A stretch of DNA of 64,000 nt from Leptobrachium leishanense (lineage: Eukaryota; Chordata; Amphibia; Anura; Megophryidae). Position 1 is the first letter of the stretch; each line of letters opens with the position of its first letter. Below, piece by piece: positions 1 to 64,000 of this stretch. The position numbers were made by a program, and so were the translations under genes. The stretch is from positions 39,301,519-39,365,518 of the forward strand of contig CM019072.1 in the NCBI GenBank assembly GCA_009667805.1, read 5' to 3'. The notes beneath the pieces were generated by a model. The model did not search any database and was not told the origin of the DNA. It worked only from the letters and a program-made list of their open reading frames with translations.

Positions 1-88
1 GTCGAAACGAGCCGAATCGAAAAGTTTAAACATCCGAACAAATCGAACCGAATCGAACCGAAAAAAAAATCGGTGCACAAGCCTACTC
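1..88. repeat. CGAA-rich terminal segment of an interspersed repeat
   Basis: The segment is rich in CGAA/CGAACC words and ends in a conserved block (ATCGGTGCACAAG followed by CCTA or TCTA). The same ending occurs at 45700-45768. The shared edge, read in reverse, starts TAG-CTTGTGCACCGA, which resembles hAT-type termini. The other end lies outside the window, so the class is inferred. Confidence 0.5.
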
Positions 89-273
89 CTGATCTGCCTG
101 TTATGGGGCAATGCTCCCTCAAGGGCTATCTATCCCAAATAACGGTCCACCTTCGGCTCACGCCGGGTGCCCTCGTGACACTTTCTTTATAGCTCTGCGC
201 TGGCCATTCTGGAGCCTGTGACCATGCTTCTCCATGGATACTTACCTGCAGTATAGGGAGTGCATTGTGATTT

Positions 274-485
274 TGTCATGACCGTGGTAGAGGGGAAGAG
301 GGTATGAGTCCAATATGCAGGGAATAACGAGCTGAGCCACGTGGATAAGGTACAATGGGCGTTATTATATGCAGACAGCAATATGGAAGGTGATGGATGG
401 GGCAGGAATGGAGTTGACTGAGGAGGTTTTACAGAGAGGAACAATACAGAGTGAGACACTGAGTGAAACACAGCAGGAGACTTAC
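274..485. repeat. LTR-like direct repeat, left copy
   Basis: This block starts sharply at TGTCATGACCGTGG and matches 2610-2823 in direct orientation at roughly 85-90 % by eye. Both copies begin at the same TGTCAYGACC edge, with unrelated sequence upstream, as expected of an LTR boundary. Similarity stops near 485, so this copy is truncated or recombined. An AATAAA-containing segment at 658-665 could belong to the same element. Confidence 0.5.
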
Positions 486-999
486 GCATGACAGATGGCC
501 CCTCCAAGGATGCACTCTGGGCGGCCAAGGCTTGTTCGAATGTTTGTGTCAGGGATCAGTACATGTGCATACATGTAAAGGGCTGCCCTCAGTCCTGTCC
601 AACACTGAAGGGGTTAACATTGAAAACACAAACACACACCACACCCCCTTGTCTGTCAATAAAAGAGTCACTCTCCCCTATGCAACTTGACTTTGCATTA
701 GACGTCATACTTTGTAGTGAGCTTAGCTACTCTGTGATCCTGCTGATACCGTGTACTAGACCACCAGAATTGCCCACCTACCCTGCCTTCTTGCTGCCAG
801 CCCATTGACCTAAGGACCATCCTGACCACTCTTTATCTATATCCTTTGTACTGCGACATGGATTACTACCAGCATCAGTCAGCCTACTCCAAGGTACAAC
901 CTGCATAACCCTGCGCTAAATGCTCAAACCCCTTGAACTGGGGTCCCACCATGGCCTATGCCAGGTGCCACCCTGACAGTTTGCAGGTCCTCACGACGT

Positions 1000-2609
1000 A
1001 CATTAGTTCCATTGGAAGCACACACACACAGTCCGATGTGGTCAGCATCTGCGATGATCGTGCCAGCAAAATTCTCTGTCCAGACAGTTCTGGGCTTATC
1101 TGGTATGTGGGTACACAGGATTCAGGGTAGCCATGGGCCAGGCAGTCCTCGTCATCGGCCTCCTCATCGGGTGAAAAGCAACCAGGGGAAATAAATTCCA
1201 CATCAGTTGCACTAGAGATCATCTGGGGGGGTAACAGTGTCACTTAGGGAAACGGTCGGATTGAGATTTGGCACAGCGCTGGCGGTACCAAGGGAAGCCC
1301 TTCCTTGGCCAGGCGGTCCTTGGCTGCGCCATGCTGTTTGCAGTTTAGAATTCACGCCGAGTCAGTGTCCCATTCAGCCTCTGCAGGTGTCTCGGATATA
1401 AGGGACACCTCCTCTGGGGACTGAGGACGATGGGTACTGGTGGTGATAGTCGTCTTTGGTGTTGGCACATAATCAGGGACCAAAGTGTTCTGTAGCTGTG
1501 ACTGCAGGGATGCGTTGTTACGCTGAAGGCCCTGTACAGTTTGGGTGAGGGCATCTGGGTAGTTCAAGCAGTGGCAATATTCACTTGGTCTTTCTTCGAC
1601 AGGTCAGCGGTATCAGGGGCTGACACTGTGGTGGGTGTAATGTGTACAGGGGATCAGGTCTCAGCAACGTTCGCCATGGATGAAGGCTCAGCAGCAGCAG
1701 TCCCGGCTTGTGGCAGCTCAGCAGTAGGCATCTGCACGTGGGTCGGAGTCTCAACAGCGTGTACTTCAGGAACACCGGGCTCAACCTCCTGGTCATCCTT
1801 AACACCAGCAAGACAGGCATCAGCTTCCAGAGCTCTGGGTTCTGATACCACAGCACGCATGCAGACTGGAGCCAAAGGGGAGACAGATTCTTGAGACTGC
1901 TGCCTGGGAGTTGTGGGAGTGGTAGCCCTCTTTCTTGCTGTCATGAGGGACAGATATCCATGGGCACAGCATGATCAGACTCCAGCTCCATGGGCTCAGT
2001 AGGGTCATACTCCACAGGCATGGTTGGTTCAGTCTCCATGGGCAGAGCAGGAATATTGTTCTCAGAACCACCCTTGAGAATCACTTGTTTGGTTTTAGAA
2101 AGCAGCGTTTTACGAGTTCCATGGATAAGGGCTTCCTGGGTTTTGCAGAGGCAGCAACTTTAGGTTTGGCTGAGACTTTAGACATGACAGAAGTTTTAGG
2201 CTTGGGGGACATAGAAGCTTTGGGAAGTGATGATTTCTTGGGGGTTGACTTGTACACAGGGGTGGAATCAGGGATAGAAAATGGCTTAGGCATAGGAGCC
2301 GGTTGGGGCATTGAAACAAGACTTTTCGGGGGGGTCTCACTGGGCATTGTGAGATCCAATAGTTGGCACCTCCACGATATAGACATAGGTTGGCAGCATG
2401 CCTCCTGGCTTGTTTGTCAGCAGACTGTAGGTCTTTGTGCCCAGTTTTGGGTGCCTGTATGCACACCTTAGGTGAGGAATCCCAAAGCATCTGAAACAGC
2501 TCATTAAGCAGGTCAACCAGGTGTCTACACAGTTCATGGAACGCTTTGTGAATTAACCCTGTAAGGACCTGTATCAATTCATGCTCATATTGTAATTGCT
2601 CCATTATTC
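1000..2609 (-). pseudogene. Decayed gag-like region of an LTR retrotransposon
   Basis: Between the two LTR-like repeats the minus strand holds broken frames. The best starts at an ATG near 2603, just inside the right repeat: an alpha-helical stretch (MEQLQYEHELIQ...), then a basic segment and a zinc-knuckle remnant reading CLYRGGANYWISQCP. Its second Cys is now Arg and its His is now Tyr, so it no longer fits CCHC. Further on come a Lys/Pro-rich stretch (2386-2081), an acidic Pro-rich stretch, and a coiled-coil-like segment around 1567-1480 (ALTQTVQGLQRNN). Stops and frameshifts separate the pieces. Gag affinity rests only on the knuckle remnant and the flanking repeats. No protease, reverse transcriptase or integrase was recognised, and no clear primer-binding site follows the repeat. 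Confidence 0.4.
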
Positions 2610-3250
2610 TGTCACGACCGTGGTAGAGGGGAAGAGGGTATGTGCTCAAAATATAGTGAATAACGAGCTGAGTCACGTGAATAAGGTACAATGGGGGTTT
2701 ATTATGTGCAGACAGCAATATGGAAGGTGATGGACAGGGAGGGAATGGAGTTGACTGAGGAGGTATTGCAGGGAGGAACAAGACACAGGGAGACACTGAG
2801 GGAAAAACAGCAGGAGACTTATGCAAGAGACGAGAAAGGAAGCGGGGCACTGGAAACGTGGAAGCAGGGGGCACTGGAGACTTGGAAGCAGAGGGCACTG
2901 GAGACGTGGAAGCAGGGGGCACAGGAGACTTGGAAACAGCGGCAGGCAATAATCGTAGTAAAGTCCATGCAATAGGGCGTGGCAGGCAGCTGGCAAACAT
3001 AGTCAAAAGTCCAAGCAATGTACAGTACATGGGTAATCCAAATAAGCATAGGAAGGAAGCAGGTATCAGGTGAAGGGCTACCAGGTATGTCAGACAATGG
3101 AGCAATGCATCATGGGTGCTCCACCCTTATGAAGGGAACCACAGGCCTCATTATGGTGAGCACCTGGTGTGAGAACACAACTTGAATCTGCTTGAAGGTG
3201 GTGTTACAGGAAGGATGCTGCCCACGCTCAGTCAGGAGGGTGCAGTATCG
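2610..3250. repeat. LTR-like direct repeat, right copy and its extension
   Basis: The first 214 bases match 274-485. The rest has no partner in the left copy and contains a 24-bp minisatellite. The unit begins TGTCACGACC. The far boundary is not visible, and 3250 marks only where repeat-like sequence seems to end. Confidence 0.45.
2847..2936. repeat. 24-bp minisatellite
   Basis: About four tandem units of GGCACTGGAGACTTGGAAGC plus four bases, with G/T variants (gacttgg or gacgtgg). The array keeps an open frame on both strands and so inflates chance ORFs here. Confidence 0.8.
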
Positions 3251-3526
3251 CCTTTGGCCTTCTTGCCACAGAGTCGACGGCGGGATTCATAAAGGTTTTA
3301 AAATATGATGGAGAAATACGCTGATTTGAAAGGTTTGTTAACTCTCCACCAGAATGTATAAAAAGATGGCTTTTACTCCAATCTATGATTCTTATTATTG
3401 TATGTGCATGTAAAAGAATGCAGGAGTTCTACCTCCAACTATCCTTCAAGGTGAGCCTCTATTGCAGTCAACCAAATCAATCCAAGGTCTATACAGGACT
3501 ACCTAGCTACAAAGGCTGAAAAAAGA

Positions 3527-5165
3527 TGTGTGTTCATCGGATTCAGCCTTTCAAACATTACCAAAAAAAAAGCCCAGTCTGAAGCTTTCGCCAATATGCA
3601 ACATACTGAGGAAAAATTCCTTCTTGACCCCAGACTGGCAGTCAGATTTCTCTTTGGATCAAGCAACTTTTACCCACATATTAAATATTATAAACCGTAA
3701 TATTATGTTTTTGCAGGAAGTCATCCAGTCGTCATTTAAAAGTCTGTACAGTCTCTGACCCAACCACCTCAACAGGCAGAGAATTCCACAGCTTTATTGT
3801 GCTCATCGTAAAATAGCCTTTCCAAAGCTTTTGTCATGCCCCATCTCATCACCATCCTCTGATGTTCCTGGCAATACTTTATGTTCAGTTCCACCCCTGA
3901 ACCGGCATGCAGTATAAACATCCTGCAGTGAAACAGTCAAACACCAACACGTGACACACAAAATTAAGGGCTCCGCCCCACACTGATCAGTTACTGGTTC
4001 ATTACAGCTCCTTTGTGCTTCAAGTGAAGTACTGTTTATTCAGTGTTCTGCAAAACCTATTTGATCCTGTTTATTTTGTTTTCCTGGTTCCTGCAATTAT
4101 ACCACGCTCCCAACCATCCTACAGAATCCAACCTGGTCAGTTTCCTTACACTTTCATCCTCCTCCACCCCTACCAACCTGTTTATTTGTGCAAACCTGCA
4201 TCCTAGGTTCATATCAAACACACATCCCGGTGCCACCCCGGTACCTGGGCATGACAGCTTTGGTCTGAAATTCCTTTCGTCCAGTCTAAATGGGTGACCC
4301 TGTGTCCGGCGTATAGCCCTATTAATGAATAGGTTTCCAGATAATGATTTATAATGGCCCAGTATATATTTATATAGAGTTATCAGATCCCCTCTAAGGC
4401 GCCGTTTCTCTAAACTAAACATGTTCAAGCTTGTTAGTCTTTCCTCGTAACTTAAATCTTCCATTCCCTTTATTAATTTAGTTGCCCGTCTCTGGCACTT
4501 TTTCTAGCGCTATAATATCCATTCTTAAGACAGGTGCCCAAAATTGCATGGCATATTCAAGGTGCGGTCTTAACATAATTTTGCCTCTGTATAAATCAAT
4601 GGTTTCATCCCGAGAATGAATTCCCATTTTAATGCCAATACCTTGCTGGCCTTGGCAGCTGCTGTTTGACATTGGGATTGTTACTTAGTTTGAAGTCTAT
4701 GATTATTCCCAAATCCTTCTCCTGCTTTGATTTCCCTAACTCAGTACCATTTAGGGTATAAGTTGCTTGTGCGTTCTTCACTCCATAGTGCATAACCTTG
4801 CATTTTTCTACAATAAATTTCTTCTGCCATTTAAGTGCCCAGTCCCCCAATCTAGCTAAATCCCTCTGCAGCGACGTAACATCCTGATCACACTTTATTA
4901 CTTTTCCTAGTTTTGTGTCATCTGCAAACACTGATACATGACTTTCGATGCCTATTTCAAGGTCATTTATAAATCAATTTAATAGAATTGGTCCTATAAC
5001 AGACCCCTGAAGGACACTACTTCCCACTTGTGTCCATCTTGAAAATATACCATTTATGACCACTATCTGTACCTCTGTATCTGTTAACCATTGTTCTATC
5101 CTAGGACTAGTGCAAAGAGTTCCAGCACATTTGACAAAACACATTTTGCCTCTCCCCATGCACTT
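3527..5165 (-). mobile_element. CR1-type LINE, 3' half of ORF2, degraded and interrupted
   Basis: Minus-strand frames give, in order, a reverse-transcriptase block ending QGSVIGPILLN (about 5010-4974), the catalytic FADD motif in MFADDTKL (4931-4908), thumb sequence, and the typical CR1 C-terminus (LSYEERLTSLNMFSLEKRR, about 4455-4395). After an insertion it resumes to the conserved KLWNSLP-type end near 3790. The 3' end includes the usual CR1 trailer around 3541-3560. Frameshifts and stops are scattered, so it is a fossil. The related plus-strand copy at 63185-63830 confirms that 3832-4261 is inserted sequence. The 5' end is truncated near 5165. Confidence 0.85.
3832..4256. mobile_element. 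Solo LTR nested in the CR1 element
   Basis: This 425-bp insertion begins TGTCATGCCC and ends GGGCATGACA, a perfect 10-bp inverted terminus with TG...CA ends. It is flanked by a 5-bp direct duplication GCTTT (3827-3831 and 4257-4261). It splits CR1 sequence that is continuous in the copy at 63234-63650. TG...CA ends plus a 5-bp duplication are the mark of LTR retrotransposon integration, so this is read as a solo LTR left by LTR-LTR recombination. A short DNA transposon is less likely. Confidence 0.85.
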
Positions 5166-5784
5166 CTCTCCTTTAATGCAGCATGGCTGAATGTGTTAGG
5201 GCAGCAAATGGGTTCATGACTGTTCAGTTTGCCATGTGGAGGAATGAGAACCTGTGTCTATCACTCAGTGCCCCCAACCTACTTGCGCTGTAGGCGACTG
5301 CCTAGTTCACTTAGTGGTTGCAGTGGTTTATAAAAGCTAATGTGTGGTGTACAGTTTCAGAACCGTGCCATTAACCTTTGGTCCTCACTGATTTCATGGG
5401 CAGGCATCCAAGGGTTCCAAATAGCTGTGTACAGTTCCAGTTCACAGCTGTGTAACCTTGTCAGATAAGGCTCAGATAAATTCATGTGCACTGATGCAAT
5501 GTACTTGTATGTATTAGCATTATGACATAAAAGCATTAGAATGTAGAGAATAGGTTTCCTGCTAGTTAAAGACAAATGTCTATGGAAATACCTGTTAGGT
5601 AAAATGTATTTATTTTAAGATTGTGATCACTGGCTAGTTTACAGAGCACCTACATAATGTGATGAAGAATGCTATCCAACAGGCAGGACCCTCTGTTTGT
5701 TTTGCACTGGAATGTCTGATGTTTGTATTTCCCCAATCGATAATTATAGCAGAATATTATAACACATATAATATATAGCACAGA
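5166..5784. other. No feature seen
   Basis: Unique-looking AT-rich DNA. I see no exon-like frame, repeat partner in the window or RNA gene. Confidence 0.5.
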
Positions 5785-6145
5785 ATTATTATTATTATTA
5801 TTATTCTTTATTTATAAAGCGCCAGCATATTCCGCAGCGCTGTACAATAAGCACAGTATAGACAGGGTTACAATACATTGAACAACATTTGACAAACAGT
5901 ACAGGAGGAGAAGAGGGCCCTATTCCCGTAGGAACTCACAATCTGGGAGGGTTGGGGTTGGAAACAGGAGGAGAGGACTGTAAGGTGAGAGTGATTGATG
6001 GTTGCGTCAATGAGTTGGGTGGTAGGCTTCCCTAAATAGGAATGTTTTCAGGGAGCGTTTGAAGGAAGAGAAGTTAGGGGAAAGTCTGACAGTACGAGGG
6101 AGAGCGTTCCAGAGAGTGGGGAGAATAAGGAGGATACACCTCATC
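5785..6145 (-). mobile_element. L2-type LINE 3' end
   Basis: On the minus strand this is an L2-like 3' end finishing in GGCGCTTTATAAATAAAG and an (ATA/AAT) tail, seen on the plus strand as ATT repeats at 5787-5803. About 200 bases (5799-5995) are almost identical to 59566-59753, and the plus-strand copy at 44400-44912 shows the coding end of the same kind of element. Only the 3' UTR and the last part of ORF2 (GRALPRTVRL-like) remain. Confidence 0.8.
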
Positions 6146-6587
6146 AAATGCTGAACTATATAAATACTTTATAGCATTGAACGAATAACAGTTTATATAT
6201 TATATACTGTATAACTAAAATACATATTGACCTACATGCCATCATAAGGGATCTCACACACTCACATCCTTCTTTCAGATCTTCTGCATTGTGTCAGTTG
6301 CCGACTGGTCCACCAATTGAAAATCTTGGCTCCTATATTAACGACCTGTAGCCTCTCCTCCTTGCTGCCCATCCATCTTATAAGATCAAGATTGCCTCCC
6401 AGAGCCAAATTTACTGCACCAGGGTCTAAACTTCCCACTCAGGATTAAAATGGTTAATTTATCTGAGTGCCAGCCGTTCTGGAGAAGTGTAACCAGCCTT
6501 GGTTGGTCCTGCTGATATCTTTTGACAGTAAAGCAGTAGAATGAAATGGTAAAGACCACAATTTAGATTGTTATTATTCAACAATTG

Positions 6588-7435
6588 TGTTAGGGGCGCT
6601 GTGTGCGGCGAGCTGGTTCGAGTCCGGTTTGCGGCAATTACAGGACAGGAGGCCAAACAGGTGACAGGGCACAAGGTGAGGTTTAATTAATGACACAGGG
6701 GAAATACAGACACAATACTAAGACACAGAACTGCATAAAGAGAGGAGACTGGAAGGTAGCTAGACACAGGGGCGAGAAAATAAAAGGAGCTAGGCACTGG
6801 GGCGAGCAAGGAAAGGAGCTGGCAAGGAAGAAACAGATAACGAGACCGGAAGGAAACTGGATGTACTAAATATAGGTTAGAGATAGAGGGGCATGACATG
6901 AAAAGGAACTAGTCACAGAAGGTACTTACAGAAAGACAGAACATAAACCACCACAGATTATGGGGCTCAGGGGCACATATACAATAACAGAGGAACTAAG
7001 GCTGGTGTGGTAGCAAAGGGTTCTTGGTTCAGGAATCAGTGCAGGTCCTTTGGAGCAATTGGTTAAAGTCTTTGGAAGCAACAAAGTCCTTTGGAAAGAT
7101 GAGGAGTAATCCAAAGAGCAAAGTCTGGAAAGGAAGGCAAGGGGTCTGGTACACAGGAATTCGGTAAACCATGCTGGAGTACAGGATGTCAGGAACAGGG
7201 CAGAGGTCTACATAGCATAAAGGGCTCCACAGATCCACTAGAAACTGCAGGGTAAAAGTTAAATGGCTGGATGAGGCACAGGGCTAGATTGGCAATCCGG
7301 TCTGCAACATAACAGGTATGACAGGGAAGGTGGATCATACCCAGATTTGGATGTATGGCGTCTGCTGCGAGGGCTGTGACAAGCTTGGTTGGTGTAAGAA
7401 GGACCTGCTCCCACCAACAACTAGTGCTTGTAACA
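6588..7435 (-). repeat. LTR-like interspersed repeat
   Basis: The segment reads TGTTAGGGG at its left edge and ends TAACA. On the minus strand it therefore runs TGTTACAAG...CCCCTAACA, as LTRs do. It resembles the unpaired part of 2610-3250 in composition (long runs of AGG/ACAGG words). No flanking duplication is visible and no partner copy lies in the window, so both class and borders are tentative. Confidence 0.3.
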
Positions 7436-7439
7436 CTGT

Positions 7440-8590
7440 ATCATGGGCCTCTCATTCTGAGGCCGCAGACCGGGAAATGTAAGACAGAGTCCTAGACAGC
7501 TGTTATGGCTGTCCTCAGCTTGGATGGGTGAAGTCAATTTAATAAAGTGTAATTGTCAAAATTGAATATTCTGCAAATGGAGAAGCTAGTGATGGTAGAA
7601 TGTGATTAATTTCTTTTTTTTAATTTTCAATGTGCAGATAGATTATTTTCTGAAGGGGTCTAGGCAAATCTTAATTTATGGGGGATCCTGAGGGATCTGG
7701 GAGGGGGAGCTGAGGGGTCTGTGTTCCCAGACTTATTTGGGAGGATCCATGTTCCACACGCCTTCCAGGACCTGAGACCACCTTGTCATCCCTTTATCTC
7801 ATATGCACTTTAGGTTTGGGTACCTCCTAGTTTACAAATTAAACACTGGTTCTAAGAGAACAATCCATGCTTGGCGTTTCTATATTATCTGTAGAACAGA
7901 GTGTCATTGGGATAGTTCCTAGGCTGGCAAGCCACCATCTCTAAAAGAATTCAGTGGGAAAGCCAGGCAAAGGTCAGTATGCCATCAGCCTCTGGCAGCT
8001 GTCTTCAATCATTCATTTGATCAGTGAAAGTTGTTTGATTATAACCTAAGAACTTTTGCCAAATACAAGTTACAAGACATCTAAAAATATAGCAAACAGT
8101 ACAAAGTCTAAATTATTTGGAATTTATAGATTTTCCATCAGATGTCAAGAAAAGTATCCTAACAAACCATTTTTTTCATAAATAGCCACAATTCCTCGCT
8201 GGCTGTGTTGCCTACAAATTTGTAACTTACTTAAAAGGTATGTGAAAAAAAAGATTAAAAATGTATAATCTCTGCTGACGTCTCCCTCCCCTTTATTTTG
8301 TTTTTAATTGTTAATTTCCATACAGTTCTTTCGACACTAGGCCATGTAACTACAGGAAGCACGTACATGTGATGTCATTGGATTACGAACAAAAATAGCA
8401 CAATTAGTGAAATGCAGAACCAATCATATGCTTCTTTTCACGTGGGGATCAAATCCCTCTATCCTAGCTCGTCCTGTGCAGAACCAGGTACGTAAAGCTG
8501 GGCCGGCACCTCCTGTATTCGATGATTAAACTCTGCTGCCATGAATCTTTTTCTGCTGGGTGAGAGAGGAGCTTTTGGTCCCAGCACTGC
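7440..8590. other. No feature seen
   Basis: No recognisable gene, repeat partner or RNA. AT-rich with short homopolymers. Confidence 0.5.
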
Positions 8591-8700
8591 CAGACACTGT
8601 CACGTGAGTTTCACTACCCACTTGCATAAAGCTCTCCTCGCCGTCAGTATACCGAAGGAGTACTGATTCTGGCCCAAACCCACCCAGTCAATAGTTGGAG
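8590..8700 (-). repeat. Interspersed repeat with inverted partner at 14290-14405
   Basis: The reverse complement of this block (GGTTTGGGCCAGAATCAGTA, then CTGACGG..GAGGAGAGCTTTATGCA) matches 14310-14390 with a few differences. The pair lies about 5.6 kb apart in opposite orientation. Family unknown. Confidence 0.6.
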
Positions 8701-9634
8701 CATCCTTGCAGGATGGAAACAAAACTATGAATGACTTTGTAACGGGAACATATCGGGTTCCATCCAGAACTCCAGGACCAGAAATAGCCCGTTATTTTTC
8801 CATTCATACTCTGTCCCAGAACCATGCCAGGAGACCCACAGTTACCTTCCAGACTACCTGACTGGTAGTCCTGACATTGCAGAGAGATTCCCCAGTAAAT
8901 CAAAGTTTCCCCAAGCATCACCAGTGAGACGTGATCTTTAGTAAACGCAGGAATAGAATGACTTTATTTTCCAGGCATACAGTTTCCAAAATGTATGTTT
9001 ACTGCCTGGGAGGGGACCAGAACAGTAGCACTTTTGTTGTCTCTTAGTATCATTCTCCTCCCCAGTGATAAGAGTATTTGTCCAACACAATCAATCAGAC
9101 GAGGAGGTTAAACTGATATAAATAAACAAACAGCTTTAGGAACTGTAACACAGAAACAAGTTTAAAACAAATTATATACAGCACGGCAATGCCCAAATGA
9201 TCTCTGAATAGTCTTTGCCATAATTACCCATAGTCTGCAGGTATGAGGCTGGCATCTGCTCTTCTCCAAAGGGCACAGACTCTATACATAGTGCAAGCAA
9301 TGCTGTGAGTGCCTGTGACAGATAGTTTTGGACAGCAGTTGGAATTAAAGTCTATTGAAAGGTGGCAGATGCTAACACAGACGGGGGAATGTACAGAATA
9401 CAATGGTAAGACATGCCTCAGCATTTCCATACTAAAGAGCCTTCCAATAGCCTCATCCTCCCACACACATGTCCTGGTTTAGCAAAGCCTGACGAAGCTT
9501 GAGTGTAGGTACAGGGTGACTTTAACATAGGAGAGGGCTGGGAGACAACATAAAACATCAGGCCTGCACCTCCCAAACGCATCTCTATGTCCATGTACCC
9601 CAAGTCCAAAGTGACTATCATCACACCTCATATT
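8701..9634. other. No feature seen
   Basis: I found no exon with matching splice sites and homology, and no repeat partner. ORFs on the minus strand here (up to 91 codons) lack any recognisable domain. Confidence 0.45.
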
Positions 9635-10341
9635 GGCCCCTGTTACACGCTTCGCGCAAATGCTCGCACAGAGCATTTTTTTTTGCGCACGCAAAAAACA
9701 TCGCGCGAAAATGAACGCGGCATTCCGATCCGAGCACATTTTTTGAGCCTTCATGTTTTTTCATGCGCAAATCCGACGCGCAAATTCGTGCGCTAATGAA
9801 CGTTGCGTGCAGAAATCAGTGGGCGGGCTGTTTTTTCATGGGATTCAGCCAATTAGAATTAAGAATCACCATTTTCTAAAGTTAGGTTGTTGCGGTTGTC
9901 AAAGTCAATCTGCGTATATGTGCTGCAGCAAAAAAAATTTGGACAAATTATTAATCTTTTATGTCTGGGTATGTGTAGAATGTGTAACTGTACTGTGCTG
10001 TATTTTTTTTTATTGCTGAGTTATTTCGTTTCGGCCACAACTACCATATTTGCAGTTAACACCAAGTTTTCAAAGACGTTACGAAAATTCACGCAAACGT
10101 CGCTCGTACGACTTTGCGCAAAGATTGTAATACCATCCGCACTAACGCATTTGCGCTCACAATGTTAAGTATAGGATGCGCGCACGAACTTGGTTTTGCG
10201 CAGGGTCAATCGCGGTAGACGATAACGTGCATCGTTTGCGTGGACGTCGTACTACGACGTTCCGCGCAAATGGTTTTGTCCTCGCGCAAAAGCGCATTTG
10301 CGCGCACGCAAATGCGCTGCGCGAAGCGTGTAATAGGGGCC
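9635..10341. mobile_element. MITE with CpG-rich inverted termini (Harbinger-like)
   Basis: The 707-bp element starts GGCCCCTGTTACACGCTTCG and ends with the imperfect reverse complement (CGAAGCGTGTAATAGGGGCC). It is flanked by a 3-bp duplication ATT (9632-9634, 10342-10344). The ends are rich in GCGC/CGCAAA words, out of keeping with the surrounding AT-rich DNA. It encodes no transposase. The 3-bp duplication suggests PIF/Harbinger mobilisation, but the canonical TWA duplication is not met. Confidence 0.75.
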
Positions 10342-10625
10342 ATTGAGCGGTATCAGAACGTGATTGCATTCTGACATTCTTTTTTGGTCTTCTGCAGAAC
10401 CTCTGCTCTGAAGTGCTGTCCCAGGGGTCTCAGACAGTGGATGTGGAAATTAGATTTCTCATGGTGGATAGAGGTCACTTTAATGTAAAAAAAATGGAGT
10501 TAAGAGGTGCTGTTAATATTTAGTACAGTAACTATTAATCTGTTCCAAAATTCAACAGTGGCTTGCATAGTGTAAGACATTTTCAAATTTTAAGTTAAGT
10601 CTCCCCATCCCACAAAGGAACCCTA

Positions 10626-10819
10626 CAGGTCTATTCAAAGAAAGGTGAAACTCAAGAAGAGAAGTGAAAATGCTAGGTCAAAATAGCCAAAAATGAAAAA
10701 TTCTCATTTTCTCAAATTCTCAAATTCTCTTATTTCACTTTTCAAATTGGCTACTTGGTCTAGATTGTTCTCTTCTCCTGCCAATTCTCATAATTTTCAC
10801 CTTTCTTTGAATAGACCTG
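10626..10819. mobile_element. Fold-back MITE, CAGGTCTATTCA family
   Basis: The inverted ends CAGGTCTATTCAAAGAAAGG and CCTTTCTTTGAATAGACCTG enclose further complementary sequence, so most of the 194 bp folds back on itself. Close relatives lie at 34800-34980 and 58677-58848. Confidence 0.85.
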
Positions 10820-11177
10820 ATTTTATCACTATATTGGGTGAAATTTCTAAGTATTATACTTATCATAGATAAAGGCTGTAATAAATGCATACAGTATATG
10901 TTAATATTCAACTATACACATCCTCTGAGTGATCCTTTTCAAATGATTTATTGCTCTGGCTGAGGATCACACTGAGCATGTTTAGAGACAAAGTGCAAGG
11001 TCCTTCTGTAATAAAATGTATGTCACTTATTCTTTTTAATCACAACTTTCTCGATTTGCAGATTGCATAATTGATGTATTTATTGCCAAGAGTGGAATTT
11101 TCCTATTAATTTGTGTCTTTCAACTTTGTTACAGACACATAGATAACAACCTAATCAGCAGTATTTAAATTGTAAAC
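10820..11177. other. No feature seen
   Basis: AT-rich sequence without a recognisable element. Confidence 0.5.
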
Positions 11178-11996
11178 ATGGTAGTTTTTTTATCTACACT
11201 CCTACTATTGTTTCACCTTCACACCTGCCACCTTCATCTCCTTGTGGCGTCTTCTCTGCTCCCCTCATGCATTCCACTGCATCTTTTCCAAATCCTAAAA
11301 CAGCCTTCTCAAGATGCAACCTACCAATCCTACACCACCCTGTATCCCTACTACCTTTCATCTCTAAACTCATTAAAAACCTCACCTGCACCCAACTGAT
11401 TGACTACTTTGACTCCAACACTCTCCGTGACCCCCCACAGTAACTTAGTTTTCACTTCTTGTACTAGACAGAAACAGCTCTAACCAATTACTTATTTGCT
11501 GCTAAATCTAAAGTCAATTGCTCTCTGCTAATTTTTCTTGACCCTTAAGTCAGCTTTGACATTGTTGACATTGCTCTTCTTCTACAAACTCTTTGCGACA
11601 AAGGCCTTCAGGGTGCTGTTCTTTCATGGTTCTCGCTTCCTTTCTGTCCAAATGGTCATTCAGAGTCTCCTTTTCTGCTGCTAACTCCCCATGGCTTGTC
11701 TTTGTACGGGTGCTCCAAAGTTTAGTACTCTTCTCCTTTTTATTTCTGCCTCTATAAACAAGCATATCAGTTCCTTTGGATTTCAATATGACCTATAAGC
11801 TCATGACATTCAAATATACCTTTCCTCCTTTCGCCCTCTCTTCTACTGTTTTGGACTCTGTCACTGAAAGCCTCTCTCCATCCAACTGGATGTGTGGGCA
11901 CTACATGGAACTAAATCTCAGCAATACTGAGCTCTCATCTTCTGTTCCTCCAAAAAGTACACAACACCATCATTCTCTCTGCACGGTAATGGACTC
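11178..11996 (+). mobile_element. L2/Rex1-like LINE, degraded reverse transcriptase, left part
   Basis: Across three shifting frames the plus strand shows reverse-transcriptase blocks of the Jockey/L2 group: a segment like PVSLLPFISKLIKNLTCTQL (about 11340-11400), then LLIFLDP..SFDIVDIALLLQ (about 11525-11580, motif A with Asp), then GLQGAVLSWF. Many frameshifts and stops make it a fossil. It breaks off at 11996, where a younger LINE is inserted, and resumes after 13192. Confidence 0.7.
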
Positions 11997-13184
11997 AAAT
12001 CAAATCAAATCAAAATAAGCTTTATTGGCACGGCCAAATACATTTTAGCATTGCCAAAGCATATGGGGAGGTTATATGGGGTGGAGGGGGGGGGAGGTTA
12101 TATGGGGTGGAGGGGGGGGGAGGTAGTGGGACATATATGGGGGGGAATGGGAAAGTCCCTGGACATTATCAGGGGTAAGGAATAATGTGAAGTGGGATGG
12201 GGGAGAGTCCGTGTTGGGGATTTATAAGTCCGGGATCTCTCATGTTCCTCTCAGTCTGTGACATTCTGTGACGTATTGGGCAGATATTTTCACCGCCGGC
12301 TCCTCTTCTCCCAGTATGATGTGGAGTTTCCTCGTCTCTTCTACAGAGGTGAAGTCCGGGATGAGAGCGGAGAGTCTCTGGAAGTGAGTTTCCCTCAGTG
12401 CTGAGTACTTGGGGCACTGTAGGAGGAAGTGGACCTCATCTTCCAGGGCCCCCTGGTCACAACGGTGGCACAGTCTATTCTCCCTGGGCTTGTAGGTCTG
12501 TCTATGCCACCCTGATTCAATTTCCAGGCTGTGGGCGCTCAGTCTGTACTGGCTCAGGATCTGTCTGTCCTTGGGGGTCTTGTAGTACCTCCAGGTATGG
12601 GGCCAGTTTGTATCCCTCTGTAAGGATTGGTAAATGGTGAGTTTCTGAGAGTTTGCTATATCATGTCTCCATTCTCTGATATAGTTTTCCTTTGAATCGT
12701 TAATTAGGGCCTTTATTTGATATTTTGTCAGGTTGCATTCATGGGGGCTTTGGATGATCAGGGTGGATATGAGTTGTTGCACCCACATGGTTTGGGGTGG
12801 TCCTTGTTGGCCAGTAGGGCTTTATGGTGGTATGAGTTGAGGCTGCTGATGTTTAGGTGGTCCCAGTATGATAGCGCCCTCTTCTGTACTGCAAGAAGTA
12901 AGGGGAGTCTGCCCAGCTCGGCCCGGCAAGCATTGTTAGAGGTGCTCCGATGGACTTGGAGGAGGTGCTTGCAGAATTCCAGATGGAATATTTCTGTTGG
13001 GCTGGTGTCCCATTTGGGTTGGTCAGGGTAGGTGATGGGGCCCCATACTTCACTGCCATAAAGGAGGATTGGAGTGATGACGCTATCAAAGATTTTAAGC
13101 CAGACTCTTACAGGCGGTTTTAGTTTGTAGAGTTTTTTTCTGATGTCATAGAAGGTTCTACACGCCTTGTCTCTTAGGGCCTCT
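11997..13184 (-). mobile_element. 5'-truncated LINE inserted into an older LINE
   Basis: This minus-strand insertion is bounded by an 8-bp duplication ATGGACTC (11989-11996 and 13185-13192). Its 3' end is a (TTTGA)n tail, seen on the plus strand as CAAAT repeats at 11996-12014. Coding sequence is open from the truncated 5' edge: KACRTFYDIRKKLYKLKPP, then ILLYGSEVWGP near 13065-13035, then, after one frameshift near 12790-12810, a 182-residue frame to 12240. That frame ends in a zinc-ribbon-like motif, RLCHRCDQG..EDEVHFLLQCP. This is the C-terminal end of a LINE ORF2. The clade is not resolved. The 3' UTR carries a duplicated G-rich block at 12066-12121. Confidence 0.85.
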
Positions 13185-13192
13185 ATGGACTC

Positions 13193-13640
13193 TCATCAGC
13201 CCGACACCTCAAGCTTGTAGCCTTGATGTAACTTTTCACTGGCCTAACTTCTACTCCCAGATCCACTAGTAGTTGAACACACCCCCAAGGCAACTGGTGT
13301 TCAGCAATGGGAAAAGACAGATGTATACCAACACAAATCTGTAAAGGCAACCATTTCTTTCTTGATCAGATTTATTGGAAGCACTTCTAGCATCAACATT
13401 TCACAACATTTCACAAGACAACATTTCACAGTCCCTCCATTGGCTCCCTGTATGTTTTAAGATACAATTTAAAATACTGACACTCACATTCAAAGCCCTC
13501 AATAACTATACCCTTCTTACATGTCTTTTTTACACCACAAGTACACCCCTTCTAGATCACTTTGGTTTGCAGGTGACCTCCGGATCTCCTCTGTTTCCAG
13601 CCAAACCGCTATCTTGCACCTCTAAAACATCTCGATGAGC
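13193..13640 (+). mobile_element. L2/Rex1-like LINE, right part
   Basis: This continues the element interrupted at 11996. The plus-strand frame contains SLHWLPVCFKIQFKILTLTF and KALNN (about 13432-13510), a conserved L2/Rex1 C-terminal block. The same block, more decayed, recurs at 24790-24960. Confidence 0.8.
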
Positions 13641-14266
13641 TGCCGAGCACAGCGCCGACCAATCAACATAAAAAAGCCGACAAGCTGCCGGACTGGCAAA
13701 AAAAAAAAAAGCCACAATACGATTGAAAGTGTCAAAAGTGAAACGCTGTTTGCAAAAAACTACTGAACGAAAATGCCTGTAATTTACATATAAGGTCCTA
13801 TGAATGATAATAAAAAGGTCTGTTACAGAAAAAAGAAAAACGCTATTTAAAAAAAACTGCTGAAAAAATCCTGAAAAATGCCTAAAAGATCCTGAGAAAT
13901 CAATAAACAGACTTTTTACAGCAGATTAAAATAATAAATGGTTTATTAGATATTGTATAAAAATGGGAATATCTTTAACATTGAAGCCTGTAGGGTTCGC
14001 TTGAATAAACTTGCCGAATGAAACCACTGAACAGCAGGGCACTTTGGCAACTTTTCACTGCTGTTCGGTGTTCCCTGAATAGATTAACCATTGCTTCTCT
14101 ATGGGGGATTTCACTGACGTCGAACAGGCACTTTACTTGCTGGCAGTTTGCCAAAATTTGGCGAACTGCTCTCTGAATAGCCGAATGGCCCCGAAATGGC
14201 ACCGTACAGGGAAATTCCCTGTCCGGTGCCATTTTGGGGCCAGATTGGCTCGCTCTGAATAACCCC
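13641..14266. mobile_element. MITE, GGGTTATTCA family, truncated
   Basis: The right terminus is CTGAATAACCCC. Internal sequence (GTTCGGTGTTCCCTGAATAG, TAGATTAACCATT and the AATAAATGGTTTATTAGATAT-type block) matches 47145-47573 in the same orientation and 42174-43075 in inverse orientation. The left terminus is missing at the junction with the LINE. Confidence 0.75.
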
Positions 14267-14289
14267 TTAAATTAATTCTAATTTTTGTT

Positions 14290-14405
14290 TTCACACACGG
14301 AGCTCTGGTTATTGAATGGGAGGGTTTGGGCCAGAATCAGTACTCGTTCAGGATACTGACAGTAAGGGGAGCTTTTATGCACATGGATACCCATCCAGGG
14401 TATGG
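14290..14405 (+). repeat. Interspersed repeat with inverted partner at 8590-8700
   Basis: Matches the reverse complement of 8612-8700, including GGTTTGGGCCAGAATCAGTA. Family unknown. Confidence 0.6.
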
Positions 14406-14538
14406 ATATACCTAGCTTAAAGGAACCTAAAGTGACTCAGAAATGTACATTTATTCTCTAACTCTCATTAACTTCTCCACAGCCAACATAATACTAGGTT
14501 ATATTGCTTTTATTTGCCAAACTGGTTAATATATATAT

Positions 14539-15215
14539 TTGAGCAATAGCCGAGCACTCCAGCTGCCGCTATCACAATTGCCCGGTGCCTGCCGTTCAGC
14601 TCAGTTCGATATATAATAAAAGTAATGGCGGCACTCCAGGTCTATACAGCAAATATTCGATTTATTCCATATAAGTCAACGTTTCAGCCCCAATACAGGG
14701 CTTTCCTCAGGACATAAACACAAAAGTCATAAAAAAATTTAAGCACTACCATACTTACCCCTCCCCTCGATCAGCGTTCTCACCCGCCCAGTGCGCATGC
14801 GCCAACTCCCGACACAACGGGATGACGTGGCTAACGTGTAACCCTGGCAACCAGGGACACAGAAACGTTCCCACACACCAAAGTGCCTAAAAACATATAA
14901 AAACAAAAGCATGAATATAATGGATGATAGAAAAGGCAATCCCAGGTCCTAAGCTGGACCAGTTACGTCCAGTAATGCAAGATCCATCACCAAAAGGTTG
15001 ATTTTATCAAACCAATAGGGATATCCCCTTAACAGAACTATGAGCCCATAATACAGATTATAATGTAGCTGTTAACCCAATCTTAAATAGAATTGCCATT
15101 ATCAAAACTCGAGGATCGTATTAAAACATAGAAAATGTTAATTCTTCATTAAGTCCTTCCGGGTGGACAGTTCTCAAGCGGTGTATCCAAAAGGCTTCTT
15201 TCTGTAGCAATAATC
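14539..15215 (-). mobile_element. Penelope-like element, 5'-truncated copy
   Basis: On the minus strand the first bases (about 15210-15128) encode the last ~30 residues of a PLE protein (EAFWIHRLRTVHPEGLNEEL), closely matching the C-terminus of the plus-strand copy. A 3' UTR follows, ending with a hammerhead-like motif at 14675-14713 and a terminal segment. A ~15-bp direct repeat GGTTAATATATATAT flanks the copy (14524-14538 and 15216-15230) and is a plausible target duplication, although the (TA)n content weakens it. It lies head to head with the copy at 15523-19254. Confidence 0.8.
14675..14713 (-). ncRNA. Hammerhead-like motif of PLE 3' end
   Basis: On the minus strand: GTC, CTGAGGA, a stem AAGCCC/GGGCT with loop TGTATTG, then GAAACGTT and GAC. 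The two conserved core strands (CUGANGA and GAAA) and a 3-bp stem I (GTC/GAC) are present. Stem III is reduced to AC/GU without a loop, so activity as a monomer is doubtful. Confidence 0.55.
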
Positions 15216-15220
15216 GGTTA

Positions 15221-15221
<1 letters not shown>

Positions 15222-15258
<37 letters not shown>

Positions 15259-15522
15259 ACGAGTGCTTATTAATATGGCATATACAGATCACTAAGGCTC
15301 TGTGACATTTAGGGCTGTATTCCCTAGTGAACACTAATGCCAGGATAAGTGAGACTGGGGACAAATACTCCTCAATTTTCCTCCACAATCAGTCCACGGT
15401 GCTACACTATCTCACCCAGCAGCACAACCTTCCGTGGAGTCCTATGGACTCAAGGAGGTGATACTTGCGGTAGCGCGGAAGCCCTATCGCGAGTATCACT
15501 GATGGTAGCGCTTCGTTCTATA
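15222..15522. repeat. Duplicated PLE flank, left copy
   Basis: The (TA)n, (GA)n and following ~90 bases repeat in direct orientation at 19255-19378. From 15349 the match resumes at 19628 and runs to 19799. Relative to the right copy, this one lacks about 250 bases between two GTGA words. The two copies flank the full-length PLE. Confidence 0.85.
15312..15522. mobile_element. Harbinger-type MITE, left fragment with internal deletion
   Basis: It starts GGGCTGTATTCCCTAG after TTA, exactly as the complete copy at 19338-19928 does, and is cut off where the PLE begins at about 15523. Confidence 0.75.
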
Positions 15523-15814
15523 GAAGACCTAGAAGGAAGATACGCAAACCCAATGTTACGACTATTGATATTACCTCTGGCGAGTCAGCCTCGAAAGGAG
15601 AGTTGGTATCTACAGCTCAAATCCAGGATGAGGGAAGTGAGCGAACCCTGGGGGCAAAAAACTTAGGCACCGTCACCAGGAGTCAACAGTCCAAAAATGC
15701 AGAAAACGAAGACAGTCCAGGAGGGGCCAGAAAGGGAAACCCCATTGGTCAAAAAAACAAACCGCCTCTCAAGAAATAAGTCCTATCTTTAATCTATCAT
15801 CTAGGGACCTGTCT

Positions 15815-16575
15815 CCTAAAGAGTGTAATATCCTCGCAAGGGGTTTGTCTTATGTCCCTACCAACACCCCACAGGAGCTACAATGGAACATTGATCTATA
15901 TAAATTTGGTCGCTATCTTAGAATCACAGATTTTTTCAAAAACTAGCACAGCACGGTAGTCACGAAGTTTCACCCCAAAAGCAGCTTTGATCCAATTCCG
16001 AATCAGGCCTCAATTAAAACGTTCCTAAAGGTTGTCCAAAAGGAAACATCGGACACATTGAAACATCATAAACCTCACCATCAGAATATGTCCAGGGAAG
16101 AATGGAGGATGATTAGAAATTTGGCCAATAATTCATCAATAACGATACGGGCTGCGGACAAAGGAGGCTCTATAGTGATAATGGACTACGCACAATATGT
16201 GCAGGCGATATACCTGTTGTTAGAAGATGTTACTACGTATGAGAAATTACAGGGTAATTCAACAACTCGAATACAGAATAAATTTGGAGACACCTTTACT
16301 AGAGGACTACAGATGAACTACATCAGTCAGGAACTATTCGAGTTCCTTACGAGGATACATCCAAAGACCCCCATACTTTATGGGATTCCAAAAATTCATA
16401 AGAACTTGACGAATCCACCAATGCGTCCTATTGTCTCCGCCTTAGGAGGCGTCATCGAACCAGTAGCTCAATGGCTGGATAATTTATTTAAAGCCCCGGT
16501 GTATGATATCCCTACCTATGTAAAAGGTACACCTACAGTATGTTTGGTTAAGAACATATTTTACTCTATAGGTGT
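15815..16575 (+). pseudogene. PLE reverse transcriptase, N-terminal part
   Basis: Two frames are needed. The first (to a TAG near 15945) holds the conserved N-terminal block, including LARGLSYVPT and LYKFGRYLRITDFF. The second, open from 16058, contains TIRAADKGGSIVIMD, the usual PLE finger motif, then ILYGIPKIHKN (about 16374-16406) and MRPIVSALGG (about 16423-16450), which precede the catalytic palm in PLEs. The frame remains open past 16519, but similarity to PLEs fades at PTYVK, where the intervening sequence begins. It would copy element RNA at the insertion site. Confidence 0.8.
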
Positions 16576-17272
16576 CACTTGGTGCATCTATTGTTCGTAC
16601 CTTTGTGTTGTAAATCCCCCCACCACACACACACACACACTATCTTTACAGCACTTGCTCCTCCCTGTGTGGCGTTGAGCATAGAATTTAATGAATTGGC
16701 CAGAAGGTCCAGTAAACCAATTTACATCATTGTATTGTGTGGGATGTATTCAAAGGACATCACAAGGGGGTAGACTAGAATTCTTTTATGATCCCTGTTT
16801 TATCTAATTCAGGTGCCATCTCTTATCACAGTCAGCCTGAAGAACAATCGACCTCCTGCAGCCTTATCTAGCTACCTCACTAACAGATAATGTAGATTAA
16901 ATAAACAAGAGCCGCAAAGCTTTTAGTAAATGTTGCATCATGGGGAAAAATACACAAAATGGAAACAAGATCAAAGCCTTATCATAGCATATCTCATTCA
17001 GCTGCCATCTCCTGTCTCAGCATACAAAACACAATAAATGCCCTGCAGCCTTATCTAAGCATTCATTCCTCCACCCCATTGCCTCTTCAATTTTGTAGAA
17101 GCTATATTGCAGCTGTAAAATTAAATCTTTGCACAGATTTTGGTAAATGTTGCATTATGGGGAAATCCACCAAATGGAACCAGGAGAAATAAAAATCCTA
17201 ACTTTTATTTTTCCTTTCTATTTACAGCATTGGGGTTTGAATAATTTTGAATACAACTGTATGTTCCTACAG
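16520..17272 (+). other. Intervening sequence in the PLE RT: candidate intron or insertion
   Basis: RT homology stops after DIPTY and resumes at about FLQRLTS (17264). A donor-like GTAAAAGG sits at 16520, exactly at a codon boundary. An acceptor with a pyrimidine-rich tract (TTTCTATTTACAG) ends at 17227 and another (TTCCTACAG) at 17272, both also at codon boundaries of the downstream frame. Removal would therefore keep the frame. PLEs are known to retain introns. Against this, the segment holds two tandem units of about 200 bp (16795-16975 and 16983-17190, sharing TGCAGCCTTATCTA and AAATGTTGCAT.ATGGGGAAA), which could mean a later insertion. Confidence 0.5.
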
Positions 17273-18111
17273 AGACTAACATCGATAAGGACAGACTTAG
17301 CCAATACAGTACTAGTAACTATGGACTTAAAAAGCCTCTATACAATCATACCACATGAGGCAGGGATAGATGCCATGAGGGAGCTATTATCTGGATCTGA
17401 TAAATATGATGGCCCATGTGTAGAATTCACTCTGAAATTACTATCAATGGCACTTCAAAATAACTATTTTAGGTTCGAGAATAATTGGTACCTACAAAAG
17501 ACGGGAACATCAATGGGGCTGCAATGGCGCCGATGTACGTGAACGCTTTCATGTACAAATTTCAAAAGGAATTCATTTTGCCTAAGTTTGCATTAAACAT
17601 TATTGAATACATACGGTACATAGACGACGTGTTCATCTTATGGCGTGGATCAATAGAAGAAGCAAGGAATGTGGAAATGAACATTAATGGGCTGGGATCT
17701 CCAGTGGAAGTCACTTTACAAGCAAGTGAGTTGAGGATACAGTTCCTAGATGTTGAGATCTATGTAAAGGATGGCAGGTTGGAATACTCCCTGTACTCGA
17801 AACCTACAGACAGGAACACTCTACTGCATGCTTCAAGCGCTCACACTGAGCATACACAAAAATCTCTACCCTATGCGCAATTCCTTAGGGTATGCCGCAA
17901 TAACTCTGTGGAGTTGGGTCGAACACAACAGTTACAGGAGATGTATAAGAAATTCAGGGAACGGGGCTATTCTGTTAAAGTCCTGGATTCTGCGCTTGGA
18001 CGTGCCCTACATCCTGAGAGGAGGAACCCCAAGGTTGATATGAGGTTGAGGTTTCCTATGCAATTTAATACTGCCACAAATGATTTAACTGGAATAGTGA
18101 AAAAGAATTGA
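17228..18111 (+). pseudogene. PLE reverse transcriptase, catalytic palm and thumb
   Basis: The first frame carries motif A, VLVTMDLKSLYTIIPH (about 17312-17359), with the catalytic Asp. Motif B appears as TGTSMG in one frame and AAMAPMYVNAFM in the next, so a one-base deletion lies near 17518. Motif C is YIRYIDDVFILW (about 17606-17641), with the paired Asp residues intact. Thumb sequence with LRIQFLDVEIYVKDG and YSLYSKPTDRN follows, and the frame ends at TGA 18109-18111. The same frame continues after that stop as HVLEHDPSLPN, so the TGA probably replaced a Trp codon. A single polyprotein with the endonuclease is expected in intact relatives. Confidence 0.85.
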
Positions 18112-18117
18112 CACGTA

Positions 18118-18711
18118 TTGGAGCATGATCCCTCTTTACCAAACATCTTTAAATACAGACCAATGTTTTGCTACAAAAGGGGTAGGAACCTTAAGGACCT
18201 GTTGGTCCAAATGGACCCTGTGAATAGTTACACACCGGCACCTAGCGGTTTTGTGAATACTGGTTGCAGGAGATGTTTAGGATGTGTCACGTGTGGACAT
18301 ATGATCCCCTCCAAGACCTTTACGCATCCACACACAGGGAAAGTGTTCAAAATACGCTACAACATAACATGCAAAATGGACCATGTGATATATAAAATTA
18401 CATGCCCCTGTGGCCTCGCTTACATAGGAAAGACCATAACGCCTTTGTACGAACGGATCAGGAACCATTGCTCGAATATACGCATAGCATATCGGGATAG
18501 TACATCAGACAAGCCTGTAGCGCGTCATTTTTTGGAATTGAATCATCCATTGAGCTCATTAAAGTTCATGGCAATTGACCACATCCAAGTGCCACGAAGG
18601 GGAGGTGATCGTGGATTAATGTTGCTGCGCAAGGAAACCTTTTGGATCCATCAGTTGCGGACAATTCACCCGGATGGACTGAACGAAAAGATGGTGTATT
18701 CCATGTTTTGA
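18118..18711 (+). CDS. PLE GIY-YIG endonuclease domain (C-terminal part of broken ORF)
   Basis: This is in the same frame as the RT but behind an in-frame TGA, so it is a domain of a disrupted polyprotein and not a separate gene. Residues 18-50 or so hold the connector (FCYKRGRNLKDLLV). A Cys-rich finger follows, CRRCLGCVTCGHM (about 18268-18306). The nuclease core is VIYKITCPCGLAYIGKT with LYERIRNH (about 18387-18468), giving the GIY...YIG pair as IYK...YIG, the conserved Arg, and His in the helix. The frame closes with TFWIHQLRTIHPDGLNE and a stop at 18709. In active PLEs this domain nicks target DNA to prime reverse transcription. Confidence 0.85.
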   Translation: MEHDPSLPNIFKYRPMFCYKRGRNLKDLLVQMDPVNSYTPAPSGFVNTGCRRCLGCVTCGHMIPSKTFTHPHTGKVFKIRYNITCKMDHVIYKITCPCGLAYIGKTITPLYERIRNHCSNIRIAYRDSTSDKPVARHFLELNHPLSSLKFMAIDHIQVPRRGGDRGLMLLRKETFWIHQLRTIHPDGLNEKMVYSMF

Positions 18712-19149
18712 GGTTCACTAACCCTTAGTAAAACTAGCAGTTCCTAGTCATATTAGACTAAGCTGTGGTATATAATTGGGGTGTAATTGGCTGTATGAGG
18801 CGTCCCAGTGGGTTGTGTGTTGCAGGCTCTTGCTTGCCGCCCATGTTCTTTAACACTCTTCTTGAGCTGTAGATAACATCTATAATGTAGTCATCATGCC
18901 TTGAATTTGCGGGGGGTATGTATTCTGGGATGTCACATGTGTCCATTTTTTCTTTCACTGGGTGTAAGGAGCGGAATTTTTGCGTCCTGGGTTACCATGG
19001 TAACGTGATACGTCATCCCGAGGAGACCGGGGTGACTATGCGCATGCGCACTGAGCGGACAGAAACGCTGCGGTTTGAGGGAGGGGTAAGTACACTTTAT
19101 TCATTGTGTGTATAAAAGTGTGTATACATTGCAGAATGTAATGATTTTT
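18712..19149 (+). other. PLE 3' UTR
   Basis: Non-coding sequence between the PLE stop and the hammerhead-like motif. It has a CpG-richer stretch at 18970-19075 (GCGCATGCGCA). Parts correspond to the 3' UTR of the inverted copy at 14720-15125. Confidence 0.6.
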
Positions 19150-19189
19150 GTCCTGAGGAAAGCTCTAAACGAGGAGCTGAAACGTTGAC
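19150..19189 (+). ncRNA. Hammerhead-like motif of PLE 3' end
   Basis: GTC (19150-19152) pairs with GAC (19187-19189) as stem I. CTGAGGA (19153-19159) and GAAA (19179-19182) give the two core strands. AGCTC (19161-19165) pairs with GAGCT (19174-19178) as stem II. Stem III is only AC/GT (19182-19185) with no loop. The layout matches the minimal hammerheads described in PLE terminal repeats, which may need dimers. Confidence 0.6.
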
Positions 19190-19252
19190 TCTCATGTCAT
19201 AATTAAAAAGAAGTTAACAGTCCTGGAGTGCCGTTGCTATTTCTCTACAAGC

Positions 19253-19254
<2 letters not shown>

Positions 19255-19284
<30 letters not shown>

Positions 19285-19378
19285 ACGAGTGCTTATTAAT
19301 ATGGCATATACAGATCGCTAAAGCTCTGTGACATTTAGGGCTGTATTCCCTAGTGAACACTAACGCCAGGATAAGTGA
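19255..19378. repeat. Duplicated PLE flank, right copy
   Basis: Direct repeat of 15222-15350: (TA)n, (GA)n, then AACGAGTGCTTATTAATATG and on to the start of the MITE. Together with the MITE it makes a flank duplication of about 550 bp around the PLE (300 bp in the deleted left copy). Confidence 0.85.
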
Positions 19379-19928
19379 ATTTAACACATGCCACCCATAT
19401 TACATTCCTAACACTAAACCCCTTAAAAATCAAATAGTGCATTAGTGATCGCGCTAGGTTGCGCAAGCTTACGATACTTTGCACTCCCTATGTTAATTTT
19501 AGGGTGCGCAATCAGTAATCTGCTTTTTGCAGAATCAGTCAGCACCCCCTAACCCCCCCCAAATAAATCAGATACTCACCTTTCATCCCGCGGCAAGAAC
19601 GGTGACCCGTTACTCCGCTTGGAGCAGAGTGAGACTGGGAACAAATACTCCTCAATTTTCCTCCACAATCAGTCCACGGTGCTACGCTATCTTACCCAGC
19701 AGCACAACCCTCCGTGGAGTCCTATGGACTCTAGGAGGTGATACTTGCGGTAGCGCGGAAGCCCTACCGCGAGTATCACTGATGGTAGCGCTTCGTTCTG
19801 GGGTAAGGTACCGAAGTAGCACCTGCCTCGGAATATCACAATAAAAATGGGGCCGCCCAGGGAAACCTGCAGGCACAAGTTTTCCCCGTTAGTGTCCCCA
19901 TTTTAGCATGAGTAAGAGAATAGTGCCC
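19338..19928. mobile_element. Harbinger-type MITE, complete
   Basis: Flanked by TTA on both sides (19335-19337, 19929-19931). It starts GGGCTGTATTCCCT and ends in the imperfect complement, AGAGAATAGTGCCC. Its interior, with TCAAATACTCACC-like, TCCTATGGACTC and GATACTTGCGGTAGCGC blocks, is shared with 23911-24577, 25289-25991, 30600-31087 and 36190-36936. TTA/TAA duplications and GGGC termini fit PIF/Harbinger. No transposase is encoded. Confidence 0.85.
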
Positions 19929-20385
19929 TTAGAGTGGTAGTACCTGACGTCTTTTTATAATATAATCAAATACTAACTTGATCTAGAAGAAGGAAGAATG
20001 TACGAGATAGGGTACGGAGATAAATAGCAAAGTTTTGTCAGTCAATAATATTTGTAAAACAAAGGGAAATGGTTTTGGGGTGTAGGTGTCACATTTCCAC
20101 CTTCCAGCCAGATCCCCTGGTGATGAGAGGGACCCGAAGGCAGAAGACCATTAAAGGATCTTACCCCAGTGTTAGGGATTCCTTTAGAGTTCTCTTGTGC
20201 TCTCCTGCTTGTTACAGTCTTGTTATATATCTTGTCCTGTATTCCAGTTTTATATTTATATCTTGTCTTTCTGTATCTTGTCTATTATTGTTGTGTTGGT
20301 CTGTCCATGCAGCCAGCAGCTACCTTGCCTATAGGACTACCTATCCTGAACAAAGGGTCCACCTTGGCTCAGGCCATGGGCCCTC

Positions 20386-21460
20386 CAGGGACGTGCAGTC
20401 AGGGGCGGAAGGTGAGGCAGGGCCTGCTATAATTCCATTAAGTGGAGACTGTAAATTTTGTAAAATAAAACCTTTTGCTGATATTTAAAAAAAAATCAAA
20501 TACTTACCTGCTCCACACTCCCTCGCTTTTTTTTATTTCCTTGAGTTCGCCGGCTGCTGTGTGTGTGTGAATCATCACACAGCAGCAGCAGCCTGCTCTA
20601 AGCCTATGCAATATGCAAAGCTGAACGCTATGCTAATTGCGTAGCTCAAGCTGGCCGAATAGATTCATATTGAAGTCTGCAGCGGCGTCTGGCGCTACCT
20701 ACTTTCTGAATCTGCGCTCTTCAGTGCCTCAGAGAGGCACGGAGAGCAATGGAATTACTTGAACCAATGGGAAAGCACCATTGATCTCAAGCAATTAAAA
20801 AAATGCCTCCATGGGAGGCAGGCCTCCCATGCTTTGATTGACACAGGACAGTTGTGTAACTGTTCTCATCTGTCATGGGGGCGTGCCGCGGGGCTGTGCG
20901 CCTAGAGGCACATCTTGTAGAGCAGTAAGAGATCCTGGGGAGCCCTGAGAACAGCAAGAAGAGATTCTGGGGAGCCCTGAGAGCAGCAAGATCCTGTGGA
21001 GCCCTGAGAGCAGCCAGATCATGGTATGTACTGAGAGCAGCCAGATCCTGGAGAGCACTGAGAGCAGCCAGTTCCTGGGGAGCACTGAACAGCCAGTTCC
21101 TGGGGAGCACTGAGAGCAGTCAGATCCTGGGGAGCACTGAGAGTAGTCAGATTCTGGGGAGCCCTGAGAGCAGCCAGATCCTGGGGAGCCCTGAGAGCTG
21201 CCAGATCCTGAGGAGCACTGAGAGCAGCCAGATCCTGAGGAGCACTGACAACAGCCAGATACTGGGGAGCACTGAGAGCAGCCAGATTCTTGGGAGCACT
21301 GAGAGCAGCCAGATCCTGGGGAGCCCTTAGAGCAGCCAGATACTGGGGAGCACTGAGAGCAGCCTGGGGAGCACTGAACCTGAATCTAAGTAACCTGTAT
21401 ATATCTGGCTCTGATACTAGCCAGTGCCTCACCAGCCACTGACCTCATCACACGTCACTG
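20386..21460. mobile_element. Non-autonomous hAT element inside the solo LTR
   Basis: Termini CAGGGACGTG...CACGTCACTG, with GGTGAGGC subterminal blocks at both ends, are flanked by an 8-bp duplication GGGCCCTC/GGGCCCTT (20378-20385, 21461-21468) with one mismatch. This is diagnostic of hAT. The 1075-bp element has no transposase frame and contains a minisatellite. Confidence 0.88.
20937..21375. repeat. 27-bp minisatellite in the hAT element
   Basis: About fifteen tandem, diverged copies of GAGAGCAGCCAGATCCTGGG plus GAGCACT. A 9-residue repeat (SAPQDLAAL) on the minus strand is a by-product of the 27-bp period and not a protein. Confidence 0.85.
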
Positions 21461-21479
21461 GGGCCCTTGTGACAGTAGG

Positions 21480-23061
21480 TCAGGCAAGGCAGAGGTTGAA
21501 AAAGTAATTGAATTAAAAGGAAGAGCAGGGAAGTAAAAGGTTAATGGAAAATATGGAATACAGGAAGGCATTTGATGAAAAATATTAGTTAGAAAACAAG
21601 ATATTTCGCGTTTGCAAAGATCACATTTAAGAAAAAGGAAAAGACGATCGATTGATGGGTGGACTAAAGAAGGTAGAGACTGGAGGTGGCAAATGGAGAC
21701 CCAGAAGAATAAAGAGTCTATGATAAATAAATGTAATTTTGTGTAAGAAAATAAATGTCCAGATACTATTACATTATCCCAAAGACAAAACAGAATTTTC
21801 AGTTATGTGAATATCATATATTGTAGTTTATTTTAATTGCATTTTTTATTCTTTTTTTTTTTTTAAGAGAAGTTCAAGTGGAATGCTGCTACAGAAAAAT
21901 GTCTTGCCTTATGTTAAGTGGGCTGTTTTTCAGCTGTAATATAATGGATCTTGTACTTGGTGTTTGTTAATTGAAGATTTAGAAATATAAATTCAATTTC
22001 ATTAACAGAGTGGGAGCGAAAGCGAGCCTTGTTAATATTTCTTTGTTACGCTGTCTTGTTTTCTACTTTTGTCTTTCCCAGAAACTCGTTAAAGAAGCAG
22101 AGTTGAGCAAAAATTAATGGCTCATTCTCCAATTAAAATGAAGTTGTCAAGTTATGTGGTGTCAGCTTGATGACCCGCATAACCACGCACTTCAGAGTTA
22201 AACAGCACTATCTGATACCAGTATTTTTCCATGAGGTGCACATTGGAAGTAAAACATTACACAGAGCTTGTGTACTTCTTTCAGTGTTTTGCATGGGGGG
22301 GGGAGTAAAAATTCTCTCTTTTTATCTGTATTGTATTTATGACACCAATCTATTGCACACTTAGATAAGTATTACTTCACTTGACTTTCTTTAAGACAAT
22401 AAAAATTCTGTAGAACCTTTGATGTTGATAAAGTAACTGCAATTGGTTGAGTAAATCCTTTACATTATGCACAACGTCATAAAAAAACAAAAGACCATAA
22501 TGAAGTATTCGTAGAACTGGATACATTAAAGGAACAAGGGTCACAAAACACGACTCTTTCGATATATGCTAACTACATCATCGCAAACAAATTGGCATAT
22601 TCACCACCGATTACATTGGCCCACTGTAGTTGGGATATATCGGCCATTACAGATATAGGAGCTTGCTTAGGCAAGGTAAGAGACTTCACACATTATTCTG
22701 TAGGGGAGACTACCTGAGGGTTGAAGTTTCAAATCCCAATCATGGTAACTCACCACCTCTTTACCTACCAGGTCTATAACACAGCCAAAAGAACCAGTGC
22801 GTTTTGTGCTGTCCTAGTTTCTCCTTGGCAGAGTAAATTAGTTCCTATAGTATTATGTATGCTCAACTGCTTGGAACCATTCACAAGAGGAAGGAGGGGG
22901 CTGACCCGTCCAGTGTATCAGAATTACGACGATTTGCTGCGTTCAGTAATTTAATGACACCAGAATTTTTGAAAACCGGGATGCTGAGTAAAGTATGGTT
23001 TAAAAATAGAACCTGCAGAGTGAAGGATGGTAGGTCTGCAGCAAGCTCCACTATTTTGTTT
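21480..23061. other. No feature seen
   Basis: AT-rich DNA without recognisable gene or repeat. ORFs of up to 77 codons at 22721-23064 have no domain and no supporting splice structure. Confidence 0.5.
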
Positions 23062-23262
23062 TGAGAAAGGATTTTACCAGGAAGGATACATTGAGATTTC
23101 TCTCGTTTTCAAGTATGTCCTGGGTGGCGAGTAGGTACTGTTGGGTGTTTTGCCCAAGGACACTTACTGGAGAGGTGTTTTTGCTGGGATCGAACCTGTG
23201 TCGCCACAGTCTCTCTTCACACAGAGCAGTGATGTTACCTCTACTCCACCTAGCCATACAAT
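23062..23262 (-). mobile_element. tRNA-derived SINE (V-SINE-like), near complete
   Basis: On the minus strand: a tRNA-like head with a box A-like TGGCTAGGTGGAGTAGAGG and box B CAGGTTCGATCCC (23198-23186), then a central GTGTCCTTGGGCAAAACACC block resembling the V-domain of V-SINEs. The 3' tail (CCAGGACATACTTGAAAA, then GAGAAATCTCAATGTATCC and TTCCTGGTAAAAT) is the same as in the LINE at 57013-58556. It would be transcribed by RNA polymerase III from the internal boxes. Confidence 0.85.
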
Positions 23263-23631
23263 TTGTTGCCAGTACTGGTGCATACCGCTACAGGACCACC
23301 ATATATGAATTGTGTCAGCACATCACCATTTTATCACTCAGTTTTATGTGTCTCGGCACTACCAGAATCCTTGGATACTGTGTGCTTCAGTGCTTGAAGC
23401 TGGTTGTAAGACAATGTAAGACTGGCAGCATGATTACTTACTCTTTGACTAATTTTCATTGGGACCATTCTTGGTAGGACACTAAAGGTAGCAGAAACAG
23501 AAGTATTTGTTGCGTCCCATTATGCAATAGACATGCGCAATGCCAAAAATGTTGTTTCAGTTTGTTTCAGCAAATTTCAGAATCTAAAAAGTCCGGATTC
23601 AACAAGTTTGAAGGTGCACATATTTTTACAC

Positions 23632-23800
23632 ACTATAACCCTTCTATACCCACTATAACCATAACTCTATCTTTACCTTCCAAAACCCCCTCTATACCCC
23701 TGCTATACCCCCATACTAAAGTTAGGGTTGGGGATAGGGATACTTCTAGGGTTAGGGTTACATTTAGGGTTAGGATTATAGGTAAAGTTACCTTTTGGGG
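23632..23800. repeat. Degenerate interstitial telomere-like repeats, both orientations
   Basis: The left half has CCCTATAACC/CTATACCC words and the right half has TTAGGG words (CTAGGGTTAGGGTTACATTTAGGGTTAGG in part). The halves are imperfect complements and could fold back. Too degenerate and short for a telomere. Confidence 0.6.
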
Positions 23801-23910
23801 TTAGGGACTGCACTAGTGAGATTACATCACTAATTTAGGACATCCATCCACCCAGAGGTCTCTGTGGAATGCAAGGTTTAAGTAGGTTTAAGTAGTAGTG
23901 GAAACTGTAA

Positions 23911-24577
23911 GGGCCACATTACATTCTTGGTGCTAATGTTAACGCTCACCTGCATGAGCATTAACGTTAGCCGCGGTGTCTACCGCATATTACAATCCAA
24001 ACGCTAACGGGTTAAATAACCCGTTACCATTTGGTACCTTGCGCTTTTCAGTGCGAGGTTACTGTACTTTGCGCTCCCTATACTTAACATGGGGAGCGCA
24101 AAGTGTTAATCAGCATTAGGATTACAAAGTCCCAACCCTGATTAACGTCTGGCTGTGGTTAGCGAAAAGTTAACTGCAGAATCCGTTAACACCATCCATA
24201 AAAATAAAAAAAACAATCAAATACTCACCTCCTGTCCCGCGGCGAGAACCGCGGCTCTGTCCGCATCCTCCATCCAGTGGGAGCAGGGAGAGACTGGGGG
24301 AAAAAGTTCCTCAGTCTCCCTCTGCGTATCACTACGCAGACCGGCCGGATCTCGTGAGGCGAGATCCAGCAAAACATGTGACGGCCGGCGTCTGGCTCAA
24401 TGGAGTTCTATGGACTCGAGAGCATCCTGGGGCGTAGCACCCGCTACCAATGCAGGCAGCTTTTTAAGTATCTGCATTGTAATCCCTCATTAAAACGGGG
24501 GCGGTAGGGTGAAACCTGCAGGGGCAGTTTTTTCTCCCTAGCGCCGCCGTTTTAAAGTGGGGATTGTAATGTAGCCC
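23911..24577. mobile_element. Harbinger-type MITE, complete
   Basis: TAA duplications (23908-23910, 24578-24580) flank GGGCCACATTACA at the left and TGTAATGTAGCCC at the right. The interior is shared with the other copies of the family. Length 667 bp, no coding capacity. Confidence 0.88.
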
Positions 24578-24789
24578 TAAGAATCTCATAAGAGCAAGCA
24601 TTAGGTTTGCATAGGTAGAGACCTTGCCTCATGGTATATTGACAATGTGTCTGCTTTATGCAAAGTGTGATCACAACTTGTGACTGATCCCCAATTAATT
24701 CAAAACCTTAATCCAGTGTTTAAACTTGTTAGATGTATGGTTGGGTTCAGTGCTTTGAATTTTGCAACTACAGTATATATTTTATACAC

Positions 24790-25080
24790 TACAGTATATA
24801 TTGATGCTCATGTTCAAAGCCCTTAATAACTGTATCCCTTCGTTCATGTCTTCTGTACTCTACAAATACACCCCTTCTAAATTACTCCAGTCTGCAGGTG
24901 ACCTCCACCTGTCCTCTGTTTCTTCCCATGTCGTTATCTCACGCCACTAAGACTTTTCAAGAGTTGTGTTAGTCACATGGAATGATGTAACACTCCCTAT
25001 CAGACTCACCCCTAATCTTCTGTCCTTCAAGATATACCACAAAAAAAATTCAGATTAGGGTATCATGTTCATGACTAATC
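24790..25080 (+). mobile_element. L2/Rex1-like LINE 3' coding fragment
   Basis: The frame LMLMFKALNNCIPSFMSSVL, then YTPSKLLQSAGDLHLSS, parallels the block at 13470-13610. Stops appear soon after. It is a short, old fragment. Confidence 0.65.
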
Positions 25081-25288
25081 TGTCTCCTCACCTAGCCCTC
25101 CCCATATCATTATAGGTTTTATAGGTTGTTTACTACCATTCCCATCACCATTTCTGATACAAAACATTAGTATTAGCGATACTGACCAATTATAAGATGG
25201 CAACTACTTTGCATTCCTCTCCCCCAACTTCTCCTGATTGTAAGATTTCTGAAGAGATTCCTCTACACCTCTCATCTCTGATGACTAA

Positions 25289-25991
25289 GGGCAGTATTAC
25301 ATTGTGCCCGCTAAAACGGGGACGCTAAGGAGGAAAACCTGGCCTGCAGATTTCTCCTAAGCGTCCCCGTTTTAGCTCCATATTACAGGGCAGGCTGCAT
25401 AATTTGCACAGCTGTAATGCAGCGATAAACCTTGGGATAGTCGAGGCAGCACTAATGCACCTCCCCGAGCATCCCCTCATTGAGGCTTTGACTGCCTGGT
25501 CAAATGAACGTCAGGATCTCACCTCTCGAGAGATCCAGCAGGTTGGCGGAGTAAACGCGGAGGGAGACTTATTTCCCCAATCTCACTCTACTCCCAGCGG
25601 CCAGGAGCCACGGATCGGGCCACCATTCTTGCCGCGGTTGAGAGGTGAGTATCTGAATATTTATTTTTTTTCTCAGCTGGTGTTGACTGATTCTGCAGAA
25701 ACGTAACAGTAAACGTTTGAGTAAACCGCAGCGAGGCGTAATTATCGTTAGGCCTTTGTTAAAAAGTCCTAACGCTAATTAACACTTTGCGCTCCCCATG
25801 TTAAGTGTAGGCAGTGCAAAGTGTACAGTAAGCTCGCGCTTAAAAGGTCAATCACCGAATCGCTAAGGTTTTTTTTTAACCCGTTAGCATTCAGAATGTG
25901 ATATGGTCAGCCCGCGCTAGGGCCACTTAACCTAACGTTAACGCACACACAGCTGAGCGCTGCTATTAACGTTAAGTATGTAATATTGTCC
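25289..25991. mobile_element. Harbinger-type MITE, complete, reverse orientation
   Basis: TAA on both sides (25286-25288, 25992-25994). Ends GGGCAGTATTACAT and ATGTAATATTGTCC... (trimmed to GTAATATTGTCC) are complementary. The interior runs opposite to the copy at 23911-24577, so the two form an inverted pair about 0.7 kb apart. Confidence 0.88.
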
Positions 25992-26389
25992 TAAATTTTT
26001 AAAAAAATAATCTTATTTAAATTCCCCATCCGTTCTGTAGAGCACTGCATAAACTGATGGCGGTATAAAAATTATGACAATAATAACATAAATAGCAGAG
26101 ATTATGAACTGGCTCCTAATTACGAAGGGGTGACAAAATTATAGTGAACATAGTACTATAGGTTTCATATAAGTGAAGAAAGATAAATACATACACTCTA
26201 TAGATCATTCTGCTTTAATATTTTTTGTAATATTAATTAGTGTAATTTTCAGTAAAAACAAGCAAGAACCAGGCACTACATGCAAAACAACTATTATTCC
26301 TAGACATGTATGTGTGTATTTATATATATATTTATTTCTTATTGGGTTGGTATGATTTTATTTTGCTCATTCATGTTTAGTTAGATTTT

Positions 26390-27500
26390 TTGGCGTAAAT
26401 CTATTTACTGGTTCAGGCATCGAACATACAATCAACAACATTGTAATTGATGTGGCAGAATAGCATAACAACAGTCACAATGTAATACACAAACATATTC
26501 CACAGGAGAGAGAACTAAGTCCTAGTAATCAATAGCTCAAATCATATGACACAGCCTTCCTGGTGGATGCAAGTCATGGTGGATAAGGGTCACAGGACAG
26601 GGCTACCAGGGGAGACAAAAGACAATGGAAGTTAGAAAACTTGTGAGAATGGATGGGGAGGCTGTCCTGGGCAATTGACATGAGCCTCTAGGTGTTTGCA
26701 GGGAGTACCTCCAAAGGTCTTGCATAGACTGCCTTGTAGCGTAGAAGAAATTTGAAGCATAAGGGGCTCTATGTAGAAAAAAAAGCTAATCTCTCTGTCT
26801 GTAGTAAGAGACGCCTCCACCCAATCATTCTGGAACATAGCATAAACCGCGTAAAGCATAGCATAAAGCACGTATTGGCCATATTAAAGGATGGTGGAAA
26901 GGGGGTAGTCATTGCGCCAAAATGGCTTTCTTTTTTCACATTACCAACAAGATACCTAACAATGTTTTCTGGGGTCTGGTCAGTTGTGGGCGCATGCCCT
27001 CTGGTAGGATATTGAAGAGCACCTTTCTGGAGTATTAGGTTCCTGGGTTTTTAGAATCTGGGAACTGAACATTTGTATCTTGTTCAAAATATCCTAAACG
27101 ATGAGAAGGCCCAGAGAGTGTGGTAGAGGTCGGCTAGCTCTTGGAGACATTTCATGCATTGGTCAGAGTATTTGGGATATCAATGCCAGCCTAATCGAGG
27201 AGTAGTAGGCCCCATGAAGTACCATGATGAAACATCTCCCAATATGTGACAGAGCGGACCTGTTTCCAAGACTGGAAAGGGCAGATTGATGTTCCTAACA
27301 TGGAGTGGTACACAGTTTTTTAAACATCTTACTAAAAGACTCCCCACATTGTCATTTGGGAGTTCAAATGGATAGGCTCTCTTTATGGTTATAGTGAATA
27401 TGTCTTAATTTCATATTTATGTTCATATTTATTTGATATCGAGTGGGGGAGACATCAGAGATTAAAGTACCTGGGCAGCAAACAACTAAATATGGCCCTG
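26390..27500 (-). mobile_element. Possible L1/Tx1-like LINE 3' end, heavily decayed
   Basis: The minus strand reads like the C-terminal end and 3' UTR of an L1-type element, but frames break every 20-60 codons and no single motif is decisive. The assignment is an impression only. No host exon was recognised here. Confidence 0.25.
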
Positions 27501-29730
27501 GAATTTAGGATGGGAATGCGTTGATTATGAAGGACGTAGCAAGTGAAACTTATCGAATGTCAAAAGTCCACAACATAGTCAACTAAAAATCACACCGATC
27601 TTCTAAAATCAAGATTATGTCTGCTGCTAGTAATATTAAAGAATTCCCTAAAGAATGCCATTTTATTAACAATGACTTACCGTTCATGATTCTGCCAGTG
27701 CACCATAGATTCCAAGCATGCTACAAGGAAACAATGTGCAGCATAGTTGAGATATCACCAGTTCTCTGCTCATTTCACGAGATGTTGTTATCCACACTGC
27801 CACCTCTGTGCTTGAACTATGGACTGTGGTGTCTACTCTTGGTTTTTCTTCACTTGCTGACATACAGATCCTCGACACTGAACAAGGGGTACACCTGCCC
27901 CGGTACAATTTGGCTGAAGGAATTTTTCCCTACCTAGCTGTCTCTTTAGACTGTTGTTATTTTAATGATATGTTTGTTTTCTGTTGCTTTTTACTGTTGT
28001 GATATCCCTTCCAACGTGCTGTGCATCTCAGTCCTGGCACCTTATTTCCCTGTCTCCTACAACTCTGGATGCAATGGTTGACCTTCACGTTTGCTCCATT
28101 TTCCCCAATTTATTTTCATTTTTAATATTTTTCATATATCCCCTACCAATTATAATTTATATGATGTAAATCTTGTTTTGCCATTCTTGTAATCGCCGAT
28201 GAGTATTGAATATTTTAAAAGGTTAGCCTTGTCTCATACGCATATTTACACATTGGGATACATTAACCATTCGAGATACTTGGTTCCAGCCAAAAACATG
28301 GTCTTTTAGGGTATAAACAGCCTCCGACTTGAAGTTGTGCAAAGGAGAGGTCTTTTTATTGCAGGATAAACAAACGCCACTCTTGGCTTTGAATCACTAT
28401 TGCAGGTGATTAAAAATAAAAACCCCACAAACAAAATCCTAGCTCAATTAGAGCATTTACTAAATATATACTGATCCTGACTATCCAGGTAACATAATCT
28501 AATAACCAAAAGAAAGTCACAGCTTTTCTTAGAAGTGTTTCTGCTCCCTTCCCTGCTCTCAGCAGTCTGATTAAAACACTTCTCTCCAGGAGTCAGCAGC
28601 TTGAGAATTTACCTATTGCGCTTAATTAATTGGCAACATGTGTGTGAGAGGATAGAGGCCATGCAGGATTCTGGGTCCTAAATAACGTCCCTCAATTACT
28701 CTCCCAGACAGTCTGTTACCCAATCCAAGAACTCTGTCGCAACATGTTCAAACGGTATGCAAACCCACAAACAGAAGAGAATGGGTAGTTTCTGGCTGAA
28801 AATACAGCTAAACATATGCTAGAATTTAACTCTAGTGATCCAGATATTGCACCGCCAACTGAGGGATATACAATAAAGAAACAGCAAAATAATATTAAGC
28901 TTGGTGCCAACACACTGCTAAATTTAATTACCTTTTCATGCAGCAAGGTGGCCTTGAATGAATGAAAATACAGATGGCCTTCAATGCACTCTACTGATAA
29001 CTTTTTTGAGCAGGAATGAAAGTCGAACAGGACATGACTTTTTTTGCAATATATGCAGAATATCTTTTTAATATACAGTATGTGCCAAGGAATGTGTTTG
29101 CATCTTAAGTAAACGTTCTAACATTTATATATACATTCTATTGTGTGGATGGGAAATTCTATCCAGTGTGTTGGCTAATGTAAATACTTTCCACGTTTAT
29201 AGAAATTGCCCCAGGCTTTCCTTCTTATTCTGTGAGCCTCATTGTCTCATTATGCATGATTACTTATGTAAACAATATCTCCTGAATCTATACCTGTGTG
29301 ACACATGGATTGTCGTTATGGGTTTAAACGCCCTATGCTATATGTCACCAAGCAATCATCGATTCTAATGCTGGGGCTTTGTTTATTATTCTTTTAAGCC
29401 TACAAAATCTCTTCTCTATGGTGTTTGAGTGGCTGCGTCGTGTTCTGTTGAAAAAATAATAAGCGTGGTAATATCTTCAGTCTCATGCTTTACAAAGCTT
29501 AAGGAGTCCAATGTGTATCCAAAAAAACCTCTAAGATAGTCAGATTTATACATGCTTAAAGGATTGTATATGGGGGTATCTGATTTCCTGGAATAATAAA
29601 TAAATTTTTGTCCACTGAATTTTTTAAATTCTGAATAATTTACATTTTGTACGAAGAGTTAATTAGGGATTAAAGGAATTCTTGCTCTTCTGGTGTTGAC
29701 CGATTTTAATTGGGCATTTCAAACTCTAAG
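27501..29730. other. No feature seen
   Basis: AT-rich DNA. A 106-codon plus-strand frame at 27617-27937 has no domain, no coding-like bias that I can see, and no splice context. No repeat partner in the window. Confidence 0.45.
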
Positions 29731-29986
29731 GGGGTCATTCAGAAAGCGCTGGTGTTTGCCGTTGTAGGAGACATGGGTGAAAATTGCCATTGTAACAGTG
29801 ACAACAAACGCTGGCAGTGCTCAAAAGAAAAATCTGAACAGCAGCAGGAGAAGCTTCACTGAGGTTTCTCCTGCTGCTGTTCAGATTTTTCTTTCGAGAA
29901 GCACCAGCATTGGACAGCATTGCAGCAGCGGCTATTCTCAACAGTGTTTGAAACATCGGCAAACACCGGTGCTGTGTGAATAATCC
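29731..29986. mobile_element. Fold-back MITE with a 29-bp perfect hairpin
   Basis: Outer arms (GGGTCATTCAGAAAGCGCTGG and TGTGTGAATAATCC, GGTGTTTGCCG/CGGCAAACACC) enclose a central perfect hairpin: 29824-29852 pairs with 29866-29894 around a 13-nt loop. A decayed relative lies at 41056-41330. Confidence 0.85.
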
Positions 29987-30599
29987 TGAATGTGATCCTA
30001 TTTTTTTTTCTAAAGAATTATATAAGCAAAGAATTGAAAAGAATTAAAAATGCAACAAAAAAAGAAAAGTCGCATCATCAAATGTTTTTTCTGAAAAATT
30101 GTACAAAGGTGTATTAAGAGATTTCAGACAGCAGTATGTTTAAAATATTTTAATATGCTTAAAAACAAGTTGGTCGTGTCGACATACAAAAACATAGAAA
30201 TAGTTTAAAAAGGGTTAAATAAACAGTTTGTTCCAGCGTACAAAATAATGAGGTAAATATTAGCAATAATACAATAGATTTGGCTTTCAGAAATACATAA
30301 AATAAAAAAATCCTTTTTTTTTTACATATTCAAAAAATAAAAAATCTTATTAACACTTTTGCCACAATTTCCTTTTTATTTGTACCCTGATTTTAGATTG
30401 ATATCAGCTGATTTATAAAATCAAAAATAGTTTTTTTATGACATCTGTTTACAGACAATGGATTAATACAGTCATACTCTTCCAAGTACATCATTGTGGA
30501 AACCTTTCGAATTGACATTGAAAAGATGGACCTCCAGATAAGTCATCCTATACATCCTATACTTATCTAACACTAATTACCACAGGGATGCCTAGAGCC
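29987..30599. other. No feature seen
   Basis: AT-rich sequence with poly-A/T runs. Nothing recognisable. Confidence 0.5.
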
Positions 30600-31087
30600 T
30601 TATTTTAGCTACTCCTAAAAGCTCGTGCTACAAGATTCTGCGTTTGTAAAATCATGTAGCACCTCTAAAAACCTCCCCAATAAATTCCATACTCACCTCT
30701 CATCCCATGCCGAGAACGATGGCTCGATCTGCAGCATCTTGTCCCTGGGAGCAGAGTGCGACTGGGAACAAATAGTTCCCAGTCTCCCTCTGCAATCACT
30801 CCGCAGCACTGCGCAATCTCGCGAGAGTGAAATTACGCAAGGCTTGTGACTCAGAAGCAGAACCCTTCATGAAGTCCTATGGACTCCAGGAGGAGATACT
30901 TGCAGCGGTGCGGAAGTGCTACCGCTAGTATCACAGCGACCGAATTGCACTGCGTTCTGGGGGCAAGATGCTGAGGTAGAGCTTGCCCCAGAATATCATG
31001 CTACCATGGGGCGCTACGGGGACATTTGCAAGCACAGATTTTCCCCTTTAGTGTCCCCATGTTAGCATGAACAAGAGAGTAGGGCCC
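30600..31087. mobile_element. Harbinger-type MITE, partial
   Basis: Shares blocks with 19338-19928 (GGAGCAGAGTGCGACTGGGA, TCCTATGGACTCCAGGAGG, GATACTTGCAGCGG) and the right end GAGAGTAGGGCCC. The left terminus is not clear. Confidence 0.7.
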
Positions 31088-31349
31088 ATATAGTCCACAA
31101 ACAAAAAAAGCAAAAGGCACTCAGTCTTCCAAGAAGGCTTGAGAAAGGCTTATGTTGGACTGAAATGTTGCCATTTTTTCCAATCAATTTGTCAATATTG
31201 GACGGCTGAGTGACTGTTCCTTCTTTGCTTGTCCCCAATTTAAACTAAACACTGAAAATATGTTATTTTTTTTAGACTATATTTCTAAGGAAAAGTCTTT
31301 AAAATAATCAGATGTCAGACGTTACTGATTACCATCAGGTTGTTTTTTT

Positions 31350-31425
31350 TTTTTTGAGAAAGGATTTTACCAGGAAGGATACATTGAGATTTCTCTCGTT
31401 TTCAAGTATGTCCTGGGTGGTTTGC
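31350..31425 (-). mobile_element. SINE/LINE 3' tail fragment
   Basis: Only the conserved tail of the SINE at 23062-23262 is present (CCAGGACATACTTGAAAA through TTCCTGGTAAAATCC on the minus strand), ending in a T run on the plus strand. It is a short 5'-truncated copy. Confidence 0.8.
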
Positions 31426-31656
31426 ATGTTTCCTTCAGAAAGATATTTCTGTGTATTTGGATTCTTGGCTGAAGCACCATCTCTGTATGGTTCACATTTG
31501 TGCTTAAGAATTAGTAGATGCTACCTTTTTTTAAGTGTAGTACATTTTACATATGTTCTTATAGACTTAAAAAAGGGAATCAGCTCAATTACAATGTATA
31601 GTGATCTGTACAGGGATGGACAGTAAATTATTCTGGTAGATTCCATTCATAGCTTA

Positions 31657-31662
31657 TTTATT
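31657..31662 (-). promoter_or_regulatory. Candidate polyadenylation signal of OSGIN1
   Basis: AATAAA on the minus strand, about 320 bases after the OSGIN1 stop codon. Chosen as the first canonical hexamer in a suitable place. Not proven. Confidence 0.4.
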
Positions 31663-31978
31663 TTGAAAAATAAATGGCCTTTTAGAAGTTGAAGTCATTG
31701 TATTAATCATGTAAACATAAGAATATCCCAACCCAGAAATCATTAAGACATCGTTCAATCACTGGTATTGATTATGCACCTTGAAGAGATGGACTTTGTA
31801 TGACCATTGGTCGGAGAACTATTATTTGAAGCCTAAAGCCCATTAGTCTGTTCTTAGCTAGTAAAACTGACGAGGTGGAATGCCTGTGGAGCCCCGTTTT
31901 ACTAACCCTGTGAAGGATCTGCTGAATCACCCTACAGCTTTGAGTATAACATGACATGTAAAATAATGATAATAATAA

Positions 31979-32966
31979 TTAAGGAGGTCTCTTATGAGAC
32001 TTAATGATAGAACTGGCAACAGCAAAAGCACCTCCTTGTACAAATCTCACAAAATAGTCTCCAACAAGTGGTCCAACTGCATAAAGTCCCTTTTCCTGGA
32101 CACATTCATATGTAAATAGGTCAATGTCTAGAGGGTTCCTCTTCGAATTCACTGGTTTCTCATTGTTTACCGCTAGATTAGTGCCATCATTTGGCAGAAA
32201 TGAAAGGTTGGGATTAGCACCTATGAGAACAAAGGCCATTGAGATATTAAATATTTTGGACTGGCCGTTCTTGTCTTTGAATGTGCATTTCTTGTCACTA
32301 TGGAAGCTAGTTATATGATGCTCTGGGAGGCTGATGTATCCTTCATAAGGACCATCCCTGGAAACGCTCTGTTCTTTCATCATTTGGTGCACTTTATGGT
32401 ACTCTGGATACATGACTTGGGGCAGTTGATTGAATATAAGCCCTGGGTCATTGACCCGTCTCCTGAAGGCATGAATAACGGGAATGTTATAGTGATGAGC
32501 GAGTAGAACAGCATCAGCAGCAGTCAGTCCTGCCCCGATAATTAACACTGGGTCTGAGTGTTGATTAATTTGATGTGTCTTCACTGCTTTCTCCAACTCA
32601 GAAATTTTGTGTGATACAAAAGGAAGGTCTTCTCCTTGGACCCCTAACAGTGAAGACTTGTCATATGTACCTGTAGCAAGCACCACCTTCTCTGCATAGA
32701 TACAAAACTCCTGCTTGTCCCCAAACTCATTTTCCAAAAACCCATTTACTTGGAAAAGAGTTTTGTCATCTTCACTGTTGTCCGCATGGATGTTCCTCAT
32801 CCAGAGTATTTGGTTTCCACAACAGCTAGTGGAACCTTTGTTAACTTTGACAACTGAGGTAACTGTTGCACCTGAAATAAAGTTATCCTCCAGACCTTTC
32901 TTTTTCACATAATAGCGGTAATAATTTAGTATGTCACCTGCGGTGGATCTGTCATTTCTAAGGTTC
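31979..32966 (-). CDS. OSGIN1: OSGIN1 exon 5 (last coding exon)
   Basis: Acceptor TTTTGTAG at 32968-32967. The exon opens in phase 2 (completing an Arg codon) with NLRNDRSTAGDILNYYRYYV, and runs through KKKGLEDNFISGA, the second nucleotide-binding motif IIGAGLTAADAV, YPEYHKVHQMM, and KRNPLDIDLFTYE, to GLYAVGPLVGDYFVRFVQGG. It ends KSHKRPP and TAA (31981-31979). It encodes about two thirds of the protein. An isolated reading of this exon would wrongly start the protein at KKKGL. A Tyr follows GPLVGD where I recall Asn in relatives. Confidence 0.95.
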
Positions 32967-35900
32967 CTACAAAAGAGAAAGAAAACTACAGGTTAAATGC
33001 TACTTTATGATAATTTATAACAGAATTAATTAAAAGCTAGCCAATGTATCACACGTTCGAAGCCCAGAATGTTTCAAGTGGACATTTTCCAATATAAGAC
33101 ATCTTATAGTATGTATTCACATTCCTATGGAGGGATGACCTTCAAATATCACTTACGACATCTGGAGAGAGTTACAACCCCATTTTTACTTATGTGGGTC
33201 TTTTCAGATAAAATTAACTCTTCCTACCACACACATTCAATTTCCACCTCATAACATATATTATTGTCAGAAACCAATTCTCACAAGCCTGAACATATTT
33301 AACAAGGCCCCATTTCGTAGGGTCAGGGTCATCCTTTTGACTTTGTGGTTGCTTTCTTTTTTATTATTCTAAGTTTTTCTTTAAACATTCCTCCGCCCTG
33401 AAGGTATTTTCAGTATGATCAATGAAAAAGGTTAATGATTTGACATCTTACAAAACAACCATTTCTATACTCATTTTTTTTTAACCATATAACCACATGA
33501 TATATTTAACTTATATTTCTGATAGGTAGAGAAGGACTACCATTTATTCCTGTTCATCTATGTATCTTCTGGGCATTGACGAGTGAGCAACATTGGTCCT
33601 TCAGATGTTTTAGAACTATATCTCACGTGATGCTCAGCCACTCGTTAGAATGGCCAAGCCTCTTGGGAAATGTACTTCCAAAACATCTAAAGGGCCAAGG
33701 TTGCCGATCCCTGGACTACAGTATTAACTATCACTTCAGTCTAAAATAGCACTACACAGTTTATTCACTAAGCAGTAAATTAGCAGTGAATTGAGGCAGT
33801 TACACAATGTAGGACAAAATGTTTGAGTTGAACATATGTGAGAGAAAAAATAAATCAGCTGTGTTGGTATAGAGCAGTGTTTCTCCAACCTCTCCTCGGG
33901 ACCCCCAACCAGGCCAGATTTTACCGATCACCTTGGGGAAATGCAGACTGAATCCTGTAATAACTGGGGAGCAAATCATATCCCCTGTGCTGTGCTTCAG
34001 ATATCTGGAAAACCTGGCCTGGTCGGGGGTCCCGAGGAGAGGTTTGAAAAACACTGGTCTTGAGTAACTCTATGCAGCATCACTGATAATCTGTTTAATT
34101 TGAGGAATTGCTGATTCATGTACTGATGAGAACTAAATAACTACTGTAGGTCTTAGGACATCATAGGCTCATGCTTAAAGTGGTTCTTACCTCCTTTTCA
34201 TTCTTATCCATTCTTTGAAAGGCAGATCTGGGAGACCCATCCAGTCGCCCCGGCTCAGTGTAATCATAGATCCTTCGATGACCTAAAATGAAAATACATA
34301 TTGATGTAAGATCAATAAATGAGACTTGTTAGAATAGGCAAATGTTAAATTCACATTCATCTTGAGAAAATATTCTCCAACACAGTCACTTACATTCCAG
34401 GCACCCCCTGGAGGATCTCTCCCAAGCACCAAATGAGTGATTGCCCTCTCTGGCTCTAGTTCCCATGAAAGAACAGAGTCCACATCACCAACAAAATCTG
34501 TGTTGGGTCGGAGAAGAGTATCAAAGAGGAGAGCAGCAGGGCTGTTTGACCGACCCTCCAACCCTTCGGATAGGTACTCCAAATCCTGCAGGGAAAGAAA
34601 AGGAGTAATTAAATTGATGTACCTCACACCCATCAGGTGTACGTTTTAATTAAGGATACTTTAATTTATTCCTAGCTGTCAATTTGTATATCTTCCTTAT
34701 TATATATCACATTTATTATATTTGCCTTTTCAATCCTTCCTTTAATTGGTCTTTATATTAACTTGCATAGTTTTCATTTGCACAATATCAGTACATTTAT
34801 AGGTCTATTCACTAAAGGTGAAACTCTGGAGAATTGGTAGGAAAAGAGAACAATCTAGACCAAATAGCCATTTTGGAAAGTGAGATAAATTGGAGAATGT
34901 TTCTGGTTTGGCCATTTTGACCTAGAATTTTCACTTCTCCTGCCAATTCTCCTGAGTTTCACCTTTAGTGAATAGACCTGTTAATATTCTATATAAGTGG
35001 AAAAGATGCAGAAGCTTCGGGACAACAAACGTTGAACAATACATCATTCCTCACTCAAGAGGTTAAATCTAATGACACAAAGCAGACAAGGCATGAGGGC
35101 TTCTCATAATAGGCCACACGTCTCTGAACTGACTTCCTGGTATTATACATTTACATAGCTTTTGAACCGAGGCCAGATGATCTAGACTGTCAGATGCTGT
35201 GATCTTTCCAGGCATTCACTGACAGTGCCTTAAAGGTCATGTATTCTATTCACTGGAAGGCACATATAAACAGTTTGGAATTAACTCTTTAATGTGCATT
35301 TAGTGCAAACATGTCCTTTTGATAAGGTTTAACATTTTATCAATGCCGTATATCAGCTCCAATAAATTTCTCACTGTAGCGTTTCCTGCGTGTATATTTA
35401 ATGTGGGAAGCAGAAGTAAGCACTACTTTATAATGCAATCCAGAAACATCCAGTGGGGAACTGAAACCAAACTCATAATCACTACTGACCACAGAGGACC
35501 TACACACAGTTCCAGGGTGTCCTTTCTTAAAGTAAAAGTATACCTCACTAATTATTACCACTTTGACATGACCGTGGCCTTCTTGGACTAGGCCAATGAT
35601 GGCTAACGTCCGCACACCTTTTATTTTGTACCTCTGTGTTCCAGAATTCAATCAGCTTTCAAGCTAGATGGCCAACATGGGACTTGGCAAACATCTAGCT
35701 ATGTATTTACCGTTTAGACTCTAAATTCACTTTATTCCAAACTGCAGGTGACCCAGTCCCAGTCTTATTTATGGCAAAAATACTGTATTTTCGGGTTATG
35801 ATCGAGTTGCAAATATTGCAATGAAGACTATAAGTTTAGGGATATAATAAACTGTTTCCTGCTGATGTATACAACATATAACACAGGGCTTGTCATCAAC

Positions 35901-38900
35901 AAATTTAATGAAATTAAGTCAATGAGTTGTACTAGCCAAATCTCCAGGAGATATTATGGTGATATTTTTCTATGCTGGACAACAGAATAATTTAGTATCC
36001 ACAGGTATGCATAGTGGCAATGTCTGCTGGGCGAATTGGTCCTGCTTGTCTGCCTTCTAGGTTGCCATCTTGACCAGTGGTAGGAGATCTCGGCCCTCCA
36101 GATGTTCTCGAATTACATTTCCCATGTGGTTGAGCCAATCTAATAAGTAGTGTACCTGAGCTTCATGATTGATAGAGTATCAAAACATCTGGAGCACTAT
36201 CACCTCCTTAATGCTAGCACTAGCACTCACATAAATGAGCATTAGTGCTAGGTTAATTGAGGTGATGGTGTGTCGCATTGATCGCCTCCCAATTGATAAC
36301 GAGTTAAAAAACCTGTTAGCAAATTGGTATTAGCGCTTTTTAGCGCCAGCTTACTGTACTTTCTGCTTACTCTTTTCGCTGCCCATGCCAAGTATAGGGA
36401 GCACAGAGTAATTAGCATTAGGATCACAAAGTCCTAACTCTAATTACAAACAGCTGTCGCTAACTAAAAATGTTTGCTACAGCGTCTGCAGAATCAGTTA
36501 GCTGCCGCTGTAAACCCCCCCAAAAAATCAAATACTAACCTCTCATCCTGCGGTGAGAATGGTGGCCCGATCTGCCGCTTCTGGCCGCCGGGAGCAGAGT
36601 GAGACTGTGGAAAAAAACGTCCCCGATCTCCCTCCGAAACCACTCCACCGACCTGCAGGATCTCATGAGAGGCAAGATCCATCCTGCCAGTCATTTGAGC
36701 CGGCAGCAGAAGCCTCCATGGAGTCCTATGGACTCCATGGAGGGGATGCTTGCAACGGCGCTTTAGTGCTGATCCAGCCATCCTGGAGCCTGGCGGCTGC
36801 TACGGGGCAAGCTGCTGGACTCAGTGCCTGCCCCGTAATCTACAGGTAAAATGGGGATGCTAAGGGGATATTAGTGAACGCTCATTTTTCCCCTTAGCAT
36901 CCCCATTTTAGCTGTAGGCAGCTGATAGGGTCCTGGAAGGCCACGATTTATGAGTCTTGATCGACACATTTTGTCTGTTTCTTATCTACTTCATGATAAT
37001 GCGTATCAAAATTGGCTGTTAACCATTATTATCCAATAGGGGTTAAGTATGCGTATGCCAAAATCAAATCCTTGTGTGATTCATGTTGAGGCCTTCGCAT
37101 ACTGTATATTATGGGACCATACTGCATTGTGTACATCCTATAGTGCTGGTATAAGCTGCTTTTTGTATGTAATCATCAAATCACATATCCATGTCACATG
37201 TGACGTTATCTAAAGATTTTATCAGTCAATTTCTCCCACACAAATATATTAAATGTCATTAGATTGCAGTTGTGTTCAGTTCTCTTCTACATTACTTTAA
37301 CAAGTCTTTTAAATTTGCTTCGAATAGCTTTCATTGTCAATGTTTCCCAACGAAGAGAAGAAATGCACAACTGCAGAATGTTAACCTGATCCGATGTTAC
37401 AACAGTTTGATTTATGACAAACCTTACTTTCATTAATTGTAATCGATGGAGTCTTCTAGTGACCGCATAAATTAACAGAAATAGGAATCTGTGTGTTTTT
37501 TTATAAATGATGCGATCTTCCATCCACTGATGAAGATACCTGTTCGATTAGATGGAGCACTCCTAGTACCCTAACAACCTGGGTTCCCTGCTTAGCCTGA
37601 AGTGCCAGGTGGCATCTTGCCCTTGTCAAATGCTTAAAATTTACAGAGATCTGCAAAAATCACTGGTAAAATAACCATCGGAGTGAAGTGCATGCTGTGT
37701 TAAAAGACCGTTACCTTGGCAATCAGTGCTTTCCCTTTGACATTTCCAAAGTACCTTTATGACCTTCTGCAAAGCAGCTTGAGGTTCAGCAGTAGGTGTC
37801 TACAAATCTATAACATCTACAGATGCATTAATGCAGGGCTCAAAATTTCAAGTCCCAAGCTACTAGCCAGGCCTTAAGAGTTACTCACCACTAGTTGCCC
37901 CACCTAACCCCTTATCCTGCCCTGCCTCTGCATTCTTACTCGCCCACATGTAATTTCCACTCGCCAAATGCAAGCAGGCGAGTGGAGATTTTGAGGCCTG
38001 CATTAATGGAAGGAACTGTCCATATACTGCCCACAGCGATACTACAGACAGAAGTACTATTCAACATATTTGATGACCACAGCAGTTGCTGAGTGATTAC
38101 ATGCTTAGTAGAGGTATGACGAGTAAACCCATCTGCTATCTGAAAGTAATGGGAGAATTATAACCATCTGAAAATCCTGCTTCCCTGTACAGGTCGTCTT
38201 GCAAAAACTGTAACGTTGTGGAATTGCTGCAAATTCAGCATACTCTAATTTGAATATTTCATTATTTTATTTTACCAATGTCTCTGCAATTTCTTTTTTT
38301 TTTTCTTCCAATTTCTGTTTTCTTTTATTCACTGTTTATATCGTACATAAAATACAGGGTCTCCATAAGCCTATGAATTCAGCATTATCTGACTTTGGGT
38401 CACATCGACCTGGCCGAGGTCAGTAAAGCTCTGCCAGGTCAGGTGTATTCTGTGGAATATTGACGGAAAGGTGCCAGATCTAAGGTTAATAGGAAGGTTT
38501 GGTAAAAGATTAGAAGAGGGGGCTCCAAGGATTTCCACATGCACCTATTATTCAAGCTCCTTGACTAGATCTGTCATGGGAGAGGTCTCCCACACTTGAT
38601 GTCACTGAGGAGGATTTATGGCTGCAGTCATAACCGCCAACCGATGATTGCTATAATGAATTGCAAAAGGGAGCAACTGCTAATATTGTGCTTTGAGTGC
38701 CTACCTCAAATTGAAGGCCGTATGCATCTAGGTAGGTTTGTGTAATATAATTTGATCTTTGTGCCTAGATTTGAACAGCATTATAAGAACATTTCTGTCT
38801 CAGCTGACAACAGTAAAGAACCTGCCGAATGACTGCCTTCAAGGTGCTGATAAGGCTTTCTAAAGATGTCATGGAGCCAGGGACGGTGGGGGGAAGTAAA

Positions 38901-41022
38901 GTGTGAGAGGCTTCTGCCACCATTATTACTTAAAAAAGCTTAAAAGGTCAAGGTGGTCAGAGTGTCCACTTGCCTATGGATAGTCTCAATTTGCACCCAC
39001 CGAGACAAACAAGAGCTATCAAAATATCCATTTTTATAGGATGATAAAAGACCATGCAATTGACTAACATACCTAAAAACAATAATAATGTCCATAAAAT
39101 ACATATTTTCTCCCGAGGATACGGAAGACTTTGCAACAAGACTGAGTAATGTGAAGAGAACACACTTGTGATGAAGTTTGAGCATGAGAGGCTACCATAT
39201 TTTGTTTGCTTTGAGTTCGACTGTATAGTGATTTATTATTAAATATATTTTTTGTCATTCAGTGTGACTGTCTATTGACCTGTTAGCATGTGAGTTGCTC
39301 ATGTTAAGGAGTGAGAAAGTAAGTCATGGGTAAAGAGACAAACCTGTAGTGTGATGGCATTTCCAGAGGATTCCTCTAGCTTTCTTTGCAGTATAGGGTT
39401 TGGATGCATGGCACCTTCCTTTATGTACGGTGTGTAACCAGAAAGCAAGTATGACAGGCAGATTCCTGAGGGGCCATTACCTAAAAGAAGATCATAGTGT
39501 AAGCTGCCAGGAAGGTAATATTTCATAGATTCATATTGCATATGGAAAACCCTTGTTTCACTGAACCAGTGGTTCTACAACACCATCCTCAGGACCCACC
39601 AGCAAAGCAGAATTCCCTAGAGATGCATTATCAAAGCTCAGTTAACAGAATACCCTGTTATTTTTGTGCAGGCAGCTCTGCATCGCTAGAGACATCTTCA
39701 AATCGCTAGTTTACTGTTGGATCTTATTGATGGAGACATTTTGACTCGTCATAATTTTTTTTTTTAAGAAAGTATTTTACCAGGAAGGATACATTGAGAT
39801 TTATCTCGTTTTCAAGTATGTCCTGGGTGGCGAGTATGTACCGTTAGGTGTCTTGCCCAAGAACACATACTGACTATGCATCAATCATTTTTATGCATCT
39901 GTCAGTGGGCCTAGCACTGTAACTTAACTCCATTACACAAAAAAAGTAATTTACACTACATTACATAACTTGCAAAGTGATCACCCGCCATATTAAGCCT
40001 TCCCCTCCTTATCAGAAAGCTATAGTGTTGCTTCTTTGAAAGAGTTGGCTTCTCCGAAGCATAATAATGAAAAAGGGCACACCCGTAAGGTTTAGCCCAA
40101 AACGATGAGGTAATTTGGTTGTCTTAACAGGTCGGTGAAAAGTTACAACTTGCTCAACTTTGTCTATAAAATGCTCTTGTTGGCAGTGGTGGATGGGGAA
40201 AGCTTAAGTTGGGAGGGTGTCAGACTCAGCTGGCAAAGAGGATAATGGGAAGTGTGGATGTTATAGGAAAAGAACACCTCAAAGAATTTCTCAACTCTAC
40301 AGTGGGAGGAAAATATCCCTTCACAATATTAAAACCATCACACCTCTGACAGAAGATAAGGACTGTTCGCATTTGCATTCGACTGTAGAGGGAAGGGAAG
40401 CTTAACACCCCACATGAGCAAAGCAAAATAATTCAGCCCTACTGTGTACAGGATCCTGGGCAGGCCAAGGGATTCCTCTATATTCTGCAGCCAGTTCAAT
40501 CACTGCAGAACTGTAAGAGGCAGTCTCAAAGTGTATCAATTACATGAGGATAACTGCAGTGATTTTGACACTCAGAGATATAAATAACCTCCATGCGCTA
40601 CCTCAACTCTAGACTCAACCAATACATTGCACTTTCTTCCAAGAACACAAGCAGATAGTGAGAGATGTAGAGAACCAGGGTCGGAAGAGAGCAAACTCTG
40701 AGGAATTACATCCCCCTGATGCTGAGAGCCAATAAGAGTCCCTGGATTGTGTACAGGGAATCATGGCTCAGAAGCGCAAACTGCAAATTAATGTGGAGAC
40801 CAGAAATCTCTTGATGGGGCAAACAGAGCATGTGCAAAGTGCTCTGAGACTGGGCAGAGTTACACAAACGTCCGTACAGATAATTTTTTCCTAATACGCT
40901 CAGTTGCTGCTTCTGCTTGTGTACACAATCAGTAAGGGATGAGAAAAGAAGACTATAGAATGATAGTTAATTTTTAATCTAATGACAAGAGGAAATATAA
41001 AACCAAATAAGTCCACGCTCTG

Positions 41023-41059
<37 letters not shown>

Positions 41060-41606
41060 ATTCAGGAAGCACCAGTGTTTGCCATAACTGAGAACAACGG
41101 AAAAAAAATCAACAATTTTTCAACCGCAACAAACTTCAGCATTTCTCAAAAGTGAAGTCAAATAGTGGAAGCAGAAGCTTCATTGATGAAGCTTCTAACT
41201 TTTTTTTCATTTCTCTTTTTAAAATATCAAAGCCTGTTGTAGTTTCGACAGCAGCAACTTTTGCTGTCGTTTGCAACAACGGCACACACAGGTGCGTACT
41301 AAATAATTGCGTAGTCTTCTGTTTTATTTTTTTTCCCATCACACATTGTGGGGTGCTGCCCCTTTTCATGCCTCCACTGCATCTTGGTATGGAATAACTC
41401 TTAACGCTGACAAACAGGAAAGGAAAGACAGTAGCAATTATATTTGCATCATTAATGTACAGTAAATAAGAACACTATGGAAAAAAACTGTATACTTGCT
41501 TCTAGTGGTAACAAAAGCCAATGAACAGACGTAAAAGCTTACCTATTATAAGCACAGGCAGAGGTGTCTGTTTGCTTGTCATATATTGATTTAATCCCAA
41601 AGGCAT
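31979..41606 (-). CDS. OSGIN1: OSGIN1, oxidative stress-induced growth inhibitor 1 (spliced, five coding exons)
   Basis: Joining 41606-41543, 39480-39344, 34585-34394, 34282-34191 and 32966-31979 gives 1473 nt, or 490 residues plus TAA. The protein has two Rossmann-type motifs: GNGPSG across the exon 1/2 junction (FAD) and IIGAGLTAADAVL in the last exon (NADPH). It also has LPVLIIGNG near the N-terminus, EGLEGRSNSPAALLFD, PGGAWN, and a C-terminal GPLVGD..VRFVQGGA block. Wording such as NIPVIHAFRRRVNDPGL, KVHQMM and the KRPP end is closer to OSGIN1 than OSGIN2 as I recall them. The family are flavin/NADPH-dependent monooxygenase-like proteins induced by oxidative stress (NRF2 targets in mammals) that restrain growth. 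All junctions are GT/AG and phases agree. The start is the first in-frame ATG of exon 1. The promoter and any upstream UTR exon were not found. Confidence 0.93.
33590..33716. mobile_element. Small hAT-like MITE in OSGIN1 intron 4
   Basis: The right end, read in reverse, is CAGGGATCGGCAACCTTGGC. The left end, AACATTGGTCCTTCAGATG, is a partial complement, and ACATCT.AAGGG/CCTTCAGATGT blocks pair. No clean duplication is visible. Confidence 0.6.
33875..34056. mobile_element. hAT-type MITE in OSGIN1 intron 4
   Basis: Ends CAGTGTTTCTCCAACC and GGTTTGAAAAACACTG. Flanks GTATAGAG/GTCTTGAG match at 6 of 8 positions. The interior is shared with 53194-53345 (GGGGAAATGCAGACTGAATC, TGTGCTGTGCTTCAGATA). 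Confidence 0.85.
34191..34282 (-). CDS. OSGIN1: OSGIN1 exon 4
   Basis: A 92-nt exon encoding VIEGSMITLSRGDWMGLPDL and PFKEWIRMKR plus two bases (phase 2). Acceptor CATTTTAG, donor GTAAG at 34190. The GSM.TLS.G.WMGLPDL run is conserved in OSGIN proteins. It follows exon 3 directly in reading frame. Confidence 0.95.
34394..34585 (-). CDS. OSGIN1: OSGIN1 exon 3
   Basis: A 192-nt, phase-0 exon of 64 codons starting DLEYLSEGLEGRSNS and ending VLGRDPPGGAWN. Acceptor CCCTGCAG at 34587-34586, donor GTAAGT at 34393. The EGLEGRS and PGGAW motifs are strongly conserved in the family. The reading frame runs on through the donor for some codons, so the raw ORF overstates the exon. Confidence 0.96.
34800..34980. 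mobile_element. Fold-back MITE, AGGTCTATTCA family, in OSGIN1 intron 2
   Basis: Ends TAGGTCTATTCACTAAAGG and CCTTTAGTGAATAGACCTG, flanked by TTA on both sides (34797-34799, 34981-34983). Relatives at 10626-10819 and 58677-58848. Confidence 0.85.
34984..36180. other. OSGIN1 intron 2 sequence, nothing recognised
   Basis: Intron DNA. Minor MITE-like words occur at 35590-35650 and 36085-36130 (AATGATGGCTAAC, CGGCCCTCCAGATG), but I could not define borders. ORFs of 90-103 codons at 35319-35651 have no domain. Confidence 0.4.
36190..36936. mobile_element. Harbinger-type MITE in OSGIN1 intron 2
   Basis: Family interior (GGGAGCAGAGTGAGACTG, GAGTCCTATGGACTCCATGG, GTTAGC-rich left part, TTTTAGCTGTAGG right part). 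The ends GGAGCACTATC and GATAGGGTCC are roughly complementary. No TWA duplication is evident. Confidence 0.7.
36937..37825. other. OSGIN1 intron 2 sequence, nothing recognised
   Basis: No element or exon seen. Confidence 0.45.
37834..38000. mobile_element. hAT-type MITE in OSGIN1 intron 2
   Basis: A 167-bp element with ends CAGGGCTCAAAATTTC and GAGATTTTGAGGCCTG and a perfect 8-bp duplication CATTAATG (37826-37833, 38001-38008). Subterminal CTCGCC/GGCGAG words pair. Confidence 0.92.
38009..39343. other. OSGIN1 intron 2 sequence, nothing recognised
   Basis: AT-rich intron sequence. No repeat partner or exon. Confidence 0.45.
39344..39480 (-). CDS. OSGIN1: OSGIN1 exon 2
   Basis: A 137-nt exon. 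With the last G of exon 1 it encodes GNGPSGICLSYLLSGYTPYI and KEGAMHPNPILQRKLEESSG, ending ITLQ. It carries the FAD-binding glycine motif and SYLLSGYTPY, both hallmarks of the family. Acceptor CTTTTAG at 39482-39481, donor CAG/GTTTGT at 39343. It ends in phase 0, matching exon 3. Confidence 0.95.
39762..39880 (-). mobile_element. SINE 3' part (V-SINE-like) in OSGIN1 intron 1
   Basis: On the minus strand, part of the central domain (GTGTTCTTGGGCAAGACACC) followed by the shared tail. The tRNA head is missing (5' truncation). Confidence 0.82.
39881..41022. other. OSGIN1 intron 1 sequence, nothing recognised
   Basis: No exon or repeat identified. Confidence 0.45.
41023..41056. repeat. (TA)n microsatellite
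   Basis: About 16 TA units. Confidence 0.95.
41056..41330. mobile_element. Decayed fold-back MITE, relative of 29731-29986
   Basis: GTTATTCAGGAAGCACCAGTG and TTTGCC at the left, with a central AGAAGCTTCATTGATGAAGC palindrome and a complementary right half (TTGCAACAACGGCA...GGTGCGTACTAAATAA). The layout matches 29731-29986 but is more diverged. Confidence 0.65.
41543..41606 (-). CDS. OSGIN1: OSGIN1 exon 1 (first coding exon, with start codon)
   Basis: The ATG at 41606-41604 opens MPLGLNQYMTSKQTPLPVLI, then I and the first base of Gly. Donor GTAAGC at 41542. LPVLIIG joins exon 2 to make LPVLIIGNGPSG, the conserved N-terminal Rossmann strand and loop. An AG at 41633-41632 could be an acceptor, making 41631 the exon edge and implying an upstream non-coding exon. 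That exon and the promoter were not found. Confidence 0.85.
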
Positions 41607-42173
41607 CTTGGCACTGGACAGGTCCAAGGATCTGTAATTGGAGACGTAAGTATGAGGTTACTAATTAAACTCTCTCCATTGACTCTATTTTATTCTTCAT
41701 ATAAAACACCAAACACATCTGCTCTGATAACAACATGATATAAAGGCACAAAACAATAGCGTAATAAAACCTGAGATAGGCCCTCTCCCAATACCGTCTG
41801 GAATCACAAAAGCATGTGAACCTACGTACCCAACATAATGCCGTGCAGGTGGCAGCTGCCAGACTGGGCTTTTTGCTCTTGCTATTTTGTAGGCAGGATA
41901 GTAATATTTATGAAGTGTGAGAAGAATATAAGTCTCTATTGACCTTACAGCTATTGATAGATAAAAATATCGAAACTCAGCTGAGAAGACAATAGAAAAC
42001 ATCCCTTAAAGGGGAACCTCTATTGTCAGCATAGAAAATCAACCGTAAACAGAGGGACATCTATGCATTAACTGTTTCCTGGGCAGCGGCAACTCTGTCC
42101 ACCTTGGTTTCCATTGATTACCTTTGCCAATATTGGGACGCAAAAATGAGACACACACACACAATTATGTTAT

Positions 42174-43075
42174 GGGGGTTATTCAAACAGATCCGAATTG
42201 TGACCGAAAGGTAACCGAACACTGAAATTCAGCGCACGGTTACCTTTCCTGATCATTCGGCTATTCAGAGAGCAGGCAGTTCGCCAAATCTTGGCGAATT
42301 GTCTGCACATACGGTGCCTGTTTGAGGGCAGTGAAATCATCATAGAGAAGCAATGCTTCGTCTATTCAGAGGACACCAAACAGCAGGGAAAAGCTGCAGA
42401 AATGCCCTGCTATTCGTTGTTTTCATTGAACATTATTATTCAGACGAATCCCATAGGCTTCAATGTTAAAAATATTCCCGTTTTAATTACATATCTAATA
42501 AACCATTGATTATAATATTCTGCAGTATAAAGTCTCTTTATTTATAGAATCTGTTATGCATTTTTTGGAGATTTTTGGCAAAAAAAGTTCCCATTTTTTT
42601 TTAAAATCGTCTTCTCTTTTTACTGTAACTGCCCTTTTTATTATCATTCATTGGATCTTATTTGTAAATTCCACGCATTTTCGTTCAGTAGTTTTTTTGC
42701 AAACAGCGTTTCAAATTTCAAACTTGCAAGTGCACTGTTTTTGTTTTTTATCACCTCATTCGTCTGCATGTCAGTTTTTTCCGGCGGCTGCTCTGCGCTG
42801 TGATCGGTGGCTAGTCGGGTTTCTCTGGAATGTCCAGCGGGGTTAATCCAACTGTTTCTGCGGGTTTCGGTGAGTGTCCGGTGAATGTTTGACGGGTTTT
42901 GCAGTGAGTGTTCGTCGGGTTTGCGGTGGGTTTTCCCTGCAGTACGGGGGCCCAGCGGTTCTTGCTGAATACACCGCAGGATCGGCGATATAGGATCACT
43001 GAATCGCCCCGAAGTGTAGGGAGCGAAAAGCCACAAATCGGACGGTGACTTTTCGATTCTTTTTGAATAACCCTG
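42174..43075. mobile_element. MITE, GGGTTATTCA family, complete
   Basis: Ends GGGTTATTCA (42176) and TGAATAACCC (43073). Possible 3-bp TAT duplication just outside. About 900 bp, no transposase. Left-half blocks (GAGAAGCAATG, CCATAGGCTTCAATGTTAAA, AATAAACCATTGATTAT) match 13641-14266 in inverse orientation. Two overlapping minus-strand frames at 42644-43179 are spurious. Confidence 0.8.
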
Positions 43076-44399
43076 TATATCTGTGCACTGCTTAGAGCTT
43101 GCACACATCTTTTATTGAAACGTAAGATACAAAGGGAGGGGTCGTTACCTGAGAAGACCCAAGAAATGGTCATAGGCAAAATATGATATTGTCTGATTGT
43201 TCTTGTTTTAGTAATCTAAATGTCCTGTATGGCAGGACCAGGCAGCTTATGTTTCTGAACATTTTATAATGAAAACTCCCTGATACAATCAAACCGAAAA
43301 CACTTTATTTCTAAGGCAGAGGTATTAACTCTTTTTCTACGTCTCCTTACCCCTTTCTCTGAAAACATTACAGGGAGGGCACTGCTACCGTAGGTAATGG
43401 AGGCCCATATTATCAGCTGTCCATGATCATTTGCTGGCCTAGATTATCCATACCGTAAAAATGGATATATTAGTATAGGTTATTCCAGCATTCAAAGATG
43501 TGCACTGACTCGCCTGCACAAACCAGGAATAAGTTCAGCTCAGTCATCTGGCACAATGGAGATGAATTTCATTGTATCCAATACATAGACGTCATCTACT
43601 CATTCACTGTCAGTCAACCTGACCTGCTAGGATGTGTCTCGACCGGGCGTTGGCTTTCAGGAAAAACTATTAAAAACTGGCACAATCTGAATATAATAAA
43701 GAGTTCTGTTGGTGCATGCCAATTTGATGCTGACTATACAGTGAATTTTATTTTCCAGCGACCTGTTGCGATTTAATTTTTTGTTTTTCTTTTTTGTATG
43801 GGTGCTGCTTCTATTATATTTAAGGGGATATTCTAAGGTAAAAATGGGAGGGGCAAGAGGTTAAACAATAGCTCCTTAGGACCCACAGTCCACCCTCTGT
43901 TTTTATATTAATATATATTAAAATATAAGTTAGAAACCCCCATTTAGCCACCAACAAGGGTAGCTCAGCTACCCATGACCATTAAAAATACATTTAATGG
44001 TCATGGTGACTGGAATGTTCCATTAAAGCCATATTAAAAGTGAAGAGCACTGTACTTGGTATGTCAGACTAGTTCGTACACTTAGGGACTCTAATCCTGT
44101 TGCCTTTATTGTTCCTATTCCATTATGCGCTGTAAAATGCTAGCTCGTCGAATTACAGCTCCTGGTAACATGCTAGACTTCCCTGTGAAGTCTGCAGATA
44201 TTCCAGCACTATGACAAGTGGTGGCAATACCTGCTCATGGGATACACTCTAAAGTTTCTACGAATCCATTGAGTTCACCACAGAGATTGTGTGAGACCTA
44301 GTAGTGTGCAAGGTCCTTTGGAAGGAGATTGAGGATGTATTTTACCTCAGTGTCTTTATGTTTACATTGCAACAAGATGCCTGCATTGCCACAAGGATT
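43076..44399. other. No feature seen
   Basis: No gene found. A small palindrome (CATGACCATTAAA/TTTAATGGTCATG, 43974-44007) is the only structure noted. Confidence 0.45.
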
Positions 44400-44912
44400 T
44401 TGAGGGAGCCTGACCCACAAAGCCCTCACTAACTCCACTCCCTACTACATGTATTCAGTAATCACCAAATACACCCCAGCCTACTCTCTGAGATCAAACA
44501 GCGACCTGCGCCTAGCTTCTCCTCGCATCACCTCTTCTCATGCTAGACTGCAGGTTATCTCACACGCAGTCCCCATCCTCTGGAACGCTCTCCCCCTCAT
44601 ACTGTCCGACCTTCCTCTAATTTGCCTTCCATCGAACGTTCCTTTAAGACTTTCCTATTTAGGGAAGCCTACCACCACCTACTAATAGACTTCACAACCC
44701 AAATGAGTCCATCAATCTCACCTTGCAGTCCTCTCCTCCTGTTTCTCACCCTCCAAACCTTCTAGATTGTAAATTCAGACGGGAATAGGGCCCTCGTATC
44801 CTCCTGTTTGGTTTGTCAAATGTTGTTCGGTCCCAATGTATTGTAACAGTGTACCTGTTGTTCACTGTTGCGGATTATGTTGGCGCTATATAAATAAAGA
44901 ATAATAATAATA
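44400..44912 (+). mobile_element. L2-type LINE, C-terminal end and 3' UTR
   Basis: The frame at 44449-44685 reads YSVITKYTPAYSLRSNSDLR, then LASPRI, then VPILWNALPL, the usual L2 C-terminus. A 3' UTR with TTGTAA.TTC and GGCGCTATATAAATAAAG ends in an (AAT)n tail at 44896-44911. Minus-strand relatives of the tail are at 5785-6145 and 59554-59753. Confidence 0.85.
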
Positions 44913-45148
44913 GATGTGGGAGGATTGTTTTTTTTACCTGGTTTAACATTGCTTTTGCTGTTGTGAGCTTACGTTACACCAGGTTTATTGCAGCACAGTT
45001 ATGGTGTGATGTTTACTCTTTACGGCAAAAATGATGAGCAATAATGAATCGCCCATTATTTGAGAACTAGTGCATCTTTTGCACATCCTATAAGTAGCAC
45101 TGGACATGCAAATAAACAGTATCCACACGTAAAATATGAGCAGTAATG

Positions 45149-45494
45149 AGCAGAAATCTCAATGTATCCTTCCAGGAAAACCAGAGAAATCTCAATGCAT
45201 CCTTCTTGTAAAACCAGAGAAATCTCAATGTATCCTTCTTGTAAAACCAGAGTAATCTCAATGTATCCTTCTTGTAAAACATGAGAAATCTCAATGTATC
45301 CTTCCTGGAAAACCAGAGAAATCTCAATGCATCCTTCTTGTCAAACCAGAGAAATCTCAATGTATCCTTCTTGTAAAACCAGAGAAATCTCAATGTATCC
45401 TTCCTGGAAAACCAGAGAAATCTCAATGTATCCTTCCCGGGAAACCAGAGAAATCTCAATGTATCCTTCTTGTAAAACATGAGAAATCTCAATG
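45149..45494. repeat. 33-bp tandem array derived from the LINE/SINE tail
   Basis: Ten full units and one partial of CAGAGAAATCTCAATGTATCC plus TTCTTGTAAAAC (33 bp). The unit corresponds to the conserved 3' tail of the LINE at 57013-58556 and the SINEs (GAGAAATCTCAATGTATCC, TTCCTGGTAAAAT). Because 33 is a multiple of 3, a minus-strand frame shows an 11-residue repeat (KDTLRFLWFYK). This is a by-product. Confidence 0.9.
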
Positions 45495-45768
45495 GCAGAA
45501 TTATCGTATCGACAGAATTATCGTATCGACAGAAATATCGGATCCGAAAAACCATTAGTTTACGTCAAAATGAATAGACACTTTGAAACGAGGAGAACAG
45601 ACGTTTCGAAAAACACGAAAATTTCCGAAATTACGAAAAAAAGTCGATACGAAAAACGAAACGAAAAACGAAACGAACTGAAACGGAAATCGGCCGAAAC
45701 GAAAATTTACAAAATCCGAACGAACCAAACCGAATCGAACCGAAAAAAAAATCGGTGCACAAGTCTAT
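45495..45768. repeat. CGAAA-rich repeat end, partner of 1-88
   Basis: Dense CGAAA/ACGAAA words, two ATTATCGTATCGACAGAA units, and the terminal block shared with 1-88 (AACCGAATCGAACCGAAAAA, ATCGGTGCACAAG). Probably one terminus of a hAT-like element. The other end may have been replaced by the 33-bp array. Confidence 0.55.
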
Positions 45769-46371
45769 GGAATAGAGCTCTTATTCTCCGATTTTTCCTT
45801 TAAATGTGGCTCTTTTTTATAGTCTTGACTTTTTTCAGCACCCAGGAATTTGCCTTGAACATACATAAGCTGACCTTCCTCTGCGCTTTATATACACATG
45901 TCATGTTTTATTTGTACATGTTGACCTTTAGCACATTTTTTTAGTGTCTATGGGTTACAGCTAAAAGCAGCTTACATTTCATCCCACATATCTTTTTTAT
46001 ATTGACTTTCAAACTGTTAAAGTTTAATAACATATGAAAACAGAAAAACGTGACAAGACCTTATGACCTGAACTTTTACATAGTTACTGTAATTCCAGAG
46101 TTCCTTTTTTTGTAATGATTAAGCACTGTGATGCAAGATAATGTAGCTTGAAATGGCAATTTTTACTCACTGTATACATGTTAATGGCTGACAGCTGTAT
46201 ACTGAATTTTACATTGTATAAAACCTACTGGACAATGGCCCTGGACATCAAGAACGCCCCCTTACTAGTTTACTTTAGGTTGATACCAGAGATAAATCCC
46301 TGTGAAGTCGATTATTTCATGAGTTTGTTTTGACTGAAATATGTAGGAAACATAGTCACTATGTTACATGT
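45769..46371. other. No feature seen
   Basis: No recognisable element. Confidence 0.5.
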
Positions 46372-47144
46372 TTACAGGTGCATTCTGTATCGAGGTATAT
46401 TAAGAGATCTCTTAAATGACTTTAGACTGGGGGAAGATTTCATGGTGTCTGGGAGGTTATTCCACATTTGCGGTGCTCTGTAGGAAAATGAGGATCGAGA
46501 CACTTTCTTTTTGTATTGCGGTACTGCAAGTAAGGTGCTGGTCCTGGATCGGAGGTTATAGGATGAGGAAACTGCTGGGGGAAGCAGCATATTCAGGTAG
46601 GGTGGTAGCTTCTTAGGAAAGCTCTTAAACACCAGGGGCTATATTAGCTGGCGCTAACTTAACTAGAGCTGTTGTAAACTTACCAGAGCCATTATAGTCT
46701 ATGGGGTTGTTAAGTTTACAACACCTCTGGTCAAGTTAGCACCAACTTTGTAATATTGACCCAGGTTGGAAAGGTGAAGGGTGCGTCTGGATTCTAGCAA
46801 TGGTCAGTTTATGTCACTTAACAAGTTACATTGGTGGGTCATATAGTTACATTGTAGCACAAAGCAGCAGAATGAGTTATACAATGTAGTAAGTTTCTGA
46901 AGGTGTGTTTGCGGGGCAGCTGCATACACTACATCTCCGTATTCAATAGCCGGCATAAGCATTTGCTGTACAATCTGCTTTCTTAACGCAGGGCTCAGGC
47001 AGGTTTTGTTTTTGTACAGGGCACCTAGTTTGGGGTAAAGTTTAGATGAGAGTTTTTCGATGTGGGGCTAAAAGATACATTTGAGTCTAGCCACATACCT
47101 AGATATTTGAGAGAACTGACTGTGGTGTTTAAACCCATATAAAT
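46372..47144 (-). mobile_element. L2/Rex1/CR1-group LINE 3' end, interrupted by a MITE
   Basis: On the minus strand the C-terminal ORF2 sequence (YAAAPQTHLQKLTTLYNSF region, then LPPYLNMLLPPA, SSYNLRSRTSTL, APQMWNNLPDT) matches the copies at 57013-58556 and 62093-62945. Several stops and frameshifts. The 125-bp MITE at 46637-46761 splits it. Confidence 0.85.
46637..46761. mobile_element. 125-bp MITE inside the LINE
   Basis: Ends GGCTATATTA and TAATATTGACC with internal GCTAACTT/AAGTTAGC pairing. CAGG on both sides (46633-46636, 46762-46765). The uninterrupted LINE sequence in the copy at 62565-62575 proves the insertion. Confidence 0.85.
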
Positions 47145-47573
47145 GTCTTAAAATGTGTCTAAATAATAAAAAGGTCCTTTAAAAAATAATAAACAGGTAT
47201 GTTACAGAATAAAAAATACACCTTTTATAAATAATTGGGAATAATTTTTTTTGACTAAAAATACAAAAAAGGTGTTCTAAAAATAGATAGAAAGACTTTT
47301 TGCTGAATATGAAAAGAATAACTGAAACACCGAAAATCAGGGCATTTCACCAACACTATGCAGTTCGGTGTTCTGTGACTAGATTAACCATTACTCTGTG
47401 GCACAATTTCGCTGCTGACAAAGATCACCGAATTGCACCATATTATGCTGTCAATTCACTAGTATTTTTTAGTGAATAGACAAACTACCCCGAAATGCAC
47501 CGTACTGTGAAATTCACCGTTCGGTGCAATTCCGTAGTAAGTTCGCCGCTTTGTGAATAACCCTTATTGTGTG
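47145..47573. mobile_element. MITE, GGGTTATTCA family, truncated
   Basis: Right terminus TGTGAATAACCC. Interior matches 13780-14266 (GTTCGGTGTTCTGTGA, TAGATTAACCATT). The left end is lost at the LINE junction. Confidence 0.75.
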
Positions 47574-49493
47574 ACTGCCATTCAGATCTCTCTTCAACGA
47601 TGGGGCTCAATTGAAATGTGCACCTGTAATTATTTCAGGGAGAGATGAAGGGTGTGATCTCATATCTACATAATTAATAATTAGTGCATTCACAAAATGT
47701 ATACACAAACAGTCAGGCATGATGATGACGACTTTGGCAATGTGCTCTGGTAAAACAAGTGTCTGAAGGGCATTCTGAGGATATTTGATTCTTTCACCAA
47801 TCGGCAACTGCAAAGAACTGCTGTTTAGAAACATTTTGTTATGACGCAAATCTAAATTGCCCTTAAGTGCCATTCTGGAGTATATGGGTACATAATATTC
47901 ACTTATGGACATTTACAGTTTCTGGCTGAAGAAGCGTCTCGGTAAAACCTGAAGTGTCTCGGTAAAACCTTGTGTCCATTCCTTTTATTGATTTATTTTA
48001 ATAAATTACCTATATATTTTAACCCCATACTGGCTAGTCTCTCCTATCTGTTCTAACATCAACCCTGGAATCCATCAGCACATTATCAATATCGGCTGCT
48101 GAGACAAAGAGGTTTTGGGCATTCACCTAAGAAGTGCCTGACGCTATATAGATCGAGCCTACTTATATAGGGCTCCTGCATCGGTGAATGTATTTTTAAA
48201 TACATATTTTCCCGTTGTTTCATACCGTATTATACTATGGGAGCGCCGCCTCCCAATTTTTTGTGTTTTATCTAGTGGACATTGCAGATTAAAGAAGGGA
48301 AGCGCCACTCTTTATATGGCCAGAGGCACACATACCTAGAGCCGGGATTTGTCTAAGGCTCATGCAAATATGAGTGGGCTGGAACCCTTGTTATTTTTAA
48401 TTGGGACCATCTGTTGTAACCATCTACACTATTATTCCTGTGTTTCCTTTTATTTTTGAGAAACATTGAGTACTACAGGGATTCGCTATAATTCATCACG
48501 GAGGATCAAGTTAACTCTTTGAGTATCATTTGACTTATTTTGGACTTTTTTACACAATCGGACTTATAGCCTCATTTCATGAATGCTTGTTGAAATGATA
48601 ATAAGCACTGTTGCACTTTATTGACTATTGACACAATATTTGTACCACTACTTCCACTTTTATTCAATCTTTATTTATTGATGCGCTACTTTCACTTCTA
48701 TTTAATCTTTATTCATTGATGCGCTATATGGTACGTTTTGTTGTTTACATAATAGTAGTATTACTCAACATAAGATTTGTGATAGACGGCACCACCTTTA
48801 AAACTTGTTTCACGCCAGGGCTTAGTTTGTGGGGGATCCTGAGGAACATGACATGGAACCTCTCAGCTTTTGGCTTTCTGTGGTCCAGGTCCTATTTGGG
48901 TGGATCCGGTACCTCATGTGGTATAAAACCAAAAATAATAGTTTTAAATTAGTGCCATAACATTTATATAATGCAACTTATTAGTTCGTGGACATTTAAG
49001 TAGATAGCACGTTGCTTTCAGGACCTTGTTCTGTACGCATTATGGGACCTGAGGCTGCTTCATCAGTCCTCTGCTCCCATATACACTTTGCAATCCACCA
49101 CCTTATGACTTACAAATTAAGAACTGTCTCATGAATTTCTTTACATTTATCAAGAGATTTGCCTTGTTGTGGTGAGTGAGCTTATACTTATAATGGGCGT
49201 TACAAAAGAGCCTCATCCACAAATACCACAGAAGACTTCAAGCTGTCATTGATGTTAAAGGGGGTAATACACAGTATTAAGAACTGGGGTATGTAAACTT
49301 TTGATCAGGGTCATTTGGGTAGTTTATGTTGTCATTATGATTTAAAACAAGTAAACATACTTGATTGATGATAAATGGCTTCAGTCAAACACTAACCATG
49401 AGTGGAAGAAATTTTTGTGTGTTATCATTAATATTCTCTGAATAATGGCCAAGAAATCATAAATTCTGCCAGGGTATGTAAACTTATTAGCAC

Positions 49494-49497
<4 letters not shown>
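47574..49497. other. No gene seen; repeat-like stretch at 47930-48640
   Basis: 47935-47970 contains a short tandem duplication (GAAG.GTCTCGGTAAAACCT). The text to about 48640, with TTTTATTGATTTATTTTAAT and GAGCGCCGCCTCCC, looks like a retroelement 3' region, but I could not place it. The rest is featureless. Confidence 0.35.

Positions 49498-49541
<44 letters not shown>
49498..49541. repeat. (TA)n microsatellite
   Basis: About 22 TA units. Confidence 0.95.
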
Positions 49542-49543
<2 letters not shown>

Positions 49544-49559
49544 ATCTGTTATCCCAGCA

Positions 49560-49781
49560 CTCACCTATCCTCACAATTCGTCTACAATGATGAAAGCCAC
49601 AGTGCTTATCCCAAGGGAAAAGTATGCATTCAGCATCAGAGAAGGCTGCACACGTGTATTAAAACAAAATAAAGGTTTATTTCAAATCACTAAAAAATTG
49701 ACCGTTTTGACCCTCACAGGAGCCATTCTCAAGGTTGAGAATGGCACCTGTGAGGGCCGAAACATCAGTCAATTTTTAATG
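49560..49781. repeat. Inverted-repeat arm, partner of 51002-51055, with hammerhead-like remnant
   Basis: 49630-49690 (CATCAGAGAAGGCTGCACACG, GGTTTATTTCAAATC) is the reverse complement of 51001-51050. Within it GACCCTCACAGGAGCCATTC and GAATGGCACCTGTGAGGGCC form a further inverted pair followed by CGAAACATC, reminiscent of the GAAAC strand in the PLE ends. It reads as two PLE-like 3' ends facing each other. Confidence 0.55.
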
Positions 49782-49928
49782 ATTTGAAATAGGGATGCAC
49801 CGATACCACTTTTTTAAGACCGAGTACGAGTACCGATACTTTTGTTCAAGTACTCACCGATACCGAGTACCGATACTTTTATCTTATGTCATGTGACCGC
49901 TTTCCAATAAGAACAGACCTCATATAAA

Positions 49929-50385
49929 GCCCCCAGGTCTCATGGATTTGCCCTCCAGCTCATGGATAGCCCCCCAGCTCATGGATATGCCCCAGCTCAT
50001 GGATAATGCCCCCCAGCTCATGGATACTGCCCCCCAGCTCATGGATTCGCCCCCCAGCTCATGGATATTGCCCCAGCTCATGGATAATGCCCCCAGCTCA
50101 TGGATATTGCCCCAGCTCATGGATAATACCCCCAGCTCATGGATATTGCCCCAGCTCATGGATATTGCCCCAGCTCATGGATAATGCCCCCAGCTCATGG
50201 ATAATGCCCCCAGCTCATGGATAATGCCCCAGCTCATGGATATGCCCCCCAGCTCATGGATATGCCCCCCAGCTCATGGAAATGCCCCAGCTCATGGAAA
50301 TGCCCCAGCTCATGGAAATGCCCCAGCACATGGAAATGCCCCAGCTCATGGATATGCCCCAGCTCATGGATTTGCCCCCAGCTCA
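49929..50385. repeat. 19-22-bp minisatellite
   Basis: More than twenty units of the type CCCCAGCTCATGGATATGC with length and base variants. The period generates repetitive ORFs on both strands (AHG/SSWI and MSWG repeats) that are not genes. Confidence 0.92.
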
Positions 50386-50399
50386 CCTGGAGCTCTCCG

Positions 50400-50855
50400 C
50401 TCATACTTACCTTCCTTTAGCGACGCCGGGAAAGTCTTCGCGCGCACGCTCCTTGGAAGGTCCCCAGCCGCGACCACGTGGGACCATGTGATCGCGGCTG
50501 GGGTCCTTCCAACGAGCACACGCGCGGAAACTTTCCCGGCGTCGCTAAAGGAAGATAAGTATGAGCGGAGAGCAGCTGCAGGGCCTGTCTGAATGCTCTA
50601 TCGGCATTCGGACAGGCCCTGCAGCTGCTCACTTTGTTTATACTTACCTTCCTTTAGCAACGTCGGGAAAGTTTCCGCGCGTGCGCTCGTTGGAAGGACC
50701 CCAGCCGCAATCACATGGTCCCACGTGGTCGCGGCTGGGGACCTTCCAAGGAGCACGCGAAGACTTTCCCGGCGTCGCTAAAGGAAGGTAAGTATAAACA
50801 AAGTGAGCAGCTGCAGGGCCTGTCCGAATGCCGATAGAGCATTCGGACAGGTGCC
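50400..50855. repeat. Large compound GC-rich palindrome
   Basis: A unit running CTTACCTTCCTTTAGCGACG...CCCCAGCCGCGACCACGTGG and its complement occur twice (50405-50555 and 50640-50795), each itself a palindrome. They are joined by inverted CTGCAGGGCCTGTC.GAATG blocks (50575-50625, 50810-50850). GC content is far above the surroundings. Confidence 0.85.
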
Positions 50856-51065
50856 CTAGCCCCTAGGATGCTGGCAAGCCGGCTCAATGCCGGCTTCCGG
50901 TATCGGAAAAAAATATCGGGGGTACCAAGTACTCCTGCAGTACTCGGTATCGGCACCGATATTGATACTAGTATCGGTATCGGTGCAACCCTATTTTGAA
51001 ATAAACCTTTACTTTTTTAATACACATGTGCAGCCTTCTCTGATGCTAATATATATATATATATA

Positions 51066-51144
51066 ATCTACAAGGGTTGTGGTGGAGGACAAAATGTGAG
51101 GCTTTTTATCTCACTTTTTGTCCTCCACTACAACCCTTGTAGAT
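51066..51144. repeat. Long hairpin upstream of the hammerhead
   Basis: Two 35-nt arms (ATCTACAAGGGTTGT..GTGGAGGACAAAA..GTGAG and complement) pair with two mismatches around a short GCTTTTTAT loop. Confidence 0.9.
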
Positions 51145-51176
51145 ACTGATTTGCCCTATGGGTCCCAAGCATCCAC

Positions 51177-51266
51177 TGCAACTGGTCATCGTGCCTAGCT
51201 CCTAGCTGATGAGGGTCCAACAAACCCGAAACAGCGCTGTCCTAGGAGTGGCATTGACCAGTTGCA
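51177..51266 (+). ncRNA. Type I hammerhead ribozyme
   Basis: All core elements are present. Stem I: TGCAACTGGTCA (51177-51188) pairs with TGACCAGTTGCA (51255-51266), TGCC with GGCA, and CTCCTAG (51199-51205) with CTAGGAG (51242-51248), with small internal loops TCG/T and TAG/T. Core strand CTGATGA is 51206-51212. Stem II is GGGT/ACCC with loop CCAACAA. GAAA is 51228-51231. Stem III is ACAG/CTGT (51231-51240) with a tight loop. Predicted cleavage follows C51241, in the context GTC. Small internal loops in stem I facing the stem II loop fit the tertiary contact of fast natural hammerheads. It lies in a PLE-like repeat, so self-processing of element RNA is the likely role. Confidence 0.88.
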
Positions 51267-51648
51267 TAAACCTTAACTCTGCTAGAAAGCCACAGTGTGG
51301 CATAGCATTGATTTTAGGGTTCTGTGTAATAACAGACCCAGGATGCATAAAAGTAAGACAGATGTCATTTGCATATCCTACCCAGAATTCCTTGCTGCAT
51401 ATGGGGAATGTGGCACAGGAGCTCTGGGATGCAATTCATTGAATTGCTGTGATGTGCAAGTGGCTTCTGCAATTATATATATACAGGTATATATAATGTT
51501 TTGAATGTATTTTGTTTTGTTATTCCTGATTAAAGTCCACGGTTAGCGGACTGAAACGTTGAATCTTCATTTATTAAAGAATTTTCTAAGGAGACCCAGA
51601 GTGCCACCAGCGTATTTGTACGCACAGAAGGTTATACAGTATATACTG
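51267..51648 (+). mobile_element. PLE-like repeat 3' segment
   Basis: Non-coding sequence from the hammerhead to (TA)n. It has the reduced hammerhead-like motif at 51522-51564 and then AGACCCAGAGTGCCACC, parallel to CCTGGAGTGCCG after the motif at 19150-19189. It is probably the terminal part of a PLE related to 15523-19254. Confidence 0.55.
51522..51564 (+). ncRNA. Reduced hammerhead-like motif
   Basis: ATTC, CTGATTA, stem AGTCC/GGACT with loop ACGGTTAGC, GAAACGTT, GAAT. Stem I ATTC/GAAT and stem II pair. The core reads CTGATTA in place of CTGANGA, so G8 is lost and it is probably inactive. Confidence 0.45.
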
Positions 51649-52200
51649 ATATATATATATATATATATATATGTAGTTTGTGTAGTGTAATACGTCGTTT
51701 GAAACTTATTTTTGTCCTTGGTAGTGTTTGTTACCTGCCTAGTGTTTATTACATTAAATTGTTGTTATTGCTCAAGGTATAGTATTTGTGACGCATATTA
51801 ATCATTTTCATGTGACTACATTTATTACTTCTCACACTATCAAAGTAATTAATGTTTGACAAGAAAGAATAAAAGTTGTCCAACGGTCGTCAGCGAAGCA
51901 CGCCAGACCATGTTTAGATTATCTTACTAGAACTTTCCACCAAGAGGTCATGTTTTATGTCGTAGCACACCTTCACAACCTACTTAATAAATAAATAAAG
52001 CATTCTGAACCAGTTAAGTCATATTTCCAAGCACGTTCCATAAAAGAGAAAATGACTCTGTAGCACTCAAATGTCTTTTAAATTCACCAGACCTCAAAAG
52101 AATACTCTGTATCACACCTGGGATTATTCCTAGAATTAACTATTGCATTGTCTGATTTTCTCCTCAGTAGGTGCCACCTTTTCGTGGGAAAAAAAACAGT
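51649..52200. other. (TA)n and DNA with no feature seen
   Basis: TA microsatellite at 51649-51672. Nothing recognised afterwards. Confidence 0.5.
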
Positions 52201-52204
52201 GGCC

Positions 52205-52412
52205 ATGTCTACAAATGTACCGGCTGAGTGGAGTAGAGGTAACATCGCTGCTCTATGACTGTGGAGACACAGGTTCAAATCCCAGCAAGAGCACCTCTCC
52301 AATAAGTGTCCTTGGACAAGACACCTAACGGTACATACTCGCCACCCAGGACATACTTGAAAATGAGAGAAATCTCAATGTATCCTTCCTGGTAAAATAC
52401 TTTCTGAAAAAA
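52205..52412 (+). mobile_element. tRNA-derived SINE (V-SINE-like), near complete
   Basis: Box A-like GGCTGAGTGGAGTAGAGG (52220-52237), box B GGTTCAAATCCC (52272-52283), central GTGTCCTTGGACAAGACACC, and the shared LINE tail to about 52400. Same family as 23062-23262, opposite strand. Confidence 0.87.
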
Positions 52413-53190
52413 ATCAGCATAATTAATTGTGACATCACATAACCAGATCAGATGTATAATTGGCGAGGTCTGAATTGGTGTCTATTTTGTGGAGTCACGT
52501 CCATTTTGCAAGCAAGGACACCTTTTTTTTTAAGAAAGGTGACAAGCCTATGACCTGAGGAACTTTAGTTTTGTTTTTAATTTTTTTACTTTTTGCGAGT
52601 GTTTGTTAACATATTGGAGACTCATTGGTTTTTTTTCTGTGTATATTTACGATTTGTTTCTAACACAGCGTGTAGGCAGTGCTGGCTTGTCCATAGGGAC
52701 AGGAGGGGCAGCCCCCTCCCATATTATTTGGAATAAAAAAAAAATTAAACATAATTTTTTCCTGTTGTTTTTTTGTGTCATTTAACATGTGCCTGATTGA
52801 TAACATTTGTTATGCCCCTTTAAGCAGTGTCATTGTCTCCCCAACTGATGCTAGGCAGAGTAAAAAAAAAGAAAGAAAGATTACGTGACTATTATCCTGT
52901 GACCGGCATCCAGATATCTGATAAGGGCTCCATGGAGAGCAAAGAAACAATATCTGCATGTACGTCTTCTCGCAGCTGCTTGCGCAGGATCAGGTTCCTA
53001 TACATATAATAACTGTGAGTGTATCACAGCTCCACTGGGTAGTCTGTTTTTTGCAAATTTTGCAGGTTTCATGATTTTTCCAAGGGATAGTCTCAGTTCT
53101 GGCATTTCAGGTGATTCCCTGAGGTAATCCTTAAAAGTTGGTCTGTTAGTGCTACCTGAGGACAGCTTTGGGAAACACTGTTCAAGAACA
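52413..53190. other. No gene seen; MITE fragment near 53100-53180
   Basis: 53150-53180 (GAGGACAGCTTTGGGAAACACTG) matches the right end of the CAGTGTTTC hAT-MITE family, so a partial copy lies just left of 53194. Confidence 0.45.
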
Positions 53191-53193
53191 AAA

Positions 53194-54257
53194 GAGTGTT
53201 TCTCAACCCTGGTCCTCAAGGCCCACTAACAGGCCAGATATTAAGGATTCCCTTTGGGGAAATGCAGACTGAATCCTGCAATCACTGAGCAGCAAATCGC
53301 ATCACCTGTGCTGTGCTTCAGATACCTGCAAACCTGGCCTGTTAGCAGGGCCGGATTAAGATCTCTATGGGCCTGGAGCTGAATATTTTGCTGGGCTTTT
53401 TTTGGAATTTAGTGAAATTAAAACATATTTTAGGTTATTTAATAGTGCAGATACGGCTATATCTAACCAGGCAGACACTGTGTGATTAATTTTTCATTCA
53501 GATTTCAATCATTTTAAGCTTGTAAAATTATTTTTTCACATTTTACCATCCAAACCTTTGTTGTTTTATATTCTATAGGGAATTCTTGTTAAAAAAATTG
53601 AAATGGGAACCTGTTACTGCATTTTGTCTGAGAAAATATAACATTTTAACCAAAAAAATTTAAAAAATGAAATATTTCCCTTGTGTTTTGGAGTATGGTT
53701 TTTTATGAATAATATGACTATGTATAAAACACTGACATTGCTCCTGGTGTGGGAAATGAGAAGGGGAGTAACGGCAGGGGTATTGCTCATTTTATATGTG
53801 ACAAATGGACAATGCCATTGCTTTGGAACTAAAAATAAGTAAATATTTTTTTTCTTTTCTTTTCTTTTATAATTTTACATGATCAGGTTTGGTATCAATG
53901 CAAAGGCCAGACTCTGACCTGTTCAATGACACCTTCCTTGACCTTGCGAGGTGTAACGATTAAAAATATTGCTGTTAGAAAGAAAACATTTAATATTTTT
54001 TTTTTTACATGAAACCTGGTCATGTTTGATGTCATTGGAAAGGCCGTGCTCTGGTCTTTCCAGTGATACCTCACATGACCCAGTAGCTGCTATGGAGTTG
54101 GAGATATAGGGGTCCAAATGCCGATCAATGCAGTCAAAGTTATCCTTTCTCTGGGCCTATTCTGGGACATGGGCCTGGAGCTGCTCCTCCATCAGCCCCT
54201 ATGTTAATCCGGCCCTGCCTGTTAGGGGTACATGAGGACTAGGGTTAAGAAGCACCG
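53194..54257. mobile_element. hAT-type MITE (CAGTGTTTC family) carrying a nested hAT
   Basis: Left end GAGTGTTTCTCAACCC, right end GGGTTAAGAAGCACCG. The interior up to 53345 matches 33875-34056. Without the nested element it is about 185 bp. Confidence 0.8.
53346..54217. mobile_element. Nested non-autonomous hAT element
   Basis: Ends CAGGGCCGGATTAAGATC and ATGTTAATCCGGCCCTG with a perfect 8-bp duplication CCTGTTAG (53338-53345, 54218-54225). Subterminal ATGGGCCTGGAGCTG blocks occur near both ends. 872 bp, AT-rich, no transposase. Confidence 0.93.
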
Positions 54258-54592
54258 TTCTAAAATAAAATATATCGACCTGTATACAGAAAATTGTATA
54301 TATTATAAAACATTGGTAAGAAGTCAGCATTCTGGAATGTAATCATATAGATACTTGAATGTAGTTATGCTGTCCATATCTGTATATATTTTTTTACCAT
54401 TTATCAATAAGTTAATTTGTGCTTTTTTTACATTTATTTTATGTTTCTATTTAGTGTAAATCGAAATATTTGTGGCATAGGTTTAACAATATTTTAATTT
54501 AAAAAATGACTCGCGAGTTCAGGAATGTACTATTAAACCACAATAATTTGAAAGTTGTTTGAACAAACTTCAGTGATTTGGCAGCTTCTGTA

Positions 54593-55021
54593 AGGCTAGG
54601 GTCAGACGAACGCATTTTTCACGTTGTCCGTGAAAAAGTGCGTTCGAACGAACGTACGTATTTTTTCCCGGAATACGCGATAGCGGTCATACGATGCGCC
54701 TTTTCGTCCGTGATTTTGTACGGATCATCAATAAAACACTTTTTGTGTCTGGACGTTATGTTGGCCGGACATTAGCAGCGTCTGACGTCTCCTAATCACG
54801 CACACAAGCCGCTATGCGGACGCAGCGCACTCTGTACGTCAGTAGTAGCGGTTTGACGTTCTAGAAAAAATGCGTTCGTTTGCCACTTGCGTTGCGCGGA
54901 CGAACTTTCGTGCGGCCGTACTTCGTGTGTTCCCCGGCATTGGACGTCATTTGCTGCTAGCACGGCCGTGATTTCGTGCGGCTAAACGCACGTTAAAAAT
55001 GCGTTCGTCTGACCCTAGCCT
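54593..55021. mobile_element. MITE with 27-bp inverted termini and TA duplication
   Basis: Ends AGGCTAGGGTCAGACGAACG and CGTTCGTCTGACCCTAGCCT extend complementarity through CATTTTT. TA on both sides (54591-54592, 55022-55023). The interior is CpG-rich (ACGAACGTACG, GCGGACG), unlike its surroundings. A TA duplication suggests Tc1/mariner-like mobilisation, inferred only. Confidence 0.88.
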
Positions 55022-55023
55022 TA

Positions 55024-55390
55024 TAGTTTAGCAATATAAACTAGAATGTTCTAGAATTCTCCAGTGGTAAGCCGAATACTACAATATTTCTGTAGCTACT
55101 AGCAACAGTATTCTGTGTTTATATATGAAGTATAGCCTGTGCGTCTATAGAATTGAATACATCTAATTCTCAGATATTGTTTTGAGAATTTTGCAAAAAA
55201 AAAAAAATCATATACTTTGGTCTACAATGTTCGAGGTTGATATATTGAAATGTTTTAACAATTTGCTGTTTTGTCTTAAATTTTGCAATGTCAGTATTTC
55301 CTGAATTAGTAAATAACTCTTTGCTGTCAGTGGTATCTTTCTAAAACACTGAATTTACAGACAGAAGTAGTTGCCATGTGTAGGTAGGAA
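55024..55390. other. No feature seen
   Basis: AT-rich. Nothing recognised. Confidence 0.5.
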
Positions 55391-55399
55391 AAATTTGTT

Positions 55400-56110
55400 T
55401 TGTGTCAGACGGAGAATTTTCTGTCAAAAACAGAATTTCATTTAAAATTGATTTGTTTTGTCCGAAATTTCGTTTCAAATTTCGGAACAGTTCAAATCAG
55501 TTTTCAGCACCACCGGCAATGGACACTGGCAATGGACAGCGAAATATGGTATATTTTGCCACATTTCAGTGCACTTCAGCGATCTGTATGTAGAGGAATC
55601 ATTCAATGGTCCGCTATGAGACAATCCCGCTGCCAGTGAACTGCACCGTAGCTCCCTGTCTAACAGATTCAGCACCACAGGCCAATTGACAGCAAAATAC
55701 AATGCAGTTTGGCGCAGTTCAGTGGCAGCGAAATTGTCCCCTAGAGAACCTTTTAATGAAATAATATGGCAAAATACACCGTACTTCCCTGTCAATTGGC
55801 CTGTGGTGCTGAATCTGTCTGGCCTGTGGTGCTGTATCTAACAGACAGGGAAATACAGTGCAGTTCGGTGGCAGCAAAATTGTCCCATAGAGAACCATTG
55901 AATGATTCCTTTATATACAGATCACTGAAGTGCAGCAGAAGTGCAGTATTTCTCTGTCAATTGCCAGTGGTACTGAATCCATCAGAAATGATTCATTATA
56001 TTGATTTGTTTTGGATTATGCTGCTATACGATTCGTATTTCGGAAGTACCTCTGAAATAGGAATTGCTGAAATTTCAGCCGAAATGCGATTCGTCCGAAA
56101 ACGAATGAAC
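55400..56110. mobile_element. Fold-back repeat with CGAA-rich ends
   Basis: 55565-55685 is the imperfect reverse complement of 55815-55945 (GATCTGTAT, GGAATCATTCAATGG, GACAAT..CGCTGCCA, ACAGATTCAGCACCACAGGCC). The outer parts are rich in CGAAATTTCG/ATTCGTCCGAAAACGAAT. Non-coding. Class not certain. Confidence 0.7.
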
Positions 56111-57012
56111 GTGTGGATACTCCAGACTGTTATTAACAGGTCTAAACAAAGTAATAACAAAAGCTAGGAGCAAGTAAGAAAACCTAGGAACCAGCTACAG
56201 TTTCAGGACCTTGGCAACAATTTGTTAATTTGGGTAAAATAATCCATACATATAGGAGACAGACGTAAAAGTCTACGAGCCCATGGCTACTGGATTTGTC
56301 ATGCCTTGTATGATAACATTGCACTAATAAATGCTCGCAGGTTCTGGAACATAGCTGTACAATCTGACACGAACACTGAATGACATTACAATGACTCAGC
56401 ACATTCTGCACCTCCAAGGCATCGTGCCATCATTTACTGGAAATTTTCCCTTATGAACACTATAGTAGAAACATGATATCTACAGTCCTTTGCAATGCTG
56501 ACACCCTGCATGAATGCTGATACTTTTCACAGTATTTTTCCTAATCTCTTGGAAGTCCCTTCTCTCTTTATACTTCCTCTCCCTTTATAAGCCACATTCT
56601 TTTTGCATCGAAACATAAACTGTCACCATTAACCCATTCTCTACCAAGTGCTGTTCCATGCTTCCAGAAAACCACTGGCAGGAACCAGTGTTTTATTTTT
56701 TTAATCATTTTTTATTATTAATAATTATACAGTAAAATACGTTTGGGAATTTCCACAATGTATTTTTTATTTTAGTAGCCCTACTTGAGAGGCAGACATC
56801 GCCACCTGCTTGCCAAAAAGTGTTACTGCAGCTGAGGTTCTACTTTGAAATTTTTGGGAATTTGTTTTTTTTTTGGCCACTAGTAGACAGGATTTTGGAT
56901 TACAAGCATACGGTACTATTCTTCTGCTTCTTAAATGCAGTGTGAGGTGCATAGAGCAATGGATGAGAAGCTTCCATCTATTAATGCGTTTATTATTTCC
57001 TTATTTATATAG
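56111..57012. other. No feature seen
   Basis: No gene or repeat partner identified. Confidence 0.5.
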
Positions 57013-58556
57013 TTGCTGTGAGCAACTACCGTCCGATATCGTTGCTCCCTGTAATGTCAAAAATTTTGGAAAAATGCGTCTACACACAATTACGTGATTA
57101 TTATCAATATTGGAACTACTTAACCCCAGATCAATCAGGCTTTCGTCCAAATCACTGAACTACAACCACCCTTTTAAAAGTTTGTAATGATATCCAAGCT
57201 GGGATGAAACAAGGAAACCTAACTGGAGCCATCTTCCTTGATTTTGCCAAGGCCTTTGACACAGTAGACCATGGCATCTTGTTAGATAAACTTAAAAACT
57301 CTGGCATTGGTGATCGCACGCTAACCTGGTTTCAATCATATGTATCCGACCGATCACAATATGTGTCAAATTCTGGCAGCTCCTCCCTCCCCCTCCCTGT
57401 CACTTGCGGTGTACCCCAAGGCTCAATACTAGGCCCCCTGCTATTCACAATATTCATAAATGATCTGCCCAATGTCTGCAAAGCCTCAACTGTACATATG
57501 TACGCAGACGACACCGTAATCTATACCAGCAAACCAAATCTCCTGTAGCTGGAAGCCGTGCTGCAAGAACAATTCACAGAGGTAGAAAAGTGGATCAAAC
57601 ACAACAAACTTTTTTTAAATACTGACAAAACTGTAACGATGCTCTTTGGAACAGCACCTAAACTACACAAATTGCAAAATCCCCATCTATGTGTTGGGAC
57701 AAAATCAAATGGCACGCTGACCGCAGTCACTTCTCTCAAATATCTAGGTATGTGGTTGGACCCTAATCTATCCTTTGGCCCCCACATTGAAAAACTTTCC
57801 TCTAAACTTTACCCCAAACTAGGTGCCCTGTACAGAAACAAATCCTGCCTGAGCCCCGCGGTAAGAAAGCAGATTGTACAACAAATGCTTATGCCAGCTA
57901 TTGATTACGGAGATGTAGTGTATGCAGCCGCCCCGCAAACACACCTTCAGAAACTTACTACATTGTATAACTCATTCTGCCTCTTTGCATTACAATGTAA
58001 CTACATGACCCACCATTGTGACATGTTAAAAGACCTAAACTAGCCATCGCTGGAGTCTAAACGCACCCTTCACCTTTCCAGCCTGGTCTTTAAGAGTATT
58101 TCTGGGAAGCTGCCACCCTACCTGAATAGACTGCTTCCCCCAGCAGCTCCCTCATCCTATAACCTCCGATCCAGGACCAGCACCGTACTTGCAATACCAC
58201 AATACAAAAAGACAGTGGCTTGGTCCTCATTTTCCTACAGAGCACCACAATTATGGAATAACCTCCCAGACACCATCAAATCTTCCCCCAGTCTTAAGTC
58301 ACTCAAGAGCTCCTTACTAACATACCTCAATACAGAATGCACCTGTAAACATGTAACATAATGACTATTTCCTACATATTTATTTTCTGTTAATCTGTAT
58401 ATTTGTGTTGTTTTTTTAATATATTGCATTGTATTACTTTGTATTTCTGTAACTGTAACACTTCAATGTTCTTGAACCCAGGACATACTTGAAAATGAGA
58501 GAAATCTCAATGTATCCTTCCTGGTAAAATACTTTATAAATAAATAAATAAATTAG
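57013..58556 (+). mobile_element. L2/Rex1/CR1-group LINE, 5'-truncated, with shared SINE tail
   Basis: Begins inside the RT at AVSNYRPISLLPVMSKILEK. Motif A is AIFLDFAKAFDTVDHGILLD (57220-57279), motif B GVPQGSILGPLLF, motif C YADDTVIY (57500-57523). Thumb and C-terminus follow (VTSLKYLGMWLDPNLSFGPH, SSYNLRSRTSTVL, APQLWNNLPDTI), ending at 58361. In-frame stops near 57156, 57546 and 58041 disable it, but divergence is modest, so it is a fairly recent copy. The 3' UTR ends in CCAGGACATACTTGAAAATG, GAGAAATCTCAATGTATCC and (TAAA)n, the tail borrowed by the SINE family. Confidence 0.92.
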
Positions 58557-58676
58557 ATGAAATCATTCCATTGCTTTAAAATGTTAAATATTTAAATGTG
58601 TAAAGATTATTACGAATTGTTTTTTGTTTTGTTTCTTACTTGCAAGCCAAAAGTCTGGAAGCCTAGCAGGGTTATT

Positions 58677-58848
58677 CAGAGAGAAGTGAAAACCAGGAGA
58701 ATGACTGGAGAAGTGAAAATTCTAGGTCAAAATAGCCAAACCGGAAAAATTCTCCCATTTATTTAATTTTCCAAATCGGCTATTTTGACCTAGAATTTTC
58801 ACTTCTCCAGTCATTCTCATGGTTTTCACCTCTCTCTGAATAACCCTG
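58677..58848. mobile_element. Fold-back MITE, CAGGGTTATTCA family
   Basis: Ends CAGGGTTATTCAGAGAGAAG and CTCTCTGAATAACCCTG. Inner arms AGTGAAAATTCTAGGTCAAA and TTTGACCTAGAATTTTCACT pair, so the 172 bp form one long hairpin. Relatives at 10626-10819 and 34800-34980. Confidence 0.9.
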
Positions 58849-59553
58849 TTAGTTTGTGGACACGCCAGGGCCCGCATCTCTGATTGCATAAGTTCTGCAG
58901 TTTTTGCAGGTGCATTATATACATAGTGTTACACAACACATTAGCTGTTCGGTATCCACACATACAAATAAGCTGGAAAATGGACACATAGATAACTCTC
59001 TTTTCTATGACAGAGCTGTTCTCTTGATCTCTATCTGCACCAAACACCTGGCCCAAAGTCATACAAGATATACTGGAAGTTTCCAGGAACTGACACATCC
59101 ATCAAACTCCTGACAGTGACAGGTCTCTTGGTGAAAACCACCTGTACCATCTCAATGCAGGCTGTTTTTTTTTTTGACACGGGTTCAAGTTCTGCAGTGT
59201 CCGGGTCAGATTGCGGACATGTGCGCCCACCCTGTAACCAATACAGTAATAGAACATTCATGTTGTCTTGATCCAGTGTCAGTGAGTATGACTTTTCCAG
59301 CTCCTGACAGCTTGGCGTGTACAGTTTCTTATTAATGTTTGGTTTATTTTATCTGACACACAGAGGCGTGCAACCTCACCCTGTCACGTGATCCATTGAA
59401 AGCATGCGTTTCTGGCCAGAATGTGAAAAATACTGTAAATAGTCACATGGCCTACGTGACTTCAGAAACATGTACAAGTTATATCTAGAGGGCAATGGAT
59501 CAATATGTGTTGTATAACATATATATATATCTATATACATATATATTTTATTA
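58849..59553. other. No feature seen
   Basis: No repeat partner or exon recognised. 59515-59555 is AT-rich simple sequence. Confidence 0.45.
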
Positions 59554-59753
59554 TTATTATTATTATTTATTTATAAAGCGCCAGCATATTCCGCAGCGCT
59601 GTACAATAAGCACAGTATAGACAGGGTTACAATACATTGAACAACATTTGACAAACAGTACAGGAGGAGATGAGGGCCCTATTCCCGTAGGAACTCACAA
59701 TCTGGGAGGGTTGGGGTTGGAAACAGGAGGAGAGGACTGCAAGGTGAGAGTGA
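59554..59753 (-). mobile_element. L2-type LINE 3' tail
   Basis: Almost identical to 5789-5995, with the (ATT)n end and TTTATAAAGCGCCAGCATAT. The high identity between two copies 54 kb apart suggests recent activity of this L2 family or a shared young source. Confidence 0.85.
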
Positions 59754-59979
59754 TATATGTTTCTAAATATATATTTATTATATAATATTCATATATTGAT
59801 AGAAATGTAAGATTATATCAGTAGACGTTAGAGATACAAATTGGAACAGTTGATCTAAATTAAGTTTGAGAGGTGTTATATAACCATATATGTTGTAATA
59901 TATCTATACATGGGAAATAATGTGTATTTACTATTACAAAACGGTGTGAGTGTATATATATTTATATTTAAAAAAAAAA

Positions 59980-60060
59980 AAAAGACCCGGTGCAGGGTCG
60001 AAACGTCGGGCATTTTTAACGCAATTTTGAATAAAAGACGCTTTTAACTAAGCCCTGGAG
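59980..60060 (+). repeat. PLE-type 3' end remnant
   Basis: After a poly-A run, GACCC/GGGTC stem, GAAACGTCGGGC, then AATAAAAGACGC and CCCTGGAGTGCATCC, the same order as the PLE ends (stem II, GAAACG, CTGGAGTGC). The CTGANGA strand is missing. Confidence 0.5.
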
Positions 60061-60267
60061 TGCATCCATTTGGATTGTTTATATATATACATATTGGATT
60101 TTTGCACCCAGGCAGTGAATTTAACTAACATTGATGGCAAAGAGACTGCTGGTTCAAATTTGATGAATATATATGTATATATGTAGGAATGTGGGTTTGT
60201 ATCGTTATTGAAGGGCGCTTTTTTTTTTTAGCAGAGATAAGGTTATGCAACTGGTCAAAGCCACTCA

Positions 60268-60680
60268 TATATATATATATCTAGGTAGATTGTTGCAGAT
60301 AAAAATAAATTTACCAACCTACACATAATAGGCGCACCTGTGTTGGACGTAACACTTGTGTTGTGCGCCATACGCCTTACGTCCAACACAGGTGTGCCGG
60401 CTTGATTTACTGCCTGCGCAACCTCCGACGTAGCGGTACACGACTGAGTGGTGAGTTTACAATTTTAGTATTTAAGTATGTATGTGTTTTACTTTGTACC
60501 CCTTGATGAAGGCTCATGGGAGCCGAAACGTTGGGTTTTTAATGCATACCGAATAAAGATTTTCAATTTTACAAGTCCCGGTGTGCACTTATCTATTTTT
60601 CCATTTTATATATATATATATAATGTGTAGGTTGGTAAATTTATTTTTGTCTGCAACAATCTACATAGTTGTCCATCCAT
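60268..60680. repeat. PLE-like end flanked by 50-bp inverted repeats
   Basis: 60276-60330 (AGATTGTTGCAGATAAAAAT, AAATTTACCAACCTACACAT) is the reverse complement of 60622-60667. Inside, a palindrome ACCTGTGTTGGACGTAA/TTACGTCCAACACAGGT (60339-60395) and the hammerhead-like motif at 60500-60534. Confidence 0.7.
60500..60534 (+). ncRNA. Hammerhead-like motif, decayed
   Basis: CCC, TTGATGA, stem GGCTC/GAGCC, GAAACGTT, GGG. Stem I CCC/GGG and stem II pair. The first core base is T where C is required, so cleavage is unlikely. Confidence 0.45.
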
Positions 60681-60955
60681 AATTCTGTCTGTCTGTCTGC
60701 CTATCCATCTGCCTATCTTTCAGTCCATCTAGCTGTCTTTCTATCCGTCGGACTTTCTATTTATCAGTCTATTATATAATCTACTTAGTTGTCCATCCAT
60801 CCATAGTTCTGTCTGTCTGTCTTCTTTCTGTCAGTCCTTCTACCTATCTATATCATTATCTATCCATCCATCTGCCTATCTATCTTTCAGTCCATCTAGC
60901 TGTCTTTCTATCCGTCAGTCTTTCTATTTATCAGTCTATTAAACAATCTACCTGT
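60655..60955. repeat. (CTGT)/(CTAT) tetranucleotide repeat with internal duplication
   Basis: Imperfect CTGT/CTAT/CCAT runs. The stretch from about 60655 to 60780 is repeated at about 60776-60950 (TTGTCCATCCAT..AGTTCTGTCTGT, TTTATCAGTCTATT). Confidence 0.85.
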
Positions 60956-62040
60956 GGTATATGATGATATAGTAACATCTCTAAACCATGTATAATTCTC
61001 TCTGTTTTACCCCTTTACTATTAAGGCACTTTTTTTATAATATCGTCCTGCACGCCTTCAAACTGTTTTTGTGAGATTATATAGACTTTGCATTTTCTAA
61101 GCATTTTGTATATAATGGTATTTACAAAAATGGTTAATAATGCATGATTTAAAACAAGCCGTCCACGATGAGAGCAGCAGTTCAAAAATAACTGGAGGGT
61201 TGTGTAACACCGATCTTTAGTTCAATGCCTTAGAAATTATGCATTGAATATGTCTTTATTTGCTGCAGACAGCTCTCTGTGTACTTATGCCTTCTGTACA
61301 ATATATTGAATATTATTATTATGTATCACCACCATTTATATAGTGGCAACAAATGTTTAAGAAACATTTATCTTCTTTTATAAACATTTGCACTGCTCTG
61401 TTAGTGCTCTGTGTGTGCACTGTACATGAATTAACCCTTTCTATCCTCTGTCAATGATATTACCTGTTCCGCTAACCCTTCATTAGCCGGATATTATTAA
61501 ATAATCCTGCTCATTTTGCATCTCTTTTAAGAAGTTGTATCATTTCTAAAAGCTGCTTTTTGCTGAAGGCGTTTATGTATTTTTTTTATATATATATATA
61601 TATTCTTTTTGTAGTCCATCATATTCTTACCTATAGGTTGGATGAAACCTCTGACACCCAGGCGCTCTTCTGGAAGTTCTGCCCATGTACACTGTGCTGC
61701 CCTGATAAAAATAACTGCTAACAGGTAATTATCACACGCGGGGAGGAGCAGAGGATAGTAGGACGGGTTTGCAAATTTCTTCTGATAAGCATGAGTCAGC
61801 ATGGCTTGAGTTACACGTCTTATGAATGGAGTGAGTTAAGTGTGACATAACCAGTATTACATATAGCATATGTTTAGTGGGATTGGAGCAACGAGAGGAG
61901 AAGGGAGGGCGGGGGGGGGGCTTACCAAAAAAGGATCTGGAGAAAAGACAATGGAGCAGTCGAAAAAGAGGGGGAGGTGGGGTGAGCGGAATATCCGCAA
62001 CGAAAAGTGGAACAGTGGAGAGCAAACACCCAGTTACAGT
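60956..62040. other. No feature seen
   Basis: AT-rich DNA and a G-rich stretch at 61893-61920. No gene recognised. Confidence 0.45.
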
Positions 62041-62044
62041 TACA

Positions 62045-62092
62045 AGTTTTTATAAAGCACTAACAAGTTCCGTAGCGCTGTACGATGGGAGG
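62045..62092 (-). mobile_element. L2-type tail fragment, left of a LINE insertion
   Basis: TTTTTATAAAGCACTAACAA and GTAGCGCTGTACGATGGG resemble the L2 tail. The continuation (GAACAGTAGGAGAGAGGAC, TCAAGAGCTTACAATCTAAG) lies at 62960-63010, beyond the LINE. Confidence 0.6.
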
Positions 62093-62945
62093 CAGAATAA
62101 CAAATATTTTATTTATTTATAAAGGATTTTACCAGGAAGGATACATTGAGATTTCTCTCGTTTTCAAGTATGTCCTGGGTTCAAGAACATTGAGTGGTTA
62201 CTGAAATACAAAGTAGTAAAATGCAAGATATTAACACAAAACCAAATATACAGATTAACAGAAAAATAAATATGTAGGAAATATAGTCACTATGTCACAT
62301 GTTTACAGGTGCATTCTGTATTGAGGTATGTTAATAGGGATCTCTTAAGGGACTTTAGACTGGGGGAAGATTTGATGGTGTCTGGGAGGTTATTCCATAA
62401 TTGCGGTGCTCTGTAGGAAAATGAGGATCGAGCCACTTTCTTTTTGTATTGCGGTCTTGCAAGTAAGGTGCAGGTCCTGGATCGGAGGTTATAGGATGAG
62501 GGAACTGCTGGGGCAATCAGCCCATTCAGGTAGGGTGGTAGCTTCCCAGAAAAGCTCTTAAACACCAGGTTGGAAAGGTGAAGAGTGTGTCTAGAGTCCA
62601 GTGATGGCCAGTTTAGTTCTTTTAACATGTCACATTGGTGGGTCATGTAGTTACATTGTAGCACAAAGCGGCAGAATGAGTTATACAATGTAGTAAGTTT
62701 CTGGAGGTGTGTTTGCGGGGCAGCTGCATACACTACATCTCCGTATTCAATGGCTGGCATAAGCATTTGTTGCACAATCTGCTTTCTTACCGCAGGGCTC
62801 AGGTAGGATTTGTTTCTGTACAGGGCACCTGGTTTGGGGTAGAGTTTAGATGAGAGTTTTTCGATGTGGGGGCCAAAAGATAGATTTGGGTCTAACCACA
62901 TACCTAGATATTTGAGAGAAGTGACTGTAGTCAGTGTGTATACAT
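62093..62945 (-). mobile_element. L2/Rex1/CR1-group LINE 3' end
   Basis: The minus-strand frame 62958-62290 is open for 222 codons: TTVTSLKYLGMWLDPNLSFG, PAVRKQIVQQMLMPAIEYGD, YAAAPQTHLQKLTTLYNSFC, SSYNLRSRTCTLLARPQYKK, APQLWNNLPDTIKSSPSLKS. It is the least damaged copy of this C-terminus in the window. The 3' end has the shared tail (62106-62180). Strong 5' truncation. It sits inside an L2 tail. Confidence 0.9.
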
Positions 62946-63060
62946 ACAGGTTAAACACACAGAACAGTAGGAGAGAGGACTGTGCTCAAGAGCTTACAAT
63001 CTAAGAGGAGAGGGTGACACACTAGGTGAGGGTAACTCCAAGGGGAAGAATAAAGGATGC
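62946..63060 (-). mobile_element. L2-type tail fragment, right of the LINE insertion
   Basis: CACAGAACAGTAGGAGAGAG and GCTCAAGAGCTTACAATCTA match the usual L2-like 3' UTR text and continue the fragment at 62045-62092. Confidence 0.6.
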
Positions 63061-63184
63061 ACATGCGCAAAAAATACTTAAACTTATTCATTGATTTATT
63101 GGTCCCCCATAAGGGAGTTGTTGAGAAAACTAAGCATTAGCTGATAATATACAATATATAGCGTCTATGATTGGCTGGAGAAAA

Positions 63185-63830
63185 AGGAATCTGGGCACCT
63201 CTAAGAACCCTATTGCGAAAGTAAGACCGCACCTTGAATATGTACAATTTTAGGTGCCTGTTATATAAAAAAAAAGACATTATGCTGCTAGAAAAAGTGC
63301 AGAGACAGGCAACTAAATTAGTAAGGGGAATGGAAGACTTAAGTTATGAGGAAAGATTAACAAGCTTAAATCTGTTTAGTTTAGAGAAATGGCGCCTTAG
63401 AGGGGATCTCATAACCTTATATAAATATATACGGGGCCTTAGAGGGGATCTGATAACTTTATATAAATATATACGGGGCCATTATAAACCATTGTCTGGA
63501 AACCTATTCATTAACCGGACTATACACAGGACACGAGGTCACCCATTTAGACTGGACGGAAGGAAATTCAGCCTAAAGCATAGGAAGGGTTATTTTATGG
63601 TGAGAACAATAAAGCTGTGGAATTCTCTGCCTGTTGAGGTGGTTTGAGCAGAGACTGTACAGACTTTTAAACAATGGCTGGATGACTTCCTGCAGACACA
63701 GAATATTAAGGGTTATAAAATTTAATGTGTTAATGGCTTTTTTTTTTGCCTTCTTTTGGATTAACCACAGTAGGTGATGTGTGAAAGGCTGAACTCGATG
63801 GACGCTCATCTGCACTAAAAAAAAACCCGA
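63185..63830 (+). mobile_element. CR1-type LINE 3' end
   Basis: Frame VRPHLEYVQF, then MLLEKVQRQATKLVRGMEDL, SYEERLTSLNLFSLEKW, HRTRGHPFRLDGRKFSLKHR and IKLWNSLPVEVV, then TFKQWLDDFLQTQ after a stop. The end has the CR1 trailer GGCTGAACTCGATGGACGC (63789-63807). A 42-bp direct duplication (63393-63434/63435-63476 region) repeats LRGDLITLYKYIRG in frame. Same family as 3527-5165. Confidence 0.9.
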
Positions 63831-64000
63831 CAAAACCTAGAGTTTCTCAAAAATCATCCAGTTTGGGAGCAATTGAACAGTTTCACATGGTTCCAAAATT
63901 GCTCTTGGGATAACTCTTCAAAAAACACTGCAAGTTGTCGAACTCAGAAACGTCTGAATTGGAGCATCTATTTTTAATGAGCATTGTGTTTATCGCGTCG
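63831..64000. other. No feature seen
   Basis: Short terminal stretch without recognisable content. Confidence 0.5.

Follow-up and report, generated by a model that had tools for sequence, protein, structure and literature searches.

A type I hammerhead ribozyme motif close to a Penelope-type 3' module in a frog-like genomic repeat

Hammerhead ribozymes from interspersed repeats of Xenopus tropicalis are described as strikingly similar to the intronic hammerheads of RECK and C10orf118 in mammals, and an amphibian mobile element has been proposed as the origin of the latter (PMC3088659), a proposal with which reviews agree (PMC6155905). A supplementary legend to the former paper further notes a 10-bp palindromic stem III in dimers (PMC3088659). 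The hammerheads of axolotl retrozymes, which combine a short stem III with a palindromic loop, were reported to be 6% and 22% cleaved in one hour as monomers and far more as dimers (PMC7229834). Penelope-like elements carry minimal hammerheads in their pseudo-LTRs, and these are described as natively devoid of stem III (PMC7761336). A Penelope enzyme reportedly favours AT-rich targets (PMC11167929). In the experiments reported for it, hammerhead mutants left insertion in vitro unchanged and no RNA ends were seen at the hammerhead site, which speaks against cleavage being required by that Penelope element (PMC11167929). Here we describe a hammerhead in a 64-kb stretch of DNA (the window, to which all coordinates refer) and compare it and its surroundings with these systems.

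Architecture and significance of the hammerhead at 51177-51266

The motif is a type I hammerhead made up of the following features, all on the forward strand:

51177-51266 (+): the whole type I hammerhead motif, open at stem I (sequence; descriptor scan with nulls; Rfam HH9 match below the gathering score)
51206-51212 (+): core CTGATGA, C3-A9 (sequence)
51213-51227 (+): stem II, GGGT (51213-51216) paired with ACCC (51224-51227), 7-nt loop CCAACAA (sequence)
51228-51230 (+): core GAA, G12-A14, with A231 next (sequence)
51231-51240 (+): stem III, 3 bp capped by the loop GCGC, 10 nt, ACAGCGCUGU (folding)
51241-51242 (+): predicted cleavage site, after C51241 (position of GTC 51239-51241)

All invariant bases of the type I core (C3UGANGA9, G12A13A14, A15.1-U16.1 and H17) are present, and the intact core claimed in a preliminary description of this DNA (CTGATGA, GAA(A) and GTC) is confirmed from the sequence, as is the 4-bp stem II with its 7-nt loop (GGGT/ACCC, CCAACAA). 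Stem I had been given as 12+4+7 bp. Its helices hold, with an inner helix of 7 bp adjoining the core (51199-51205/51242-51248), a middle helix of 4 Watson-Crick bp plus one extra G.U (51191-51195/51250-51254) and an outer helix of 12 bp (51177-51188/51255-51266); the interruptions are UAG/U between the inner and middle helices and a UC bulge before the outer 12 bp. The 4-bp stem III that had been claimed (CAGC/GCTG) was rejected, since its loop would have zero bases; only 3 bp (A231-U240, C232-G239 and A233-U238) closed by a GCGC loop can form. The result is a three-helix, stem-I-open arrangement (stem I 7+5+12, stem II 4 and stem III 3 bp), which is not the predicted minimum-energy fold.

That fold, at -45.5 kcal/mol, pairs the core CUG with the CAG of stem III and is not a ribozyme. 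The best fold with the core kept unpaired was predicted at -41.2 kcal/mol, about 4 kcal/mol worse, and the ribozyme as drawn at -39.7 kcal/mol with stem III and -39.5 kcal/mol without it, so that stem III contributes only 0.2 kcal/mol; none of these energies takes in tertiary contacts. The mismatch-free pairing put forward earlier as a sign of activity therefore loses its force. However, ACAGCGCUGU is self-complementary, and two RNAs could pair over all 10 nt at a predicted -16.9 kcal/mol. This stem III palindrome resembles those of amphibian hammerheads whose dimers cleave better than their monomers, so that cleavage of the monomer may not be fast. The stem I loop (UAG/U) and loop II (CCAACAA), between which a type I hammerhead would make a tertiary contact, are both present. 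The earlier expectation of fast cleavage at cellular magnesium is likewise unsupported, because the internal loop of stem I, as drawn, amounts to no more than UAG/U and amphibian monomers with a short palindromic stem III are reported to cleave poorly (PMC7229834).

Core patterns of this type are not rare by chance. The pattern CTGATGA...GAAAC was found once in the window against 0.24 expected and was matched by 23 of 100 shuffled sequences, and the looser CTGANGA...GAAA was found six times against 4.3 expected; the core pattern alone is thus weak evidence, and the strength comes from the stems. When stems were required, a descriptor scan of both strands of the window matched the 51177 site alone. 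Permissive stem lengths (I at least 4, II at least 3 and III at least 2 bp) gave one match in 600 first-order Markov windows and 14 in 5,000 second-order windows, while strict lengths (at least 7, 4 and 3 bp, respectively) gave none in 5,000 simulated second-order windows, all of these thresholds having been chosen after the site was seen. The earlier judgement that chance was very unlikely is borne out by the strict result. The 90-nt stretch also folds better than any of 200 shuffles (-45.5 kcal/mol, z -6.4). This whole-stretch z-score was rejected as strong evidence, because a long stem I alone yields such a value.

An Rfam scan of the 64-kb window returned nothing at the gathering threshold. 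At a relaxed threshold, the vertebrate family Hammerhead_HH9 (RF02275) was the only one of 4,227 families matched at 51100-51350, with a score over 51189-51262 of 27.7 bits against the gathering score of 52; the search reports the best family per clan only, so that HH10 and Hammerhead_1 would not be listed beside it. The covariance check proposed with the preliminary description therefore fails formally, although the match is still significant, with an E-value of 3.9e-5 on 251 bases (0.01 on 64 kb). The relaxed scan of the 64 kb listed 30 matches, mostly to microRNA families below their own cut-offs; those around the locus lie below their gathering scores and coincide with hairpins. We judge the 51177 hammerhead to be a divergent relative of HH9, a significant match but not a filed member of the family. 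The type I hammerhead at 51177-51266 is real, well beyond chance.

Penelope-type modules in a frog-like window

The window holds seven [CT]GAAACGT sites. A trailer of approximately CCYGGAGTGC lies 43-55 nt past GAAACGT at five of the seven (14686-, 19178+, 51552+, 59999+ and 60524+), against a background of 660 in 127,760 positions, an enrichment that is not an independent test because the trailer consensus was derived from the same five motifs. All five trailers are followed by (TA)n, and all five sites have a stem II. The remaining two sites (43116+ and 45608-) have neither the trailer nor a (TA)n run, with a possible stem at 45608. These motifs and the Penelope-type coding sequence of the window are as follows:

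14710-14680 (-): minimal-hammerhead-like motif with CTGAGGA, followed by the trailer and (TA)n
15947-18708 (+): Penelope-like element, broken into several ORFs, with reverse transcriptase (RT) and GIY-YIG (18112-18708); its best relatives come from Pelobates and Pelodytes
19153-19184 (+): minimal-hammerhead-like motif with CTGAGGA, followed by the trailer and (TA)n
51526-51604 (+): Penelope-type 3' module, comprising a degenerate minimal hammerhead (CTGATTA, stem II, GAAACG; motif 51526-51558) and the trailer CCCAGAGTGC
59999 (+): GAAACGT motif without a CTGANGA-type half, followed by the trailer and (TA)n
60503-60530 (+): minimal-hammerhead-like motif with TTGATGA, followed by the trailer and (TA)n

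Two of the motifs lie 3' of Penelope-type coding sequence: the 19153 motif 445 nt beyond the GIY-YIG coding sequence (18112-18708), and the 14710 motif 414 nt beyond a Penelope-type C-terminal coding sequence (15213-15124 on the minus strand, 20 of 30 residues alike). They are therefore 3'-end modules of Penelope-like elements, and the five trailer-bearing motifs apparently represent a Penelope 3' module. The preliminary description had taken the other hammerhead-like motifs of the window to have lost core bases or stem III. This was a misreading, given the trailer and (TA)n common to five of the seven, the position of two of them 3' of Penelope-type coding sequence and the reported native absence of stem III from Penelope hammerheads (PMC7761336). 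Their derivation as decayed copies of the 51177 hammerhead was also considered and rejected, as the trailer is common to them and they have only weak matches to the 51177 stretch.

The Penelope-type ORF at 17485-18108 also points to the host. Among 135 candidates, 18 protein relatives were found at E<=0.001, the best at 48% identity: 11 from Pelobates cultripes, one from Pelodytes ibericus, two from Ranitomeya imitator, one from Xenopus laevis and three without a name. With 15 of the 18 named as frog, the window is frog-like, and the earlier placement of the hammerhead in a frog-like genome repeat is upheld by these relatives and by a second, partial copy of 46 bp that the window contains.

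Other features were observed elsewhere in the window. An FMO-like open frame of 337 aa at 31979-32992 on the minus strand contains a pyridine nucleotide-disulphide oxidoreductase domain and had no structure-bank match by sequence. A fragment of another retroelement's reverse transcriptase lies at 57159-58040 on the plus strand (RVT_1, 57159-57545). Large inverted repeats at 50403-50851, with arms of up to 96 nt at 95%, adjoin a 20/39-bp tandem array at 49929-50385.

A candidate non-autonomous element and its rivals

The 51526 module is situated 320 bp downstream of the 51177 hammerhead (core to core) on the same strand. The further features that bear on a possible element are:

51049-51065: (TA)n tract, putative upstream flank of the element
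51066-51144 (+): 79-nt hairpin with 35-nt arms, 94% complementary, between (TA)n and the hammerhead; possible 5' part of the element
51649-51672: (TA)n tract, putative downstream flank of the element
60225-60269 (-): partial copy of 51243-51288, 41 of 46 positions identical with one gap, and (TA)n directly upstream

From this one locus we infer that 51066-51648 may be a single short non-autonomous element of Penelope type, with the qualification that the window has many (TA)n tracts. The (TA)n flanks would agree with the AT-rich targets reported for a Penelope enzyme (PMC11167929). A second copy of the whole 51066-51648 stretch was not found within the window. When the non-coding parts of both Penelope copies were compared with the hammerhead stretch, there was no significant match, only weak matches of 15-17 bases. 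RT or GIY-YIG coding sequence beside the 51177 hammerhead was found neither in the 20 of 43 long ORFs that were scanned nor by tblastn with the Penelope ORFs of the window. A non-autonomous element would be without RT and GIY-YIG coding sequence.

The partial copy covers only sequence 3' of the cleavage site, and ends in a run of A without the 51526 module. Because a (TA)n tract precedes it, its first sure match is G51246, and the copy therefore starts within 1-5 nt of the base that would follow the cut. Such a copy would fit the product of a cleaved RNA, but a single case cannot show it.

The locus is probably best explained as a genuine HH9-like type I hammerhead on a short interspersed repeat of a frog-like genome, with 51066-51648 being a non-autonomous element that uses Penelope-type RT machinery in trans. 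The element would be reverse-transcribed in trans by that machinery, and the hammerhead in its RNA would cut after C51241, mainly when two copies pair via the 10-nt palindrome. The cut would release a unit with a defined 5' end. A bolder version, which we put forward tentatively and think rather unlikely, is that one short frog element joins a canonical type I hammerhead to a 3' module of Penelope type, in which a degenerate minimal hammerhead is followed by the trailer and (TA)n, is mobilised in trans by Penelope-like elements, and has its hammerhead set the 5' end of new copies. The start of the partial copy at 60225-60269, so near the cleavage site and directly behind a (TA)n tract, would fit this role. 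If true, this would link retrozyme-type hammerheads directly to Penelope machinery and provide a possible source of the amniote intronic hammerheads.

An unlikely alternative origin is from an amphibian non-LTR retrozyme, of which the locus would be a dispersed monomer; the hammerhead would then free RNA of unit length for circularisation and copying back. The locus shares with axolotl retrozymes a type I hammerhead with a short palindromic stem III (PMC7229834), and the hammerhead-like motif that comes next on this strand is 320 bp away, near the axolotl unit of 330-350 bp. That second motif, however, is of Penelope type rather than a copy of the first, and TRF on 49400-53000 (longest period 500) detected no tandem array of the retrozyme kind and no tandem repeat of unit size.

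It is also conceivable, if quite improbable, that the element is a dead fossil, long immobile and no longer cutting, whose core is intact by chance survival. The altered core (CTGATTA) of the Penelope-type motif in the same stretch, the non-ribozyme best fold and the Penelope ORF of the window, broken into pieces, would all agree with such decay, whereas the hammerhead itself still has every stem paired and all of its core bases. Chance, in the form of a long hairpin with a fortuitous hammerhead-like core, could account for a core pattern that alone recurs in 23 of 100 shuffles and for a score under the Rfam gathering threshold. It would be an extraordinary coincidence, however, when none of 5,000 simulated windows contained such a core with stems this long and the sole match among 4,227 Rfam families was to a hammerhead family (E 3.9e-5 on 251 bases).

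Comparison with known systems

The literature searched, with subscription journals mostly outside it, yielded no paper on the 51177 repeat and no description of a short frog element that unites a canonical hammerhead with a 3' end of Penelope type. No related locus was found in viral contigs, bacterial and archaeal genomes, or phage and plasmid records, none of which is expected to contain frog DNA.

The ribozyme itself is of a familiar kind, and hammerheads in frog repeats have already been described. Like the hammerheads of Xenopus, RECK and C10orf118 and the HH9 family, it is of type I, has a CTGATGA and GAAAC core and sits in an interspersed repeat of a frog-like genome (PMC3088659), a likeness to Xenopus that is judged by the published description. 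It differs from HH9 in its score (27.7 bits against 52), an additional 12-bp outer helix in stem I, a stem I internal loop smaller than the consensus and a 7-nt loop II. The short stem III with a palindromic tetraloop is shared with the non-LTR retrozymes HHR_Amex1/2 of the axolotl and satellite 2 of the newt (PMC7229834); stem III at 51177 has two pairs beyond A15.1-U16.1, a pair that the published Amex counts omit on our reading of them. Unlike these amphibian retrozymes, no head-to-tail array of approximately 300 bp was found at 49400-53000.

A motif like the minimal hammerheads of Penelope-like elements (PMC7761336, PMC11167929) is found 320 bp further downstream on this strand, with a trailer and (TA)n common to four others in the window, and may belong to the same element as the 51177 hammerhead. 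The latter differs from the minimal hammerheads described there, which lack its true stem III and long stem I (PMC7761336, PMC11167929). An intact hammerhead beside a Penelope-type 3' end provides a specific candidate for the agent that mobilises such ribozymes.
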